NCBI RefSeq assembly: GCF_027111255.2
Contig: NZ_CP114285.2
Location: 1,302,001-1,366,000 of the forward strand
DNA: 64,000 nucleotides
Direction: 5' to 3'
Source: Flavobacterium flavigenum
GTDB lineage: Bacteria > Bacteroidota > Bacteroidia > Flavobacteriales > Flavobacteriaceae
Numbering within the stretch: the first letter of the stretch is position 1; every line of letters starts with the position of its first letter. Positions 1-64,000 of this stretch are shown here, piece after piece. Made by a program: the position numbers and the translations under genes. The notes under the pieces were generated by a model. That model did not search any database. It was not told the DNA's origin and was given only the letters and a program-made list of their open reading frames with translations.

Positions 1-41
1 CTTTAAAAGATGAAGCACCTATAAAGGTTAAAGTAAAATAG
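1..41 (+). CDS. C-terminal tail of a protein upstream of the RND pump (partial)
   Basis: An open frame enters from the left edge and ends at a TAG at 39-41, reading LKDEAPIKVKVK. The next gene, 101 bp away on the same strand, is an RND efflux pump, and in this gene order the upstream gene is normally the periplasmic adaptor (HlyD/AcrA type membrane fusion protein). The assignment is inferred from position only; twelve residues are too few to identify a family. Confidence 0.45.
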   Translation, partial: LKDEAPIKVKVK

Positions 42-142
42 TTTTTAAGTTACGAGTCTGGAGTTTTATGCTTTGAAATTCAAATTATTATTTCAGGTAT
101 ACTAACTCATAATTCATAACTAACAATTTATAATTCAACAAA

Positions 143-3100
143 ATGAGTTTATCAACTACAAGTATAAAGAGACCTGTTTTAACCATTGTACTGAATCTTT
201 TGATTATTTTATTCGGTTTTATTGGTTACACTTTTCTGGGTGTCCGTGAATTTCCTTCGATTGACCCGGCGCAGGTTTCTATCAGAACCAATTATACAGG
301 AGCCAATTCTGATATTATTGAATCACAAATTACGGAACCTCTTGAAAAAGCTGTAAATGCGATTGATGGAATCAGAAATATAACATCATCCAGTAATCAG
401 GGGAGCAGTAATATTACTATCGAATTCAACTTAGATAAAAACCTTGAAGAAGCAGCAAATGATGTTCGTGACAAGGTTTCACAGGCTGTTCGAAATTTAC
501 CGCAGGACATTGATGCACCTCCGGTTGTTTCTAAGGCAGATGCCGACAGTGAATCTATTATTTCGATGACGGTTCAGAGTGATACCAGAAGCTCATTAGA
601 ATTAAGTGATTATGCCGAGAATGTTATTTCGCAGCGTTTAGAAACTATTCCGGGAGTGAGTGGTGTTCAGATTTGGGGTCAAAAACGTTACGCCATGCGT
701 TTATGGATTGACCCTGTAAAATTAACGGCCTACAAATGTACAGTAGCTGATGTTCGTAATGCCTTAAATGCACAAAATGTTGAACTGCCTTCAGGAAAAC
801 TGACCGGAAACAATACTGAACTTACCGTAAAAACAATAGGAAATCTTTCTAAACCGGAAGAATTCAACAACATTATCATTCGTACAGATGGTGATAAAAT
901 TATTCGTCTTAGCGATGTAGGAGGTGCAGAATTAGGACCAGAAAATATCGAAACTTCATTAACTTCTTCCGGACTTCCAATGATTGGTCTGGCAATTGTT
1001 CCGATGCCGGGAGCAAATTATTTAGATATCTCATCCGAATTTTATAAAAAATATGAAGCGCTAAAAAAAGATTTACCAAAGGATATCAAACTTAATATTG
1101 CGCTTGATAATACGTTGTTTGTAAAGAAATCAGTATTGGAAGTTGCTGAGACTTTAGGGATTTCTATTCTGTTAGTAATCATAATTATTTATCTGTTTTT
1201 CAGGGACTGGGCAATTGCGTTCAGACCTTTGATTGATATTCCTGTTTCCTTAATTGCCACATTTTTCATTATGTGGATGCTTGGGTTTTCCATAAACGTA
1301 TTAACCCTTTTGGCTATTGTTTTAGCTACAGGACTTGTGGTAGATGACGGAATCGTGGTGACAGAAAATATCTTCAAAAAAGTCGAAGAAGGAATGTCCC
1401 CTATTGAAGCAGCTATAAAAGGTTCTAACGAAATTTTCTATGCTGTAATTTCGATATCCGTAACGCTGGCAGCTGTATTTTTACCAGTAATTTTCCTGGA
1501 AGGTTTCGTAGGACGCCTTTTTAGGGAATTCGGGGTTGTGATTGGTTCCGCTGTTTTGATTTCTGCTTTTGTATCCCTGACTTTGACACCAATGCTGAAT
1601 GCTTATCTGATGAAAGGCGGTGAACAGAAAAAATCCAAATTCTACATGAAGACGGAGCCTTTTTTCGAAAAAATGAACAGCACTTACGCAGAAAGTCTTT
1701 CTAAATTTATGGATCGAAAATGGATCAGTTTCCCGATTCTGATTGTTTGTTTTGGAATTATTTACCTCTTTTTTACCATACTCCCAAAAGAAACAGCACC
1801 CTTAGACGACCGTAGTTCTGTCGTTATGCGTATGACAACTCCTGAAGGATCTTCTTATGAATATACCGATCGTTTTATGCAGGAGATTTCAAAATTGGTA
1901 GACGATTCTATTCCGGAGAAAAAAGTAAGCTTAGTTATTACTTCTCCAGGATTTGGTTCTTCATCTGTAAACAGTGGCTTTATCAGGCTTTCTTTAAAAC
2001 AGCCCGATGAAAGAGTTCGTTCGCAAAAAGATATCGCCGATAAATTAACCAAATGGACTAAACAATATCCGGATGCCAAAACATCTGTTATCCAACAGCC
2101 CACAATTGCTGTGAACAGACGTGGAGGATTGCCTATTCAGTATATTATTCAGGCTTCGACTTTCGAGAAATTAAGAGAAAAAATCCCTGTTTTTATGGAG
2201 GAAGTGGGCAAAAGCGACGTGTTCTCTATTAGCGATGTCAATTTAAAATTCAACAAACCGGAAATCAATGTAAGTATCGATCGTGAAAAAGCCGAGAGTT
2301 TAGGGATTTCTATAATGGATATTGCACAGACCCTACAGCTTTCGCTGAGCGGACAACGTTTTGGATATTTCATCAAGAACGGAAAACAGTATCAGGTAAT
2401 TGGCCAGTTTAATCAGGAAGACCGTTCGAAACCGCTTGATTTAACTTCAATTTTCGTAAAAAACAAAAACGGTGAATTGATTCAGATGGATAATGTTGTA
2501 AAAATTGAAGAGCAGAGTAATCCGCCTCAATTGTACCACAATAACCGCTACATGTCGGCAACGGTTTCTGCTGGTCTGGCACCAGGAAAAAGCATCAGTG
2601 ATGGTATTGAGGAAATGGACCGGATTAAAGCAAAAGTTTTAGACCAGAGTTTCACCACTGATTTAAGTGGGGAATCACGCGATTTTGTAGAAAGTAGCTC
2701 CAATACCTCATTCGCATTTGGATTAGCATTATTGTTGATTTTCCTTATTCTTGCTGCTCAGTTTGAAAGTTTTATAGATCCGTTAATTATCATCCTGACC
2801 GTACCAATGGCGGTCGCAGGTGCTTTATTCTCTTTATGGCTGTTCAATCAGACCTGGAATATTTTCAGCCAGATTGGGACCGTAATGCTTATTGGACTTG
2901 TAACTAAAAACGGTATTTTGATAGTAGAATTTGCTAATCAGCTGCGTGAACAGGGAAAACCAAAATTAGAAGCGATTCTTGAAGCTTCAGAAGCACGTTT
3001 AAGACCTATTTTAATGACGAGTCTGGCTATTGCCTTAGGAGCATTACCAATCGCAATGTCACTAGGAGCAGCTTCTACCAGCAGAATCGGTATGGGAGTT

Positions 3101-3241
3101 GTTATTGTGGGAGGAACTATTTTCTCTTTGGCATTAACCCTTTTTGTTATTCCGGCTATTTATCTGATGTGGTCAAAAGCCAGAAAACATTATCCTGAGT
3201 TTGATCATATTGACGAATACGAAAAAGAAAGTATAAAATAG
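143..3241 (+). CDS. RND efflux pump inner-membrane permease (HAE1/AcrB type)
   Basis: The 1032-residue protein has the normal length and layout of hydrophobe/amphiphile RND pumps. It has an N-terminal membrane helix (about residues 12-32), a first periplasmic loop to about 330, a membrane block to about 490, a second loop, and a C-terminal block of helices. The paired aspartates of the proton relay are visible in GLVVDDGIVV (D401-D402). Such pumps drive export of drugs, dyes or bile-like compounds from the periplasm using the proton gradient. The preceding open frame is probably the adaptor, and a TolC-type outer-membrane channel follows 57 bp downstream, so the tripartite pump appears to be one operon. 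The substrate cannot be read from the sequence. Confidence 0.93.
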   Translation: MSLSTTSIKRPVLTIVLNLLIILFGFIGYTFLGVREFPSIDPAQVSIRTNYTGANSDIIESQITEPLEKAVNAIDGIRNITSSSNQGSSNITIEFNLDKNLEEAANDVRDKVSQAVRNLPQDIDAPPVVSKADADSESIISMTVQSDTRSSLELSDYAENVISQRLETIPGVSGVQIWGQKRYAMRLWIDPVKLTAYKCTVADVRNALNAQNVELPSGKLTGNNTELTVKTIGNLSKPEEFNNIIIRTDGDKIIRLSDVGGAELGPENIETSLTSSGLPMIGLAIVPMPGANYLDISSEFYKKYEALKKDLPKDIKLNIALDNTLFVKKSVLEVAETLGISILLVIIIIYLFFRDWAIAFRPLIDIPVSLIATFFIMWMLGFSINVLTLLAIVLATGLVVDDGIVVTENIFKKVEEGMSPIEAAIKGSNEIFYAVISISVTLAAVFLPVIFLEGFVGRLFREFGVVIGSAVLISAFVSLTLTPMLNAYLMKGGEQKKSKFYMKTEPFFEKMNSTYAESLSKFMDRKWISFPILIVCFGIIYLFFTILPKETAPLDDRSSVVMRMTTPEGSSYEYTDRFMQEISKLVDDSIPEKKVSLVITSPGFGSSSVNSGFIRLSLKQPDERVRSQKDIADKLTKWTKQYPDAKTSVIQQPTIAVNRRGGLPIQYIIQASTFEKLREKIPVFMEEVGKSDVFSISDVNLKFNKPEINVSIDREKAESLGISIMDIAQTLQLSLSGQRFGYFIKNGKQYQVIGQFNQEDRSKPLDLTSIFVKNKNGELIQMDNVVKIEEQSNPPQLYHNNRYMSATVSAGLAPGKSISDGIEEMDRIKAKVLDQSFTTDLSGESRDFVESSSNTSFAFGLALLLIFLILAAQFESFIDPLIIILTVPMAVAGALFSLWLFNQTWNIFSQIGTVMLIGLVTKNGILIVEFANQLREQGKPKLEAILEASEARLRPILMTSLAIALGALPIAMSLGAASTSRIGMGVVIVGGTIFSLALTLFVIPAIYLMWSKARKHYPEFDHIDEYEKESIK

Positions 3242-3298
3242 CACTAAATCATGAATTTTAAATTTTAGAATTCATGATTTCAGTAAAAGAAAATAAAC

Positions 3299-4609
3299 AT
3301 GAATAATAGAAATTTATATCGCATTTTAATAATCCTCTTATTATGTATTGGCAAAACCAATGCGCAGGAAGTCCTGACTATTGAAGAGGCCATGAAAATA
3401 GCTTTAGAAAATAATTTTGAAATTAAAATTGCCAAAAACAATTCAAAAATATCTGAAACGAATGTAACAATTGGAAATGCAGGAATGCTCCCAACCGCTA
3501 CCGCTTCGATTACAGACAACAACAGTATCACCAACTCCTCTCAAACACGTCAGGACGGAACGACAACAGCTTTGGACAATGCCAAAAACAACAGCTTAAA
3601 CTACGGGGTAAGCCTTGGCTGGACGGTTTTCGATGGAATGAAAATGTTCGCCAGGCTGGATCAATTAAAGGAACTTCAAAAACTAGGCGATGCTGAGTTA
3701 AAAAGAACAATTTTACTAAAAATTTCACAGGTTAATTCAGCTTATTATGACCTGGTACAACAGCAACAGCAGCTAGCTGCTTTAGACACCACCATTGTTA
3801 TTTCAAACCAAAGATTAGAACTGGCAAAAAACCGTTTTACAATTGGTAAAGCATCAAAATTGGAAGTTTTGAATGCACAGGTTGATTTGAATTCAGACCA
3901 GGTAGCTTTGTTACGCCAAAAAGAATCGTATATCAATTCAAAAATTTTACTTAATCAATATTTAGCCCGTGATCCAAAAATTGATTTCAAAGTCACAGAC
4001 CAGCTTACCGTTGATGATAAATTAATTTTTGCTGATTTGTTGGATTTGGCACAAAAACAAAATCCTGCATTAGAAGCTCAAATAATCAATAAACGAATTG
4101 CAGAATTGGAATTGAAACAGGTAAAAGCAGACCGATATCCTGTGATTAACTTAACCACCGGATATAATTTTGCAGAAAGTCAATCCAGTTTAGGTTTTAC
4201 AAGTGAAGCTTCTTCCAGAGGATTAAATTATGGTTTTAATGCTACGCTCAACATTTTCGATGGTTTTAATCAGCATAGAAATGAAAAAGTGGCAAAATTG
4301 CAAATCGAAAATTCTCAAATTGCTATCGAACAGCAAAATATGATCCTGAATACACAATTAAGTACTGCCTTCCAGACCTATTTAACCAACATCGAACTTA
4401 TTGGACTGGAAGATGATAATGAAGAAATAGCAAAACAAAATCTTTCAATTACGCTGGATAAATTCAGGATTGGAACAATTACAACATTAGAATTCAGAAC
4501 AGCTCAATTGAATTATGTGAATGCAAAAGTTCGTAACAGCAACGCTCAATATCAGGCAAAATTATCTGAAATTGCATTAAAAGAATTAGCCGGAAATATT
4601 AGTTTTTAG
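3299..4609 (+). CDS. TolC family outer-membrane efflux channel
   Basis: The 436-residue protein starts with a signal peptide cleaved at about residue 22 (after GKTNA) and has the two long alpha-helical repeats of the outer membrane efflux protein family. The repeats are visible as two related Gln/Asn/Leu-rich blocks, each ending with a segment like RFTIGKASKLEV and KFRIGTITTLEF. It would form the trimeric outer-membrane duct of the RND pump encoded just upstream. It lies 57 bp after the pump and 26 bp before the bestrophin-like gene, so co-transcription is likely. Confidence 0.92.
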   Translation: MNNRNLYRILIILLLCIGKTNAQEVLTIEEAMKIALENNFEIKIAKNNSKISETNVTIGNAGMLPTATASITDNNSITNSSQTRQDGTTTALDNAKNNSLNYGVSLGWTVFDGMKMFARLDQLKELQKLGDAELKRTILLKISQVNSAYYDLVQQQQQLAALDTTIVISNQRLELAKNRFTIGKASKLEVLNAQVDLNSDQVALLRQKESYINSKILLNQYLARDPKIDFKVTDQLTVDDKLIFADLLDLAQKQNPALEAQIINKRIAELELKQVKADRYPVINLTTGYNFAESQSSLGFTSEASSRGLNYGFNATLNIFDGFNQHRNEKVAKLQIENSQIAIEQQNMILNTQLSTAFQTYLTNIELIGLEDDNEEIAKQNLSITLDKFRIGTITTLEFRTAQLNYVNAKVRNSNAQYQAKLSEIALKELAGNISF

Positions 4610-4635
4610 TTTAATTTTGTTCGAAAAGCATTTAA

Positions 4636-5499
4636 ATGATTTCATACAATACAAAGGACTGGGTAACTTTTATTTTTCGTTTTCACAAATCTGACACCAT
4701 AAGAAAATTGTTTTCTGTCATGATTGTGATTGGAATTTATAGTGCGGCCGTTGGTTATCTTGAAGTTCAGTATTTTAAAATCGGGAAAAACGATTACATA
4801 CACAATATCAATATCATGCACGGCATGCTGGGTTTTGTCATCTCGTTACTGCTTGTTTTCAGGACAAATACCGCTTATGACCGTTGGTGGGAAGGAAGAA
4901 AATTATGGGGCAGCCTTGTCAATAACAGCCGTAATCTCGCCATCAAGCTGTCTGCCATTTTAAAAGATGAAACCGACAGAAGCTTTTTCAGGAAATTTAT
5001 TCCAATGTATGCCCATATTCTTCAGATCCATTTAAAAGATGATGACACAAGTAAACAGCTTTTTGAAGATGTTGATTTAGAAATCGATCACCATAAACAC
5101 AAACCCAATCAGTTAAAAAAAATCATATATCAAAAAATTAATGATTTGTATGATACAAAAAAAATCACCGGAGACCAGCTCATTATTTTAAACGAAGAAT
5201 TAAGATCTTTTACTGATATCTGCGGTGCCTGTGAACGAATAAAAAACACTCCTATTCCGTATTCTTACAGTGCATTTATCAAAAAATTCATTTTCTTTTA
5301 TACGATGACGCTTCCTTTTGGATATTCTGTAAGCCTGGGTTACTTTGTAGCTCCAGTCGTTGTTTTTGTATTTTATGTTCTGGCAAGTTTAGAATTAATT
5401 GCCGAAGAAATCGAAGATCCGTTTGGAGATGATGAAAACGATTTGCCTATAAAAAAGATATCCGAAAACATCAAAAAACATGTTGAGGAATTGATTTAG
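4636..5499 (+). CDS. Bestrophin-like anion channel family protein
   Basis: The 287-residue membrane protein matches the bacterial bestrophin/UPF0187 family. It has N-terminal hydrophobic segments (about 25-45 and 60-78), then the family signature FRTNTAYDRWWEGRKLWG, a soluble helical middle, and a C-terminal membrane segment at about 225-255 followed by an acidic tail (EEIEDPFGDDEND). Family members form pentameric ion channels. It lies 26 bp after the TolC gene and probably shares its transcript, but a functional link to efflux is not evident. Ion selectivity cannot be predicted from sequence. Confidence 0.85.
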   Translation: MISYNTKDWVTFIFRFHKSDTIRKLFSVMIVIGIYSAAVGYLEVQYFKIGKNDYIHNINIMHGMLGFVISLLLVFRTNTAYDRWWEGRKLWGSLVNNSRNLAIKLSAILKDETDRSFFRKFIPMYAHILQIHLKDDDTSKQLFEDVDLEIDHHKHKPNQLKKIIYQKINDLYDTKKITGDQLIILNEELRSFTDICGACERIKNTPIPYSYSAFIKKFIFFYTMTLPFGYSVSLGYFVAPVVVFVFYVLASLELIAEEIEDPFGDDENDLPIKKISENIKKHVEELI

Positions 5500-5601
5500 A
5501 AATTGTATTTATTTGATTTTAATTTCTATTAATCCATTTCATTTAAACCGAAAACTATATTCTTTCGGAAGAATTACATGCTATAAAAAACAAAAAAATA
5601 G

Positions 5602-5633
5602 TTTCCAACTCCAGCAATCAATCCTTATATTTG
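5602..5633 (+). promoter_or_regulatory. Putative flavobacterial promoter of pheT
   Basis: TATATTTG at 5626-5633 fits the Bacteroidota -7 consensus TAnnTTTG. A TTTC at 5602-5605, 20 nt upstream, is one base from the -33 TTTG. The start codon lies 28 nt downstream. Confidence 0.55.
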
Positions 5634-5661
5634 TACACTTATCAAGAATACTGAAATCAAA

Positions 5662-8082
5662 ATGAAAATATCTTACAACTGGTTAAAACAATTTATTAAA
5701 ACAGACTGGACATCAGAGCAAACTTCAGAATTACTTACAGATTTAGGTCTGGAAGTTGAAGTGGTCGAAAAATACCAATCAGTAAAAGGAGGCTTAGAAG
5801 GAGTTGTTGTAGGACATGTACTTACTTGCGAAAAACATCCTGATGCGGACCGATTAAAAGTTACTAGTTTAGATATTGGTTTAGAGAATCCTATTCAGGT
5901 AGTTTGTGGTGCTTCAAATGTTGCGGCAGGTCAAAAAGTGCCTGTAGCTACTATTGGAACAGTTTTATATGATAAAGAAGGAGGAGAATTTACCATTAAA
6001 AAAGGTAAAATTCGCGGACAGGAAAGCCACGGAATGATTTGTGCTGAAGATGAATTAGGTCTCGGAACAGGTCATGATGGCATTATGGTGCTGGATGAAA
6101 AACTAATTCCGGGAACTCCTGCTGCTGAAGTTTTCAAAATAGCAAATGATGAAGTTTTCGAAATCGGGTTAACTCCAAATCGTGCAGATGCCATGAGTCA
6201 TTTTGGAACGGCACGTGATTTAAGAGCCGGAATGTTGCAGCGCGGAATAAATGTAGAATTGATTACTCCTTCTGTTAGCAATTTCAGGGTTGACATGCGT
6301 ACTTTAAAAATTGATGTAAGCGTAGAAGAGCCTACCCTTGCACCAAGATATTGTGGCGTTACCATTTCAGGCATTACTGTAGAAGAATCACCGGCATGGC
6401 TTAAAGATCGTTTAAAAGCTATTGGATTAACTCCAAAAAATAATATTGTAGACGTTACCAATTATGTTTTACACGAATTAGGACAGCCATTGCATGCGTT
6501 TGATGCTGCAAAAATCAACGGAAAAATAATTGTAAAAACACTTCCTGAAGGTACTAAATTTGTCACTTTAGATGATGTTGAAAGAACCTTACACAAGGAA
6601 GACCTTATGATTTGTGATGAAAAAGGGCCACTTTGCATTGCAGGTGTTTTCGGCGGGAAAAAATCAGGTGTTTCTGAAGTAACTACTTCTATATTTTTAG
6701 AAAGTGCTTATTTTGATGCCGTAAGTGTGCGTAAAACCGCCAAAAGGCATCAGTTAAATACCGATGCTTCTTTTAGATTTGAAAGAGGAATTGATCCAAC
6801 TATCACAGAATACGCATTAAAACGTGCGGCACTTTTAATCCAGGAAGTGGCAGGCGGAAAAGTTACATCTGATATAATAGAAGTATATCCTAAAAAAGTA
6901 GAAGATTTTTCTGTTTTATTAAATTTCAGCCATGTTTATAAAATCATCGGGCAGGAAATCCCAAAAGACACCATCAAGAAAATATTAGTTTCTTTAGATA
7001 TTAAAGTGAATAGTGTTTCTGAATCTGGTTTGGGATTAACTATTCCCGCATATCGCGTAGATGTTCAGCGAGAAATAGATGTGATTGAAGAAATTTTAAG
7101 GGTTTACGGATACAATAATATTGATTTTTCTAAGAAATTTAATGCTACAGTAGCCAATTCCCCAAGAACAGAAGACTACAAAGTACAAAATATAATTGCA
7201 TCACAATTGAACTCTCAGGGGTTTCATGAAATGATGGCAAATTCATTGACTACGGCTGATTACGCAAAATTATCTGCTGACCTGAAAGAAGAATATAATG
7301 TTACGATGCTGAATCCGTTGAGCAGTGATTTATCAACCATGCGTCAGTCGCTATTATTTTCAGGTTTGGAAGCGATTTCATATAATATCAACAGAAGAAA
7401 TTCTGATTTGAAATTATTCGAATTCGGAAAAACGTACCATAAATACCTTAATGGATACGAAGAACACAAACATTTAAGTTTGTTAATTTCGGGTAACAGA
7501 AATAAGGAGAGCTGGACAAATCCGCAAAAAACTACTGATTTCTTTTTACTAAAAGGATATGTTACCGGCATTTTAAATCGTTTAGGAATAGATAAAATTT
7601 CAAATGTCCCATCAAAATCAGATGTGTTTTCTGAAGGAACTTCAAAAGTTTATAACAATGAAGTTTTAGTAGAGATTGGAGTAGTTAAAAAATCAATTTT
7701 AAAACATTTTGGAATCAAACAGGATGTTTATTATGCTGATTTTAACTGGGATTTGGTACTGAAAATAATCACAGGAAAAATTAAATATTCAGATATCCCT
7801 AAATATCCGGAAGTACGCAGGGATTTGGCATTACTAATTGACCAAAGCACAACTTATGAAAGTATTTATACACTGGCTAAACAAACGGAAAAGGCACTTT
7901 TAAAAGATGTGAATTTATTCGATGTTTATGAAGGTAAAAACCTTCCTGAAGGCAAAAAATCATATGCTTTGAGTTTCACAATTCAGGACAGCACCAAAAC
8001 ACTTACCGATAGCCAGATCGATAAAATCATGTCTAAATTACAGCAGACTTTTGAAACTGAGCTAGGAGCAAGTTTAAGATAA
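5662..8082 (+). CDS. pheT: Phenylalanyl-tRNA synthetase beta subunit
   Basis: The 806-residue product has the full bacterial PheT order. It has an N-terminal EMAP-type tRNA-binding domain (about residues 40-150, with HPDADRLKV), the B3/4 editing domain (about 210-390), the B5 domain (about 410-480), a catalytic-like core (about 490-690) and a C-terminal ferredoxin-fold anticodon-binding domain (about 710-806, with YPEVRRDLALL). It forms the alpha2-beta2 enzyme that charges tRNA-Phe. pheS is not adjacent, which is usual in Bacteroidota. The gene has its own promoter and is followed by a strong terminator. Confidence 0.98.
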   Translation: MKISYNWLKQFIKTDWTSEQTSELLTDLGLEVEVVEKYQSVKGGLEGVVVGHVLTCEKHPDADRLKVTSLDIGLENPIQVVCGASNVAAGQKVPVATIGTVLYDKEGGEFTIKKGKIRGQESHGMICAEDELGLGTGHDGIMVLDEKLIPGTPAAEVFKIANDEVFEIGLTPNRADAMSHFGTARDLRAGMLQRGINVELITPSVSNFRVDMRTLKIDVSVEEPTLAPRYCGVTISGITVEESPAWLKDRLKAIGLTPKNNIVDVTNYVLHELGQPLHAFDAAKINGKIIVKTLPEGTKFVTLDDVERTLHKEDLMICDEKGPLCIAGVFGGKKSGVSEVTTSIFLESAYFDAVSVRKTAKRHQLNTDASFRFERGIDPTITEYALKRAALLIQEVAGGKVTSDIIEVYPKKVEDFSVLLNFSHVYKIIGQEIPKDTIKKILVSLDIKVNSVSESGLGLTIPAYRVDVQREIDVIEEILRVYGYNNIDFSKKFNATVANSPRTEDYKVQNIIASQLNSQGFHEMMANSLTTADYAKLSADLKEEYNVTMLNPLSSDLSTMRQSLLFSGLEAISYNINRRNSDLKLFEFGKTYHKYLNGYEEHKHLSLLISGNRNKESWTNPQKTTDFFLLKGYVTGILNRLGIDKISNVPSKSDVFSEGTSKVYNNEVLVEIGVVKKSILKHFGIKQDVYYADFNWDLVLKIITGKIKYSDIPKYPEVRRDLALLIDQSTTYESIYTLAKQTEKALLKDVNLFDVYEGKNLPEGKKSYALSFTIQDSTKTLTDSQIDKIMSKLQQTFETELGASLR

Positions 8083-8089
8083 GTTATAA

Positions 8090-8126
8090 AAAAACACCAG
8101 CATTATGAATTGCTGGTGTTTTTTTT
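8090..8126. terminator. Bidirectional intrinsic terminator between pheT and the DUF808 gene
   Basis: A perfect stem of AACACCAGCA and its complement TGCTGGTGTT closes a short loop and is flanked by A and T tracts on both sides. It can therefore end transcription of pheT on the plus strand and of the DUF808 gene on the minus strand. Confidence 0.9.
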
Positions 8127-8137
8127 ATGACTTGCTG

Positions 8138-9019
8138 TTAATGTTTCTTTTTGAAAATCTTTTTAAACAAATTTACGATTACCAAAACAACACAGCCTAA
8201 AACAAGACCCGTTACAAATTCTTTTACTATAGAAGGAAGCTTAATACCTTCTGCCAAATGATGAAAATATGGAATATAATGTACAAAGATTCCTCCAGCC
8301 ACTAATAATAACGCAATTGTACCAATAACCGTTAAAGCTTTGATAACTAACGGAAGTGCTTTTACAAGTATATTACCAATAAATTTTGAAATACTTTTTT
8401 CGTTTTTACTAAACTTAATAAGCTTATATCCTGCTTCATCCATCCTCACAATAAGAGCTACAATTCCATAAACTCCAATAGTAGCAACTAAGGCAATTAT
8501 TGACGTTACAATGATTTGCTGAATAATTGGCTTTCCGATTACAGTTCCCAAAGCGATAATTACAATTTCTACAGACAATATAAAATCAGTAATAATGGCT
8601 GATTTTACTTTTCCTTTTTCCATCTCAAGAATTTGTTCTTCAGTATAAGTATTTTCAGTTATTCCTTCTGACTCTTCATGCGCATGAGGAAACACAAATT
8701 CATATATTTTTTCGGCTCCTTCGTAAGCCAGGAATAATCCACCCAAAACTAAAATTACAATAATAGCATCTGGCATAAAAGCACTCAATAAAAACGCTAT
8801 TGGAAGAATAATTACTTTATTAAGCAAAGATCCTTTGCTAATTGCCCACAGTACCGGAAGCTCTCTGGATGAAGCAAATCCTGAAGCTTTCTCGGCATTT
8901 ACCGCTAAATCATCCCCTAAAATTCCTGCTGTTTTCTTTGCTGCAACCTTACTCATTACAGCAACGTCGTCCATAATTGCTGCTATATCGTCTAATAGTA
9001 CGAAAAAACCTGATGCCAT
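8138..9019 (-). CDS. DUF808 family membrane protein (YedI-like)
   Basis: The 293-residue protein begins MASGFFVLLDDIAAIMDDVA, the characteristic opening of the DUF808/YedI family. It has several hydrophobic helices (about 75-100, 145-200, 225-260 and 265-290) and ends in a Lys-rich tail. The family is an uncharacterised inner-membrane group often described as putative transporters. Its leader shares the motif CACTAACATTAAAA with the leader of the 39-codon gene immediately upstream on the same strand, which may indicate duplicated leader DNA or a shared control site. Confidence 0.88.
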   Translation of the reverse strand: MASGFFVLLDDIAAIMDDVAVMSKVAAKKTAGILGDDLAVNAEKASGFASSRELPVLWAISKGSLLNKVIILPIAFLLSAFMPDAIIVILVLGGLFLAYEGAEKIYEFVFPHAHEESEGITENTYTEEQILEMEKGKVKSAIITDFILSVEIVIIALGTVIGKPIIQQIIVTSIIALVATIGVYGIVALIVRMDEAGYKLIKFSKNEKSISKFIGNILVKALPLVIKALTVIGTIALLLVAGGIFVHYIPYFHHLAEGIKLPSIVKEFVTGLVLGCVVLVIVNLFKKIFKKKH

Positions 9020-9100
9020 TATATTTTGCTTTTTTTAATGTTAGTGGTGCGAATCTACTACTTTTATCCTAAATCATTTTAAAGAATTCGGGATTTAATT

Positions 9101-9220
9101 TTAACTGCACTGACCCAACAAAAACCAAAGAATTATAAAAACTATTATAGTACCAAAGCACCCTCCTCCTAATTTTTTTGCCCCGTAACCGGCTAGCAAC
9201 CCTCTAAATATATTGTTCAT
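9101..9220 (-). CDS. Small hydrophobic protein of 39 residues
   Basis: The open frame starts MNNIFRGLLAGYGAKKLGGG and ends in a hydrophobic helix (IIVFIILWFLLG) before a stop at 9101-9103. A polar, Gly/Lys-rich N-terminus followed by one membrane helix is typical of conserved small proteins in Flavobacteria, and I recall similar ones, but I cannot name a family. It lies between clpB and the DUF808 gene on the same strand as both. The ATG is preceded by an A-rich leader containing CACTAACATTAAAA. Confidence 0.65.
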   Translation of the reverse strand: MNNIFRGLLAGYGAKKLGGGCFGTIIVFIILWFLLGQCS

Positions 9221-9316
9221 AATAATCTATTTTAATGTTAGTGTAAATTTGACGATTAATAGTGTCTATTATTTTATAATACTTTTTAAAAATCTTTCAT
9301 TATTCACGGATTACCC

Positions 9317-9348
9317 AAAAAAAACACCAGCATTTCTGCCGGTGTGAT
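9317..9348 (-). terminator. Intrinsic terminator of clpB
   Basis: Read on the minus strand, CACCGGCA and TGCTGGTG form an 8-bp stem (one G-T pair) around a GAAA tetraloop, followed by a run of eight T. It lies about 40 bp past the clpB stop codon. Confidence 0.85.
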
Positions 9349-9386
9349 TATAATTAATATCTCTTTAATTCTACATTTATATCTGA

Positions 9387-11990
9387 TTATACTACTGGTT
9401 GTGTCTGATTTCTAAAAACAAGTTTACCATCAAAAGCATCGATTAAAATGATACTTTCCGTTGTAATATTTCCAGCCAGAATTTCTTTCGATAACTGGTT
9501 TAAAACTTCTCTCTGCACTACACGTTTTACAGGTCTTGCTCCAAATTGAGGATCATATCCTTTATCTGACAAGTAAGCAATTGCTTCCGGAGTCGCGTCC
9601 ATTGTAATGCCTTGTTGTGCCAGCATTTTGGTAACACCTTTTAACTGTAAGCTTACAATTCTTGAAATATTGTCGACTGTAAGCGGTGTAAACATTACAA
9701 TCTCGTCGATACGGTTTATGAATTCAGGACGAACTGTTTGTTTTAATAATCCTAAAACCTCGTTTTTAGCCGCCTCTGTAGCCGCTTCTACTCCACCTTT
9801 TAGGTTTTCGAATTTCTCCTGAATAATCTGGCTTCCCATATTAGAAGTCATGATGATAATCGTATTTTTGAAATCGGCTAAACGTCCTTTATTATCTGTT
9901 AAACGTCCCTCATCCAGAACTTGTAATAGAATATTAAAAGTATCAGGATGTGCTTTTTCAATCTCATCAAGCAAAACTACAGAGTAAGGTTTTCTGCGAA
10001 CCGCTTCTGTCAATTGCCCACCTTCATCGTAACCTACATATCCGGGAGGCGCACCAACTAAACGGCTTACACTGTGACGTTCCTGGTATTCACTCATATC
10101 GATACGGGTCATTGCATTTTCATCATCAAAAAGATATTCTGCTAAAGCTTTGGCTAATTCTGTTTTACCAACTCCGGTTGTCCCTAGGAATAAGAAAGTT
10201 CCAACTGGTTTTTTCATATCCTGTAAACCTGCACGGCTCCTACGAACAGCATCACTTACGGCTTCTATCGCCTCTTCCTGGCCTACTACACGTTTGTGCA
10301 ATTCATCTTCTAAATGCAATAGTTTTTCTCTTTCTGTCTGAAGCATTTTCATTACCGGAATTCCAGTCCATTTTGCCACAACTTCTGCAATATCTTCCCT
10401 GGTTACTTCTTCTTTGATTAAAGAATTTCCGGATTGGAATTCCTGCAATTGTTTCTGCAAATTTTCCTGACGCTCCTGAGCTTCTTTTATTTTTCCGTAA
10501 CGAATTTCCGCCACTTTTCCGTAATCTCCGTCACGTTCTGCACGTTCTGCTTCGTATTTAAAGTCTTCTATTTCATGTTTTACAGCCTGAATTCCGTCAA
10601 CGATATCTTTTTCTTGTTTCCATTTTGCATAGATTTCATTACGCTCTTCTTTCAGGTTGGCCAATTCCATACCTAAAATCTTAAGTTTGCTTTCTTCTTT
10701 TTCACGTTTAATCGCTTCGATCTCGATTTCAAGCTGCATGATTTTACGATCCAAAACATCTAATTCTTCTGGTTTTGAATTGATTTCCATACGTAGTTTA
10801 GAAGCAGCTTCGTCCATTAAGTCAATTGCTTTATCTGGTAAAAAACGATTCGTAATATATCTTTGTGAAAGCTCAACCGCAGCAATAATCGCTTCGTCTT
10901 TAATCTGGACTTTATGATGCGTTTCATATTTCTCTTTGATTCCACGAAGAATCGAAATAGCACTTTCTGTATCTGGTTCATCGATTAAAACCTTTTGAAA
11001 ACGTCTTTCTAATGCTTTATCTTTTTCAAAATATTTTTGATATTCATCTAAAGTAGTAGCCCCAATCGCTCTCAATTCGCCACGAGCCAAAGCTGGTTTC
11101 AGGATATTGGCAGCATCCATTGCACCTTCACCTCCACCCGCTCCTACAAGCGTGTGAATTTCATCAATAAACAAAACGATATCACCTTCTGCGGCCGTAA
11201 CTTCTTTAACAACCGATTTTAAACGTTCCTCAAATTCTCCTTTGTATTTTGCTCCGGCAATCAAAGCTCCCATATCTAATGAAAAAACGATTTTTTCTTT
11301 TAGATTTTCCGGAACGTCTCCGTCAACAATTCTATGCGCCAAACCTTCTGCGATAGCCGTTTTACCAACTCCGGGTTCACCAATAAGCATTGGATTGTTT
11401 TTAGTTCTGCGAGTTAAGATTTGCAACACACGACGAATTTCTTCATCACGGCCAATAACTGGGTCTAATTTTCCCGTACGCGCTAATTCGTTTAAGTTTT
11501 TAGCGTACTTATTTAATGAATTATAGGTTTCTTCTGCCGATGCCGAAGTTACTCTTTCACCTTTACGTAATTCTTCAATTGCCGCTTTAAGACCTTTTCC
11601 GGTAACGCCCTGATCTTTTAAAATTTGAGAAACTTTACTTTTTGAGTCAAAAATGGCTAAAATTAAATGTTCGATTGAAACGTATTCGTCGTTCATTTTT
11701 TGCGCAATAATTTCAGCTTCATTCAAAGCTTTATTTGCATCCCTTGAAAGCATAATCTCGCCTCCAGAAACTTTTGGAAAACTCTGAATTGTACTGTCTA
11801 AAATTTGCAAAAACAACGGCACATTTACATTTAATTTTTTAAGAATAAAGGGTGCCACGTTTTCGTCAACTTCAAAAATGGCTTTAAAAATATGCTCGTT
11901 TTCAATTTGCTGCTGTCCATTTCGCTGCGCTAATTGCTGCGACAACTGAATAGCTTCCTGTGATTTGATTGTAAATTTGTTAATGTTCAT
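9387..11990 (-). CDS. clpB: ATP-dependent chaperone ClpB
   Basis: The 867-residue Hsp100 disaggregase has all expected parts. It has an N-terminal Clp repeat domain (about 1-145), a first AAA+ module with Walker [11 protein letters not shown] (about residue 205) and Walker [11 protein letters not shown], a long coiled-coil M domain (about 400-525), a second AAA+ module with Walker [11 protein letters not shown] (about 610), and a C-terminal D2-small domain. With DnaK it resolubilises aggregated proteins after heat stress. It is a single gene with its own terminator. No clear heat-shock operator was seen upstream. Confidence 0.98.
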
Positions 11991-12193
11991 GTTTTTATGA
12001 TTTGATGATTATTTTTTTAAATATTCGATATCATTAAAGTTAAGATTTATACAGCTACATTTTTAGCTCAAAAAAATTAACTTTGTAATTCAATAGACAA
12101 ATTATATTCCATAGCAAAAAAACAGACAAAACGGCATTTAAAATTGAATTTAATCGATTTTAACAAGTCAAAAAGTCATAAATCAAGCCAAAT

Positions 12194-12583
12194 ATGAGTT
12201 TTTTCAATTCAATCTTCGGAAGTTCAGATCATTCAGAAATCCCAAAAAGCAATGTAAACTGGACCGAATTAACCAACATTCTTCAATTACAGGAAGTAGA
12301 AGCAATATCACACGAAAAACCAGTCGTGATTTTCAAACACAGCACAAGATGCAGCATCAGCCGAATGGCTTTAAAACAATTTGAAAGAGAATATGCTCTT
12401 GAAAATATTGTTGATGCTTATTTTTTAGATTTGATTGCACATAGAGATGTTTCTAATGAAATTGCCAGTAAATTTGGTGTATATCATGAATCACCACAAT
12501 TAATTTTAATCAAAAATGGAAAAGCTGTTTACAATGTTTCACACAGCGATATTGATGCTACAGCATTAAAAAACAAGATTTAA
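12194..12583 (+). CDS. ytxJ: Bacillithiol-system thioredoxin-like protein YtxJ/BrxC
   Basis: The 129-residue thioredoxin-fold protein carries the monothiol active site HSTRCSISRMALKQF with a single cysteine at C53, matching the YtxJ (DUF2847) bacilliredoxin family. Family members remove bacillithiol from protein thiols under oxidative stress, which suggests this organism makes bacillithiol, as many Flavobacteria do. The gene stands alone between clpB (divergent) and the OstA-like gene and is followed by a very strong terminator. Confidence 0.85.
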   Translation: MSFFNSIFGSSDHSEIPKSNVNWTELTNILQLQEVEAISHEKPVVIFKHSTRCSISRMALKQFEREYALENIVDAYFLDLIAHRDVSNEIASKFGVYHESPQLILIKNGKAVYNVSHSDIDATALKNKI

Positions 12584-12604
12584 GTCTCTTCGTTTTAAAT
12601 AAAG

Positions 12605-12644
12605 ATTTCAAAGGCAGAGTTACACCTCTGCCTTTGAAATTTTC
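12605..12644 (+). terminator. Strong intrinsic terminator after ytxJ
   Basis: A perfect 15-bp stem (ATTTCAAAGGCAGAG with its complement) encloses a 6-nt loop and is followed by T-rich DNA. It is one of the strongest hairpins in the window. Confidence 0.9.
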
Positions 12645-12733
12645 ACCAATTTCATTGATTTACCATTATAAATAAATCTTAATATCGACTTAGGTTGCTA
12701 CCTTTTTCATAAATTTGAAAAAAATTAAATCAA

Positions 12734-14401
12734 TTGAAGAAATTACTCTTTTTCATATCTTTTTGTTTGCTTATAGGAAGTTTCCAGACAGTTTCAGCCC
12801 AAACTCCTAAGAAAATAATAGTTGAAAACTCAGACTTTTCAGATGTCAACGAAGTAGAAATTCCCGGAGCACTTTTGCTTACCGGAAATGTAAAAATAAA
12901 TCATGATGGTGTAGTCCTTACTTGCAATAAAGCCTATTTCTTTCAAAAAGAAAATTATATAAAAGCCTTCGGTAACGTACAGCTTGTACAAGGTGACACC
13001 TTATTTTTAAATAGTAAATATGCTGAATACAGTGGTAACGTAAAAAAAGCTTTCGCAACCGGAAACGCTGTTATGACTTCTCCTGATGCAACATTGCAAA
13101 CTGACACCATCAATTTTGACAGAAATGTTCAGGAAGTTTTTTACAATACTAAAGGCACAATTGTAAACAAAGACAATACCCTGGTTAGTAAATCCGGAAG
13201 GTATTACGTGACACAGAAAAAATTTCAGTTTTTAACAGAAGTAGTACTTACAAACCCTAAATATGTTATGAAATCTAATCACTTAGATTACTATAGTAAC
13301 TCAGGGCACTCTTACTTATTTGGACCATCAACCATCACAAGTAAAACAAATTATATCTATACTGAAAATGGTTTTTATGACACAAAGAAAAACCTCGCCC
13401 ATTTCCTGCGAAAATCATATATTAAATATGACGACCGGCGAATAGAGGGCGACAGTTTATACTACAATCGTAATACCGAATTTGCATCAGCAACACGAAA
13501 TGTAAAAATTACAGATTCTATAAACAAGGGAATCGTAAAAGGTCATTACGCCGAATTATACAAACTAAAAGATTCAATGTTTGTAACCAAAAGAGCGGTT
13601 GCCATAAATCTGGTCGAAAATGATTCAGTCTATATTCATGGCAAAAAATTAATGGTCACCGGAAAAGAAGGCGAAAGAATTATCAGAGCTTTTAATAATG
13701 TTCGCTTTTTCAAAATAGATATGAGCGGAAAATGCGACTCACTTCATTCAAACAGTAAAACTGCCCTCACGAAACTAATAGGAAAACCCATTTTATGGAA
13801 TGCTGAGAGCCAGATCACAGGGGACCTCATGCACTTAATTGGAGACAATAAAACCCGAAAAATAGACTCGCTTAAAGTGTTCAATAATACCTTTCTAATC
13901 TCTAAAGATACACTTGGAACAGGTTACAACCAGGTCAAGGGTATGAACCTCATTGGGAAATTCAGGGATGGAAAGTTACATGATGTCGATATAATAAAAA
14001 ACACCGAAGCGATATATTACGCAAGAAATTCAGCAAACGAACTTGTGGGAATTGACAAAAGTGTAAGCAGCAGAATCAATCTTATTATAGAGAATAACAG
14101 AGTTGAAAACATAACTCTTTTTAAGAATGTTCAAAGTGATAGCTATCCAGAAGATGAGTTGGCGGAAAATGACCGAAAATTAAAAGGTTTTGTCTGGCGT
14201 GGAGACGAAAGGATAAAATCAAAGGATGATATTTTTCCTCCTGAAGAAAACGAACTCAACGATAAATTAGTCAAAGAAGGTAAAGCAGAAGATGCAAAAC
14301 CCAATGTTCCTATGAAAATCAGGAAGGAAACACTAAATTACGACAAAAAGAAGCCTGCTGCTAAAACCAGTAAAGGAACTAACAAAAAAGCTAAAAAATA
14401 A
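12734..14401 (+). CDS. OstA-like LPS-export organic-solvent-tolerance protein
   Basis: The 555-residue exported protein has a signal peptide ending at about residue 23 (VSAQ). Repeated beta-strand motifs (GNVKINHDGVVLTCNKAYFF, GNVQLVQGD, EGDSLYYNRNTEF) are typical of the OstA/LptA N-terminal fold repeated along the chain. In Bacteroidota such proteins are thought to help carry lipopolysaccharide to the outer membrane. The start is a TTG: it sits directly before a good signal sequence and no ATG precedes it in frame. The C-terminus is a Lys-rich, low-complexity tail from about 520. A TAAATTTG -7-like element lies about 20 bp upstream. Confidence 0.82.
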   Translation: MKKLLFFISFCLLIGSFQTVSAQTPKKIIVENSDFSDVNEVEIPGALLLTGNVKINHDGVVLTCNKAYFFQKENYIKAFGNVQLVQGDTLFLNSKYAEYSGNVKKAFATGNAVMTSPDATLQTDTINFDRNVQEVFYNTKGTIVNKDNTLVSKSGRYYVTQKKFQFLTEVVLTNPKYVMKSNHLDYYSNSGHSYLFGPSTITSKTNYIYTENGFYDTKKNLAHFLRKSYIKYDDRRIEGDSLYYNRNTEFASATRNVKITDSINKGIVKGHYAELYKLKDSMFVTKRAVAINLVENDSVYIHGKKLMVTGKEGERIIRAFNNVRFFKIDMSGKCDSLHSNSKTALTKLIGKPILWNAESQITGDLMHLIGDNKTRKIDSLKVFNNTFLISKDTLGTGYNQVKGMNLIGKFRDGKLHDVDIIKNTEAIYYARNSANELVGIDKSVSSRINLIIENNRVENITLFKNVQSDSYPEDELAENDRKLKGFVWRGDERIKSKDDIFPPEENELNDKLVKEGKAEDAKPNVPMKIRKETLNYDKKKPAAKTSKGTNKKAKK

Positions 14402-14468
14402 TTTTTAGTAAAAAGCAGGCTTTAAGCAACCGAAAGAATCAAAACATCAAAATCTTAGTTCTCAAAAA

Positions 14469-15668
14469 ATGAATCCAGATTTTATAAAATATCAGGCACA
14501 GACTTCTCCATATCCACTAGGAATGGAAGTTTCACATGCAATAGGCTCCTATATTTACGATACAGGTAATAAAAAATATTTAGATTTTGTTGCTGGTGTT
14601 TCAGCCTGTACACTTGGACATCAGCATCCAAGGGTCAATCAGGCCATAAAAGACCAGCTGGATAAATATTCACATGTAATGGTTTATGGAGAATACTCCC
14701 AAAGTCCTGCCGTGCAATATTGTAAACTAATAGCTTCACTGCTTCCGGAATCATTAAACAAAACCTATTTAGTGAACTCTGGTACTGAAGCAATCGAAGG
14801 CGCCCTTAAATTAGCCAAACGTTCTACAGGCCGCAGTCAATTAATATCATGTCATAATGCATACCACGGAAACACCATGGGATCTATGAGTGTTATGGGA
14901 TTCGAAGAACGCAAACAAGCCTTTCGTCCTTTGCTTCCTGATGTTGATTTTATAACTTTCAACAACGAAGAAGATTTACAAAAAATAACCACACGAACAG
15001 CCGCAATCTTACTTGAAACAATTCAGGGAGGAGCTGGTTTTATTGAACCAAAAGGCAACTTTCTGCAAAAAGTACGCAAACGCTGTGACGAAGTTGGTGC
15101 TATGATGATTGTAGATGAAATCCAGCCTGGCTTTGGCCGCACCGGAAAGTTGTTCGGTTTCCAAAATTATGATGTCGTTCCCGATATTGTAGTTATGGGA
15201 AAAGGAATGGGTGGCGGAATGCCGGTAGGTGCTTTTACAGCATCCGCAGAAAAAATGGATCTTTTAACCGAGAATCCAAAATTAGGGCATATTACAACTT
15301 TTGGAGGTCATCCTGTCATTGCGTCAGCCTGCTTAGCAACTTTGAAGGAATTAACTGAGACTAATCTGATGCAGGAAACTTTAGAAAAGGAAAAACTCTT
15401 CAGATCACTTTTGGTACATCCTTTGATAACAGAAATTAGAGGAAAGGGATTAATGCTTGCCGCAATGACCGAAAGTGCTGAAATAACGAATCAGGTCATT
15501 TTAAACTGTCAGGCCAAGGGACTCATTTTATTCTGGCTATTATTTGAAGGATGCGCCATTAGAATAACACCGCCATTAACCATTTCTGAAGAAGAAATAA
15601 AAGAAGGATGTGCCATAATTCTCGAAGTTATGGATGAAATTTTGAATAATAACGAAGAGCTTAATTAG
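14469..15668 (+). CDS. PLP-dependent class III aminotransferase
   Basis: The 399-residue fold-type I aminotransferase has the class III hallmarks. It has the NSGTEAIEGALKLAKR phosphate-binding region near residue 105, DEIQPGFGRTGKLF with the cofactor-binding Asp, and the Schiff-base lysine K245 in VVMGKGMGGG. Relatives act as acetylornithine, ornithine or 4-aminobutyrate transaminases; the sequence does not settle the substrate, and the neighbours do not include arginine genes. It lies 67 bp after the OstA-like gene on the same strand and is followed by a structured repeat. Confidence 0.88.
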   Translation: MNPDFIKYQAQTSPYPLGMEVSHAIGSYIYDTGNKKYLDFVAGVSACTLGHQHPRVNQAIKDQLDKYSHVMVYGEYSQSPAVQYCKLIASLLPESLNKTYLVNSGTEAIEGALKLAKRSTGRSQLISCHNAYHGNTMGSMSVMGFEERKQAFRPLLPDVDFITFNNEEDLQKITTRTAAILLETIQGGAGFIEPKGNFLQKVRKRCDEVGAMMIVDEIQPGFGRTGKLFGFQNYDVVPDIVVMGKGMGGGMPVGAFTASAEKMDLLTENPKLGHITTFGGHPVIASACLATLKELTETNLMQETLEKEKLFRSLLVHPLITEIRGKGLMLAAMTESAEITNQVILNCQAKGLILFWLLFEGCAIRITPPLTISEEEIKEGCAIILEVMDEILNNNEELN

Positions 15669-15750
15669 GAGCTATTTCCAGCTATACGTTGCAATCTTTT
15701 TTGAAGCTGAAAAATGCTTCAAAAAAGGATTTCCACTTCTATCTGGGCTA
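15669..15750 (+). repeat. Dispersed flavobacterial repeat, divergent copy F1
   Basis: This stretch directly after the aminotransferase stop contains a hairpin of TTTTTTGAAGC with GCTTCAAAAAA. Around it are the blocks GCTATACG, AATCTTTT, AAAAGGAT and CTTCTATC, in the same order as in the repeat copies at 54,687-54,800 and 59,392-59,500. It is a divergent member with a different central hairpin. The stem may also act as a terminator. The rest of 15,750-15,942 is AT-rich with nothing I recognise. Confidence 0.5.
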
Positions 15751-15942
15751 TGGCTTCCCGTTAAAAAGAAACTTTAGATAATAAACACATTAATCTTTTA
15801 TAAATCAAAGATTAAAACTAAAAACAGAACATATTTCCTGTCCATATTGTTAATTAAATTGTTCAAAACAATAAATTTCCTTTCCTCACAAAATAATATG
15901 GTTGCCTAAATTTATAACAGGCTAATTTCAAAAACAAAAAGT

Positions 15943-17340
15943 ATGCAATTAAGCAACGAAGAAGAAGATTATAACCTATCCCTATCCAAATTTGAGTCGA
16001 TGTTAAAAACCAACAAAGTACTCTTTTTTGATTCTGAAGAATTCGAAGAAATTATTCTTCATTATTTAGATATAGGTAAGGCTAATTTAGCAAAAAAAGC
16101 CTTAAAACTTGCATTAGACCAACATCCAAAATCTACAGGCTTAAAATTAGTACAAGTAGAAATGCTGGTTTATGATGACAAACTTGACATGGCTGAAAAG
16201 CTTTTAAACGAGTTGTATGCAATTGAACCTAACAACGAAGAAATTTACATCCAGAAAGCCAATATTTGTTCCAAAAGAGACCAGCACGAAAAAGCAGTAG
16301 AATTGCTTAAAATTGCCCTGCAATACACAGATGATTTTGCTGACGTTTATAACTTAATGGGAATGGAATATCTTTTTATGGATAATCTTGAGATGGCAAA
16401 AGACAGTTTCATCAAATGTCTTGAAGAGGACATAGAAGACCAGTCAGCACTTTACAACGTAGTTTACTGTTTTGAATTTTTAGACCAAAATCAGGAAGCT
16501 ATTGCTTATCTTAATGAATATATCAACAAAAACCCATATAGCGAAATCGCCTGGCATCAGGTTGGACGATTGCATTACGGGATAAAAGAATACGAAAATG
16601 CGATTCGTGCTTTCGATTACGCAACGCTCATTGATGAAGAATTTCTGGGAGCATTCATGGAAAAAGCAAAAGCATACGAACGTCTTAAAAAATATGCACA
16701 GGCAATAGAAAGCTACAACCGAACCATAGAATTAGATGATGCAACCTCTTATGCCTTATTGAGAATTGGTAAATGCTACGAAAAGCTGGGAAATAATGTC
16801 CTTGCATTAAAATATTACAACCAAACAGTTCACGAAGACCCTCTTCTGGACAAAGGATGGATTGCTATTACTGATTTTTATGTGCGCCAGAAAAATTTTC
16901 AGAAAGCATTATTTTTTGTCAATAAAGCATTGGCTATAGACAATCAAAATCGTTTATACTGGAAACGTTATGCTACTATAAACAAACAAATGAACTTTTT
17001 TGAAGAAGCTGAGTTTGGTTATAGAAAAGCAGTAGAATTTGGAGATTATGCGTTGGATACCTGGTTATTTTGGGTAGATATTCTTCAGTTTTTAGGTGAA
17101 TTTGAGAGCGCCATACAAACATTACTGCAAGCCTCTGAATATTTTCCGGAAGAAAACGAAATAGAATACCGTTTGGCCGGATTGTATTTTATGATTCAGG
17201 ACAATACAAAGGCAAAGTTTCATTTAAGCAATGGTTTACGTTTAAACTTTGATAACTACATTTTGATTGAAGATCTTTTCCCTGTTGTCTGGTCAAAAAA
17301 AATGGTGAAAAATTATATTGAGAAACATAGAAAAGAATAA
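15943..17340 (+). CDS. Tetratricopeptide repeat protein
   Basis: The 465-residue protein is built almost entirely of TPR units from about residue 55 to 445 (for example YNLMGMEYLFMDNLEMAKDSF and AWHQVGRLHYGIKEYENAIRAF). There is no signal peptide or membrane helix, so it is probably a cytoplasmic scaffold. Its stop codon overlaps the aroE start (TAATG), so the two are translationally coupled; this TPR-aroE pairing may be conserved, but no direct functional link is evident. Confidence 0.88.
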   Translation: MQLSNEEEDYNLSLSKFESMLKTNKVLFFDSEEFEEIILHYLDIGKANLAKKALKLALDQHPKSTGLKLVQVEMLVYDDKLDMAEKLLNELYAIEPNNEEIYIQKANICSKRDQHEKAVELLKIALQYTDDFADVYNLMGMEYLFMDNLEMAKDSFIKCLEEDIEDQSALYNVVYCFEFLDQNQEAIAYLNEYINKNPYSEIAWHQVGRLHYGIKEYENAIRAFDYATLIDEEFLGAFMEKAKAYERLKKYAQAIESYNRTIELDDATSYALLRIGKCYEKLGNNVLALKYYNQTVHEDPLLDKGWIAITDFYVRQKNFQKALFFVNKALAIDNQNRLYWKRYATINKQMNFFEEAEFGYRKAVEFGDYALDTWLFWVDILQFLGEFESAIQTLLQASEYFPEENEIEYRLAGLYFMIQDNTKAKFHLSNGLRLNFDNYILIEDLFPVVWSKKMVKNYIEKHRKE

Positions 17341-18089
17341 TGATTGATATTTTAAGAAGACGCTTTGGCTTATTAGGCCGTAATATTAGCTACTCCTTTT
17401 CAAAAGGATATTTCACAGAAAAATTTAATGACGAAATTTTCGCAGGGAACAGTTACGAAAATTTTGATATTTCTGAAATTAGTCATTTCACAGGCTTACT
17501 TAAAAACAATCCAGACTTAAAAGGCCTGAATGTTACGATTCCATACAAAGAACAGGTCATACCATATCTGGATAAGCTTTCCAAAAAAGCAACTTTGATT
17601 GGTGCAGTAAATACTATAAAATTTACAAAAAACGGAAAATTAAAAGGATACAATACTGATTATTATGGCTTCAAAAAATCATTAAAGCCATTACTTGAAC
17701 CACATCACAAAAAGGCACTCATTCTGGGTACTGGTGGTGCATCAAAAGGAGTAGCATTTGCACTTGATGAACTTGATATCCCATATACTTTTGTTTCAAG
17801 AGAAGCGAAAGAGAATATCATTGATTACAATTTAATTAATGCAACAACTTTTGACAATTATCAAATCATAATTAATTGTACTCCTGTTGGAACAAGTCCA
17901 AACATTGAGGCTTGCCCCGACCTTCCCTATGAGTTTTTTACAGATAAACATATCGCTTATGATTTGATTTATAATCCTGCTGAAACTCAGTTCTTAAAGA
18001 ACGCCAAAAAAAGAGGAGCAGTAATAAAAAATGGTCATGACATGCTTATTTTTCAGGCAGAAAAAGCATGGAAAATCTGGAATAAATAA
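17340..18089 (+). CDS. aroE: Shikimate dehydrogenase
   Basis: The 249-residue enzyme catalyses NADPH-dependent reduction of 3-dehydroshikimate to shikimate in the chorismate pathway. The substrate-binding motifs are present (the SYSFSK serines, NVTIPYKE with the catalytic lysine, NTDYYG with the catalytic Asp), as is the nucleotide-binding loop LGTGGASKGV. The C-terminal helix includes NGHDMLIFQAEKAW. The start ATG overlaps the stop of the TPR gene by one base. A terminator follows. Confidence 0.95.
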   Translation: MIDILRRRFGLLGRNISYSFSKGYFTEKFNDEIFAGNSYENFDISEISHFTGLLKNNPDLKGLNVTIPYKEQVIPYLDKLSKKATLIGAVNTIKFTKNGKLKGYNTDYYGFKKSLKPLLEPHHKKALILGTGGASKGVAFALDELDIPYTFVSREAKENIIDYNLINATTFDNYQIIINCTPVGTSPNIEACPDLPYEFFTDKHIAYDLIYNPAETQFLKNAKKRGAVIKNGHDMLIFQAEKAWKIWNK

Positions 18090-18108
18090 ATACAAATTAA
18101 TATATATG

Positions 18109-18137
18109 AGCTGTCACAAAATGACAGCTTTTTTTAT
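18109..18137 (+). terminator. Intrinsic terminator of aroE
   Basis: An AGCTGTCA / TGACAGCT 8-bp stem with a 5-nt loop is followed by a run of seven T, 20 bp past the aroE stop. It lies before the converging rho gene. Confidence 0.88.
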
Positions 18138-18203
18138 ATATTTTTTTATTCTAATTCTTCCGATACTAAAAAAACTTAGCATCTCAGAACTTTAGCAGCT
18201 TTT

Positions 18204-20036
18204 TTAGTCATTCATCGAAATCAAAAACTCTTCGTTATTTCTCGTCTTTTTGAAACGATCATTAACAAAATCCATAGATTCTACCGGATTCATATCAGAC
18301 AGGTATTTACGCATAATCCACATTCTTTGCAAAGTTTTCTCGTCTAATAATAAATCGTCGCGACGTGTACTTGATGATGTAAGATCGATGGCAGGGAAAA
18401 TACGTTTATTTGCAATTTTACGATCCAGTTGAAGCTCCATGTTACCGGTACCTTTAAATTCTTCAAAGATAACCTCATCCATTTTAGAGCCGGTTTCTGT
18501 CAATGCTGTTGCGATGATACTCAATGAACCACCGTTTTCAACATTTCTTGCAGCTCCAAAGAAGCGTTTTGGTTTTTGAAGTGCATTGGCGTCAACACCT
18601 CCGCTTAATACTTTTCCTGACGCTGGCTGAACAGTATTGTAAGCTCTTGCCAGACGCGTAATTGAATCCAGAAGAATCACAACATCATGTCCGCATTCAA
18701 CAAGGCGTTTTGCTTTTTCAAGTACAATATTGGCAATTTTCACATGTTCCTGCGGTTCTCTGTCAAAAGTCGAAGCAATAACTTCTCCGCGTACACTTCT
18801 TTGCATATCTGTAACCTCTTCAGGACGCTCATCAATCAAAAGAACGATTAGATAAACTTCGGGATGGTTAGCAGCAATAGCATTAGCAATATCTTTTAAC
18901 AACATGGTTTTACCTGTCTTCGGTTGTGCGACTATCATACCACGCTGCCCTTTTCCAATTGGAGAAAATAAATCGATAATTCGGGTTGATACAGAACTGC
19001 CTTTTTCGGCTAATTTAAATTTTTCAGAAGGAAAAACCGGTGTAAGGTGTTCAAAGGAAACCCTGTCGCGAACTACCTGCGGATCGTGACCATTAATTTT
19101 AAGAACACGAACCAAAGGAAAGAATTTCTCACCTTCTTTTGGAGGACGTACAACCCCTTTTACAGTATCTCCGGTTTTAAGTCCAAACAACCTGATTTGT
19201 GAAGTTGACAAATAAATATCGTCTGGAGAAGCTAAATAATTATAATCTGATGAACGTAAGAATCCGTATCCGTCCGGCATCATTTCAAGAACGCCTTCAC
19301 TTTCTATAATTCCGTCAAACTCAAAGTCTGAATCCCTAAAATTATTCTTTTTGTTTTTATGATTTGGATTCTGATTTCCGTTATTTCCATTACCATTCCC
19401 GTTTTGATTCGGATTTTGATTTTGAGTTTGGTTCTGGTTCGGATTTTGTTTTTTATTCTGATTAGGATTAATCTTTTTTACAGGAGCAGTTTCTTCTTCT
19501 TTTTCAGCTATGGGAGTAGCAGGAACATCTGTTTCTGACTCTACAGCTTCTTCAGTACTTTCCTCTTTTACAGTTTCTTTCTCTTTCTGCAAAGCAACCT
19601 TTTTCTCGTATGCTGATTTATTAAACTTAACGATTTTTGGTTCTTTTTTATCTAATCCTTTTTCCTCTACTGCTATGTTTTCGACAACTTCCTCTGCTTT
19701 TGGCTTTGGCTGGATTTTAGCATTTGGTTTTGAAGCCGGAGTTTTTATCTCCTCACGTGGTTCTTCCACTTTATCAAATTCTAAAACAGGAGCATTTTTA
19801 ATTGCTACTACCTTTTTTACCGGAGCAATTCTTGCCCTCTTTGGCTTATCCTCTACTATTTCTGCATTTGCAACAACAGGTATCGACTGCTCTGAAGCCG
19901 TTTTTTCCTGATGCGCTAAAATCTGACTGATCAAAGTATCTTTTTTGACACCATTAAACTTTATAGTTTTAGCTAATTTAGCTATTTCTTGAAGCTCAGA
20001 AAGCTTCATTTCTTTTAATGCAGAAATATCAAACAT
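18204..20036 (-). CDS. rho: Transcription termination factor Rho
   Basis: The 610-residue protein has an N-terminal Rho_N helical domain (about 1-45), then a long low-complexity linker (about 50-235). The linker is first Lys/Glu/Val-rich and then an Asn/Gln/Pro tract ([18 protein letters not shown]). A cold-shock-like RNA-binding domain follows (about 240-320, GYGFLRS), then the RecA-type ATPase with Walker [11 protein letters not shown] and Walker [11 protein letters not shown]. It is a ring helicase that ends Rho-dependent transcripts. The Asn-rich insert is usual in Bacteroidota Rho and makes the protein much longer than the 419-residue E. coli form. It is divergent from DUF4293. Confidence 0.97.
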
Positions 20037-20195
20037 GAATGTTCTATGAATTTAATTATTTTAAAGGAAAATACTGTAAAAAGAATAGGTAGATAATTAT
20101 TTTGAATGAACCGCAGTATGAAGTGCTTACGGTAATATGATGCAATAATACGAATAAATTTTTATCATACAATAGTATTTATAAAAAAGAAAATA

Positions 20196-20203
20196 TATTT
20201 TTG
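20196..20203 (+). promoter_or_regulatory. Putative -7 element upstream of the DUF4293 gene
   Basis: TATTTTTG matches TAnnTTTG, 17 nt before the ATG. A clear -33 element was not identified. Confidence 0.35.
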
Positions 20204-20220
20204 TAAAACAATTTCATGTT

Positions 20221-20634
20221 ATGATACAACGAATTCAAACAATATATCTGCTACTCACCTTTTTGGTAACCGGAGTTTTACTCTTTTTTGTTCCGCTTTG
20301 GACAGTAAACGGAAAAGATTTTTACTTTATGCAGGATCAAGTCTATACCATATTATTAGGCTTGAGTACAATGTTAACTATTATTAGTATTATATCATAC
20401 AAAAAAAGACAAAATCAGTTTGTCATGGGCAGACTGAACATCATATTAAATTTAATTTTATTAGGATTATTTGTTTACCGTTCACTAAATTTATCTGGAG
20501 AAACTGCTAATGTTGTTTCTGAGAAAGGTATTGGGATGTTTCTTCCTATTGTTGCTATCGTGTTATTAGTTTTAGCTAATAAGGCCATCAAAAAGGACGA
20601 AGATCTTGTAAAATCTGTTGACCGTTTGAGATAA
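20221..20634 (+). CDS. DUF4293 family membrane protein
   Basis: The 137-residue protein has four hydrophobic helices (about 7-27, 40-60, 72-88 and 105-122) and opens with MIQRIQTIYLLLTFLV, the hallmark of the DUF4293 family. That family is restricted to Bacteroidota and is regularly found beside rho, as here. Its function is unknown. A terminator follows the stop. Confidence 0.85.
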   Translation: MIQRIQTIYLLLTFLVTGVLLFFVPLWTVNGKDFYFMQDQVYTILLGLSTMLTIISIISYKKRQNQFVMGRLNIILNLILLGLFVYRSLNLSGETANVVSEKGIGMFLPIVAIVLLVLANKAIKKDEDLVKSVDRLR

Positions 20635-20663
20635 ACCTATAAACTTAGTTTATTGCGCGAAGA

Positions 20664-20692
20664 GAACCCGAATTGTATGATTCGGGTTTTTT
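20664..20692 (+). terminator. Intrinsic terminator after the DUF4293 gene
   Basis: A perfect 9-bp stem AACCCGAAT / ATTCGGGTT with a 6-nt loop is followed by a T run. Confidence 0.9.
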
Positions 20693-20799
20693 TGTGAAAA
20701 ACATATTACAATTAATAACAAAAACAGAAAATAAATTTAAGAAACATCATGTTGTAAGTAGATTTTTCATAATTTCGCTTTTGTTATTTCAATTTATTT

Positions 20800-21465
20800 A
20801 TGGCACATAAAATAAGAATACACCTAGCAGATGACCATTTAGTACTTATTGATGGATTGATAAATTTATTAAGTACTGTTTCTGAATTCGAGATTGTAGG
20901 TTCATCCTCTAATGGTTTGAATATTTTCGATGAAGTAACAACCAACAATGCCCACATTCTGGTACTTGATCTTAGTATGCCTGAGAAAGACGGCATTGAA
21001 GTTTTAAAAGAGTTTCAGCAAAAAGGATACCCTTGCAAGGTCATCATCCTGTCCAGCTATGATGATTTAAAAATAATCAGGGAAGTAATGAATTTAGGTG
21101 CTAGTGGCTATCTCACTAAAAAATGTGCAGGTGAAAATATAATCGAAGCCATTGAAGTAGTCAATGAAGGACAAGAATATTTTTGCAATTCTGTAAGAGA
21201 AAAAATCTTCAATACTTTTACTGAAAACAACCCTAAATTAAATAAAAAGAATATCGTTCCTGAAAATTCAATCTTAACATGTAGGGAATTAGAAATTGTA
21301 ACCCTAATTTCACTTGAGTATAGCGGAAAAGAAATAAGCGAACAATTATTTATAAGCACCAATACTGTAGAAACCCATCGCAAAAATATTATGAAAAAAC
21401 TGCAGACAAAAAACACTATTGGACTTGTAAAATATGCTATTAAAAATAATTTGATTAAATCCTAA
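20800..21465 (+). CDS. LuxR/NarL-type response regulator
   Basis: The 221-residue protein has an N-terminal receiver domain (1-120) with the acidic pocket DD at 11-12, the phospho-acceptor D57 in LVLDLSMPEKDG and a conserved switch lysine in GYLTKK. The C-terminal LuxR helix-turn-helix (about 155-215) reads LTCRELEIVTLI...TVETHRKNIMKKL. It is the natural partner of the HisKA_3 kinases encoded directly downstream, and is the only NarL-type regulator in the window for the two kinase copies. Confidence 0.93.
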   Translation: MAHKIRIHLADDHLVLIDGLINLLSTVSEFEIVGSSSNGLNIFDEVTTNNAHILVLDLSMPEKDGIEVLKEFQQKGYPCKVIILSSYDDLKIIREVMNLGASGYLTKKCAGENIIEAIEVVNEGQEYFCNSVREKIFNTFTENNPKLNKKNIVPENSILTCRELEIVTLISLEYSGKEISEQLFISTNTVETHRKNIMKKLQTKNTIGLVKYAIKNNLIKS

Positions 21466-21644
21466 AACTATCTCCCCGATTCATAAATTACCTATATAAA
21501 ATTAGTATTTTCCTCTTGAGTATTTTCTGATCTGGACAATATTTATTTTTAAAGAACATTTTTTTAGGAAAAATAACACATTCCGTTATTTATGAATTTG
21601 TTTTTAACTTTATAAGCTATATTTTTATCCAATAATTTTTGAAT

Positions 21645-23333
21645 ATGTTGGATTTTCGCAATTTTAGAATTCTTTTTTTTATTTCATTTTTTTGTATCGC
21701 TGCAGTTGGTCAAAAGAAAGTTTTTACTGACAAGGAATTATTAAAACTTTACAACCAGGCAACCACAAATCTTCACAATGAAGATTATGAAAAATCATTA
21801 ATACAATCCAGATTACTACTAAATCACTCTCTTTTATCACAGAATTATAATTTAATAGGAAAAGCATACAATACAATTGCAGCTAATTTTGATGGCATCT
21901 CAGAACCTGAAAAAGCCCTTTTTTATTACAAAAAAAGCTTAATATATGCTGAAAAAGCAAATGATTTAGAACTTCAGAACTGGCTATACAATAATATTGG
22001 TAACATTTATTGTTTTGATAAAAAAAAATACGAAAAAGGAATTTCTTATTATATTAAATCATTATATTTCAGCAGATTAACCAAGGATTCTTCACAATTT
22101 TTTTTCACTAAGCTTAATATAGCCTGGGCCTATTTTGATATTGGGCGTTTCTCAGAGGGATATCCTTATCTAAAATATATTAATAAATACAACGATAAAT
22201 ACGGCATGGAAACCACAGCCGCCGTTACCAATATGCTTAATGGCATGTACTATAGTTATACAAAAGATAATCCTAAAGCGGATTACAATTTCAAAAAGGG
22301 TATTGAAAATGCCATAAAATACGATGAAAAAACTGATTTATCCTACATCTATCAGGAATATTCAAAATTTTTATCTAAAAATAAAAATTTTGAAGCTGCT
22401 TATAAAAACTTAAGCGCTTTTCAGCAATTAAATGACGAAATTAATTTTCAGGATAAGGCAAAAAAAGCAAAAATTGCAGGAATAAATCTCGAAATTGACG
22501 AATACAAAAGAGAGATAGACAAAATGGGCATTGAAAGTAAAAAACGGGAAAAATTATTTCACTCTGAAAGTGCCCGCAAAAACAAGATGACAACTATCAT
22601 CTTATCATTATTCCTTATTAGCCTTATCTTATTTTACTTTTTCTATCAAAACACAAAATTGAAACAAAAAAACAGAATTAAAGACATTCAGAATAAAATA
22701 AATCAAAACCTAATCAATGCTACTATTGACGGTCAGGAAAACGAACGGAAAAAGATCGCTTTGTTTTTGCATGATACTATCAGTGCTTCATTATCTTCGG
22801 CCGGAATGCATTTGAATGTTTTTTTATCCCAGCACAGTAGTCTGCCTGCTGAGATAACAAAAACAAAATTAATTTTAGACGAAACCCATGATAAGGTCAG
22901 AGATCTTTCCCATGATCTTATTCCCACCTTATTGGCACGTTTTGGTTTGTTATATGCTCTGGATGATTTATGTGAAAAATATTCAAATTCCACATTACAT
23001 TTTGAATACCAAAATTCGATTCCAATCAAAAAAAGATACACTGAAAAATTTGAAACCAGGCTTTATTTTATCATTTCTGAGCTTTTGAACAACGTTATAA
23101 AACATAGCGATGCAAGTAAAGCATTAGTTTGCCTGATTGAAAATCATAACGAGATGATTATTGAAATTAAAGATAACGGCAAAGGGTTTGATATAAACAA
23201 ATTTAATTTTGTGGAAGGATTTGGTCTTCATCAAATAAAGGCTAGAATAAACAACCTGAATGGACAATTTGATGTCAAATCTAAAATTAATGAAGGAACC
23301 TCAATTAATATAAGTGTTCCATTAAATAGCTAA
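21645..23333 (+). CDS. TPR-containing sensor histidine kinase, copy 1
   Basis: The protein is about 562 residues. An N-terminal signal or anchor helix leads to a periplasmic TPR array (about 30-290), a membrane helix (about 315-335), a HisKA_3 dimerisation domain with the phospho-acceptor in IALFLHDTISASL, and a HATPase_c domain with N box ELLNNVIKHS and G box DNGKGFD. It is of the NarX/LiaS type and would phosphorylate a LuxR-type regulator such as the one just upstream. I prefer the ATG at 21,645 to the TTG two codons earlier. The kinase half is nearly identical to that of the gene at 23,780, showing a tandem duplication. Confidence 0.9.
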   Translation: MLDFRNFRILFFISFFCIAAVGQKKVFTDKELLKLYNQATTNLHNEDYEKSLIQSRLLLNHSLLSQNYNLIGKAYNTIAANFDGISEPEKALFYYKKSLIYAEKANDLELQNWLYNNIGNIYCFDKKKYEKGISYYIKSLYFSRLTKDSSQFFFTKLNIAWAYFDIGRFSEGYPYLKYINKYNDKYGMETTAAVTNMLNGMYYSYTKDNPKADYNFKKGIENAIKYDEKTDLSYIYQEYSKFLSKNKNFEAAYKNLSAFQQLNDEINFQDKAKKAKIAGINLEIDEYKREIDKMGIESKKREKLFHSESARKNKMTTIILSLFLISLILFYFFYQNTKLKQKNRIKDIQNKINQNLINATIDGQENERKKIALFLHDTISASLSSAGMHLNVFLSQHSSLPAEITKTKLILDETHDKVRDLSHDLIPTLLARFGLLYALDDLCEKYSNSTLHFEYQNSIPIKKRYTEKFETRLYFIISELLNNVIKHSDASKALVCLIENHNEMIIEIKDNGKGFDINKFNFVEGFGLHQIKARINNLNGQFDVKSKINEGTSINISVPLNS

Positions 23334-23336
23334 AAA

Positions 23337-23367
23337 ACGCTTCAAAAATGAAGCGCCTTTTATTTTT
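23337..23367 (+). terminator. Intrinsic terminator after kinase copy 1
   Basis: CGCTTC and GAAGCG form a 6-bp stem around AAAAAT, followed by a T-rich tail. It separates the two kinase genes into different transcripts. Confidence 0.7.
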
Positions 23368-23418
23368 ATAATGTTATGAAATCCTTTAAAAAAGATTCTT
23401 TTTAAAGGATGTGCCTAT

Positions 23419-23568
23419 CTAGGCATCCGTTTTTCCGCCTTTTCTATCATTTTCTGGTTGATTTTTTTCTTCCTCTTTTGTTTCCTCTTCATCTGCAAAA
23501 AAATAGGCAGTTTGTTCTTCACCCGCTAAATCTTGAACTTCTTCTACTTCTAAAAATCTCTTTGTCAT
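23419..23568 (-). CDS. Small acidic protein of 49 residues
   Basis: The minus-strand open frame begins MTKRFLEVEEVQDLAGEEQT and is very rich in Glu, Asp and Lys (EEETKEEEKNQPENDRKGGK), ending at a TAG at 23,419-23,421. It lies alone between two plus-strand kinase genes with an AT-rich leader. Its composition suggests a soluble, partly disordered peptide. No family is recognised; it might be a regulator of the duplicated kinases, but only position suggests that. Confidence 0.55.
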   Translation of the reverse strand: MTKRFLEVEEVQDLAGEEQTAYFFADEEETKEEEKNQPENDRKGGKTDA

Positions 23569-23779
23569 AATTGGTTTGTTTTAGTTAATATTTAAATTTT
23601 AGTCTCATTTTACAATTTCAAGATATTCCTAATTGAAACTTCATAAGCAACTCAACCTTAACACCTGATATTAATTGCATTACAATAATAATGTATTTTT
23701 TTTAATAAGAATAAATTTAATTATTAAATTTGAAACAAAATGTTGTAAAACAAACCACATAAATAATTCTATATTGTAA

Positions 23780-25474
23780 ATGCATCAAATCCGGGTTATT
23801 TTTCTATCGCTTATTTTACTAATTTGTTTTAGCAGCAATTTTTATTCTCAAAATAAAATTCTCTCTAAAAATGAAATTGAGAAATTAGTAACAGATGCGA
23901 CTAAAAACTGGAAAATACATGACTATGAAAAATCATTGACACAATCCAGAACTGCTTTAAAAAACGCTATTGCTATTAATGACAATTATCTAATTGCAAG
24001 GTGTTACAATCTAATTGGAGTAAATTTTGATGACTTGCTTATGCTGGATAAAGCATATCCATTTTATATAAAAGCTTTATATTATATTGATAAAACAGAA
24101 AATAATATTTTAAAAAGTAAAATCCACAACAATTTAGCTAATATCTGTTTTTTTGAAAAAAAGCAATATAATCAAGGTATATTTCATTATAAAAAAGCTC
24201 TTGAATACAGTAATAAAGCATCTGATAAAGCTAAAATATACCTTAGAAAACTTAATATTACCTGGGCCTATTTTGAAGTAGGAAATTTCAAAGAAAGTTT
24301 AGGATATTTTAAATATATAAATGAATTTAAACAACATGGAGATGAATCAACACAGGTTGCCTTTAATATGTTAAATGGAATTTATTATGATCATAAAAAT
24401 GATACCCTAAAAGCAAATTTTTATTTCTCGAAGGCAATTGCATTAGGAAATAACAGTGATGAGAAGTTTGATTTATCGATAGCCCATCAAAAATATGCTG
24501 CTTTTTTATTTAAAAACAAGGATTATAAAAAGGCTTATGAAAATATATTAGCATTCAATCGCATTACGAATGAAATTGCTGATTTAGCAAAACAAAAAAA
24601 AACAAAACTTGCCGGGGTTAATCTTGAGCTGGACGAATTTAAAAGAGAGGTTGATAAAATTGAGGCTCAATACAAAAAAAAGCAACAAATATTACAAAGA
24701 GAACAATCACGGCATAAAAAAGTATTCAGTATAATTGTTGTTTTATTTCTCATTATAACTATTATTTTTTATTTTTTTTATCAAAATACAAAACTGAAAC
24801 AAAAAAACAGAATAAAAAATATTCAGAATAAAATACACCAAAACATCATTAATGCCAGTATTGACGGACAGGAAAGCGAACGGAAAAGAGTTGCCTTATT
24901 TTTGCACGACACCATTAGTGCCTCACTCTCATCTGCAGGTATGCATTTGAATGTGTTTTTATCTCAAAACAGCACTGTTCCTGATGAAATCATAAAAACA
25001 AAATTTATTCTGGACGAAACACATGATAAAGTTAGAGATCTTTCACATGATCTCCTTCCTACTTTATTAGTTCGTTTCGGATTATTATATGCCCTTGATG
25101 ATTTATGCGAAAAATATTCAAATTCTACATTGCATTTTGAATATCAGAATACCATTTCAAGTAAAAAAAGATATGCTGAAAAATTTGAAACCAGACTCTA
25201 TTTTATTATTTCTGAACTACTGAATAATATTATAAAACATAGCAAGGCCACCAGGGCTGAAGTTTCATTATCAGAAACAGAAAACCATAAACATTTGGTT
25301 ATCAAAATTACGGATAACGGAAAAGGATTTGATATTAATGATTTTAATTTTGTTGAAGGATTTGGACTTAATCAGATAAAAGCCAGAATAAATAACCTGA
25401 ATGGACAATTTGATGTGAAATCAAAGATTAACGAGGGGACTTCCATTAAAATAACGGTTCCTCTTGGAGATTGA
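23780..25474 (+). CDS. TPR-containing sensor histidine kinase, copy 2
   Basis: The 564-residue protein is a paralogue of the gene at 21,645 with the same order: signal peptide (about 1-24), TPR sensor (30-290), membrane helix (about 315-335), HisKA_3 with VALFLHDTISASL, and HATPase_c with ELLNNIIKHS and DNGKGFD. The sensor half has diverged (many substitutions) while the kinase half is largely preserved, suggesting that the two copies read different signals into the same regulator. A TAAATTTG -7-like motif lies at 23,725-23,732. Confidence 0.9.
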   Translation: MHQIRVIFLSLILLICFSSNFYSQNKILSKNEIEKLVTDATKNWKIHDYEKSLTQSRTALKNAIAINDNYLIARCYNLIGVNFDDLLMLDKAYPFYIKALYYIDKTENNILKSKIHNNLANICFFEKKQYNQGIFHYKKALEYSNKASDKAKIYLRKLNITWAYFEVGNFKESLGYFKYINEFKQHGDESTQVAFNMLNGIYYDHKNDTLKANFYFSKAIALGNNSDEKFDLSIAHQKYAAFLFKNKDYKKAYENILAFNRITNEIADLAKQKKTKLAGVNLELDEFKREVDKIEAQYKKKQQILQREQSRHKKVFSIIVVLFLIITIIFYFFYQNTKLKQKNRIKNIQNKIHQNIINASIDGQESERKRVALFLHDTISASLSSAGMHLNVFLSQNSTVPDEIIKTKFILDETHDKVRDLSHDLLPTLLVRFGLLYALDDLCEKYSNSTLHFEYQNTISSKKRYAEKFETRLYFIISELLNNIIKHSKATRAEVSLSETENHKHLVIKITDNGKGFDINDFNFVEGFGLNQIKARINNLNGQFDVKSKINEGTSIKITVPLGD

Positions 25475-25531
25475 GTTTCTTAGTCATTAGTCTTTAATTC
25501 TTAGTTATTTTTGTTTTGAGTCACTAACTAT

Positions 25532-26029
25532 TTAAACTCTTTTATCTATTTCGATGATTTCTAAATCTTTTATTTTATCTCCTTCAATTACAAAGCGTAA
25601 CATCGTACGAACCTGATGAAAGCCGCTTTTGCCCGCTGCTCCCGGATTCATATGCAGCAGATTATTTTTTTTATCAAATATCACCTTCAAAATATGTGAA
25701 TGACCACAAATGAATAATTTTGGGGGATTATTTTGCATTTCTTCTTTAATGGCAGGATTATATTTTCCTGGATATCCTCCTATATGCGTAATCCAAACAG
25801 AAACTTCTTCGCAAAGGAAACGATTGTGGAGCGGAAATTCTAATCGAGCCTGAGCATCATCAATATTACCATAAACACAACGCAGTGGTTTTAATTTTTT
25901 TATAGTGTCGGTAACATTCAAATCTCCAATATCTCCTGCATGCCATACTTCATCAGCCTGCGCAACATATTTTAGAATTGTGTCATCAATATGACTGTGC
26001 GTATCTGAAAGCAGGAGGATTTTTTTCAT
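25532..26029 (-). CDS. YfcE/MJ0936-type metallophosphoesterase
   Basis: The 165-residue calcineurin-like phosphoesterase has all metal-binding motifs: LLSDTHSHID near the N-terminus, WHAGDIGD, YGNID, ITHIGGYP and CGHSHI. Members are small cytoplasmic dimetal phosphodiesterases. The physiological substrate is not known. It is divergent from the disrupted IS3 element, and its promoter side now abuts the repeat at 26,091. Confidence 0.9.
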   Translation of the reverse strand: MKKILLLSDTHSHIDDTILKYVAQADEVWHAGDIGDLNVTDTIKKLKPLRCVYGNIDDAQARLEFPLHNRFLCEEVSVWITHIGGYPGKYNPAIKEEMQNNPPKLFICGHSHILKVIFDKKNNLLHMNPGAAGKSGFHQVRTMLRFVIEGDKIKDLEIIEIDKRV

Positions 26030-26090
26030 TCTAAATTTTAATGTTATTTTAGTAAAGATTTAAAGAACCAAAGATACAAAGGTTTTTTCT

Positions 26091-26118
26091 GTAGAGACGC
26101 ACAGCAGTGCATCTGTCT
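26091..26118 (+). repeat. REP-like palindrome, copy 1
   Basis: GTAGAGACGCACAGCAGTGC starts a palindrome whose second arm is degenerate (ATCTGTCT instead of GTCTCTAC). The stem AGACGCAC/GTGCGTCT recurs at 27,631 and 29,925. Confidence 0.7.
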
Positions 26119-26206
26119 TCAGGTTTTCGAATTCTTTTTAATTATAAAAAAACCGACCTTCGATGAACATGCCCCAAAAAGTTAGACACTATTTGGGGCA
26201 TTTTTT

Positions 26207-26734
26207 ATGAACAGAAAAGTAAAATTCAATTATGCATTTAAGTTAGAATGTGTAGAATTAGTTTTAAAGAAACATTATTCGAACGTGTATGTTTCAAGAT
26301 TGAAGGGTTTGGACGAGTCCAATATCCGTAAATGGGTAGCTTTTTATAAAGCATACGGCAAAGACGGCTTATTACCTAGAAGGAATCATAATTATACGGT
26401 TGATTTTAAGTTAAAGGTTCTAAAAGCCATTAAAAAAGAATCACTTTCCTTACGCGAGACCTCGGTGAAGTTTAATATTGCCGATGCAGCTATTCTGTTA
26501 AAATAGCAAAAAGATTTTGCTAACTTTGGAGTTGAAGCATTACAACCAAAACCCAAAGGCAGGCCCAAATCTATGAGCAATTTCAAACGTAAAAAACGCA
26601 AATCAGACAAGCCATTATCCAGGGAAGAAGAACTTCTCTTGGAAATTGAAGCCTTGCGCTGTGAGAACGATTTGCTAAAAAAGCTACAAGCCTTAATTCA
26701 AGCCGAAGAAGCAGCCAAAAAGCGCAAGCCATAA
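26207..26734 (+). pseudogene. IS3-family orfA with internal stop codon
   Basis: The frame encodes two helix-turn-helix segments of an IS150-type OrfA (VSRLKGLDESNIRKWVAFYK; LRETSVKFNIADAAILLK). It is then interrupted by TAG at 26,504-26,506 and continues in the same frame for another 75 codons (QKDFANFG...KKRKP) to a TAA at 26,732-26,734. In relatives this position is usually tryptophan (K-W-Q), so a TGG to TAG change is the simplest explanation. The leucine-zipper region and the frameshift heptamer lie downstream of the lesion. Confidence 0.85.
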
Positions 26735-27566
26735 TGGAATTAAGGCATTTATATGATTTAGATTTACTTTTGAATCGTACTAATATGGCACGTAGCAGTT
26801 TTTACTACTATGAAAAACAAAGCAAATCTGTGGATAAGTATCAAATTATAAAAGAATTTATAAAATCCATTTATCACAAGCACAAAGGTCGTTATGGCTA
26901 TAGAAGAATTACCGACGAATTAAACAATAAAGGGATAACTATCAATCATAAAACAGTTTTCAGATTGATGAAGCTATTAGGGCTAAAAAGCATTATTAGA
27001 ATAAAAAAATATAAATCATATAAAGGGGAACAGGGCAAAATCGCACCTAATATTTTGGAACGCAATTTTAAATCAGAAGCTCCAAATAAAAAATGGGCAA
27101 CCGACATAACCGAGTTTAATGTATCAGGGAAAAAACTATATTTATCGCCTATTATAGACTTATTCAACCAAGAAATTATCAGTTATGAGCTAGCGGAACG
27201 ACCCGTATTTAGTCAAGTGGTCGTGATGTTAAAAAAAGCATTTAAGAAAATACCAAACAATACTAATTTGACCTTACATTCTGATCAAGGCTGGCAATAC
27301 CAAATGAAACAATACCAGCATTTATTGAAAAAAAAGGAATCGTACAGAGTATGTCCAGAAAAGGGAATTGTCTGGATAATGCGATTATAGAAAACTTCTT
27401 CGGGATATTAAAATCCGAATTGTTTTACCTTAAAAAGTACAGTTCTATAAGTCAATTAAAACAAGATATCGAAAATTATATTATCTATTACAATAGAGAA
27501 AGAATCAAGTCAAATTTAAACAAAATGAGCCCGATACAATATCGAGCTCATCATTATCAAAATTAA
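26734..27566 (+). pseudogene. IS3-family orfB (DDE integrase) with frameshift
   Basis: The rve-type integrase core is present. The HTH_21 region (HKGRYGYRRITDELN), first Asp in WATDITEF and second Asp in LHSDQGWQYQ are in one frame. The last part with the catalytic Glu (DNAIIENFFGILKSE) is in another. The switch lies at the run of eight A at 27,328-27,335, where nine would restore the frame (KKKGIV). This could be a true deletion or a homopolymer sequencing error; the independent stop in orfA favours real decay. Confidence 0.88.
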
Positions 27567-27630
27567 TTATAAATTTGTCTAAACTTTTAGGTGCAGTCTA
27601 CGAAAGCAGGTCGGTTTTTATAACTCTTAG

Positions 27631-27657
27631 GTTAGACGCACTGCTGTGCGTCTCTAC
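27631..27657 (+). repeat. REP-like palindrome, copy 2
   Basis: AGACGCAC-TGCT-GTGCGTCT forms a perfect 8-bp stem that extends into CTAC. It is in inverted orientation relative to copy 1 on the other side of the IS3 element. Confidence 0.75.
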
Positions 27658-27695
27658 GTATGACTTTGCGCCTCAACGTTGTAACCAAAAACAAA

Positions 27696-29627
27696 TTATT
27701 GTTTTTTAGGATTTTGGATTTTAACTTCTTTCAAATCTTTTGTGTCTTTGGTATCCATCATCTCCATTAGTTTTAATCCTAACAAACCGCTGATCGAACC
27801 ATCAGATCCTCCGTTACCGGAAATTAAAACATCAGGAATCACTTTGATATTTCCTTTTCCAATCTCTTCGGTTACTTTATAACGGGTAAAATTGTCTCCA
27901 CCCATCGCACTAACCTGAAGCTGATAGGCTTCTGCGGTAGATTTACCAATCGCCATGATTTTTTCGGCTTCAGCCAAACCTGTTTTTGAGATTCGCTCTG
28001 CCTCAGCACTGGCATTCAGTTTTGTGGCTTCTGCCTGTGCTCCTGCTCTGGCCTTTGTCGCTTCGGCTTCGGCATTTGCACGCATTTTGGTAGCTTCAGC
28101 CTCGGCATTTACATTTAGTTTTAAACTGGTTGCATCCCCTTCTGCTTTTTTTACGGTTGCATCAGCAGTACGCTGTGCAATTTCAACACTTTGCGATGCG
28201 CGTACAATCTCCTTCTGCATATCTGCAATAGCGGTTTCTTTCTCCATACCCTGACGTTGCTCCTGCGCCATCTTTTGCGTCTGATATGTTTTTTGCTCTT
28301 CTTCAGCCAGTTTTCTGTCTGTTAGCGTTTTCATCAGCGAATCTGGCGGAACAATATCTCCAATCAAAGTATCAACTGCATTTACATTATATTCGTCAAG
28401 TACTAATTTAATATGATTTTTAGCCGATTCCTGACGTTCTTTTCTAGTTGTCAAAAACGAAATCACATCACTGTCCTGTGCCGAGTTTCTAAAATAGTTA
28501 CCAATTGTTGGCTCTAAAACCTGAGAAACAAGATTGTTCATGCTTCCGAAACGTGCAATTACTTTTGGTGCTTCTGCTGCCGGTACGTGAATAATCTGTG
28601 CCACGTCTAAATTAAATGGGAAACCATCTTTTGAACGAACCGTAATAGTAGAAAGATTTTTATCCAAATCATGCGATTCACTTCTGGCATTTGCCCAGTT
28701 CAATACTAAATTCGTTGTGGGAACGGGTTCCAATTTTGTGGTATACTTATTTAAAGCGTATTTTCCTGGACCAAATGGCTCCATCCATACACCACGCTGT
28801 CCTTTAGAAACAATATTTCCGTGTTTGAAAGTATCTCCCGTCACATCTTGGCCGTCTTCTCCAATATAAGAAATAACAACCCCAACATATCCAATGGGCA
28901 CATCAGTCATTGGGTTTTGCTCTATCAAAATTCCCCATGTATTAATGTAGTACGATCCGGCCAACATAACCTGAGGCTGCAAACCACGATTTCCACCGTG
29001 CTCCAAAAACTTGTCAAAATCCTGAAAATTGTTATGATCATTTACAAACTTACCAGCAATTTGTCCCTGTGGAATTGGTTCTCCATCAAGAGCTGTTACA
29101 ATACCAATCATATTTTCGTAAATCTTGATCTGATCGGCCATTACAATTTCAAATAAGAATGTATTAATACGATACGATCCTGTGGTAATAAAAGCAGTCT
29201 GACGCCCTTTTTGCCCTCCATTATTTAAGAAAGCTGTGGCATCCTGAAAGTTATCGCTTTCTACTCGTCTGGCAAGAATTCGCCCGGTTGGAATTTCTTT
29301 TCCGTCCTTGCTTAAAACCAGTCCGATTTTACCTTCCGGTATTATTGTAAATCCGGTCATATCGATTGAATATTGCCAGATCCACATTCCCCAGTACAAA
29401 CCCGGAGCTAATGTCTGCGCCTGATAACCTGCTTCACCTTTTGTAGCAATAATACGACCATCTGGTAATGACTTGTCTGCGCCAAACAAAACGAATTTTT
29501 TTGTTACTAAACCAATTCTATCCTCGGGAACCATTACCATTCCGAAGAAAACACGCAAAATAAATTTGTAGAACACAATGGAGAATAAGATTAAAATTAT
29601 CCACCAGTAAGAAGTAATTTCATTCAT
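27696..29627 (-). CDS. Flotillin family protein
   Basis: The 643-residue protein has an N-terminal membrane helix (about 8-30), a large SPFH/band-7 region (about 35-430) and a long Ala/Glu/Lys coiled coil (about 450-580). The coiled coil has the repeated AEAEATK units and the AEAEKIMAIGKSTAEAYQ signature of flotillins. Flotillins assemble on functional membrane microdomains in the inner membrane. No NfeD partner gene is adjacent, which is unusual for bacterial flotillin operons. It is divergent from truA; the IS3 element lies just past its 3' end. Confidence 0.9.
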   Translation of the reverse strand: MNEITSYWWIILILFSIVFYKFILRVFFGMVMVPEDRIGLVTKKFVLFGADKSLPDGRIIATKGEAGYQAQTLAPGLYWGMWIWQYSIDMTGFTIIPEGKIGLVLSKDGKEIPTGRILARRVESDNFQDATAFLNNGGQKGRQTAFITTGSYRINTFLFEIVMADQIKIYENMIGIVTALDGEPIPQGQIAGKFVNDHNNFQDFDKFLEHGGNRGLQPQVMLAGSYYINTWGILIEQNPMTDVPIGYVGVVISYIGEDGQDVTGDTFKHGNIVSKGQRGVWMEPFGPGKYALNKYTTKLEPVPTTNLVLNWANARSESHDLDKNLSTITVRSKDGFPFNLDVAQIIHVPAAEAPKVIARFGSMNNLVSQVLEPTIGNYFRNSAQDSDVISFLTTRKERQESAKNHIKLVLDEYNVNAVDTLIGDIVPPDSLMKTLTDRKLAEEEQKTYQTQKMAQEQRQGMEKETAIADMQKEIVRASQSVEIAQRTADATVKKAEGDATSLKLNVNAEAEATKMRANAEAEATKARAGAQAEATKLNASAEAERISKTGLAEAEKIMAIGKSTAEAYQLQVSAMGGDNFTRYKVTEEIGKGNIKVIPDVLISGNGGSDGSISGLLGLKLMEMMDTKDTKDLKEVKIQNPKKQ

Positions 29628-29647
29628 AATTTTTGATATTTAGACTA

Positions 29648-29682
29648 CAAACATAACAGAAATATTTCCTGTTAAAATTCAA
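29648..29682 (-). promoter_or_regulatory. Putative promoter of the flotillin gene
   Basis: Read on the minus strand, a TATGTTTG (TAnnTTTG) at 29,648-29,655 is preceded by a TTG 24 nt upstream (29,680-29,682). The spacing is one base outside the usual 17-23. The start codon is 20 nt downstream of the -7 element. Confidence 0.35.
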
Positions 29683-29924
29683 TAGCTATAAAATTTAACT
29701 TTTGGCTTCTTGAAACCAAAAACGTTAAAAAAATACTGATTTTATATCGTTGGAATTTGAGTTTTAGTACACGATTTTTACCAGAGTAAACTATGATTTG
29801 TATTTTGGTTTTTAACGTTTTTAAGAACAATTTTGAGGTTCTAAGCTGGTAAGATCCTAGAAGTTTCGTTTGTAAATTACATTGTTGTGTTTTAATCCAG
29901 GAACCAATTTATAAACCTATATAT

Positions 29925-29950
29925 AAAGACGCACTGCTGTACATCTCTAC
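29925..29950 (+). repeat. REP-like palindrome, copy 3
   Basis: AAAGACGCACTGCTGTACAT followed by CTCTAC is a third copy of the 27,631 palindrome with two base changes in its right arm. It lies just upstream of the truA promoter. The rest of the gap 29,683-29,924 is AT-rich; AAAAACGTTAAAAA and TTTTTAACGTTTTT occur about 100 bp apart in it. Confidence 0.65.
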
Positions 29951-29962
29951 GGAAAAACTTTG

Positions 29963-29970
29963 TACCTTTG
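29963..29970 (+). promoter_or_regulatory. Putative -7 element of truA
   Basis: TACCTTTG fits TAnnTTTG and lies 26 nt before the TTG start of truA. No convincing -33 element at the right distance was found. Confidence 0.35.
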
Positions 29971-29996
29971 CAACTTTGTCACTTTGAACCTTTACT

Positions 29997-30737
29997 TTGA
30001 GATATTTTATTCACTTTGCTTATAACGGAACACATTATCATGGCTGGCAATTTCAGCCGAATGCATCGTCAATTCAGGAGACTTTAAATAAATCACTTTC
30101 TGTTTTGCTGAATTCTACGATAAATGTAATGGGTGCCGGAAGAACAGACACTGGTGTTCATGCTTCTGAAATGTACGGGCATTTTGATTTTGAAAGCCCT
30201 ATTGATGTTCCGGTTTTGGTACATAAACTCAATTCGTTTTTACCAAAGGATATTGCTGTTTTTGACATTATCCATGTTCATGATGACGCACATTGCCGGT
30301 TTGATGCCACTAAAAGAACGTATGAATATCATATCAATACGGTTAAAAATCCGTTTTTGGAAGGTTTGAGCTGGTATATGAATCAAAAATTAGATATTGA
30401 TTTAATGAATGAAGCAGCAAAGATTTTATTGAAACATACCGATTTTCAATGTTTTTCTAAAGTAAATACAGATGTCACTACATTTGATTGCACGATTTTT
30501 GAGGCGTACTGGAAAAAAGAAAACAGCAAACTGATTTTTACTATTTCGGCAAACCGTTTTTTGAGAAATATGGTTCGGGCCATTGTCGGTACTTTGGTAA
30601 ATATTGGTCTGCACAAAATTTCGCTGGAAGATTTTGAAAACATTATTGCCAGTAAAAGCAGAGAAAAAGCGGGATTTTCGGTTCCGGCACATGGTTTATA
30701 TTTAACCGAAATTAAATACGATTACATTATAAAATAG
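29997..30737 (+). CDS. truA: tRNA pseudouridine(38-40) synthase TruA
   Basis: The 246-residue pseudouridine synthase starts with the family motif RYFIHFAYNGTHYHGWQ and contains the catalytic aspartate D51 in GAGRTDTGVHA. The C-terminal RFLRNMVRAIVGTLV motif is also present. It modifies U38-U40 of the anticodon stem of several tRNAs. The start is a TTG; it directly precedes the conserved N-terminus and no ATG is available. The ABC exporter starts 88 bp downstream. Confidence 0.95.
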   Translation: MRYFIHFAYNGTHYHGWQFQPNASSIQETLNKSLSVLLNSTINVMGAGRTDTGVHASEMYGHFDFESPIDVPVLVHKLNSFLPKDIAVFDIIHVHDDAHCRFDATKRTYEYHINTVKNPFLEGLSWYMNQKLDIDLMNEAAKILLKHTDFQCFSKVNTDVTTFDCTIFEAYWKKENSKLIFTISANRFLRNMVRAIVGTLVNIGLHKISLEDFENIIASKSREKAGFSVPAHGLYLTEIKYDYIIK

Positions 30738-30825
30738 CCCTGATTGCAATGGAAATCCTTTTTTGTTTTTTCTTTAAAAACAAAAAAGATTGAAGTGAAA
30801 AGCAGGAAGAAGCTCCTAAAAATAA

Positions 30826-32580
30826 ATGAAAGCAAAAGCATTTGACACCGGATTATTCAAACGAATCCTAAAATATACCAAACCTTATAAATGGCGCTAT
30901 TATGGCGTTATTCTTTTTGCAGTGTCATTATCGATATTTGCTGCACTTCGCCCGTATTTACTGAAACAAACTGTTGACGGCTACATTAAAACACATGATA
31001 AATACGGCTTGTTGATGTACATTATCCTGATGGGAATTGTGTTGCTTATGGAAGTATTCTCTCAGTTTTATTTTGTTTTTTGGGCAAACTGGCTGGGTCA
31101 GGATATTGTGAAAGATATTCGGAATAAGCTTTTCAGGCACATTTTAAGTTTCAGAATGAAGTATTTTGATTTGGTTCCGGTTGGCCAGCTGGTGACCCGG
31201 TCTGTTTCGGATATTGAATCGATTGCGCGTATTTTCAGTCAGGGGTTGTTTATGATCATAAGTGACTTGATGAAAATGCTGGTGGTTTTGATTTTTATGT
31301 TTTATATGAACTGGAAACTAACCTGGATTGTGGTAGTTGCGATGCCGGTTCTGGTTTACATTACGAGGATTTTCCAACGTAAAATGCAGGTTGCTTTTGA
31401 GGAAGTCCGTACACAGATTGCCAATATGAATTCCTTTGTTCAGGAACGTGTAACGGGAATGAAAATCGTGCAGCTTTTTAACCGTGAGAAAATCGAAGCA
31501 GAAAACTTTAAAAATATTAACGACAAACATCGTGTCGCTTGGATTAAAACGATTTTATACAACTCGATCTTTTTTCCGATTGCCGATATTATTTCGTCTA
31601 TCACTTTAGGACTGGTTGTTGTTTTTGGCGGATTTAAAATTCTGAACGGAGATAACTTTACAACTTTCGGGGATTTATTTTCGTATACTATGTTTATTGG
31701 AATGCTGTTTAATCCGCTTCGTCAGATTGCCGATAAGTTTAATGAGATGCAATTAGGAATGATTTCTGCCAATCGTGTTTTTGATATTATTGACACCCAG
31801 GATCACATTCAGGACACGGGAACCCTTGAGGCACCCGTTTTTCAGGGAAGCATAGAATTTAAGGACGTTCGTTTTAGTTATATTCCGGAAGAAGAAGTTA
31901 TAAAAGGCATAAATCTGTCTGTCGCTTCTGGTCAGACGATTGCAATTGTTGGATCAACAGGAGCCGGAAAATCGACCATTATTAATTTACTGAACCGTTT
32001 TTACGAAATCAACAGCGGAAGTATTTTTATAGACGGACACAATATAGAAAATTATACCCTGGCTTCGTTGCGAAAACAAATTGCGGTGGTTCTACAGGAT
32101 GTGTTTTTGTTTGCCGATACTATTTATAATAATATCACACTTCATAATCCTGAAATAAAACGCGAACAGGTTATTGAGGCTGCCAAAAAAATTGGCGTGC
32201 ACGATTTTATCATGAACCTGCCAGATAATTATGATTTTGATGTTAAGGAGCGTGGTGTTATGCTTTCTTCTGGTCAGCGGCAATTGATTGCTTTTTTACG
32301 TTCGTATGTGAGTAATCCTAGTATTTTGATTTTGGATGAAGCAACTTCTTCTATCGATACTTATTCAGAAGAATTGATTCAGCGTGCTACAGAAACCATC
32401 ACCAAAGGCAGAACATCAATTGTTATTGCCCACCGTCTGGCAACTATTGTTAATGCTGATAAAATTGTGGTGATGGACAAAGGTTTGATTGTAGAACAAG
32501 GAAACCATCATGAATTACTCAATAAAACCGATGGTTATTACAAAAACCTGTACGACTCGCAATTTTCGGTTGCTAATTAA
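30826..32580 (+). CDS. ABC exporter, fused permease and ATPase (MsbA-like)
   Basis: The 584-residue half-transporter has a six-helix type I export domain (about 20-320) followed by an ATP-binding domain. Walker A is GSTGAGKST, the signature is LSSGQRQ and Walker B is ILILDEATS, with the H-loop in AHRLATI. It would work as a homodimer in the inner membrane exporting a lipid or drug. The sequence does not settle between a lipid flippase and a multidrug exporter. The kinase gene downstream begins 26 bp after its stop. Confidence 0.92.
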   Translation: MKAKAFDTGLFKRILKYTKPYKWRYYGVILFAVSLSIFAALRPYLLKQTVDGYIKTHDKYGLLMYIILMGIVLLMEVFSQFYFVFWANWLGQDIVKDIRNKLFRHILSFRMKYFDLVPVGQLVTRSVSDIESIARIFSQGLFMIISDLMKMLVVLIFMFYMNWKLTWIVVVAMPVLVYITRIFQRKMQVAFEEVRTQIANMNSFVQERVTGMKIVQLFNREKIEAENFKNINDKHRVAWIKTILYNSIFFPIADIISSITLGLVVVFGGFKILNGDNFTTFGDLFSYTMFIGMLFNPLRQIADKFNEMQLGMISANRVFDIIDTQDHIQDTGTLEAPVFQGSIEFKDVRFSYIPEEEVIKGINLSVASGQTIAIVGSTGAGKSTIINLLNRFYEINSGSIFIDGHNIENYTLASLRKQIAVVLQDVFLFADTIYNNITLHNPEIKREQVIEAAKKIGVHDFIMNLPDNYDFDVKERGVMLSSGQRQLIAFLRSYVSNPSILILDEATSSIDTYSEELIQRATETITKGRTSIVIAHRLATIVNADKIVVMDKGLIVEQGNHHELLNKTDGYYKNLYDSQFSVAN

Positions 32581-32606
32581 AACACTCCTATTTATATATA
32601 CTTCTT

Positions 32607-34187
32607 TTGAAATTTAGATTAAAAAAAATAACTTCCAGGCGGGCATTTTTTATATATGTTGCCTTCATAATTTTAGTTACCGTTTCTTCTGTTTACATTT
32701 TTAGTAATTTAATTACTGATCTTACTGAAAAAGAAAAAGAGATTCTGGCAGAGCAAGACTTTTTCAAAAGACAGGAATTCTTGTCGCAGGAGTTTTCAAA
32801 ACTGCTGGAACAGGAAAACCGAATAAAACATGTTCTAAAAATTAGCAATCCCGATAATTTGTCTACGAATTTAAAGGTTTTGTCTTCGCTACAAACAATG
32901 AATTCTCTGATCGTAAATAACTGGTTTCAGATTAACGATGAAAAAATTCAGTTTGAAACTGATTCTACTGCTAACCAGGCAGAAATTAATGATACTGAAA
33001 ATTTTGTTCTTCAACATAAAAATGCAGACCATGTAAGTACAATTGTTCCGTTTAGAAAGGAATGGATCTGGCGGGTTTACTTTAAACTAATTTCTAAAAA
33101 TCATACTACTGTTCGTTTTGGTTACGACATTAGCCTAAAAAAATTCCGCGATTATTTATCTATTGCTGATAAAACAAGGAATAATTATGCTTTTATTTTT
33201 GATCAAAACGGCAAATGCTTATATCATCCTGATTCCACTTTTATAGGCAAAAATATTTACGAAGTTTCTTCTATCCGGCCTCTTGATACTGTTTACAGCA
33301 AAAACCAGGATTATGTAAAAAAAGTTACCATGTCTGAGTATTTAAAACTAGATGTGATTCGGTTTACAAAGAGGCTAGATGTTAAAGGTTCTCACTGGTT
33401 TATATGTGTCAATTTTCCAAAAATATTTATTAATGAAAACGCTGATCGAATCAGAAAATATTCAACCTGGATTTATTCGATCACAACTGTAATGCTTCTC
33501 TTGATTTTCTATTTATTCTCTTATGCAAACAGACGTGCATACAGAGAAAAAGGAATCGCCATTAAAGAAAAAAACAGACTGCTTGTTGAGAACGAAAAAA
33601 TTGTAAAAGAAAAAGCCCTTATCCAGCTTCAGCAATTAAAGGAGCAGATTAATCCGCATTTTTTATTTAATTCACTCAATTCTCTTTATATGCTGGTTGG
33701 AACCGATGTAAAAACAGCACAGAAATTTACATTGAACTTATCCCGTATTTATCGTTATCTGATCGATCCTCCAAAAAAGAATATAGTTCCGTTGAAGGAC
33801 GAATTGCTATTTATTGAAAAATATATCTTTTTACAGCAAACCCGCTTTAAGGAAGAATTATTTTTTTCTATCAAAATAGAAGACGAAACGGCACTGGAAA
33901 AATTTATTCCGTATCTGGCATTTCAGGTTGTGGTCGAAAATGCTATCAAGCACAATATGGCAACACAGGAAAATCCTTTAACCACTCAAATTATAATCCA
34001 GAAAGATCAGGTAATTATTAGTAACAATCTCCAAAAAAAGACACACAGCGAACCTGGTGCCAATTTTGGCTTAAAATACTTATCGAGTATTTATACTTTT
34101 TATTCCAGAACCAATTTTGAAACTTCAGAAAAAGACGGCAATTTTGTATGCATTCTGCCATTAATATCCATTCACTCCCAAAAATAA
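32607..34187 (+). CDS. LytS-type sensor histidine kinase
   Basis: The 526-residue protein has an N-terminal helix (about 12-34), an extracytoplasmic sensor of about 240 residues, a second membrane helix (about 290-308), a short coiled coil and a His_kinase domain. That domain carries the phospho-acceptor in QINPHFLFNSLN and an ATPase N box VVENAIKHN. Kinases of this class pair with LytTR regulators, and one is encoded at 41,734 beyond the metalloprotease and SusC/D genes. The start is TTG. The C-terminal ATPase is short, as is usual for this family. Confidence 0.9.
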   Translation: MKFRLKKITSRRAFFIYVAFIILVTVSSVYIFSNLITDLTEKEKEILAEQDFFKRQEFLSQEFSKLLEQENRIKHVLKISNPDNLSTNLKVLSSLQTMNSLIVNNWFQINDEKIQFETDSTANQAEINDTENFVLQHKNADHVSTIVPFRKEWIWRVYFKLISKNHTTVRFGYDISLKKFRDYLSIADKTRNNYAFIFDQNGKCLYHPDSTFIGKNIYEVSSIRPLDTVYSKNQDYVKKVTMSEYLKLDVIRFTKRLDVKGSHWFICVNFPKIFINENADRIRKYSTWIYSITTVMLLLIFYLFSYANRRAYREKGIAIKEKNRLLVENEKIVKEKALIQLQQLKEQINPHFLFNSLNSLYMLVGTDVKTAQKFTLNLSRIYRYLIDPPKKNIVPLKDELLFIEKYIFLQQTRFKEELFFSIKIEDETALEKFIPYLAFQVVVENAIKHNMATQENPLTTQIIIQKDQVIISNNLQKKTHSEPGANFGLKYLSSIYTFYSRTNFETSEKDGNFVCILPLISIHSQK

Positions 34188-34266
34188 GCCACTCACTCCC
34201 TTTCCTTTTTTATTTGAGCACGAAAGAAATATTTTCGCGCTAAAATTAACCTAAAATTAACAACAA

Positions 34267-36864
34267 ATGAAGGAAAAGGCATTCCTGCATCATATAAGAT
34301 TATTCTGTTTATTAATTTTATTATTGTTCATTCCTGTGACGGTTGTTTCACAAAAGAAAAAGAAAAAAGACGCAGAAACGGAACTCATAAAAAAAGATTC
34401 TGCTGACTCCAAAAAAGGAAAAAAATACACTGACCTTATAAAAAAAGGTACAATTAAAAAAGGACTATTCAATATCATTCAGGTTAAAACCGATGTCTAT
34501 TTTGAAATTCAGGATAGTTTATTTAAAAGAGAATTTCTGGTTGTAAACAAATTATCTCAGGTTCCTTTTCAAATCAACGAATCAGGATTAAACAAAGGAA
34601 TGAATTACGAAAACAAAGTCATTTCCTTTTATAAAGATACTATTGCAAAAAAAGTTTGGGTTAAATCGTATATCCCTAAAGTTTCTTCTCCTAAAGAAGA
34701 TGCCATCACAGCATCTGTAATTGATAATTTCTCTGAATCTATAATTGAAGTTTTTGACATTGAAACCAAAAACAACGATTCGAGTGCAGTCATTATTAAA
34801 GTAAACAAGGTTTTTGACGGAAAACAAAAAAGTTTCAATGATGTTTTTACCAACATTGGCCTTGGCGGTTCTGCAAAATCTGAGTTATCCTATATCGAAG
34901 GATTAAAATCTTTCCCTAAAAACATTGTTGTAAAATCACAGCTTTCAACTACATTCAGCGACATCGGCGGACCATCATTACCGCTTACCCTGGGTGTTAC
35001 TAGTAATATTATTTTATTGGATAAAACTCCAATGAAACCCCGTTTTTCTGATAAAAGAATAGGTTATTTTACTGAAAAGCATTGGTATTTTTCCGATGCA
35101 CAGCAGGCAATGCTTGAAAAAGAATTGATTACACGCTGGCGTTTAGAACCTAAAAAAGAAGATGAAGAACGTTATTTGAAAGGTGAATTAGTAGAGCCGA
35201 AAAAACCAATCGTTTACTATATCGATCCGTCTACTCCAAAACAATGGAGACAATACATTATTGATGGAGTTCACGATTGGCAGGCCGCTTTTGAAAGAGC
35301 TGGTTTTAAAAATGCTATCACAGCAAAAGAACCTACTGAGCAAGATTTAGATTTTGACGTTGATGATGTACGTTATTCGGTTATTACGTATGCTGCATCT
35401 CCAAAAGCGAATGCCATGGGCCCATCAGTGGTTGACCCAAGAAGCGGTGAAATTATCGAGGCCGATATTATATGGTGGCACAATGTTATGACTTCGCTTC
35501 ATAGCTGGATGCGTATTCAGACTGGGGCAATCGACCCGAAAGCAAGAGGAAACAAATTTAGTGATGAGCACATGGGAGAAGCAATTCGTTTTGTATCGTC
35601 TCACGAGGTAGGGCACACATTTGGTTTAAAACACAATATGGGTGCTTCTTTCGCTTATGATGTTGAATCTTTACGCTCTAAAGAATTTACTGCAAAAATG
35701 GGCGGTACTGCTCCTTCTATCATGGACTATGCCCGATACAATTATGTAGCTCAACCGGAAGATAACGTAACTGTAATTACCCCAAAAATTGGTGAGTATG
35801 ACAAATATGCAATCGAATGGGGTTACAGATGGTACAGTCCAAACGAAAATGAAACGGCAAGACTAAACGAAGCTATTACAAAACATCAAAACGACCCGAT
35901 TTATTTTTACGGTGAACAACAAGGCGCTACAATTGATCCTCGTTCACAGTCTGAAGATTTAGGAAACGATGCTGTAAAAGCAAGCGAATACGGTTTGAAA
36001 AACTTAAAACGTGTTGTAGATAATATCTTAAAATGGACATACGATAAAGATCAGTCTTACTACGAAACCGGTAAACTGTATATTGAAGCTATCGGACAAT
36101 GGCAAACGTACAATGGTCATGTATTGACCAATATTGGCGGTGTTTACTTAAACACAACTGTTCATGGCGATAACAAACAAAGCTATGTCCCGGTTCCTGC
36201 AGCCATGCAGAAAAGAGCAGCAGATTATTTAGCTAAAAATGTACTTACGATTCCGCAGTGGTTGTTTTTCAATGACATTACAGACAAAACAAATCCGCTG
36301 AAAGATTCCCCTTTTGGACCTTATGAGTACACGCCATACACACTGTCAAGAGGATTGCAATATGATGTTATGTATAGTTTATTCAGTGATGATCGTTTGC
36401 TTCGAATGACAGAAAATGAATTATATCAGCGAAATAAAACCGATGAGAAAGTTTTTACCGTAAATGAGTTGTTTAAAAAAATGCACCAGAATGTATTTGC
36501 AGGAACTATCCAAAACAAATCACTTACTATTCTGGAGCGTATGACACAGAAGAATTATATAGATGTATTAATTGTTTCGACAAACAAAATATTTGAAAAA
36601 ACCGATGTGAAGAAAGCAATTAAAATACAAGAAACATTGCAAATGCCTCATTTATGTTCTTTAGACGATGCACATATGGCGAGAAACATTAATAATTCTT
36701 TCTTAAAAAGAGTTACAGAAGTAAGTTCAGATAAAAAAGGAGAATTAACAAAAGTACTTCAGTTAGTAAAACTGAAAAAAAGTACCGGAGACCAATCGAC
36801 CCAAAACCACTACCGCGATTTGATACAACGAATCGAAAGAGCCCTGAATAATACAACCTTTTAA
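34267..36864 (+). CDS. Secreted zinc-dependent metalloprotease (DUF5117/DUF5118 type)
   Basis: The 865-residue exported protein has a signal peptide (about 1-28), a Lys-rich linker, the DUF5118 and DUF5117 regions, and a metzincin-like catalytic motif HEVGHTFGLKHN with H446, E447, H450 and H456. After this comes a Met-turn-like SIMDYARYN. This layout is common in Bacteroidota proteases found near SusC/SusD genes, and the SusC gene begins only 21 bp downstream. A role in degrading peptides for SusCD uptake is inferred from that context. Confidence 0.9.
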   Translation: MKEKAFLHHIRLFCLLILLLFIPVTVVSQKKKKKDAETELIKKDSADSKKGKKYTDLIKKGTIKKGLFNIIQVKTDVYFEIQDSLFKREFLVVNKLSQVPFQINESGLNKGMNYENKVISFYKDTIAKKVWVKSYIPKVSSPKEDAITASVIDNFSESIIEVFDIETKNNDSSAVIIKVNKVFDGKQKSFNDVFTNIGLGGSAKSELSYIEGLKSFPKNIVVKSQLSTTFSDIGGPSLPLTLGVTSNIILLDKTPMKPRFSDKRIGYFTEKHWYFSDAQQAMLEKELITRWRLEPKKEDEERYLKGELVEPKKPIVYYIDPSTPKQWRQYIIDGVHDWQAAFERAGFKNAITAKEPTEQDLDFDVDDVRYSVITYAASPKANAMGPSVVDPRSGEIIEADIIWWHNVMTSLHSWMRIQTGAIDPKARGNKFSDEHMGEAIRFVSSHEVGHTFGLKHNMGASFAYDVESLRSKEFTAKMGGTAPSIMDYARYNYVAQPEDNVTVITPKIGEYDKYAIEWGYRWYSPNENETARLNEAITKHQNDPIYFYGEQQGATIDPRSQSEDLGNDAVKASEYGLKNLKRVVDNILKWTYDKDQSYYETGKLYIEAIGQWQTYNGHVLTNIGGVYLNTTVHGDNKQSYVPVPAAMQKRAADYLAKNVLTIPQWLFFNDITDKTNPLKDSPFGPYEYTPYTLSRGLQYDVMYSLFSDDRLLRMTENELYQRNKTDEKVFTVNELFKKMHQNVFAGTIQNKSLTILERMTQKNYIDVLIVSTNKIFEKTDVKKAIKIQETLQMPHLCSLDDAHMARNINNSFLKRVTEVSSDKKGELTKVLQLVKLKKSTGDQSTQNHYRDLIQRIERALNNTTF

Positions 36865-36885
36865 TACAAACCCAATTCCAAAAAC

Positions 36886-39800
36886 ATGAAAAAAATTTTA
36901 CATGCCTTACTGCTGTTCCTGGCCATCGCAGGATACTCGCAGGAAACCCGAACAATTACGGGAATAATACAGGACGAAAGTGATAAATCCCCTATTCCGG
37001 GAGCATCAATTTTTGTCGAAAACAATTCGATTTCCAATAAAACTTCAATGGCGGGAATTATCGAGAGTTCAACTATCGGAACTACTACCGATTTTGATGG
37101 TAAATTTCAATTAAAAATAGCCAAAAATGTAACTTCCCTGAGAGTTACTTTTATGGGATATGTTTCTTATACCTTAGAGCTTTCTGCACAGAGAGATTAT
37201 ACTATTAACCTGAAATCTGAAACTGCAAAACTTCAGGAGGTTGTAGTAACAGGTTACCAAAAAATTGAGAAAAGAAAACTTACTGCTGCGGTTACCAAAA
37301 TCGACATGGCTGCAATTCAGCAAACAGGGGTTTCCAGTATTGACCAGTTATTAGTGGGACAAATTGCCGGAGTTGCTGTAAGTACACCATCAGGAGCTCC
37401 TGGAGCACCAGCAAAAATCAGAATCAGGGGTACTGCTTCTCTTAACGGCACACAAGATCCGTTATGGGTACTTGATGGTTTGCCTTTAGAAGGAAATGAA
37501 GTTCCTAAAAACTTTGATAAAGATAATATAGACGTATTAAGCAACTATTCTATTTCTGGCTTAAATCCCGATGATATTAAAGATATTACGATTTTAAAAG
37601 ATGCTGCTGCAACTGCTATTTACGGAGCACGTGCTGCAAATGGAGTAATCGTTGTGACCACTAAAAAAGGTAGAGCAGGTAAAATGGTAGTAAGTTTTAA
37701 TACCAATACCTTTATCACACAAAGACCTGATTTCTCTAAATTAAATTTGATGAATTCTTCTGAAAAAATTGATTTGGAACTTGACATGGCAAGCCGTGCG
37801 GATTTAACATACAGGGATACCGGTGGAGATATTTCCCGCATCTTAAACGGATCTAACGAATTAGCTGCCTTCAGATCTGGAGGATTCTCTTCTTTAAGCC
37901 CGGCAACTCAGCAATCTATAAATGATTTAAGAAATAACAATACAAACTGGGGTAACCTATTATATCAAACCGCAGTGAATACACAGCATGGTTTAAGTTT
38001 ATCCGGAGGTGGGGAAAAATCAGACTACTATTTTTCTGTAGGATACTATGATGAAAAAGGAACTACAGTTGGAACTGGTTTCAAGCGTTACAACCTAACC
38101 TTAAAAAACAACTTTGAATTAACAGACAAATTTAAAGTTGGTGTTGGGATTTTTGGCTCAGAAAACAAAACAACATCCTATTTAACAGATACAGATTTAT
38201 TTACAAACCCTGCCAATTACTCAAGAAACGTAAACCCATATTTAACTCCATATAATGCTGATGGCAGTTATAAATATGATCAGGATATTGCGGGATACTC
38301 TGACCGTTATGTTCCTTTTAACATTCTGGAAGAAAGACAAAACACGTCTTATGATTTAAAATCAAGAGCTGTAAAAGCTTTATTTGATGCAGAATATAAA
38401 ATAACAGACGCTCTAAAAGTTACTTCACAGTTAGGTTTACAATTAGACAATTCTTCAAGCGAAAAATTTGCTGATAAAGACACGTATTACACCAGAAAAC
38501 AAAAGGAAGGATCTCGTTACTTTAATAACGGAACCTACAAATATTTCCTTCCTGAAGGCGGTATTATTCAAAATTCCAACACAGACTTCTTCCAGTATAA
38601 CCTGAAAACAATGGTTAACTACAAGAAAACTTTAGCAGAGAAACATGAAATTGAAGCAATGGTGGGTAATGAATTAAGAAGAAGCTACACAACATTTGTA
38701 GCAACTAAAGGTTTTGGTTTTGATAAAAATAATTTGACTACGCAGCAAATTGTATTCCCTAATACAGATTTTTCTAACTATGAAATTTATAAAACCTATG
38801 TAAAAAATGAAAATGAGAATGCATTTGCTTCATTTTTTGCAACAGCGGCTTATACTTATAACAGAAAGTACAGTATATTTGGTAGTGTGAGATATGATGG
38901 TTCTGATTTATTTGGTGTAGATCCAAAATATAAATATTTACCACTTTGGTCAACATCTGCTTCATGGACAGTTTCTGAAGAAGATTTCTTAAAAGAAAAT
39001 TTAACCCTTTCAAACCTTAGACTTCGTGCTTCTTATGGTTTACAAGGTAACATTGACAAGGGCACTTCTCCTTATGTAATGGGTAGAAATAATAGTGCAG
39101 TAATTCTACCGGGACAAACAGAGCCTGTAATTGTGATAGACAGTCCGCCTAATGACAAATTACGCTGGGAAAAAACTGAAAACGTTAACCTTGGTGCTGA
39201 CATAGGCCTTTTCAATAATCGTATCAGCATTGTAACTGATTTATACGGAAGAAAAAGTTCTGACTTAATAGGATTAAGAGCACTTCCTTTAGAAAATGGT
39301 TTTGAATATAGCAACTTAAACTGGGCACAAGTAAGTAATAAAGGTTACGAGATTACTTTGTCGACTAAAAACATTGATCGTCCAAACTTTAAATGGAATA
39401 CAAGCATTAACTTTTCTCACAACAAAAGTAATGTTGACCGTATAGAAGTTCGTGACACCGATTACCTGCCAAGCAGAGAAGGTCTTCCGGTAAATGCGGT
39501 ATTCGGATTTAAAACAAACGGTATTGACGAGAATGGATATCCTTTATTCGTAAACAAAAATGGAGAAACAGTAAATACACAGACATTTTTTGGATTATTC
39601 GATCCTTTTGCTGACTTTTTCCCGGGAGAACTTACGCAATCAAGATTAACGGCCAGCGAATTTAGAGATTTGTTTACTTATCTAGGAGACAGAGATCCAA
39701 AATTTACAGGTGGTATTACTAACACATTTAAAGTAAGCAATTTTGACTTGACCATAGCTGCTTCTTTCAACATTAAGCAGACTGTTACAAAAACACCTCC

Positions 39801-40224
39801 ATACAACGGAACACTCGTAGACAGAGGACAAAATTACAGCAGAGATATCTTAGACGCATGGTCTCCAACCAATACATCATCTAATTTACCTGGAATTACA
39901 AGTAAAGATTCCGGAACTGGTGATTCTTACATGGCCTATTTGTGGTATTCAGGACAAAATCAAATAACAACTTACAATTATTTAGATACATGGACAAGTG
40001 AAATGAGTTATATGAGATTGAGTAGTATGCGTTTAGGATATACTTTCCCTAAAACAATTACAGATTATCTTAATATTCAAAGCATCAGATTTAATGTTGA
40101 GGCAAGAAACTTATTCGTAATTAGTTCTGACTATAAAGGTTATTTTGACCCGGAAACTTTCGGAAACATCTATGCTCAACCAGTTCCTAAGTCATTTACT
40201 TTAGGATGTAATGTAACTTTCTAA
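36886..40224 (+). CDS. SusC/RagA family TonB-dependent outer-membrane transporter
   Basis: The 1112-residue protein has a signal peptide (about 1-19), an N-terminal carboxypeptidase-like regulatory domain (about 22-110), a plug (about 115-240) and a 22-strand barrel to the C-terminal TLGCNVTF. The plug carries QEVVVTGYQ, the usual SusC TonB-box region, followed by SIDQLLVGQIAGV and ARAANGVIVVTTKKG. It imports large nutrients using TonB energy with its SusD partner immediately downstream. The regulatory domain has an extra segment at about residues 38-68 (NNSISNKTSMAGIIESS) between the usual PGASIFV and DFDGKF motifs. Confidence 0.95.
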   Translation: MKKILHALLLFLAIAGYSQETRTITGIIQDESDKSPIPGASIFVENNSISNKTSMAGIIESSTIGTTTDFDGKFQLKIAKNVTSLRVTFMGYVSYTLELSAQRDYTINLKSETAKLQEVVVTGYQKIEKRKLTAAVTKIDMAAIQQTGVSSIDQLLVGQIAGVAVSTPSGAPGAPAKIRIRGTASLNGTQDPLWVLDGLPLEGNEVPKNFDKDNIDVLSNYSISGLNPDDIKDITILKDAAATAIYGARAANGVIVVTTKKGRAGKMVVSFNTNTFITQRPDFSKLNLMNSSEKIDLELDMASRADLTYRDTGGDISRILNGSNELAAFRSGGFSSLSPATQQSINDLRNNNTNWGNLLYQTAVNTQHGLSLSGGGEKSDYYFSVGYYDEKGTTVGTGFKRYNLTLKNNFELTDKFKVGVGIFGSENKTTSYLTDTDLFTNPANYSRNVNPYLTPYNADGSYKYDQDIAGYSDRYVPFNILEERQNTSYDLKSRAVKALFDAEYKITDALKVTSQLGLQLDNSSSEKFADKDTYYTRKQKEGSRYFNNGTYKYFLPEGGIIQNSNTDFFQYNLKTMVNYKKTLAEKHEIEAMVGNELRRSYTTFVATKGFGFDKNNLTTQQIVFPNTDFSNYEIYKTYVKNENENAFASFFATAAYTYNRKYSIFGSVRYDGSDLFGVDPKYKYLPLWSTSASWTVSEEDFLKENLTLSNLRLRASYGLQGNIDKGTSPYVMGRNNSAVILPGQTEPVIVIDSPPNDKLRWEKTENVNLGADIGLFNNRISIVTDLYGRKSSDLIGLRALPLENGFEYSNLNWAQVSNKGYEITLSTKNIDRPNFKWNTSINFSHNKSNVDRIEVRDTDYLPSREGLPVNAVFGFKTNGIDENGYPLFVNKNGETVNTQTFFGLFDPFADFFPGELTQSRLTASEFRDLFTYLGDRDPKFTGGITNTFKVSNFDLTIAASFNIKQTVTKTPPYNGTLVDRGQNYSRDILDAWSPTNTSSNLPGITSKDSGTGDSYMAYLWYSGQNQITTYNYLDTWTSEMSYMRLSSMRLGYTFPKTITDYLNIQSIRFNVEARNLFVISSDYKGYFDPETFGNIYAQPVPKSFTLGCNVTF

Positions 40225-40235
40225 TAAAATTAAAG

Positions 40236-41555
40236 ATGAAAAAAATCTCAAAATATATACTACTTTTTGTTGCTGCGATGGCTGTAACAAGCTGCGATGA
40301 TTATCTGGACATCCAACCGGTAGGGCGTGTTATTCCGGAAACGTTAGATCAATATCGTGCGGTTTTAACCAAAGGATACCACACTTACCCTCAACACAAA
40401 TCTTTAACAGCAGTTCGTACAGATGAATTGGCTTTAAATGAATTTAGTGACGATATAATTTATTACCGCGATATTTATATCTGGAAGGATGCTAATCCTG
40501 ACCGTATCACGACCACTTTTCATTATCAGGATCTTTACACGGTAATTTTTTATACAAATGTTATTATCAATGAAGCTTCTAAAAAATTGGAAGTATCAGA
40601 AGAAAGAAACCAACTAATTGGAGAAGCTTATGCTTTAAGAGCAATGGCTTACTTTGATTTGGTTAACCTTTTCGGAAAACATTACAATGCAGCAACAGCT
40701 GCTACAGATAAGGGGATACCATTAGCATTAGAGATTGATTTAGAGCAGGCTTTCGTTCCTCAAAGTGTTGAAGTAATTTACAATCAAATTATTTCAGATA
40801 CCAACAAAGCTGAAGAACTGATCAATTTAAATACGCAGCCAACTGGTAAAAATTATCGTTTTTCGAAAGCAGCTTTATACGCTTTTGAAAGCCGCATTTA
40901 CTTATATCAGCAGCAATGGCAAAAATCGTTTGACGCTGCAGAAAAAGCTTTAGCAATCAATAATGCATTAATTGACTTAAAAGCCACTCCTGCTTTGGCA
41001 ACAAAATACACTTCTGTTGAGTCTGTCTTAGCCCTTGAGGATGGATTAATCAACAATCTAAAAGGTACTGTATATGCATCAGCGGATTTAATAGCATCAT
41101 ACAATAAAACAACTGATTTACGTTTTCCTCTTTACTTTTTAGCAAGCGGAAGCCGTTACAGAATTCAAAAAGGGGGCAACGATGACCAAAGATGCTCTTT
41201 CAGAACTTCAGAATTATATCTTACGAAAGCTGAAACTTCATTAAAGCTGAATAATATTGCTGATGCTAAAGCGACTGTTTTAAGTTTCATCAAAAACAGA
41301 TACACAGCAGCTGCCTACACGCAGCTTGAAAGTGATGTTAATGCTATGAATACTGTAAATTTAACAAACTTCATTTTAGAAGAAAGGCACCGTGAGTTTG
41401 CTGTTGAAGGACAGCGCTGGTTTGATTTGAGAAGAACTTCCCAAAAACAAATTGTCCACACATTTAATGGAGATGATTACACATTGATCCAAAACGATCC
41501 GCGCTATACCATTCCTTACCCGGCAAACGCGAGATTAAACAATCCCAATCTATAA
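40236..41555 (+). CDS. SusD/RagB family nutrient-binding lipoprotein
   Basis: The 439-residue lipoprotein has a lipobox ending at C20 (AVTSCDDYLDIQP), SusD-type TPR helices (about 60-260) and the family C-terminal motif EERHREFAVEGQRWFDLRRT. It caps the SusC barrel on the cell surface and binds substrate. It starts 11 bp after susC. It is shorter than polysaccharide-type SusD proteins (about 500-550). With the protease next door, a peptide or protein substrate is more plausible than a glycan; this is inference. Confidence 0.93.
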   Translation: MKKISKYILLFVAAMAVTSCDDYLDIQPVGRVIPETLDQYRAVLTKGYHTYPQHKSLTAVRTDELALNEFSDDIIYYRDIYIWKDANPDRITTTFHYQDLYTVIFYTNVIINEASKKLEVSEERNQLIGEAYALRAMAYFDLVNLFGKHYNAATAATDKGIPLALEIDLEQAFVPQSVEVIYNQIISDTNKAEELINLNTQPTGKNYRFSKAALYAFESRIYLYQQQWQKSFDAAEKALAINNALIDLKATPALATKYTSVESVLALEDGLINNLKGTVYASADLIASYNKTTDLRFPLYFLASGSRYRIQKGGNDDQRCSFRTSELYLTKAETSLKLNNIADAKATVLSFIKNRYTAAAYTQLESDVNAMNTVNLTNFILEERHREFAVEGQRWFDLRRTSQKQIVHTFNGDDYTLIQNDPRYTIPYPANARLNNPNL

Positions 41556-41576
41556 TTACCTATTATTGTTTTTTGC

Positions 41577-41608
41577 AAAAGGGCTCAGTTTTAAACTGGG
41601 CCTTTTTT
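41577..41608 (+). terminator. Intrinsic terminator after the SusC/D operon
   Basis: AAAAGGGCTCAGTT and AACTGGGCCTTTT form an imperfect stem with a T tail, 22 bp after the susD stop codon. Confidence 0.8.
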
Positions 41609-41666
41609 GTTAATTTAAAATAAATAAAAATATTTCGACTTTAAATAATTATAAACCTTAACTAAA

Positions 41667-41674
41667 TATATTTG
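41667..41674 (+). promoter_or_regulatory. Putative -7 element of the LytTR regulator gene
   Basis: TATATTTG is an exact TAnnTTTG match, 60 nt before the ATG. The -33 match is weak (TTTA about 25 nt upstream). Confidence 0.45.
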
Positions 41675-41733
41675 CAAAAAATTTAAAAGCAGCTTCTCAG
41701 GATTGCAGCTTCAGTAACTTTACTTTCAAAAGA

Positions 41734-42498
41734 ATGAAAATTGCCATTGTTGAAGATGAACATCTTGCTTCAAGTTATTTACAATCCATTTTAGAGCAGC
41801 AGGATGTTTTACCAATAACTCAGGCTACCGTTTTAAAATCTGTAAAAGAAGCTGTTGCATTTTTTAACGAAAACAATGTCGACCTGGCTTTTATGGACAT
41901 TCATCTCGGTGACGGAAAAAGCCTTGAAATTTTCGAGAAAGCCACGGTTTCCTGTCCGGTTATTTTTATTACCGCATACGATTCATATGCTATTTCAGTT
42001 TTTAAGCATTTTACGATTGATTATCTTTTAAAACCTTTTGAAGAGCAGGAACTCTTAGAAGCCTTAATCAAATTCCAAAAAATCAAAGATAGCTTCAATA
42101 CCGATGCAACCCTGCAGTCCCTTGTGGCAATAGAAAGTCCTGAAACATCTAAGATACAACGTCATTTTCTGGTGAATTACGGTTATAAACTGATTTCGAT
42201 AAATGAAACAGAAATCACTTATTTTGCCGCCTCCGGAAAGCATTTGTTTATTTATACTAAATCGGGAAATAGTTATTTATACGATAATACACTTACAGAT
42301 ATAATTCACGCTCTCGATCCTTTTTTATTCTTTAAAGTAAACCGGAAATATATCGTAAGCAGAAAAATTATCAAGGAAGTTGTAAAACATTCCAATCAGA
42401 AAATCGAATTGATTCTTACCGTTCCCGCTATAGAAAACGATCCTATTATAATTAGTAAAAAAGAAATAAATAATTTTAAAAACTGGCTCGACCAATAA
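41734..42498 (+). CDS. LytTR-type response regulator
   Basis: The 254-residue protein has a receiver domain with acidic residues at EDE (7-9), phospho-acceptor D55 in LAFMDIHLGDG and switch lysine in YLLKPF. A C-terminal LytTR DNA-binding domain follows (about 150-250, with YFAASGKHLFIYT and FFKVNRKYIVSR). It is the expected partner of the LytS-type kinase at 32,607. The two genes flank the protease/SusC/SusD cluster, suggesting that they regulate it. Confidence 0.92.
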   Translation: MKIAIVEDEHLASSYLQSILEQQDVLPITQATVLKSVKEAVAFFNENNVDLAFMDIHLGDGKSLEIFEKATVSCPVIFITAYDSYAISVFKHFTIDYLLKPFEEQELLEALIKFQKIKDSFNTDATLQSLVAIESPETSKIQRHFLVNYGYKLISINETEITYFAASGKHLFIYTKSGNSYLYDNTLTDIIHALDPFLFFKVNRKYIVSRKIIKEVVKHSNQKIELILTVPAIENDPIIISKKEINNFKNWLDQ

Positions 42499-42683
42499 AA
42501 TCAGGCATTTAATTTCTAAAATACATACCGAAATATCTCTAAAAAACCATTTAATTATGTTAATTCCTGTATTTAACTCACAAATACAGCCCCGTATTCT
42601 TTGTAAAAGTTAAAAAAGCGTTATAAGAATCATAAATTTCACACTTCATATTCAGGCAAATAGCTTTTTTTTCTTTGAAATTG

Positions 42684-42691
42684 TATCTTTG
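42684..42691 (+). promoter_or_regulatory. Putative -7 element of the HNH-like gene
   Basis: TATCTTTG matches TAnnTTTG only 15 nt before the ATG, implying a very short or leaderless 5' end. Confidence 0.35.
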
Positions 42692-42706
42692 AGATAATAG
42701 AATTAA

Positions 42707-43303
42707 ATGCAAAAGAATATGCCACAGATTAGATTTTATCCAAATGAAGAATTCAAAGAAATAGATATTAATGAGTCCTTACAATTTAGATATGCCATTT
42801 CAAACAAAGGAAGATTAGTTAGCTTTACAGATGAGATACAAAACGGACGTCTTTTAAAAGGCGGACTGAGCGACGGATATCCCACGTTTCGTTTCAAAAT
42901 CAGACAAGATGATAAAATTGTCAATAAATACCTTTTTCTCTACAAATTAGTTGCCCACTATTTTCTTCCGAAACAATCTGAAGAACAAACCTATGTCCTT
43001 CATCTGGATTATGTACGAAACAACGATGATGTGAACAACCTGCGTTGGGCTACGAGAGAAGAAATGATAGCGCACAGCCGTAAAAGCCCGCACGTTATTC
43101 AGGCCAAAAAAAACCTCATTGAACACAATATAAAATCAGACGGCAGAAAACTGACTACTACCAAAGTAATGCTGATCAAAAAAATATTAGCACGTCCGGA
43201 GCAAAAAACAAGACTTAAAATGATCGCCAAACAATTTGGCGTAAGCGAAATGCAGATCAGACGCATTGCCAGCGGGGAAAACTGGGGACATGTGAAAATT
43301 TAA
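42707..43303 (+). CDS. HNH/NUMOD4-like protein with C-terminal helix-turn-helix
   Basis: The 198-residue protein resembles stand-alone NUMOD4/HNH proteins. The middle has the HNH-like pattern VLHLDYVRNNDDVNNLRWAT (about 104-125), with one His and the Asn pair of the family. The C-terminus, with VMLIKKILARPEQK and KQFGVSEMQIRRIASGENW, looks like the helix-turn-helix tail of homing endonucleases. The usual second His of an active HNH centre is not obvious, so nuclease activity is uncertain. It is not inside an intron or phage region. Confidence 0.65.
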   Translation: MQKNMPQIRFYPNEEFKEIDINESLQFRYAISNKGRLVSFTDEIQNGRLLKGGLSDGYPTFRFKIRQDDKIVNKYLFLYKLVAHYFLPKQSEEQTYVLHLDYVRNNDDVNNLRWATREEMIAHSRKSPHVIQAKKNLIEHNIKSDGRKLTTTKVMLIKKILARPEQKTRLKMIAKQFGVSEMQIRRIASGENWGHVKI

Positions 43304-43347
43304 TGATCAATTGTTAATGGTAAATTATTAATGATACCGCACTAAAC

Positions 43348-43389
43348 AAAGTCTAAGAGCTGTAAAGTTCCTAGGCTTTATTTTTTTTG
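43348..43389 (+). terminator. Intrinsic terminator after the HNH-like gene
   Basis: AAAGTCTAAGA and TCCTAGGCTTT pair with two mismatches or wobbles, followed by a run of T. The remaining gap to 43,636 is AT-rich with several short AATTCACAATT direct repeats and no gene that I can support. Confidence 0.7.
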
Positions 43390-43636
43390 GAAGCACTTCG
43401 TTTTTCAGATTTATTTTCAAAATTTCAATTTATAGTTCATAATTCACAATTTACAATTCACAATTCCCTTATTTTCTGTGAAAAGATTAAAATTTCCAAT
43501 GGTAAAAACAATTTTACAAGTGTTTTTTAAAATAAATCCTTAAATTCGCAGGCACAAATAATCGTGAATTATTGGAATTGAGTTTCGAAAAAAATAACCC
43601 TTAATTTCAATAGTAAAACTAAAAAGCAAAAATAAA

Positions 43637-43722
43637 ATGACACGAGCGTTAGCGACTGCATTTTTTACAAATAACAAATAAATAAGCAAAAAATGACACG
43701 AGCTTTAGCGACTGCATTTTAG
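43637..43722 (+). repeat. Tandem micro-ORF leader upstream of lpdA
   Basis: Two near-identical segments start 56 bp apart (43,637 and 43,693). Each opens with ATG and encodes MTRALATAF, the first continuing FTNNK before TAA and the second stopping at TAG. They differ at one base over about 27. Each is preceded by the same A-rich stretch (AAGCAAAAA). The second ends 28 bp before the lpdA ATG. They may be leader peptides or simply a duplicated DNA repeat. Confidence 0.6.
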
Positions 43723-43750
43723 CATTAAAAACAAATTAAAAAACTTTAAA

Positions 43751-45139
43751 ATGAAATACGACGTTATTGTTTTAGGAAGTGGTCCGGGCGGATATGTAAC
43801 AGCCATCAGAGCATCACAATTAGGCTTTAAAGTAGCCGTAGTTGAAAAAGAAAACTTAGGTGGTGTATGCTTAAACTGGGGATGTATCCCAACAAAAGCA
43901 TTACTAAAATCGGCTCAGGTTTTTGATTATTTAAAACATGCTTCTGATTACGGATTAACCGTTTCTGAATTCGATAAAGATTTCCCGGCAGTTATCCAAC
44001 GCAGCCGTGGTGTTGCAGAAGGAATGAGCAAAGGAGTTACTTTCCTGATGAAAAAAAACAAAATCGACGTTATTGAAGGTTTCGGAAAACTTAAACCGGG
44101 AAAAAAACTTGACGTTACAGATAAAGACAATAAAGTTACAGAATATAGCGCTGATCACATTATCATCGCAACAGGTGCCCGTTCACGCGAATTACCAAAC
44201 CTGCCTCAGGATGGTGTAAAAGTAATTGGGTACAGACAGGCAATGACTTTGCCAACACAGCCAAAATCTATGATCATTGTAGGTTCAGGAGCAATTGGAG
44301 TGGAGTTCGCCCACTTTTACAACTCAATGGGAACAGACGTTACGATTGTAGAATTCATGCCAAACGTCGTGCCGGTAGAAGACGAAGATATCTCAAAACA
44401 ATTTGAAAAATCTTTGAAAAAAGCAGGTATCAAAGTAATGACTAATTCTTCTGTAGAAAAAGTTGATACTTCAGGAGCTGGTGTAAAAGCAACTGTAAAA
44501 ACAGCAAAAGGAGAAGAAATCCTTGAAGCAGACATCGTACTTTCTGCAGTTGGAATCAAAACCAACATCGAAAATATCGGTTTAGAAGAAGTAGGTATTG
44601 CTGTAGACCGTGATAAAATCTTAGTAAATGCTTTCAATGCAACCAACATTCCTGGTTACTACGCTATTGGAGACATTACTCCGGGTCAGGCTTTAGCTCA
44701 TGTAGCTTCAGCAGAAGGAATAAACTGTGTGGAGAAAATCAAAGGGTTACACGTAGATCCAATCGATTACGGAAACGTTCCGGGTTGTACGTATGCAACT
44801 CCAGAAATCGCTTCTGTAGGTTTAACAGAAAAACAGGCTAAAGAAAAAGGATACGAACTAAAAATTGGTAAATTCCCTTTCTCAGCTTCAGGAAAAGCAA
44901 AAGCTGCCGGAAATGCTGACGGATTCGTAAAAGTAATCTTTGATGCTAAATACGGAGAATGGTTAGGATGCCACATGATTGGTGCCGGAGTTACAGATAT
45001 GATTGCTGAAGCAGTTGTAGCCCGTAAACTGGAAACTACAGGTCATGAAATCCTTAAATCGATCCACCCTCACCCAACCATGAGCGAGGCGGTTATGGAA
45101 GCGGTTGCAGATGCTTACGGCGAAGTAATTCACTTGTAA
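43751..45139 (+). CDS. lpdA: Dihydrolipoyl dehydrogenase
   Basis: The 462-residue flavoprotein reoxidises dihydrolipoamide in the pyruvate and 2-oxoglutarate dehydrogenase complexes. The FAD-binding loop GSGPGGYV, the redox disulfide C40-C45 in GGVCLNWGCIPTKA, an NAD-binding loop GSGAIGVEF and the C-terminal His-Glu pair in HPHPTMSEAV are all present. The gene stands alone behind the duplicated micro-ORF leader and is followed by a terminator that begins a dispersed repeat. Confidence 0.97.
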   Translation: MKYDVIVLGSGPGGYVTAIRASQLGFKVAVVEKENLGGVCLNWGCIPTKALLKSAQVFDYLKHASDYGLTVSEFDKDFPAVIQRSRGVAEGMSKGVTFLMKKNKIDVIEGFGKLKPGKKLDVTDKDNKVTEYSADHIIIATGARSRELPNLPQDGVKVIGYRQAMTLPTQPKSMIIVGSGAIGVEFAHFYNSMGTDVTIVEFMPNVVPVEDEDISKQFEKSLKKAGIKVMTNSSVEKVDTSGAGVKATVKTAKGEEILEADIVLSAVGIKTNIENIGLEEVGIAVDRDKILVNAFNATNIPGYYAIGDITPGQALAHVASAEGINCVEKIKGLHVDPIDYGNVPGCTYATPEIASVGLTEKQAKEKGYELKIGKFPFSASGKAKAAGNADGFVKVIFDAKYGEWLGCHMIGAGVTDMIAEAVVARKLETTGHEILKSIHPHPTMSEAVMEAVADAYGEVIHL

Positions 45140-45181
45140 TCAATAGCCGTTTTACGGTTACATATAATTTTCAATTTAAAA

Positions 45182-45214
45182 AATCCGGTTTGTGAAAACA
45201 AGTCGGATTTTTTT
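45182..45214 (+). terminator. Terminator hairpin at the head of repeat copy F2
   Basis: AATCCGGTTTGT pairs with ACAAGTCGGATT, followed by a T run. The same kind of AATCCGRTTTG hairpin precedes repeat copies F3, F4 and F6 after unrelated genes, so it seems to be part of the repeat. Confidence 0.8.
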
Positions 45215-45287
45215 ATGGCATGCCCCGCAGAAAAAGCGGGCCGGGCTATTCGCTAAATTCCCGATAAGAAAAACTACGGCAAAAAAG
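45215..45287 (+). repeat. Dispersed repeat F2, left half (split by the IS4 element)
   Basis: It begins ATGGCATGCCCCGCAGAAAA and contains the hairpin CCCGC-AGAAAAA-GCGGG, then GGGCTATTCGCTAAATTCCC. The right half continues at 46,725. The minus-strand copy F5 at 56,033-56,118 shows the uninterrupted arrangement ACTACGGCAAAAAGCCTTG. Confidence 0.8.
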
Positions 45288-46679
45288 CTACCGTCTGGAC
45301 ACATCTCTAAAGAGTATCCAGCCTTGCATGACTGAATTGAATTTTTGCAGGCCAATCCAAAAGGTTGTGACGCCAGGTTTTCTTTCTGAAAGATAACCTT
45401 TCCATCCTCCTAATCTAGCAATAGCCCATATATATCGTTTCAAATCGGACGATTTATATGGGTTTTTTAATTTTTCGGTTTTACCCTCTAATTGTGTGAT
45501 TTGCAATTCTAAACATTCTATTTCTTGCTCTGAAAAACAGCTTCTGGGTTCGGTATCTTCTTCGCTGGCATAGGCTATTTGCATGATAAAGAGCTTTATA
45601 ATAGTCTCCAACATCAAAAGACATAGTTTGCGAACTGCTTTGCCTTGGGATAATTCGCTGGCTTCGATATTGAAACCCTCTTTCTTTAAAATTCTAAATA
45701 CTTCTTCAATAGTCCATCTATAGGTGTACCATTCAATACAAAGCAAAGCAGTTTGTAAATCTTCAATTTTCTTTGTCGTTAGCAATCTCCAAAGTATTGG
45801 GTTTTCAATATTTTCTCCAACCTCTTTTGCCTCAATAGCGTAAAGATTGATTTTATCGGGAAGATGTTTGCCTGAATATTGATGTTTGCCTATTGTTATT
45901 TCTGAAAAGCGTACTTCTATAGTAGCTGTTCTTTTCTGGATATTTCTTCTTTTGTCTCCTTCTAGTTCAATTGTGTACGTTCCTTGAAGTGGCTGAGAAC
46001 TAAGATGATCGAAAAGTTTTATTTTATTACTCAACAATCGATTAAATCGCGATCTAATCAATAAATGCGTTTTACTGTCTGGAACAAGGCAAAATTGTTC
46101 GAAAATATCTCCCTCTCTGTCCTGAATAATTATTATTTCTTTTGCTTTACTTAATCTTTTCTTAGTTTCAAGAGAAGAATCTATCCATCTATAAGACTCT
46201 TTTTCTTCAATGGGTATGCGATGGTGAGTATTGGTCTTCATTTTAGGTGGCAGTTCATGCCCTCTATTCCATATTTTTACATCTGAAAAACCATATGGCA
46301 TTAAAGTATCTGCATCTATGATAAAACTTGGATGAATAAAAAAGCCAAGTCCACCAACAGAAGCATTGGTCAGTCCAATTGACTCATCCTTTTTGATCCT
46401 ATTCTTGTGATTGTACAGGTTTATTTCACTGCTGTCCTGAATACACAAAACAGATTTATCTTCAACGCAGCTTACACAATTAAGAGACATGTTCTTTATA
46501 ATATCAGCTTCACTAACATTATCATTTTGCAAAAATCGGTAAATAGCTTTGGCTTCAGCGTCACTTCCTGCTAATTGTCTTATCGAATAAATACTATTAG
46601 CAAACAAGCGATTGAGAATAGAATCACCTCTATTCAACAATCGCTTGTCTTTTAAATTTTCAAAATATCTAGTCTGCAC
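45288..46679 (-). CDS. IS4-family transposase (Tn5-like DDE)
   Basis: The 463-residue transposase has an N-terminal DNA-binding region (DKRLLNRGDSILNRLF), the first catalytic Asp in VLCIQDSSEI, the second in IIIQDREGDIFEQF, and the full Y-(2)-R-(3)-E-(6)-K signature in YTYRWTIEEVFRILKKEG. A C-terminal domain resembling Tn5 follows (AIARLGGWKGY). The frame is intact. Its TAG stop is formed by the last three bases of the terminal inverted repeat, so the gene runs to the very end of the element. Confidence 0.93.
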   Translation of the reverse strand: MQTRYFENLKDKRLLNRGDSILNRLFANSIYSIRQLAGSDAEAKAIYRFLQNDNVSEADIIKNMSLNCVSCVEDKSVLCIQDSSEINLYNHKNRIKKDESIGLTNASVGGLGFFIHPSFIIDADTLMPYGFSDVKIWNRGHELPPKMKTNTHHRIPIEEKESYRWIDSSLETKKRLSKAKEIIIIQDREGDIFEQFCLVPDSKTHLLIRSRFNRLLSNKIKLFDHLSSQPLQGTYTIELEGDKRRNIQKRTATIEVRFSEITIGKHQYSGKHLPDKINLYAIEAKEVGENIENPILWRLLTTKKIEDLQTALLCIEWYTYRWTIEEVFRILKKEGFNIEASELSQGKAVRKLCLLMLETIIKLFIMQIAYASEEDTEPRSCFSEQEIECLELQITQLEGKTEKLKNPYKSSDLKRYIWAIARLGGWKGYLSERKPGVTTFWIGLQKFNSVMQGWILFRDVSRR

Positions 46680-46724
46680 TTTTTCTCAAATATAATTAAA
46701 AATATATTTGTGTCCAGACGGTAG
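45288..46724 (-). mobile_element. IS4-family (IS50-group) insertion sequence
   Basis: The 1437-bp element is bounded by 16-bp perfect inverted repeats CTACCGTCTGGACACA (45,288-45,303 and, inverted, 46,709-46,724). It is flanked by a 9-bp target duplication with one mismatch (GCAAAAAAG left, GCTAAAAAG right); nine base pairs is typical for IS50/Tn5 relatives. It carries one intact transposase and interrupts a dispersed repeat. The near-perfect ends, intact gene and visible duplication suggest recent arrival. Confidence 0.93.
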
Positions 46725-46800
46725 GCTAAAAAGCCTTGTTTTTCTAAACCGGGAAATATCGCTGCTATCCCTCATGCGGGCATCCGGTTTTCATGATTGA
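46725..46800 (+). repeat. Dispersed repeat F2, right half
   Basis: After the target duplication it continues CCTTGTTTTTCTAAACCGGG, then ATATCGCTGCTATCCCTCAT and GCGGGCATCC, matching F4 (ATATCGCTGCTATCCCCTCA) and F6. The homology with F4 continues into the promoter segment at 46,844. Confidence 0.75.
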
Positions 46801-46843
46801 ATTATTGCTTAATATATAATAACGTATTCCAGGCAAGAATCCT

Positions 46844-46876
46844 TTTGAAGATTTATAAGAAAATATCATATATTTG
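46844..46876 (+). promoter_or_regulatory. Promoter module upstream of the DUF4238 cassette
   Basis: TTTG (46,844-46,847), a 21-nt spacer and TATATTTG (46,869-46,876) make a full flavobacterial promoter. It is followed by a small hairpin TCTGA...TCAGA. The same module with the same 21-nt spacing recurs at 54,825-54,857. It reads toward the gene at 46,984. Confidence 0.65.
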
Positions 46877-46983
46877 AGAACAATAAAATCTGATTTTTTC
46901 AGACATAGCTACCGGATTTGGGGTGGATAGGTCTGATGATTTCAGGCATATATATGAGTTAGCAGATATATTACTCACAAATA

Positions 46984-47844
46984 ATGAAAAATCCAGTAAA
47001 TCAAAAGCAACACAAATTACCTCAAGTTTATATGAGGGAATTTGGATACAAATTTAACACTCAATGGAAAGTTTCAGTAATGAAAGTTGGAGAAAAATTT
47101 GTTAGACAAAAGAGTATTGAGGGTTTTTTATCTGAAACAAATATTTTCAAAATAAAAAATAGTTATGAAAGCTTAGAAAACATTTTTGAAGGTTTAAACG
47201 GGATGATTGAGAATGAATATCTAAATCTTATAAATGACTTAGAAAGTCAAAAGAAATTTTCTGAAAAATCTTGTTTTCTTTTATTACAAATTATTCCTAA
47301 TTTATTGTGTAGAACTGACTCAATAAGAGATTTGGTAAAAGAAATACTTAATTCAGATTCAAAAATTAACTTTATTAAAATGATCTGCATTGATAATTAT
47401 GCAAAAATAGAAGATTTAGAATCTCAAAATTATTTTAATGTAATGATAAATCAAACCCTAAGTGAAGGTTTAATAAATAAAACACTCATTTTTTTATCTA
47501 GACATTTACAATTGCGATTAATGAATTATGAAATAGTAATTTTAAAGTCACAAGATGAAAAAACTTGGTTTACAACTGATAATCCAATAATTTTTGAAAA
47601 TAGAATTGGTAAATTTGATATTTTGAACGTAGATAGTGAAATTTATTTTCCTCTAAATCCCAAATTTTTGATTTATCTTCATAATAAGAAATCAGTGGAC
47701 AAACTCAACAAATTTAGGTCATTAGAAACTAATAAAATATACGAAGTTAATAATGACGAAAATGTCGAGCTACAACAAAAGATAGTATCAAATGCAATTG
47801 AGTATGTTATATTTGACGGAGAATTTAAATATAAAATTGAATAA
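46984..47844 (+). CDS. DUF4238 family protein
   Basis: The 286-residue soluble protein shows the DUF4238 signs: an N-terminal KQHKLPQVYMREFGY and, at about residue 197, WFTTDNPIIFE. The family is common in accessory regions and of unknown function. The gene looks like a mobile cassette. GTTAGCAGATATATTA begins 26 bp before the ATG (46,958), and the segment ends in the attC-like site at 47,853; the two ends pair at 12 of 15 positions. The expected boundary is thus partly decayed. Confidence 0.75.
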   Translation: MKNPVNQKQHKLPQVYMREFGYKFNTQWKVSVMKVGEKFVRQKSIEGFLSETNIFKIKNSYESLENIFEGLNGMIENEYLNLINDLESQKKFSEKSCFLLLQIIPNLLCRTDSIRDLVKEILNSDSKINFIKMICIDNYAKIEDLESQNYFNVMINQTLSEGLINKTLIFLSRHLQLRLMNYEIVILKSQDEKTWFTTDNPIIFENRIGKFDILNVDSEIYFPLNPKFLIYLHNKKSVDKLNKFRSLETNKIYEVNNDENVELQQKIVSNAIEYVIFDGEFKYKIE

Positions 47845-47852
47845 AAATACAT

Positions 47853-47985
47853 GTGGTAACAGCTAGTAAGCGATAGTCGGGAATTTGGCTTAATTTAAAA
47901 ACAGTTTTGTACGTGTAAAAACAGTATTAACTGAAGTATTAAGATTATCAAACCCGCCCATGGCCTACTAGCTAAACGTTAGCAG
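47853..47985 (+). other. attC-like recombination site A
   Basis: GTGGTAAC (47,853-47,860), a single A, then a 20-nt arm (47,862-47,881) that pairs with 47,953-47,972 with five mismatches. The right arm is followed by the 5-nt spacer TAAAC and GTTAGCAG (47,978-47,985). The loop shares TTTGGCTTAATTTAAAAA and TTTTGTAC with the site at 62,529. It has the same 1/5 spacer asymmetry as the three sites at 61,127, 61,735 and 62,529. Confidence 0.72.
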
Positions 47986-48028
47986 TAATACAATCGCAAA
48001 TAAGAAAACTACACTAAATACTAATAAA

Positions 48029-48466
48029 ATGGAATTTTCCGAAAACTATATTGAACTTGGCGAAATAGTCGTTAAAAAAATGCGTGATGAAAATTTTGAA
48101 AATTATATAAAAATTAGAGATTATGGAAAATCTATGTCCATAAAACAATATTCTGAATTACCAAGAAATTTGAATTTAGCTCCTGAATTTCAGAAATTAA
48201 ATGATGAACGATTTGATTTTTTTAATAGTTTAAGTGAAATGCAAACGGAAACTCTCAACCGAATAATCTTAAATATTTTAGATTCTTCATCATTTAATTT
48301 TTTAAGAGAAATTGAAGAAAACTTGGAAGAAAATAATAGTATTGGTTTGACAATTAATGGTGAAAAGGTTGAGAATATTACAACCGAATTTTTATCAGGA
48401 ACTTTATTTGGAGAATATTTTTTATGGATTGAGAAAAATAGCAAATTTGGTAAATTTCAACATTAA
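48029..48466 (+). CDS. Hypothetical protein, cassette-like
   Basis: The 145-residue soluble, acidic protein has no recognised domain, signal peptide or membrane helix. It begins MEFSENYIELGEIVVKKMRD. It starts 51 bp after GTTAGCAG of attC-like site A and is followed after 9 bp by another unknown gene, so the two probably form one unit. Small size and position suggest an immunity or accessory protein, but this is only a guess. Confidence 0.65.
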   Translation: MEFSENYIELGEIVVKKMRDENFENYIKIRDYGKSMSIKQYSELPRNLNLAPEFQKLNDERFDFFNSLSEMQTETLNRIILNILDSSSFNFLREIEENLEENNSIGLTINGEKVENITTEFLSGTLFGEYFLWIEKNSKFGKFQH

Positions 48467-48475
48467 AAATAATAA

Positions 48476-49156
48476 ATGAGATTTTCAAATAACGCATCAA
48501 AATATCTGGCAAAATTAAAGCGGAACAACGAATTTGTTGTTAGTCGAGAGCAATTAGTTGATTATTTTAAAAAACATAATATCCCAGAGTTTGAAAAAAT
48601 CATTAAATTTCAAATGGATTTTTCGGGATTAGAACTGACAATTAAAAATAAAGACTCTTCAAAATTTAATGCATTTCTAATTTCTAAGAAAAATCTTTTA
48701 AAAAACGAAGTAATTGATTATTTAATAATTAACAATAAATATTATTTTTTTTGTGGTGACCATGAAACTGCTCAATTCTGGTTTGTAATAAGTGAAAACG
48801 GAGAAATATGCACTTATGATAACAATGATGAAACTGTAAATACGATTTATTCTTCTTTCGAGAAATTCATTGAGAGTTATACTTTAATTGACTTAATAAA
48901 TCAAAATAAAAAATATGAATATCCCGGCTATTTCAAATTAATAGAAAATAATCGTTTTGAAGAATTAACTAAAAACTATCTAATATATAATTCTTCAAAT
49001 GATGAATTTAATAAATGGATAAACACTGGTAATTTGATAATAAATAAAGGGATTTGGCTACATGAACATTCTTTTTATATACATATTTATGGTGACACTA
49101 AGAGTGAGTGTGAAAAGTTTATTGAATTATTAAAAAGAGAACAAATAATAAAATAA
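48476..49156 (+). CDS. Hypothetical protein, possibly SMI1/KNR4 (SUKH)-like
   Basis: The 226-residue protein is not recognised with confidence. The middle, with NNKYYFFCGDHETAQFWFVI, GEICTYDNND and SSFEKFIESY, resembles the beta-rich core and final helix of SUKH immunity proteins, which neutralise contact-dependent toxins. No toxin gene is adjacent. It lies 9 bp after the preceding gene. The expected attC-like site after it is missing; a MITE-like element occupies that position. Confidence 0.6.
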   Translation: MRFSNNASKYLAKLKRNNEFVVSREQLVDYFKKHNIPEFEKIIKFQMDFSGLELTIKNKDSSKFNAFLISKKNLLKNEVIDYLIINNKYYFFCGDHETAQFWFVISENGEICTYDNNDETVNTIYSSFEKFIESYTLIDLINQNKKYEYPGYFKLIENNRFEELTKNYLIYNSSNDEFNKWINTGNLIINKGIWLHEHSFYIHIYGDTKSECEKFIELLKREQIIK

Positions 49157-49185
49157 AAAATCCCAGATGGCTTGGATATCTCTCC

Positions 49186-49370
49186 TCTGGTGCTCGTTTG
49201 CAACGAGTACCGATATAAATTTAAAGATAAATTGTAGCGTTTGTAACGCGGCTAATAAAACAACAATTTCTTATAAACCCTTATTTATAAATTTATCTGA
49301 AAAGCCGCGTTGTAAACGCTTTATTTAATTTCCATAAGTAAACAAGTACTCGTTGCAAACGAGCACCAGA
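49186..49370 (+). mobile_element. MITE-like palindromic element of 185 bp
   Basis: Perfect 25-bp terminal inverted repeats (49,186-49,210 and 49,346-49,370) start TCTGGTGCTCGTTTGC and contain the palindrome CTCGTTTGCAACGAG. A second nested pair (AGCGTTTGTAACGCGGCT at 49,236-49,253; its imperfect complement at 49,303-49,320) lies inside. There is no open frame. No target duplication is evident. It is likely a non-autonomous transposable element or a large structured repeat. Confidence 0.75.
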
Positions 49371-49405
49371 ATAAGAATTACACAAATATTAATAAAAAAA
49401 TTAAA

Positions 49406-49942
49406 ATGAATAACATAAAACAATTTACCATATTTCTAATAGTATTAACTTTAACAAGTTGCGGAACTTCTCATAATTATTCAAATAATGATTTAAAAAA
49501 ACATTTTTTTGACGGAAAAATTATTTATTTCAAACTTAATAATAAAAGCAAAAAATCAATAAATTTTAGCGGAATGGTTGTAGGTCTAGGTGGAGGAATT
49601 AGACAACCTAATGTTAAGGAGACCTTTAAATTATCCATTGAAGAACTTGCAATTGAAACTAATTTAAGATTAAAGTTTATTGAAAATTCCGAAACTACAG
49701 AAGGGCAAAGTAGTAATGATATTGTAATTGAATCAGATATTGCTGAAATAAATTGGCATTTTGGCTTTTCAGTTGCTACTTTAAAAACCCTTGTAAAGTA
49801 CAAAAACACTTCAAATAATCAAGAAATTAGCACTAATGGAATTCGAAAAAGTGGCGGTGGGGATGAAAAAAATAATTTAAAGAAATCATTAAAAGATGCA
49901 ACTTATAATTTTTTGAAAGAATTTGAAAAAGAACAAAAGTGA
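49406..49942 (+). CDS. Hypothetical lipoprotein
   Basis: The 178-residue protein has a lipoprotein signal ending at TLTSC (Cys at about 20), followed by a polar domain of no known family. The region around VVGLGGGI and the later SVATLKTLVKYKN may be beta strands. It lies alone between the MITE-like element and the SPFH operon. Confidence 0.7.
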   Translation: MNNIKQFTIFLIVLTLTSCGTSHNYSNNDLKKHFFDGKIIYFKLNNKSKKSINFSGMVVGLGGGIRQPNVKETFKLSIEELAIETNLRLKFIENSETTEGQSSNDIVIESDIAEINWHFGFSVATLKTLVKYKNTSNNQEISTNGIRKSGGGDEKNNLKKSLKDATYNFLKEFEKEQK

Positions 49943-50137
49943 TTGTAACCGTGCTTAAGTAAAAAATAAATACAAACATCGCAAACAAAAACTGATTTGA
50001 GAAATCACACAAGATTTCCCCACTATTACTTTACACCCAACAACTCCACCATTAACAAAAAAATAGTAAAAATTTCATAGAAAAAAACTTTTATACTGTA
50101 TTAAAATTCCTATTTTTAGTCCAGTAAAAAATACCGT

Positions 50138-51091
50138 ATGAAATTACCCTTTATAGAAATAATTGAAGCCACAACAAGCAATCCTAATTTGTTAATGTGG
50201 AAATTCCCTGATGAAGACAAAGAAATAAAAAACGGGGCGAAATTAACCGTACGCGAAAGCCAGCAGGTAATGCTATTAAATCAAGGACAGCTCGCCGATG
50301 TATTTTCTCCCGGACTTCACACCCTGTCAACAGAAAACATTCCTATTTTAAGTTCATTAAAAGGATGGAAATACGGATTTGAAAGTCCGTTTAAAGTGGA
50401 TGTTTACTTTTTCAATACACACCAATTTATAAACAATAAATGGGGAACTCCCGCTCCTATCCTGCTCCATGATCCGCAATTTGGACAAATCAGGGTAAGG
50501 GCATTTGGAAGTTTTGATATCCGAATTGTTGATGTTGCAAAATTCTTCCGACAATATGCCGGCACTTATGAACAGCTGACTATTTTTGAACTCCAAAACC
50601 AGTTGAGGGATTTTGTAGCTCCAAAGTTTGGGGAAGTCTTGGCAAATGAAAACATTACCATTACAGATGTTGCCGGAAATATTACGCAATTAGGCCAAAA
50701 GATCGAACCTTATCTCAAACCCTATTTTCTGCAATTCGGAATTGAATTAACGCAATTCGTCATTACCAGCGTAACCTTACCGGAAGAAGTTACCGCCCAT
50801 TACGACAAAATCACCAACATGAATATGGTAACCGATATGGATAAATTTACCAAATTCAATACCGCAACAGCAATTGGTGAAAAAGGAACTGCAATACACG
50901 ATGCCACCCAAAATGCCTTAAGCATGGGAATTCTTTTAAACCAAATTCAGCAAAACAAAGAAACTTCAAAAGAAGACCCCAAAGACGACCTGACTTCTAA
51001 ACTTCAAAAACTGAAATCGTTATTTGATGCCGGTTTAATAGAAGAAGATGAGTTTAAAACTAAAAAAGCCGAATTATTAAGCCAATTGTAA
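50138..51091 (+). CDS. SPFH-domain protein with C-terminal SHOCT (YdjI-like)
   Basis: The 317-residue protein has an SPFH/band-7 domain of the virion-core/YdjI type (about 20-240, with WKFPDEDKEIKNGAKLTV and PVLL-like strands). It ends with a SHOCT motif (LQKLKSLFDAGLIEEDEFKTKKAELL). Such proteins oligomerise at membranes; in Bacillus the ydjGHI genes form part of the PspA envelope-stress response. The stop overlaps the start of a zinc-ribbon gene by one base (TAATG), so translation is coupled. Confidence 0.88.
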   Translation: MKLPFIEIIEATTSNPNLLMWKFPDEDKEIKNGAKLTVRESQQVMLLNQGQLADVFSPGLHTLSTENIPILSSLKGWKYGFESPFKVDVYFFNTHQFINNKWGTPAPILLHDPQFGQIRVRAFGSFDIRIVDVAKFFRQYAGTYEQLTIFELQNQLRDFVAPKFGEVLANENITITDVAGNITQLGQKIEPYLKPYFLQFGIELTQFVITSVTLPEEVTAHYDKITNMNMVTDMDKFTKFNTATAIGEKGTAIHDATQNALSMGILLNQIQQNKETSKEDPKDDLTSKLQKLKSLFDAGLIEEDEFKTKKAELLSQL

Positions 51092-51333
51092 TGGAAGAGA
51101 AAAAAGTGACTTCGTTTCTGGACAAGCTGAAAGAAAAGGCGCAAAAACAAACCAATTATGGAGGTGAAACTGAAATGACCGATGCCCAGATGAGCCTGAG
51201 GGACTGCCCAAAATGCGGTGCCGGAAGAGCAAAACACGACGGTGTAACGCATTGTGCCTATTGCGGATTTGAGTTCATACCAGTAAATCTTACTGACGGA
51301 TTTTATATCAAAAAGGAAGATAATTCAATTTAA
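51091..51333 (+). CDS. Small zinc-ribbon protein
   Basis: The 80-residue protein has one CxxC...CxxC ribbon (CPKCGAGRAKHDGVTHCAYC) preceded by a charged N-terminal helix. It overlaps the SPFH gene by one base and lies 11 bp before the next gene. The SPFH plus zinc-ribbon pairing resembles YdjI/YdjG of Bacillus, though this protein lacks a membrane segment. Confidence 0.8.
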   Translation: MEEKKVTSFLDKLKEKAQKQTNYGGETEMTDAQMSLRDCPKCGAGRAKHDGVTHCAYCGFEFIPVNLTDGFYIKKEDNSI

Positions 51334-51344
51334 AAAACAATAAA

Positions 51345-52283
51345 GTGTTCGGATTATTCAACAAACAAAACAATGAAACATCTGCAATCCCCGAATGGAA
51401 TGCAGAACTTCAGGAATCAAAAGAAAGATGGTTTACTTTTCTGGAAAAACTGGAAGCCAAAATGGAAGAACTGGCAACAGCGGCAATTCCGGAACTGAAA
51501 CAGCTTTTACAGGAAGATGATGATCTTTATAAAAGGACTTTTCACAGAGTGCTGGCAGGAGTTAATGGCCAGTTAAACAACATCAGGGAAAAAGCCAGGG
51601 ATACATACGAACAAAAAATACATAGTCTTTACTACGACCTAAACGCTCAGGTTTCTATTTTGAGTCCACATTATAATTTGCTTTCTGATTTTAGAACGGC
51701 CTGCTCAGACCTACATAATGAATTTGAAAGAAAATTTGAATATTGGAGGGATCAAATCGAAAAAACACAGCAACGTGATCTCGAAATTGAGTACCAAAAA
51801 ATCCTCAATGAATTTGAAGCTATTAAAGATAAATTCAGCTGTAAACAGTGCGGCGGAAATATCACTATTGATAAGATTTTTTTAATCGAAACCTATATTC
51901 CGTGTCCGTACTGCAAATCTCAAAATACTTTTGCGCCAAGCACACAGGCCAGAATGCTGCAAAATATTGCACGAGGCCTGGCAGAACAAAGGACAGCCCA
52001 TTTATACGAAGCTTTTGAAACTGAAAACAACAAAGAACGAGAGTTGTATCACCAGCGCCATGAATTAAGCCTGAGCAAAATTCATGAAAATGACAGTAAA
52101 GTTCTAAATGACATCAAAACCAAAATGGATCAGCTGGAAAACGACAGACAAAATGCAATAGAAAATGCACCAAAATTATATCAGGCGTATTTGAGAGCCA
52201 TGTATGACGAGTGGAACAAAATCACACCCGATTTAAAAGAGCACAACGAAAAAATGTATCAGAATCAATTACACTACAAATAA
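51345..52283 (+). CDS. Coiled-coil protein with central zinc ribbon
   Basis: The 312-residue protein is mostly helical and charged, with coiled-coil stretches at about 10-150 and 225-300. Between them is a ribbon CKQCGGNITIDKIF...PCPYC (about 166-192). The start is GTG, chosen because it precedes MFGLFNKQ-like N-termini typical of such proteins and leaves an 11-bp gap. It is the third gene of the SPFH operon; its function is unknown and it may be a scaffold. Confidence 0.75.
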   Translation: MFGLFNKQNNETSAIPEWNAELQESKERWFTFLEKLEAKMEELATAAIPELKQLLQEDDDLYKRTFHRVLAGVNGQLNNIREKARDTYEQKIHSLYYDLNAQVSILSPHYNLLSDFRTACSDLHNEFERKFEYWRDQIEKTQQRDLEIEYQKILNEFEAIKDKFSCKQCGGNITIDKIFLIETYIPCPYCKSQNTFAPSTQARMLQNIARGLAEQRTAHLYEAFETENNKERELYHQRHELSLSKIHENDSKVLNDIKTKMDQLENDRQNAIENAPKLYQAYLRAMYDEWNKITPDLKEHNEKMYQNQLHYK

Positions 52284-52307
52284 ATTAATAACCTTAAAAA
52301 CAGAAAA

Positions 52308-53264
52308 ATGTTTAAAAAACTTTTTGGTTCCCTAACCGGAGACAACAAACAAGAAAATCAGATTGATGCGCAAACTTCAAATGATAATTATGAGAATAAT
52401 TATGAAAACGAATATCAGGAAACAGAATACGATCCTGAAACTTTGCACGGAACACATTACGCTGTTGAAGATTTTGACAATGAAGTAGAAAGAAGAGCAG
52501 AAGCCTGGATTCAGGATGAGCGTGAAAGTGGGGAAAATTTACAGGAAAGCGACATCAAAAGCATTTATACCAATTACAGACGACAAGTTTACCAGGAATG
52601 GAATAACTGCGATTCTGATCAAATGATCCGGTTTGAACATGCCAATTCATTAAAATACAGCGGTGTTCAGACTTCCGGATTTGTAAAAGTAGAAGACAAC
52701 AATCCGTTTCTTGAGCCGGTACATGGAATCTCATTGCGAGATTATACAGCCATGTGCCTGAAAATTAGTGCCGGTGTAGATTACAACGAAGTGTGCAGGG
52801 CAATGGGCATCGAATCGGTAATCTGGGAAGAATTAAATACCATCTGGCCACAGCGTATGGGCGAAGATACTTCTTTTACTGTTACCACTTTATTCGGTCA
52901 GTATTATGCAGAAAATGTTACGATTCCGCAATTAGAAAATATCAAGGCTGAAGTTTCAGAAGAAGGACTTGCCAATCTTGAAAGAATCAAAAGAGACCGT
53001 TATTTCTACGAAGAACTTGCCGGAGCGAGACAGGCGGCTTACGAATACGGAATCGACGGAGCACAATGGATCCTGGATAACTACGGCATCAATCTGGCCG
53101 ATTTCCAGTCGGTTGCCATGCAGTGGATGACAGAACAGAATCAAAACTGGAACTCAGAAGAGATAATGGAGTTTTCAAATTACCAGCAGGAAAAACAAAA
53201 AGAATATGCAGCAAAATTCGCCGCAGAACAAGGCGGAAACGTAGCGGATGATGTAGAGTTCTAA
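52308..53264 (+). CDS. Uncharacterised acidic protein of the SPFH operon
   Basis: The 318-residue protein opens with MFKKLFGSLTGDNKQ, an amphipathic N-terminus followed by an acidic linker (to about 50) and an alpha-helical body rich in Trp and Tyr. I recall similar Bacteroidota proteins annotated as DUF6620, but this is unverified. It starts 24 bp after the coiled-coil gene and ends the operon. Repeat copy F3 with its terminator follows directly. Confidence 0.7.
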   Translation: MFKKLFGSLTGDNKQENQIDAQTSNDNYENNYENEYQETEYDPETLHGTHYAVEDFDNEVERRAEAWIQDERESGENLQESDIKSIYTNYRRQVYQEWNNCDSDQMIRFEHANSLKYSGVQTSGFVKVEDNNPFLEPVHGISLRDYTAMCLKISAGVDYNEVCRAMGIESVIWEELNTIWPQRMGEDTSFTVTTLFGQYYAENVTIPQLENIKAEVSEEGLANLERIKRDRYFYEELAGARQAAYEYGIDGAQWILDNYGINLADFQSVAMQWMTEQNQNWNSEEIMEFSNYQQEKQKEYAAKFAAEQGGNVADDVEF

Positions 53265-53286
53265 ACTATTTTTAGTGCATCGATTT

Positions 53287-53319
53287 AATCCGGTTTGCAA
53301 TTGCAGACCGGATTTTTTT
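53287..53319 (+). terminator. Terminator hairpin at the head of repeat copy F3
   Basis: AATCCGGTTTGC pairs with the complementary GCAGACCGGATT and is followed by seven T. It ends the SPFH operon. Confidence 0.88.
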
Positions 53320-53395
53320 ATGGGTTCCCAGCAGAAAAAGTAGGTCAGGTTATTCGCTAAATATTTGTTCGGGTTGGCGCCAGAACCGGGAAAGC
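53320..53395 (+). repeat. Dispersed repeat F3 (degenerate)
   Basis: It begins ATGGGTTCCCAGCAGAAAAA and keeps GGTTATTCGCTAAAT, but the second half diverges (GTTCGGGTTGGCGCC). It is a decayed copy of the F2/F4/F6 repeat. The remainder to 53,516 is AT-rich and probably holds the sigma-factor promoter, which I could not pinpoint. Confidence 0.6.
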
Positions 53396-53516
53396 CGAAG
53401 TTAGAAACTTAAAATTACATTGTTTATAGATTTTTTTTTAAAATAGTGTAATTTTTTTTATCCATATGACAACTAATAAATTAGTAGAATAATCAAATAA
53501 CATTAAGCTTTGATTG

Positions 53517-53981
53517 ATGAAAGAAGACTTTATAAAATCCATTAATGAATATCAAAATATAATTCACAAAATTTGCAGGCTATATAGAAACAGCCCTGAA
53601 GACCGTGAAGATTTATTTCAGGAAATAGTTTATCAATTATGGAAGTCGTATCCTAAATTTAAAGGAGAATCAAAAATAAGCACCTGGATATACCGGGTGG
53701 CTTTTAATACCTCAATAGTTACATTTAGAAAAAATAAAATTTCTATTTCTAACTATAAAAATATTCCCGAAAAGTTCCATCCTACACTAGAAAATTCATA
53801 CTCGGAAAACGAAGAACGCATTTTTGAACTTCTTAGCAAATTAAATAGTATTGAAAAATCTATTATCACACTTTATCTCGAAGATTACAATTATGAAGAA
53901 ATTGCGACTATAATTGGGATATCCGAAAATAATGTAGGAGTCAAACTGAACAGAATCAAAAACAAATTAAAAATAAAATAA
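53517..53981 (+). CDS. ECF-type RNA polymerase sigma factor
   Basis: The protein of about 154 residues has sigma region 2 (DREDLFQEIVYQLWKSYPKF, then STWIYRVAFN) and region 4 (about 100-150, IEKSIITLYLEDYNYEEIATIIGIS). I choose the ATG at 53,517 over the adjacent in-frame TTG. A membrane protein gene begins one base after its stop, as expected for a sigma and membrane-partner pair. The regulon is unknown. Confidence 0.9.
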   Translation: MKEDFIKSINEYQNIIHKICRLYRNSPEDREDLFQEIVYQLWKSYPKFKGESKISTWIYRVAFNTSIVTFRKNKISISNYKNIPEKFHPTLENSYSENEERIFELLSKLNSIEKSIITLYLEDYNYEEIATIIGISENNVGVKLNRIKNKLKIK

Positions 53982-53982
53982 T

Positions 53983-54525
53983 ATGGACTTACAAAACTTA
54001 AAAACAAACTGGAGTAAAATGAACTATTTACCAAAAAATGATATGGAATTAGAAAAAATGACTTCAATAAAAAATCATCCTGTCTTGAAAAAAATAAAAA
54101 CAAAGCTTGTAATTGAAACTTTGGCTATTAGCATTTTCTTACTCACATATTACAGTGGATTCGACGGTGATAAAAAACCTCTTTACGCTAATATTCTTCT
54201 TATTTTTAGTGCCATTGCATATATTATCAACGGTTTATTAAGTTTACAGGTAATTCAAAAACCAATTCAGGGAGAAAACTTAAAGGAATCCATTTACACT
54301 TATTATAAAAAAGTAAAGACTATTTCAAAAATTTCTTTGAGCATTACGATAGTATACAGTGCTAGTCTGTTACTTTTTTTTGGGCTTGCAATCAATTTTA
54401 GAGGAGAAAAAAAATGGATGCTTCTATTTAGTATTATTGTACTAATCCAACTACTATTTTTATCATCCAGAATTTGGAAATCCTGGCTGGAAAAGTTAAA
54501 AATCGAAATCGAAAATTTCAACTAA
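53983..54525 (+). CDS. Membrane protein paired with the ECF sigma factor
   Basis: The 180-residue protein has a soluble N-terminus (about 1-40, MDLQNLKTNWSKMNYLP) and four membrane helices (about 43-58, 70-88, 115-135 and 143-160). It starts one base after the sigma-factor stop, so it is co-translated. It does not carry a recognisable zinc anti-sigma motif, but its position suggests it holds or senses for the sigma factor. Confidence 0.7.
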   Translation: MDLQNLKTNWSKMNYLPKNDMELEKMTSIKNHPVLKKIKTKLVIETLAISIFLLTYYSGFDGDKKPLYANILLIFSAIAYIINGLLSLQVIQKPIQGENLKESIYTYYKKVKTISKISLSITIVYSASLLLFFGLAINFRGEKKWMLLFSIIVLIQLLFLSSRIWKSWLEKLKIEIENFN

Positions 54526-54653
54526 TCCACTCTAAACTTTTAATTCAGTGTACTTAAAAACCAAAAAGTGTTAGTGGTAAATTGAGTAAGAAAACAAGCC
54601 CTGAATTTAAGTCAACTGCTTATTAAAACATTGTCCGAAAGAAATAATCTACA

Positions 54654-54686
54654 AAATCCGATTTGCAATTGACGATTGGGTTTTTT
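54654..54686 (+). terminator. Terminator hairpin at the head of repeat copy F4
   Basis: AATCCGATTTGC pairs imperfectly with ACGATTGGGTT and is followed by six T. It follows about 130 bp of AT-rich DNA after the membrane-protein gene, in which I saw nothing else. Confidence 0.65.
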
Positions 54687-54800
54687 ATGGCATGCCCCGC
54701 AGAAAAAGCGGGTCGGGCTATACGCTAAATCTTTTGTTCCGTTTCTCTTCACAAAAGGATATCGCTGCTATCCCCTCATGCGGCATCCTGTTTCATGATA
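54687..54800 (+). repeat. Dispersed repeat F4
   Basis: This full-length copy carries ATGGCATGCCCCGCAGAAAA, the hairpin CCCGC-AGAAAAA-GCGGG, GGGCTATACGCTAAATCTTT, a central hairpin loop ending ACAAAAGGAT, and ATCGCTGCTATCCCCTCATG. Homology with F2 extends into the promoter module at 54,825. Confidence 0.8.
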
Positions 54801-54824
54801 GAATCAATCTTTAATAAAAAGCTT

Positions 54825-54857
54825 TTTGAAGACAAATACGAAATTATTATATATTTG
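54825..54857 (+). promoter_or_regulatory. Promoter module, second copy
   Basis: TTTG (54,825-54,828), 21 nt, TATATTTG (54,850-54,857), followed by a 6-bp hairpin ATCTGA-TGATTT-TCAGAT. It has the same organisation and spacing as 46,844-46,876, showing duplication of a promoter plus 5' hairpin. It reads toward the disrupted gene at 54,975. Confidence 0.62.
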
Positions 54858-54974
54858 ACGACAGCAAAATCTGATGATTTTCAGATATAGCTACATGAGT
54901 CTCGAGGGATAAACCGTATTTTGTCATACATGTATAACTTCTAACCAATATGAAAAAACTGATATAAATATAAT

Positions 54975-55377
54975 ATGTTTAATTTTTTAAATAAGAAAAA
55001 AGATTTATCAAAATTTGAATTTATTAAGTCATATTTCTGACAAGGAAAAATATTTTGTTCGAATAAAAAAATGGAATTGGTTAAATGCTGAACAAATCTC
55101 ATTATTTGAAAAAGACTCTGAAGGAAAAATTAAAATGACGACACTAGATTATTGGTGTCAAGAAATGTTCTTAGATGCTGACGGACAAAAAACTATTTCC
55201 GAATATTTAAGTATTTTAATTAAACAATTTAGAGACAGTAAAATGGAAATTCCTATTGATTTGGATAAATTTATGGTAGAAACGCTTTTGAGTTTAAAAA
55301 CGGATTTAAGCGCGATTGAGTTTATGGATTCGCCATCTGAAATAGAATCTGAATATAAGAGCCCAATAAAACAATAA
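54975..55377 (+). pseudogene. Hypothetical protein gene, apparently frameshifted near its start
   Basis: An ATG at 54,975 opens MFNFLNKKKDLSKFEF, which stops after 21 codons. A 120-codon frame (NLLSHISDKEKYFVRIKKWNW...) runs in another frame from 55,015 to 55,377 with no ATG of its own. The two overlap and together look like one gene with a single-base indel at about 55,010; alternatively the TTG at 55,015 is used. The product is soluble, has no recognised domain, and may be a cassette-type orphan. Confidence 0.55.
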
Positions 55378-55595
55378 AAAAACTGCTTTCCATACTTTCT
55401 ACAGGAGAATATTGATGAGTACAATCATTATTTCACATCTGGTTTTATTCCGCCAAAAAAACCAGCGGGATTGCACAAGAAGCCGTAGACACTGCCAGAA
55501 AATCACAGCGTATAATGCGTAATTATAATTAGCTACTACGCAACCTTTTAGCAATATCTACATCTTTTTAGTAAACTATCTTAAAAATGTAACCT
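55378..55595 (+). other. Intergenic stretch with a possible gene remnant
   Basis: A 37-codon frame without a start (ending SGIAQEAVDTARKSQRIMRN, stop at 55,530-55,532) looks like the C-terminal tail of a lost gene; I do not recognise it. Nothing else is supported here. Confidence 0.25.
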
Positions 55596-56009
55596 ATGAA
55601 AAAATTTACTTTACTATTGATTTTCATATCACTAATTTCCTGCAGTAATGATAACAATGATGTATCTTCTAAAAATAACTTAAATGGCAAATGGAACTGG
55701 CTTATATCATCCGGAGTGTTTGGAGGCACACAAACCCCTAAAACAACAAATCAAACCCGGATTATTGAATTCTCAGGCAATACTTTAAAAACGTATAGTA
55801 ATGGCAATCTGTTACAAACTCAAAAATTTTCTATTCAGACCAAACCATCCCCTTTTGGAGGTAACCGAAAAGTAATTGTAATCGATAAAGGAAATTCATT
55901 AACGAATGAGGTTTATTTTGATCAGTCTTTTGAAATTATTGGTGAAAAACTTTATTTAAGAGATGAATGTGTTGATTGTTACACACATGAATACGAGCGT
56001 ATCAAATAG
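55596..56009 (+). CDS. Hypothetical lipoprotein
   Basis: The 137-residue lipoprotein has a lipobox ending SLISC (Cys at about 16), followed by a beta-rich lipocalin-like region (NGKWNWLISSGVFGG) typical of small Bacteroidota surface lipoproteins. There are Cys at the C-terminus (DECVDCY) that may pair. It is alone, with a minus-strand repeat downstream. Confidence 0.7.
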   Translation: MKKFTLLLIFISLISCSNDNNDVSSKNNLNGKWNWLISSGVFGGTQTPKTTNQTRIIEFSGNTLKTYSNGNLLQTQKFSIQTKPSPFGGNRKVIVIDKGNSLTNEVYFDQSFEIIGEKLYLRDECVDCYTHEYERIK

Positions 56010-56032
56010 TCTTATTAACTGATAGAAGTTTG

Positions 56033-56118
56033 GATTAGCCCTGATGGCAGCGGTATCTCCCGATTTAGAAAACAAGGCTTTTTGCCGTAGTTTTTCTTAT
56101 CGGGAATTTAGCGTACAG
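56033..56118 (-). repeat. Dispersed repeat F5 (minus orientation)
   Basis: The reverse complement reads TACGCTAAATTCCCGATAAG, then AAACTACGGCAAAAAGCCTTG and AAATCGGGAGATACCGCTGC. It matches the two halves of F2 joined without the IS4 element and so shows the pre-insertion state. Confidence 0.75.
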
Positions 56119-56233
56119 CAGGACAAAATATTCTGATGAAAAAGGAATGTTGTGCTCCTGAAATTTATTATAAGTTGTCCGAATTGATGCTAAAATTGTC
56201 CTTTTACGCCCCTAACCTATTGAATTTTAACAC

Positions 56234-56241
56234 TAAATTTG
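56234..56241 (+). promoter_or_regulatory. Putative -7 element of the SRPBCC gene
   Basis: TAAATTTG matches TAnnTTTG, 25 nt before the ATG at 56,267. The -33 element is not clear. Confidence 0.35.
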
Positions 56242-56266
56242 TTTGTAAACATTTAAAACACACAAA

Positions 56267-56755
56267 ATGAACACATCAGATTTTAGTACTGTAATTCAGG
56301 TTGAACAGTCTGCGGAGGAAGTTTTTAATGCCATTACAAATGTTCGTGGCTGGTGGTCAGAAGAAATTGAAGGCGATTCGGCGAAACTCAATGATGAATT
56401 TAATTATCATTACGAAGATATTCACCGTTGTAAAATCAGATTGACAGAAGTGATTCCGAACCAAAAAATCGTCTGGCTGGTCGAACAAAACTATTTTAAG
56501 TTTACCGAAGACAAAACGGAATGGACCGGTACAAAACCCACTTTTGAAATTACTGAGAAAGACGGAAAAACAGCACTTAAGTTTACGCATGTTGGTCTGG
56601 TTCCTGATTATGAATGTTTTCAAATCTGCAGGGATTCGTGGACCAATTATATTCAGAACAGTCTAAAAAAACTCATTACGACCGGCAAAGGTGAACCCAA
56701 CGCGAGCGGAAAACCTCAGACAGAAAACGAAAGAAAACTGAGTGCAGGCGAATAA
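56267..56755 (+). CDS. SRPBCC (AHSA1-like) domain protein
   Basis: The 162-residue protein has the START/AHSA1 fold. The N-terminal strand and helix QVEQSAEEVFNAITNVRGWW are characteristic, as are KIVWLVE and the C-terminal helix CFQICRDSWTNYIQNSLKKL. Such proteins bind small hydrophobic ligands or act as co-chaperone-like stress proteins. It lies before a nitroreductase with an independent promoter. Confidence 0.85.
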   Translation: MNTSDFSTVIQVEQSAEEVFNAITNVRGWWSEEIEGDSAKLNDEFNYHYEDIHRCKIRLTEVIPNQKIVWLVEQNYFKFTEDKTEWTGTKPTFEITEKDGKTALKFTHVGLVPDYECFQICRDSWTNYIQNSLKKLITTGKGEPNASGKPQTENERKLSAGE

Positions 56756-56810
56756 TACTGTTCGAAAAACCAACAATAAAATATACTCCGTTACAAAACT
56801 CCCATCATAA

Positions 56811-56844
56811 TTGACGAAATATTCAGCTTATCAGCTTAACTTTG
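56811..56844 (+). promoter_or_regulatory. Putative promoter of the nitroreductase gene
   Basis: TTG (56,811-56,813), 23 nt, TAACTTTG (56,837-56,844) fit both flavobacterial elements at the maximal usual spacing. Transcription would start near 56,851, which rules out an upstream in-frame start at 56,842 and supports the ATG at 56,881. Confidence 0.65.
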
Positions 56845-56880
56845 CAGTCTATAAAACTAAAAACGTTAAAATACAGTACC

Positions 56881-57480
56881 ATGGATATTTTGGAATTAAT
56901 GAAAAAAAGATACTCTGCGAAAAAATACAATGCTGACAAAGCTATTCCGCAGGAAAAAATCGAAGCTTTGAAAGAGGTTTTATACCTGAGCCCTTCTTCT
57001 ATAAATATTCAGCCATGGAAATTTACATTTGTCCAAAATACGGGAGTTAAAGCACAATTAGCTGCAGTTTCGATGCACAATCAGGAAAAAGTAAATCAGG
57101 CACAGCTGATAGTTGTATTTAGTGTTGCCGATGATCTGGATGCTTTTCAGCAAATAGTAGATACCCAAATGCCCGAAGCCCGCAGAAACTGGTACAATCA
57201 GATTAAAGCCAGTAAGCCTGAAGCTGAATTAAAAACTTGGCTTTCTCAGCAGGTATATATTGCTCTGGGAGTTGGTCTCACTGCCAGTATTGCGTTAGGT
57301 CTGGATTCTACAGCGATGGAAGGGATCGAATCTGATAAATACAAAGAAATCCTAAATATGCCGGCATTTAAACCATTATTTGCCATGGCAGTTGGTTATG
57401 GTGCCGAAGATGATTTTAACCGAATTGAGGCTACACCAAAATCGAGAAGATTACTGGACAGTGTCATTGAGAGCATCTAA
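56881..57480 (+). CDS. NAD(P)H-dependent nitroreductase family protein
   Basis: The protein of about 199 residues has the nitroreductase fold: N-terminal RYSAKKYNADKAIP, the FMN-contacting YLSPSSINIQPWKF, and GLDSTAMEGIESDKY and MAVGYGAEDDFNR near the C-terminus. It reduces nitro compounds or quinones with NAD(P)H. I take the ATG at 56,881. The AraC regulator gene starts 15 bp downstream and is probably co-transcribed. Confidence 0.92.
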   Translation: MDILELMKKRYSAKKYNADKAIPQEKIEALKEVLYLSPSSINIQPWKFTFVQNTGVKAQLAAVSMHNQEKVNQAQLIVVFSVADDLDAFQQIVDTQMPEARRNWYNQIKASKPEAELKTWLSQQVYIALGVGLTASIALGLDSTAMEGIESDKYKEILNMPAFKPLFAMAVGYGAEDDFNRIEATPKSRRLLDSVIESI

Positions 57481-57495
57481 ACTTTATATAAAAAC

Positions 57496-58374
57496 ATGAC
57501 CACCGACATCATTGAATTAAACAATTTTATCGTCCTGATCGAACATTCTAATGCAGAGAAAACCTTTGTTCAGAAGTGTGAAATCGACGGAGATGCGGTG
57601 GGTTTTGCTTTTTATGGTTCCGGAAATGTTGAGTTAGAAATCAAACACAACAATCAGACAAAATATTTGACGAATACTACCGGACTGGCGATTTCGTTTT
57701 TTGGCAATCAAAAAGTAGAATTTGCCCATAAAATCGCTCCTGACAAACCATTGCAGTCCATTAGTATTTTTACGAAACTTAAAAACCTGCATACGCTCTC
57801 TCAGGTCGAAAAAGAAATTTTCGAAAAACAGCTGCCTGAGTTATTAAATCCGAAGGAACATTTTGTAAAAGGCCCTACCTTTTTTATGACGCTTGACATG
57901 CAGCTTGCTGTTCAGAAGATTTTCAATACCCCCTACTCCGGCAATACAAGGCTGTTATTCTTAAAAAGTCAGGTCAACGAATTACTGTCACATTATTTTG
58001 CCCTTTTGTCTGATGATAAAAAAGTAGAACTGACCGATAAGGACAAAGAGAAACTTTTTCAGGCAAAAGAAATCGTGAGCACACAATATTCAAAACCTCC
58101 CACTATTTCAGAATTGTCAAGACTTATCGGACTCAACAGTACCAAATTAAAAAAGAATTTCAAAGAGCTATTTGGTATTCCTATTTACAAATACATTCAC
58201 GAAGAACGGTTGAACAAAGCGTATGAACTGCTTTCCCAAACCGAGAAAACTGTTCAGGAAGCCGCCTGGGAAGTTGGATACGAAAGCCTGAGTTCGTTTT
58301 CGAATGCTTTTCAGAAAAAGTTTAGTTCAAGACCTAACGAAGTAAAAAAACAATTCTTTTCAAACAAATCTTAA
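57496..58374 (+). CDS. AraC family transcriptional regulator
   Basis: The 292-residue protein has an N-terminal cupin-like sensor region and a C-terminal double helix-turn-helix (about 190-290), with ISELSRLIGLNSTKLKKNFK and VQEAAWEVGYESLSSFSNAF. It lies directly after the nitroreductase and before an NmrA-family gene, so it may regulate both. The likely inducer is a redox-active or aromatic compound, by context only. Confidence 0.9.
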   Translation: MTTDIIELNNFIVLIEHSNAEKTFVQKCEIDGDAVGFAFYGSGNVELEIKHNNQTKYLTNTTGLAISFFGNQKVEFAHKIAPDKPLQSISIFTKLKNLHTLSQVEKEIFEKQLPELLNPKEHFVKGPTFFMTLDMQLAVQKIFNTPYSGNTRLLFLKSQVNELLSHYFALLSDDKKVELTDKDKEKLFQAKEIVSTQYSKPPTISELSRLIGLNSTKLKKNFKELFGIPIYKYIHEERLNKAYELLSQTEKTVQEAAWEVGYESLSSFSNAFQKKFSSRPNEVKKQFFSNKS

Positions 58375-58445
58375 TTCTTTTCCGACAAATGATTTGGTTA
58401 TGATCCCTGCAACTTTGCAGTATCATTAATCTTAAATCATATAAA

Positions 58446-59294
58446 ATGGAAAATCAGAAAATTTTAGTTCTTGGCGGAAACGGAAAAACAGGCCGCAGAG
58501 TGACAAAACTGTTAAAAGAAATAAGCAAAACCGAAGTTTACATCGGATCCAGAAATGGCATCCCTCCTTTTCACTGGGAAAATCCCGAAACCTGGCCTGA
58601 GGTAATGGAAGGGATCGATACCGTTTACATCACTTTCCAACCCGATTTAGCTATTCCGTCAGCTCCGGAAACGATTCAGAAATTCACAACTTTGGCCACT
58701 CAAAACGGTGTACAGAAAATAGTACTTCTTTCCGGAAGAGGCGAAAAAGAAGCGCAGGTTTGCGAAGAAATTGTAAAATCTACAGCAAAAAACTGGACAA
58801 TTGTAAGAGCCAGCTGGTTCAGTCAGAATTTTAGCGAGAGCATCTTTTTAGAGCCTGTTCTGGCAGGTTATGTAGCCATTGCAAGAGCTGAAACGCCGGA
58901 ACCTTTTACCGATGCTGATGATATTGCGGCCGTAGTAACCGAAGCGCTTTTAAACGAAAAACACAATGGCAAAACATACGAACTTACTGGTCCGAGGCTG
59001 CTCAGCTTTGAACAGGCGGTTGCAGAAATAGCCCGGGTTACTGGCAGGGAAATTCAGTTTCATCCGCTTTCTGTAGACGAATACATCAGTATGCTGCGCG
59101 AATATCAGGTTCCGGAAGACGAACTATGGCTGGTAAACTATCTTTTCACTGAAGTTCTGGATGGCCGAAATTCCAGCATCACCAGCGATATTGAAAAAGT
59201 CTTAGGCCGAAAAGCCAAAGATTTTACTGATTACGTAAAAGAAACAGCCCAAACAGGAATCTGGAATTCTCCTGCATCAACTCAAACACCATGA
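58446..59294 (+). CDS. NmrA-like NAD(P)-binding oxidoreductase
   Basis: The 282-residue protein has a Rossmann loop GGNGKTGRRV at residues 10-19 and the NmrA-like pattern FTTLATQNGVQKIVLLSGRG. This group includes atypical short-chain reductases and redox sensors without the YxxxK catalytic pair, which is not obvious here. It lies 71 bp after the AraC gene and is followed by a terminator and repeat F6. Confidence 0.87.
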   Translation: MENQKILVLGGNGKTGRRVTKLLKEISKTEVYIGSRNGIPPFHWENPETWPEVMEGIDTVYITFQPDLAIPSAPETIQKFTTLATQNGVQKIVLLSGRGEKEAQVCEEIVKSTAKNWTIVRASWFSQNFSESIFLEPVLAGYVAIARAETPEPFTDADDIAAVVTEALLNEKHNGKTYELTGPRLLSFEQAVAEIARVTGREIQFHPLSVDEYISMLREYQVPEDELWLVNYLFTEVLDGRNSSITSDIEKVLGRKAKDFTDYVKETAQTGIWNSPASTQTP

Positions 59295-59356
59295 ATTATC
59301 CAAGAGCTATCTAAACTGAAATACTAACGTAAGCCAAAACTAAAAAACGTTATTTT

Positions 59357-59391
59357 AAAATCCGATTTGTGATAAGCAGATCGGATTTTTT
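59357..59391 (+). terminator. Terminator hairpin at the head of repeat copy F6
   Basis: ATCCGAT / ATCGGAT pair around a TTGTGATAAGCAG loop, followed by six T. It ends the NmrA transcript. Confidence 0.8.
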
Positions 59392-59500
59392 ATGGCATGC
59401 CCCGCAGAAAAAGCGGGTCGGGCTATTCGCTAAATTTTTTGTTCCGTTACTCTTCACAAAAAGATACCGATGCTATCCCTCATGCGGTATTGGGTTTCAT
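59392..59500 (+). repeat. Dispersed repeat F6
   Basis: It is nearly identical to F4 over its first 70 bases (ATGGCATGCCCCGCAGAAAA onward) and keeps GATACCGATGCTATCCCTCA. It lies directly upstream of the tyrosine recombinase. The following 59,500-59,601 is AT-rich and must hold the recombinase promoter, which is not clear. Confidence 0.8.
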
Positions 59501-59601
59501 GATGAACTGTGGTTTAATTATTAAATTTTTGCGAAAAACTAAAATCCATTACCTTATTTCAAAAATAAAGAATTTTCTTATATTTACAAAAAAACTTATT
59601 T

Positions 59602-60639
59602 ATGATTTGGAAAGCTGGTATAATAAAGCATAAAAAGGAAAGCAGAATAAGTGTGTCTTTTGAAAAAAAAACCGAATTGATAAACCGGGTCAAACAAATT
59701 GAAGACGCAAGGTGGAGCCAAACATTAAAAATCTGGCATATTCCAGATACTATCGAAAACAGAATTCGATTTAAAATCGAATTGATTCCCACTCTTTCAT
59801 CAGAAGCAATTACACAAATTCAGAAATTTGCTGATTGGCTGAATTCAAAACGGTATAGTCCCAATACGATCAAAACTTATACAGAAGCATTAAAATCGTT
59901 TTTACTTTTTTTTAAAGAAAAGCCAGTAGCCGAAATTACCAATGAGGATGTTATTTGCTATAATAATCAATACATTCTTCAGAACAATTTGTCTTCTTCT
60001 TATCAAAACCAAATTGTAAATGCGATCAAATTATATTTTGCAACCGTATTAGACACCAAAATCGAAATAGATAAAATTCATCGCCCAAGACGGGAGAAAG
60101 TCTTACCGAATGTCCTGAGTAAAGAAGAAGTAAAACAAATTTTAAACGCCCATACCAATCTGAAACACAAAACAATGCTGAGTTTAATTTATAGTTGTGG
60201 TTTGCGAAGGAGCGAACTTATAAATTTAAAACCTACAGATATTGACTCAAAAAGAGGTATTGTCATTATTCGTCAAGGCAAAGGTAAAAAAGACAGAATT
60301 GTTCCTTTATCACAAAAAATATTACAAATGCTACGGGAATATTATTTAGGCTATAAACCTAAACTTTGGTTGTTTGAAGGGCAAAATGCAGGTGAAAAGT
60401 ATTCTGAATATAGTTTACAAAGTGTATTGAAACAAGCTCTTAAAAAAGTTGGAAACAAAAAACCTGTAACTCTTCACTGGCTTCGTCATAGCTATGCCAC
60501 ACATTTGCTTGAAAGCGGTACTGATTTAAGATTTATACAAGAATTATTAGGTCATAACAGCAGTAAAACAACTGAAGTATACACCCATGTAAGCACAAAA
60601 AGCTTACAGCAAATTAAAAGTCCCTTTGATGATTTGTAA
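59602..60639 (+). CDS. Tyrosine recombinase of the integron-like element
   Basis: The 345-residue recombinase has an N-terminal arm of about 60 residues, a SAM-like core-binding domain (about 68-150) and a catalytic domain. All active-site residues are present: R202 (CGLRRSEL), K227 (QGKGKKDR), H292 and R295 (HWLRHSYA), H318 (LLGHN) and nucleophile Y327 (VYTHVS). The C-terminus IKSPFDDL resembles IntI ends (RSPLDAL). The long IntI-specific insertion before the HxxR motif is missing, so it is closer to XerC/D-like enzymes. It lies immediately before a putative attI and four cassettes in the same orientation, the likely job being cassette insertion and excision. Confidence 0.88.
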   Translation: MIWKAGIIKHKKESRISVSFEKKTELINRVKQIEDARWSQTLKIWHIPDTIENRIRFKIELIPTLSSEAITQIQKFADWLNSKRYSPNTIKTYTEALKSFLLFFKEKPVAEITNEDVICYNNQYILQNNLSSSYQNQIVNAIKLYFATVLDTKIEIDKIHRPRREKVLPNVLSKEEVKQILNAHTNLKHKTMLSLIYSCGLRRSELINLKPTDIDSKRGIVIIRQGKGKKDRIVPLSQKILQMLREYYLGYKPKLWLFEGQNAGEKYSEYSLQSVLKQALKKVGNKKPVTLHWLRHSYATHLLESGTDLRFIQELLGHNSSKTTEVYTHVSTKSLQQIKSPFDDL

Positions 60640-60658
60640 ACATTTATTTATATATTCG
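60625..60658 (+). promoter_or_regulatory. Putative cassette-array promoter (Pc-like)
   Basis: TTTG (60,625-60,628), 22 nt, TATATTCG (60,651-60,658; one change from TAnnTTTG). It overlaps the 3' end of the recombinase gene and reads into the cassettes. The cassettes have no terminators of their own that I can see. Confidence 0.45.
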
Positions 60659-60679
60659 TATCCACAATAATATAATATT

Positions 60680-60748
60680 ATCACACATATCTGACCAAAT
60701 AAGGGGGCTATGTGTGATTTCATCACACATATAAATAAGTTGGGAGTA
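60680..60748 (+). other. Putative attI-like recombination site
   Basis: Two direct copies of ATCACACATAT (60,680-60,690 and 60,722-60,732) and one inverted (TATGTGTGAT at 60,709-60,718) precede the first cassette start GTTGGGAGTA (60,739-60,748). The last two form an 8-bp hairpin with a 3-nt loop. Direct repeats next to a simple GTT site resemble integrase-binding sites of attI. The exchange point would be between G60739 and T60740. Confidence 0.55.
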
Positions 60749-60795
60749 ATTGGCAGTAGACTACGGAGTTTCTTGCACAATAAATTTTCGGGATA

Positions 60796-60966
60796 TTTTT
60801 TTGGGATGTTTAAAGGATAAAGCATTTAGGCTTCAAGTCTTTCGATTGGGAATCGTAGAAAGTTCACTTTCAATACGTTTGACAACGTAAAAGACTTGGC
60901 GAAGTTATCGAAAATAAATGACAAAGTCAAGAACTTACTTTCGAAAACTTAAACATCCCAAAAAAA
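60796..60966 (+). ncRNA. Candidate structured RNA or hairpin element in cassette 1
   Basis: An 18-bp perfect inverted repeat (TTTTTTTGGGATGTTTAA at 60,796-60,813; complement at 60,949-60,966) encloses a nested structure. CAAGTCTTT at 60,834-60,842 pairs with AAAGACTTG and closes a junction (60,831-60,904) with three hairpins in a row: CGATT-GGG-AATCG, GAAAG-TTCA-CTTTC and ACGTT-TGAC-AACGT. No protein frame exists in this cassette. A further hairpin TAGCA-GGCT-TGCTA lies at about 61,001. Whether it is transcribed is unknown. Confidence 0.5.
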
Positions 60967-61126
60967 CAGCGCCCAAAAACCCCTATTATTGACTTCGCCT
61001 AGCAGGCTTGCTAAGCGCAATAAATAATTGGTTTCATTGATTTGGATTGTGTAGAAAGAAAAAGACAGGAGTAGTCTATCCAACTCCGTTACTGATTAAA
61101 ATATGGATTGTGTATAAGTCAGTAAC

Positions 61127-61267
61127 TACTCCCAACAGCGGCTATGAGAAATGCCTTCCGCTTTTTTTGGATAAAATAGTACAAATTGAAAAATTTGGCT
61201 ATTTTAGCTATTATTAGTGAAGCGGCAAAGAGAAGGCACTTCGCATAGCCGCGAAACGTTACCAGTA
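61127..61267 (+). other. attC-like site 1 (between cassettes 1 and 2)
   Basis: TACTCCCAAC (61,127-61,136), A, then GCGGCTATG... pairing over about 21 bp with ...CATAGCCGC (ending 61,252) with two mismatches, spacer GAAAC, then GTTACCAGTA (61,258-61,267). The left motif is the exact complement of the cassette 1 start at 60,739. The loop differs from sites 2, 3 and A. Confidence 0.78.
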
Positions 61268-61286
61268 ACCATAGAAAACCAACAGA

Positions 61287-61727
61287 ATGAGTGAAATTGA
61301 CAAAATTCTAAAAAAATATAACTGGCCAACAAAGGAATCAGAAGACGATTTAGATTTTAGTGAGATTGAGAATCGAATTGGGTTTACGTTGCCTGAAGAC
61401 TATAAAGAATTTCTCCGAAAGTATTCCTTTTACGAAACTCATATAGGAGAAGAATCATTCAAACTTTGGGACTTTGAAAAATTGTTGGAATGGAATGAAG
61501 GTTATGAAATAATTGAGAGCCTTAAAATGACTATTGGAATTGGAGACAACGGAGGTGGCGAATTTATCGGAATTGAAAAAATGGTTGACGGCAAAATCAG
61601 AACAGTTCTGACACCATTTATTGACCTTGACAAAGAATATCACATTGAGATTGGTATTTCATTCACAGACTTTCTAAAGAGAATGGACAACGGAGAAAAA
61701 TGGTTCAAAGAAAATGAAACGAAATAA
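61287..61727 (+). CDS. SMI1/KNR4 family (SUKH) protein
   Basis: The 146-residue protein fits the SMI1/KNR4 fold: IENRIGFTLPEDYKEFLRKY at about 26-45, the core strands IGIGDNGGGEFIGIE, and the final helix ISFTDFLKRM. In bacteria these are mostly immunity proteins against secreted or contact-dependent toxins. It is the only gene of cassette 2, starting 29 bp after the cassette boundary; no toxin is adjacent, as is common for orphan immunity genes carried in cassettes. Confidence 0.88.
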   Translation: MSEIDKILKKYNWPTKESEDDLDFSEIENRIGFTLPEDYKEFLRKYSFYETHIGEESFKLWDFEKLLEWNEGYEIIESLKMTIGIGDNGGGEFIGIEKMVDGKIRTVLTPFIDLDKEYHIEIGISFTDFLKRMDNGEKWFKENETK

Positions 61728-61734
61728 AAATGGC

Positions 61735-61873
61735 TACTGGTAACAGCTACTACAACGGATTTGGGCAATAGGTTTAGTGGAAAGTTGGTTTTGTACTTGG
61801 AATGATTGGGCAAATCCGAAGAATGGGCTTAATTTAATCCCAAACCCGCTGTAGTAGCGACACGTTAGCGGAT
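61735..61873 (+). other. attC-like site 2 (between cassettes 2 and 3)
   Basis: TACTGGTAAC (61,735-61,744), A, a 20-nt arm GCTACTACAACGGATTTGGG (61,746-61,765) pairing with 61,839-61,858 at 18 of 20 positions (the other two G-T compatible), spacer GACAC, then GTTAGCGGAT (61,864-61,873). The left motif is the exact complement of the cassette 2 start. Confidence 0.85.
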
Positions 61874-61904
61874 AGTTTGAGACAAAATTGCAAATAAGAC
61901 AAAC

Positions 61905-62522
61905 ATGAAAATAAAATTCACTTTTTTAATTCTAATTATACTTCAACTTTCGTGTAAAAACAATACCGATAAACAAGAAGATACTTGGAATAATAGAATT
62001 CAGGAATTTGAATCTCAAAAGGAAAAGACTAAAAAATTTGATTTTGAAGAATTCGAAATATTAAAAGGACAAGTTGGTGATATAAAAATTGGAATGAATA
62101 TTAAAGATGCAGAAGAAAAACTAAATGAATTAACCAAAAAGGAAGCCGAAGCATATGATTTTGGTTTTGATGGTGGAGGAAAAGCATACATTTATTCATT
62201 GGAAAACGAACCTATTTTAGCACTAATTCCTAAAAGGGATTCTGAAGAAATATTAGTCATTATTGCTCTGAGTAAAAATCTAAAAACAAATAATGACCTA
62301 AATCCGAAATCTAAAGTGACAGAAATACAAGCGAAATATCCAAATATTGAAATAAATCAAGATTTAATGATGGGTTGGGAATTTATGTCCGATAAGAAAA
62401 ATAATTGGGACTTTGTATTTATGACAGAAGAAAATAGCAGAATTGGAGAATATAAAGAAATTGAAGTTCCAACAAAGCCTAAAAGAACTGAAACGAAAAT
62501 GGACTGGATCACAGTTAAATAA
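61905..62522 (+). CDS. Hypothetical lipoprotein (cassette 3)
   Basis: The 205-residue protein has a lipobox ending QLSCKNN (Cys at about 17), an acidic coiled region, and a beta-rich body with GDIKIGMNIKDAEEKL, a pattern seen in small periplasmic or surface lipoproteins of Bacteroidota. It is the single gene of cassette 3, beginning 41 bp after GTTAGCGGAT. Function unknown. Confidence 0.72.
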   Translation: MKIKFTFLILIILQLSCKNNTDKQEDTWNNRIQEFESQKEKTKKFDFEEFEILKGQVGDIKIGMNIKDAEEKLNELTKKEAEAYDFGFDGGGKAYIYSLENEPILALIPKRDSEEILVIIALSKNLKTNNDLNPKSKVTEIQAKYPNIEINQDLMMGWEFMSDKKNNWDFVFMTEENSRIGEYKEIEVPTKPKRTETKMDWITVK

Positions 62523-62528
62523 AAAACC

Positions 62529-62667
62529 ATCCGCTAACACTTGCTACAAGAGATTTGGGCATTTGGCTTAATTTAAAAATGGTCTTGTACTTGGGAAGTT
62601 TAGGCAAATCCGAAAATAGAGCTTAATTTAACCCCAAACCTCTTGTAGCAAGGGAACGTTAGCTGCA
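62529..62667 (+). other. attC-like site 3 (between cassettes 3 and 4)
   Basis: ATCCGCTAAC (62,529-62,538), A, a 20-nt arm CTTGCTACAAGAGATTTGGG (62,540-62,559) pairing with 62,633-62,652 with one mismatch, spacer GGAAC, then GTTAGCTGCA (62,658-62,667). The left motif is the exact complement of the cassette 3 start. Its loop shares TTTGGCTTAATTTAAAAA with site A and GGCAAATCCGAA with site 2. Confidence 0.87.
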
Positions 62668-62694
62668 AGATTACCTCCCAATAAACCAAATCAA

Positions 62695-64000
62695 ATGAAT
62701 AAAGAAGAAATATTAAATTTAATAGTTGAAAAGCAAAATCATATAAAAATAATTAAAGAAAAATTTGAAGCATTAGATTTCGAAGACGACAAATTATGTG
62801 AATATTACAAAGAACTAAGTTTTACTGAAAACTATTTATTTGACATTTCTAAAGAATTGGAGGATGAAATAATCCCGAAAATATTTTATAAGAAGATATA
62901 CAATAACATTTCAGCAGTAAATACTAATAATTTATTTAATACATTAAACAATCCAAATTATGTAGTAAATACCGATAGTTTAAAAACTTATTGTGAACAT
63001 AATAAGTTAAATACAATAGGAGCGTTTGTTACTTACAAATTTTATAAAGACTTAGGTTTTTTTACAGAAAATATTGTTGTTGTTGGCGCAAATGGTTCAG
63101 GTAAATCAACTTTAGCAAATAATCTTAAGACAGTAATTGACGAGAAAGATGGTATTGTTATTCCTGCCCAAAAATTATTGATTATTCCAACTTTTGATAA
63201 CACACCTAATTACAATAGTTCAAGTAAAGAATATGATGATTATCAAAAAAATTATAGGGACAATAAAGTAACTTATAATGCGTCAAAAACTGACGACATT
63301 CCATATTCAGAAACAAAAAAATATGGCTCTGAATATAAGTATGTTTTAAAAACATTAATAGCTGAAAGAGCACATATTAGAAATACATTCTGTACAAATT
63401 TTTCTAAAGATTTAGAAGTTAATAAGGATGATTTACACAGCAAATTGGATACTGCTATCGAAATTTGGAACTCATTAATCGAACATCGAGAAATGTTTTT
63501 TAATGAAAGTAATGAACTGATGATTAAAGATCCCTCAAATGGAAACGATTACCCTGCTTATAAAATGAGTGATGGTGAAAAGAATATACTTTACTTAATC
63601 GGTCGAGTTTTATTGACGAATACCAATTCATTAATTATAATTGACGAACCAGAAATGTATCTTCACAAAGCAATTGTGAATAAACTTTGGGATAAATTAG
63701 AAGTTCTAAAACAAGATTGCATCTTTGTATATTTAAGTCACGATTTGGATTTTGCTTCTTCAAGAAAAGCTCAAAAATATTGGATTAAGAATTTTCAGTT
63801 TCCAATAAATTGGGACATAGAAAATATTCCTGAAAACGATATCCCTGAAAATCTTCTAATGAAACTTTTGGGTAGTAGAAAGCGAATTCTATTTTGTGAA
63901 GGAAAAATTAATAGTCTAGACATAAAGATATTTGAAATATTATTTCCGAATTTCACAATAACCCCATTATCCAGCTGTAAAGATGTAATTAATTATGTAC
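62695..64000 (+). CDS. AAA ATPase-TOPRIM protein resembling fused PARIS (partial at right edge)
   Basis: The open frame runs 435 codons to the window end. It has a helical N-terminus (about 1-125), Walker A GANGSGKST (G131-T139), an ABC-like signature KMSDGEKN, Walker B LIIIDEPEMYLH (D317, E318), a switch SHDLDF, and then ILFCEGKINSLDIKIFEILF with the TOPRIM glutamate E402. An AAA15-type ATPase joined to DUF4435/TOPRIM is the layout of fused AriA-AriB (PARIS) anti-phage proteins; OLD-type nucleases are the main alternative. It is the gene of cassette 4, starting 37 bp after the boundary. The key TOPRIM DxD lies outside the window. Confidence 0.72.
   Translation, partial: MNKEEILNLIVEKQNHIKIIKEKFEALDFEDDKLCEYYKELSFTENYLFDISKELEDEIIPKIFYKKIYNNISAVNTNNLFNTLNNPNYVVNTDSLKTYCEHNKLNTIGAFVTYKFYKDLGFFTENIVVVGANGSGKSTLANNLKTVIDEKDGIVIPAQKLLIIPTFDNTPNYNSSSKEYDDYQKNYRDNKVTYNASKTDDIPYSETKKYGSEYKYVLKTLIAERAHIRNTFCTNFSKDLEVNKDDLHSKLDTAIEIWNSLIEHREMFFNESNELMIKDPSNGNDYPAYKMSDGEKNILYLIGRVLLTNTNSLIIIDEPEMYLHKAIVNKLWDKLEVLKQDCIFVYLSHDLDFASSRKAQKYWIKNFQFPINWDIENIPENDIPENLLMKLLGSRKRILFCEGKINSLDIKIFEILFPNFTITPLSSCKDVINYV

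What the first reader, a model, noticed from the sequence alone, without database searches (positions are those of the whole stretch)
59602..64000. Integron-like system with cassettes in a Flavobacterium-type genome
A tyrosine recombinase is followed by at least four head-to-tail single-gene or non-coding cassettes, each bounded by about 140-bp attC-like sites. In three complete cassettes the opening 10 bases are the exact reverse complement of the 10 bases just before the stem of the site that closes the same cassette (GTTGGGAGTA, GTTACCAGTA, GTTAGCGGAT). The left and right motifs within one site do not match each other. This is what circular excision of cassettes predicts and is hard to explain by chance. 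Integrons are well described mainly in Proteobacteria, with some in spirochaetes and other phyla; I do not know of a characterised Bacteroidota system.
Basis: partly seen in the sequence, partly recalled or inferred. Interest (0 to 1): 0.96.

Follow-up and report, generated by a model that had tools for sequence, protein, structure and literature searches.

The report
Second integron kind in Bacteroidota
Many Flavobacterium relatives carry strings of small interchangeable gene cassettes beside an unusual recombinase that likely captures and shuffles them, an integron-like system that standard surveys appear to have largely missed and whose cassettes include antibiotic-resistance genes such as tet(X).

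Summary
Pairing within a site is at chance. Identical cassettes lie in different arrays of this genome, identity ending at the GTT core. One cassette is shared at 97% by Flavobacterium, Belliella and a Riemerella plasmid.

It works like an integron but is not a canonical one. The integrase lacks the IntI-specific insert (58-59 against 100 residues) and has an extra N-terminal domain. GTTRRRY core sites are met in 10 of 160 cassettes. A new covariance model finds the sites in 60 of 118 phylum genomes, not in eight canonical-integron loci. Conserved A-C mispairs make the bottom strand the better folder (169 of 172). A covarying attI-like hairpin lies between integrase and array.

A Riemerella resistance plasmid has 12 such sites around tet(X), blaOXA, aadS and lnu genes. 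Recombination itself is inferred, not shown.

The parts
59602..60639 (+). tyrosine recombinase (integrase) of the cassette system, 345 aa, without the IntI-specific insert
59602..59775 (+). codes for the extra N-terminal domain, about residues 1-58 (beta-beta-alpha-beta-beta-alpha in the model, invariant W38 and W45)
60640..60739 (+). attI-like leader between integrase and first cassette, ending TATAAATAAG^TT
   Evidence: 112 of 123 loci have TATANNNNAG^TT/AT here
60681..60687 (+). repeat X1 (TCACACA), direct copy of X2
   Evidence: sequence
60711..60717 (-). repeat X' (inverted copy of X2), pairs with X2 across 5 nt and covaries with it among genomes
60723..60729 (+). repeat X2 (TCACACA)
60740..61258 (+). 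cassette 1, no sense ORF of 50 aa before its closing site; identical copy at the start of the array at 5.19 Mb
61134..61260 (+). attC-like site closing cassette 1
61259..61864 (+). cassette 2, SUKH/SMI1-KNR4 protein (61287-61727)
61742..61866 (+). attC-like site closing cassette 2
61865..62658 (+). cassette 3, 205-aa protein without a Pfam match (61905-62522)
62536..62660 (+). attC-like site closing cassette 3
62659..64000 (+). cassette 4 (runs past the window end), 631-aa AAA/ABC-type ATPase from 62695

Best explanation
This is an integron-like gene-cassette system: a tyrosine recombinase without the integron-integrase insert is followed by an attI-like site and a head-to-tail cassette array, and it likely captures, excises and reshuffles the cassettes by recombination at G^TT. 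Shown by sequence: each intact cassette's opening 15 nt pair with the 15 nt before its own closing stem, save one fixed mismatch; the closing site is a 20-bp covarying stem with a loop of about 70 nt; identity of repeated cassettes ends at the GTT core; attI is conserved up to the G and the cassettes differ behind it. Inferred: an excised circular cassette folds its bottom strand into one hairpin made of an R box (the joined ends) and an L box (the stem); the integrase binds both boxes and recombines the R box with attI or another site at G^TT; the fixed A-C mispairs, which become T-G wobbles on the bottom strand, mark that strand and stand in for the extrahelical bases of canonical attC. A promoter in the attI leader likely drives the first cassettes. 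One integrase likely serves several arrays in trans.
For: End pairing: (pairs not picked for pairing); positions 12-15 same in 81-91% of 160 cassettes and position 11 in none (these positions were not used to pick them). Stem: 18 pairs, 95.1% of cells paired against 57.5 shuffled and at most 40.2 slid, covariation 0.854 against 0.193. A(left)/C(right) at stem position 15 in 134 of 145. Bottom strand folds better in 169 of 172. Sites: 95 in 366 kb downstream of the integrase, 3 in 710 kb upstream, 82 loci. attI: 112 of 123 loci against 24 of 1980 control windows; covarying hairpin. Mobility: 100% identical cassettes of 726 bp (three places), 1331, 548 and 520 bp (two places each) with unlike neighbours; one cassette 96.9% identical over 1050 bp in Flavobacterium fragile (first, at attI) and Belliella pelovolcani (inside an array) and 96.8% over 1052 of 1053 bp on a Riemerella plasmid. 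ORFs: 154 of 177 sense, start 39 nt behind G^TT, stop 17 nt before AAC (medians).
Against: No excision, insertion or circle was observed; all activity is inferred. 46 of 82 loci show no site downstream with the inverted-repeat detector; 37 of these have under 3 kb left on the contig, nine do not. The attI motif is missing in 11 of 123 loci, and a few of the 112 may be chance matches. TAnnTTTG promoter-like motifs stand in only 59 of 108 attI leaders, and the window's own leader has a variant (TATATTCG). Arrays at 5.19, 0.72 and 0.34 Mb of this genome begin at an attI but have no recognisable integrase in the stretch searched before it, and sites are found in more genus genomes (135 of 150) than the integrase (80 of 150), so trans action or past activity must be assumed. 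Some genomes outside the class have both canonical IntI and sites of the new model, on other contigs (for example G155, G173, G185), so the sites may not be tied to the insertless integrase everywhere.
Confidence: 0.92

Rival explanations
1. A canonical integron whose IntI and attC have merely diverged: the insert and the extrahelical bases were lost and the system is otherwise class-typical.
For: The family and IntI fall on one side of the own XerC/XerD-like proteins (99/96) and share a C-terminal SPxD motif (109 of 119 and 20 of 20). Canonical IntI occur in the GTDB phylum (105 of 395 genomes over the cut-off; among genomes marked same class or nearer I see G184 alone).
Against: The family is one clade (98/100, 25 rows in the tree) and all 119 loci compared lack the insert; GTTRRRY in 10 of 160; the site model does not see eight canonical loci. 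Long branches and the absence of archaeal XerA from the tree leave the sister relation open.
Confidence: 0.25
2. The cassettes are moved by homologous recombination between repeated attC bodies, or by an IS, and the recombinase is a bystander.
For: An IS1182-family element sits in attC cores; attC bodies within one array can be alike.
Against: Repeated cassettes are flanked on the left by attC bodies of other sequence or by attI, with only a few shared bases next to the core; both ends lie at the GTT core; arrays start behind this recombinase and not before it.
Confidence: 0.05
3. The recombinase is a housekeeping Xer protein for chromosome dimers and the array beside it is coincidence.
Against: Own genome has other Xer-like proteins; the family is in 59 of 295 genomes of the class only; attI and array follow it across the phylum.
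Confidence: 0.02

Closest known systems
Integrons with IntI (mobile class 1 to 3 and sedentary chromosomal integrons)
   Same: Integrase, attI beside it, head-to-tail mostly single-gene cassettes in one orientation, sites that fold as one strand, crossover G^TT, ends of one cassette complementary (the canonical side of the last two recalled), arrays without integrase.
   Different: No IntI insert; extra N-terminal domain; core sites rarely GTTRRRY but nearly any sequence that pairs with the cassette's other end over about 15 nt; fixed A-C mispairs instead of two extrahelical bases; attI with covarying hairpin; integrase reads in the direction of the array.
Archaeal XerA (PDB 4a8e, 5hxy)
   Same: Catalytic and core-binding domains, 34 and 31% identity.
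   Different: N-terminal domain, attI and cassette array; XerA resolves chromosome dimers (recalled).
xerD-tet(X3)-res-ISCR2 unit of Acinetobacter (PMC8635130, passages)
   Same: The 'xerD' is a cut relative of this integrase (48% over residues 78-345) and tet(X3) begins behind it at ..CTTG^TTATGTGCCATTTT, the opening of the tet(X) cassettes in Riemerella.
   Different: Integrase is a fragment, only half an attC remains behind tet(X3), and its end does not pair with the opening; ISCR2 is the described vehicle.

Membership tests
canonical integron (IntI) | IntI-specific insert near patch III | tested here: not met
   58-59 residues between two conserved motifs in all 120 rows (119 of 123 loci, the window's protein counted twice; four loci dropped for short frames), 100 in all 20 canonical rows (19 genes)
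canonical integron (IntI) | curated integron-integrase model TIGR02249 over its cut-off | tested here: not met
   211.4 bits, cut-off 265, match in two stretches
canonical integron (IntI) | core sites GTTRRRY / RYYYAAC | tested here: not met
   10 of 160 distinct cassettes on either side; definition from PMC3053210 passages
canonical integron (IntI) | attC folds as one strand with two boxes | tested here: met
   by computation: covarying stem, end pairing, bottom strand favoured 169 of 172
canonical integron (IntI) | two extrahelical bases on the bottom strand | tested here: inconclusive
   fixed A-C mispairs rather than bulges; about 24 of 160 R boxes look like a one-base bulge near position 10-11
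canonical integron (IntI) | attI beside the integrase, with cassettes beginning there | tested here: met
   112 of 123 loci
canonical integron (IntI) | cassette promoter in the leader | tested here: inconclusive
   TAnnTTTG in 59 of 108 leaders against 379 of 4403 control windows; motif itself recalled
canonical integron (IntI) | integrase recombines cassettes | not testable with these tools
   needs an experiment
canonical integron (IntI) | SOS (LexA) control of the integrase | not tested
   -
HARP domain (PF07443) | N-terminal domain matches the HARP model or fold | tested here: inconclusive
Xer dimer-resolution recombinases | near-universal gene in the class | tested here: not met
   59 of 295 genomes at E <= 1e-85

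The most novel reading that the evidence does not exclude
Bacteroidota hold a second kind of integron, phylum-wide, that solves strand choice and hairpin recognition without the IntI insert and without extrahelical bases, by a mispair code in a 15-bp private R box plus a 20-bp L box and by a fork-DNA-binding-like N-terminal domain, with a hairpin attI; and it is the unrecognised mobiliser of tet(X), lnu(I), aadS, ere(D), estT and blaOXA genes in animal and human-associated bacteria, the 'xerD' beside tet(X3) being its integrase.
Probability: 0.7. Interest if true: 0.97.

Novelty: new variant of a known kind. Interest (0 to 1): 0.93.

Why it matters
IntI's insert and the extrahelical bases are held to be the adaptations that let a tyrosine recombinase use folded single strands (PMC4792948 passages). 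A large clade that does without the insert would make that claim testable and shows a second way to build an integron. IntegronFinder 2 named one complete integron in Bacteroidetes, Salinibacter ruber (PMC9024848 passages); here sites are found in half of the sampled phylum genomes, so a large reservoir of cassettes appears uncounted. It also bears on an open question in print: whether the xerD found beside tet(X) genes mobilises them (PMC7473080 passages; that paper found no predicted integron beside tet(X14), whose xerD reads the other way).

Tried and rejected
First inverted-repeat scan missed the sites because the right spacer is 4 nt longer than the left; corrected. HARP membership of the N-terminal domain: leads only. 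SMARCAL1's 4o66 is absent from the rows shown by VIA-align. Rfam at its gathering scores knows none of the sites in L011, L177 and L178; only two Flavo-1 RNAs lie there. Phage records: 64 matches, none at 60% identity or more. Integrase remnants before the attI of arrays L177 and L178: no convincing match. Whether IntegronFinder itself misses these arrays was not run. Strain-level gain and loss could not be tested: one genome per species is held. Literature searches for a prior description: and for the resistance genes 108, 109; none found in the listings, but subscription papers and preprints are not held, and of the ten papers opened I saw passages only. Rows dropped: cassette statistics use 177 cassettes (160 distinct end pairs, 172 distinct junctions) picked for paired ends, so pairing at positions 4-10 there is by selection; searches are the unselected tests.
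Full report
WHAT IS THERE. The window lies at 1,302,001-1,366,000 of a 5.43-Mb genome held as one contig. A 345-aa tyrosine recombinase (59602-60639) is followed by a 100-nt leader and by cassettes in the same orientation. The array runs on outside the window to about 1,373,209, with seven sites by the model and two truncated ones seen by eye.

END PAIRING. In three complete cassettes of the window the opening 10 bases are the exact reverse complement of the 10 bases before the closing stem; the fourth keeps it too. With a simple detector on 41 loci (this array and 40 stretches from relatives), 54 pairs of neighbouring sites were compared: 42 match at 6 or more of the 7 bases behind GTT, random re-pairing reaches 10 at most in 2000 trials, and left and right motifs of one site match about as re-paired ends do. 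In this genome's five arrays 20 of 25 pairs match; of the rest, three have an IS at the opening, one has a truncated site in between, and one pair at L179 simply fails.

SITE ANATOMY. Sites run AAC - one unpaired base - stem of about 20 bp - loop of about 70 nt - stem - five bases - GTT; the length is 122-127 nt in most. On 146 distinct aligned sites 18 stem pairs form in 95.1% of cells (57.5 shuffled, at most 40.2 slid; covariation 0.854 against 0.193). That alignment was fitted to the model, which leans the count; the 49 founding sites were aligned without it. Two positions refuse to pair: stem position 15 is A against C in 134 of 145 sites, and R-box position 11 pairs in none of 160 cassettes, being A against C in 130. 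On the bottom strand these become T against G wobbles. Folding the predicted circle junction with DNA energies, the bottom strand is more stable in 169 of 172 and, arms alone, in 172 of 172.

attI. Behind the integrase, 112 of 123 loci hold TATANNNNAG followed by TT or AT; 24 of 1980 upstream windows do. Upstream of it a 7-nt inverted repeat covaries among genomes (4.79 of 7 against 2.70 re-paired, 108 distinct; 73.8% paired against 52.2, covariation 0.578 against 0.226, 67 distinct), with a third, direct copy about 43 nt further up. Behind the G the cassettes differ from genome to genome. A TAnnTTTG promoter-like motif stands in 59 of 108 leaders, mostly 81-100 nt before G^TT, and upstream of 10 of 154 cassette ORFs.

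MOVEMENT. Three arrays elsewhere in this genome (5.19, 0.72, 0.34 Mb) start at an attI without a recognisable integrase nearby. The 5.19- and 0.72-Mb arrays share two cassettes at 100% identity (726 bp, twice in the second array, and 1331 bp), the 0.72-Mb array holds a 548-bp cassette twice, and the 5.19-Mb array begins with the same 520-bp cassette as the window's; neighbours differ and identity ends at the GTT core. One cassette is 96.9% identical in Flavobacterium fragile, where it is first behind attI, and in Belliella pelovolcani, inside an array. It is complete (1052 of 1053 bp, 96.8%) on Riemerella anatipestifer plasmid pRCAD0416RA-1, annotated lnu(I).

SPREAD. Of the 8000 candidate proteins that were scored, the cap of the search, 7999 pass E 1e-30. 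Of 150 genus genomes 80 match the integrase at E <= 1e-60, of 295 class genomes 59 at E <= 1e-85. So sites are more widespread than the integrase. In 82 loci (80 genome contigs, 2 plasmids) 95 sites lie downstream and 3 upstream of the integrase, and contigs end within 3 kb downstream in 41 against 4 upstream, as repeats would cause.

NOT A CANONICAL INTEGRON. The integrase lacks the IntI insert, stays under the integron-integrase cut-off, and its family forms a clade (98/100) beside IntI (100/99) (long branches, archaeal XerA not included). It carries an extra N-terminal domain with a confident model (block pLDDT 82-89 over residues 1-60) and two invariant tryptophans. The HARP domain of the annealing helicase SMARCAL1 heads the Foldseek list but not significantly; Pfam HARP matches 2 of 26 N-domains, DUF5710 13 of 26, all weakly. 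Canonical IntI is over the cut-off in 105 of 395 phylum genomes, but among those marked same class or nearer only in G184; eight canonical loci hold no site of the new model, although some genomes have both on separate contigs. Reviews and surveys do list Bacteroidota among phyla with integrons (passages).

RESISTANCE GENES. The Riemerella plasmid stretch has 12 sites at E 1e-9 to 1e-18 among aadS, ere(D), two tet(X), lnu(I), blaOXA, estT and two phosphotransferase genes; of eight sites that both methods see, seven have a paired opening. On Acinetobacter plasmid p18TQ-X3 a cut relative of the integrase stands before tet(X3), which opens with the same bases as the Riemerella tet(X) cassettes; the site behind it is half lost and does not pair. 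Papers describe this neighbour as xerD and ask whether it moves tet(X), or give ISCR2 as the vehicle.

CARGO. Of 86 cassette proteins scanned, Pfam families include lincosamide nucleotidyltransferase-like, beta-lactamase-like, SUKH, TPR and DUF proteins, one to three members each in the 25 of 42 families shown; 34 PADLOC families match, one or two members each in the 25 shown.

WHAT IS INFERRED. Circles, strand choice, the role of the mispairs and of the N-terminal domain, trans action and promoter use are inferences from anatomy. No recombination was observed.

Noticed in passing
genome 1366729, 1369180, 723483, 5206680 (L011:6729, L011:9180, L178:9483, L177:16680): All four full copies of an IS1182-family element found in the 5.43-Mb genome sit in the ACGT of an attC core, same place and orientation; its end also stands at L011:13210 and L180:4762, and like ends are seen in relatives L051 and L082. 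The IS seems to home to these sites.
   Followed up: partly
L044, L085, L052, L080 (AG^ATG) and L083, L120 (AG^TTGGG), right behind attI: GC-rich elements of about 190 nt with strong hairpins and no obvious gene stand between attI and the first gene cassette (L085 and L080 are cut by the contig end); L084, printed beside them, has an ordinary cassette.
   Followed up: no
L177:1470-1545 and L178:3123-3225: Flavo-1 RNAs (RF01705) lie some 160-310 nt before the attI of two integrase-less arrays.
   Followed up: no
L083 and L084 (plasmids NZ_CP041688, NZ_CP094530): The integrase also rides on Chryseobacterium plasmids; L083 has several sites behind it, L084 a methyltransferase and helicase gene set.
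   Followed up: partly
phylum survey: Several genomes outside the class have both canonical IntI over the cut-off and sites of the new model on other contigs (for example G155, G173, G185).
   Followed up: no
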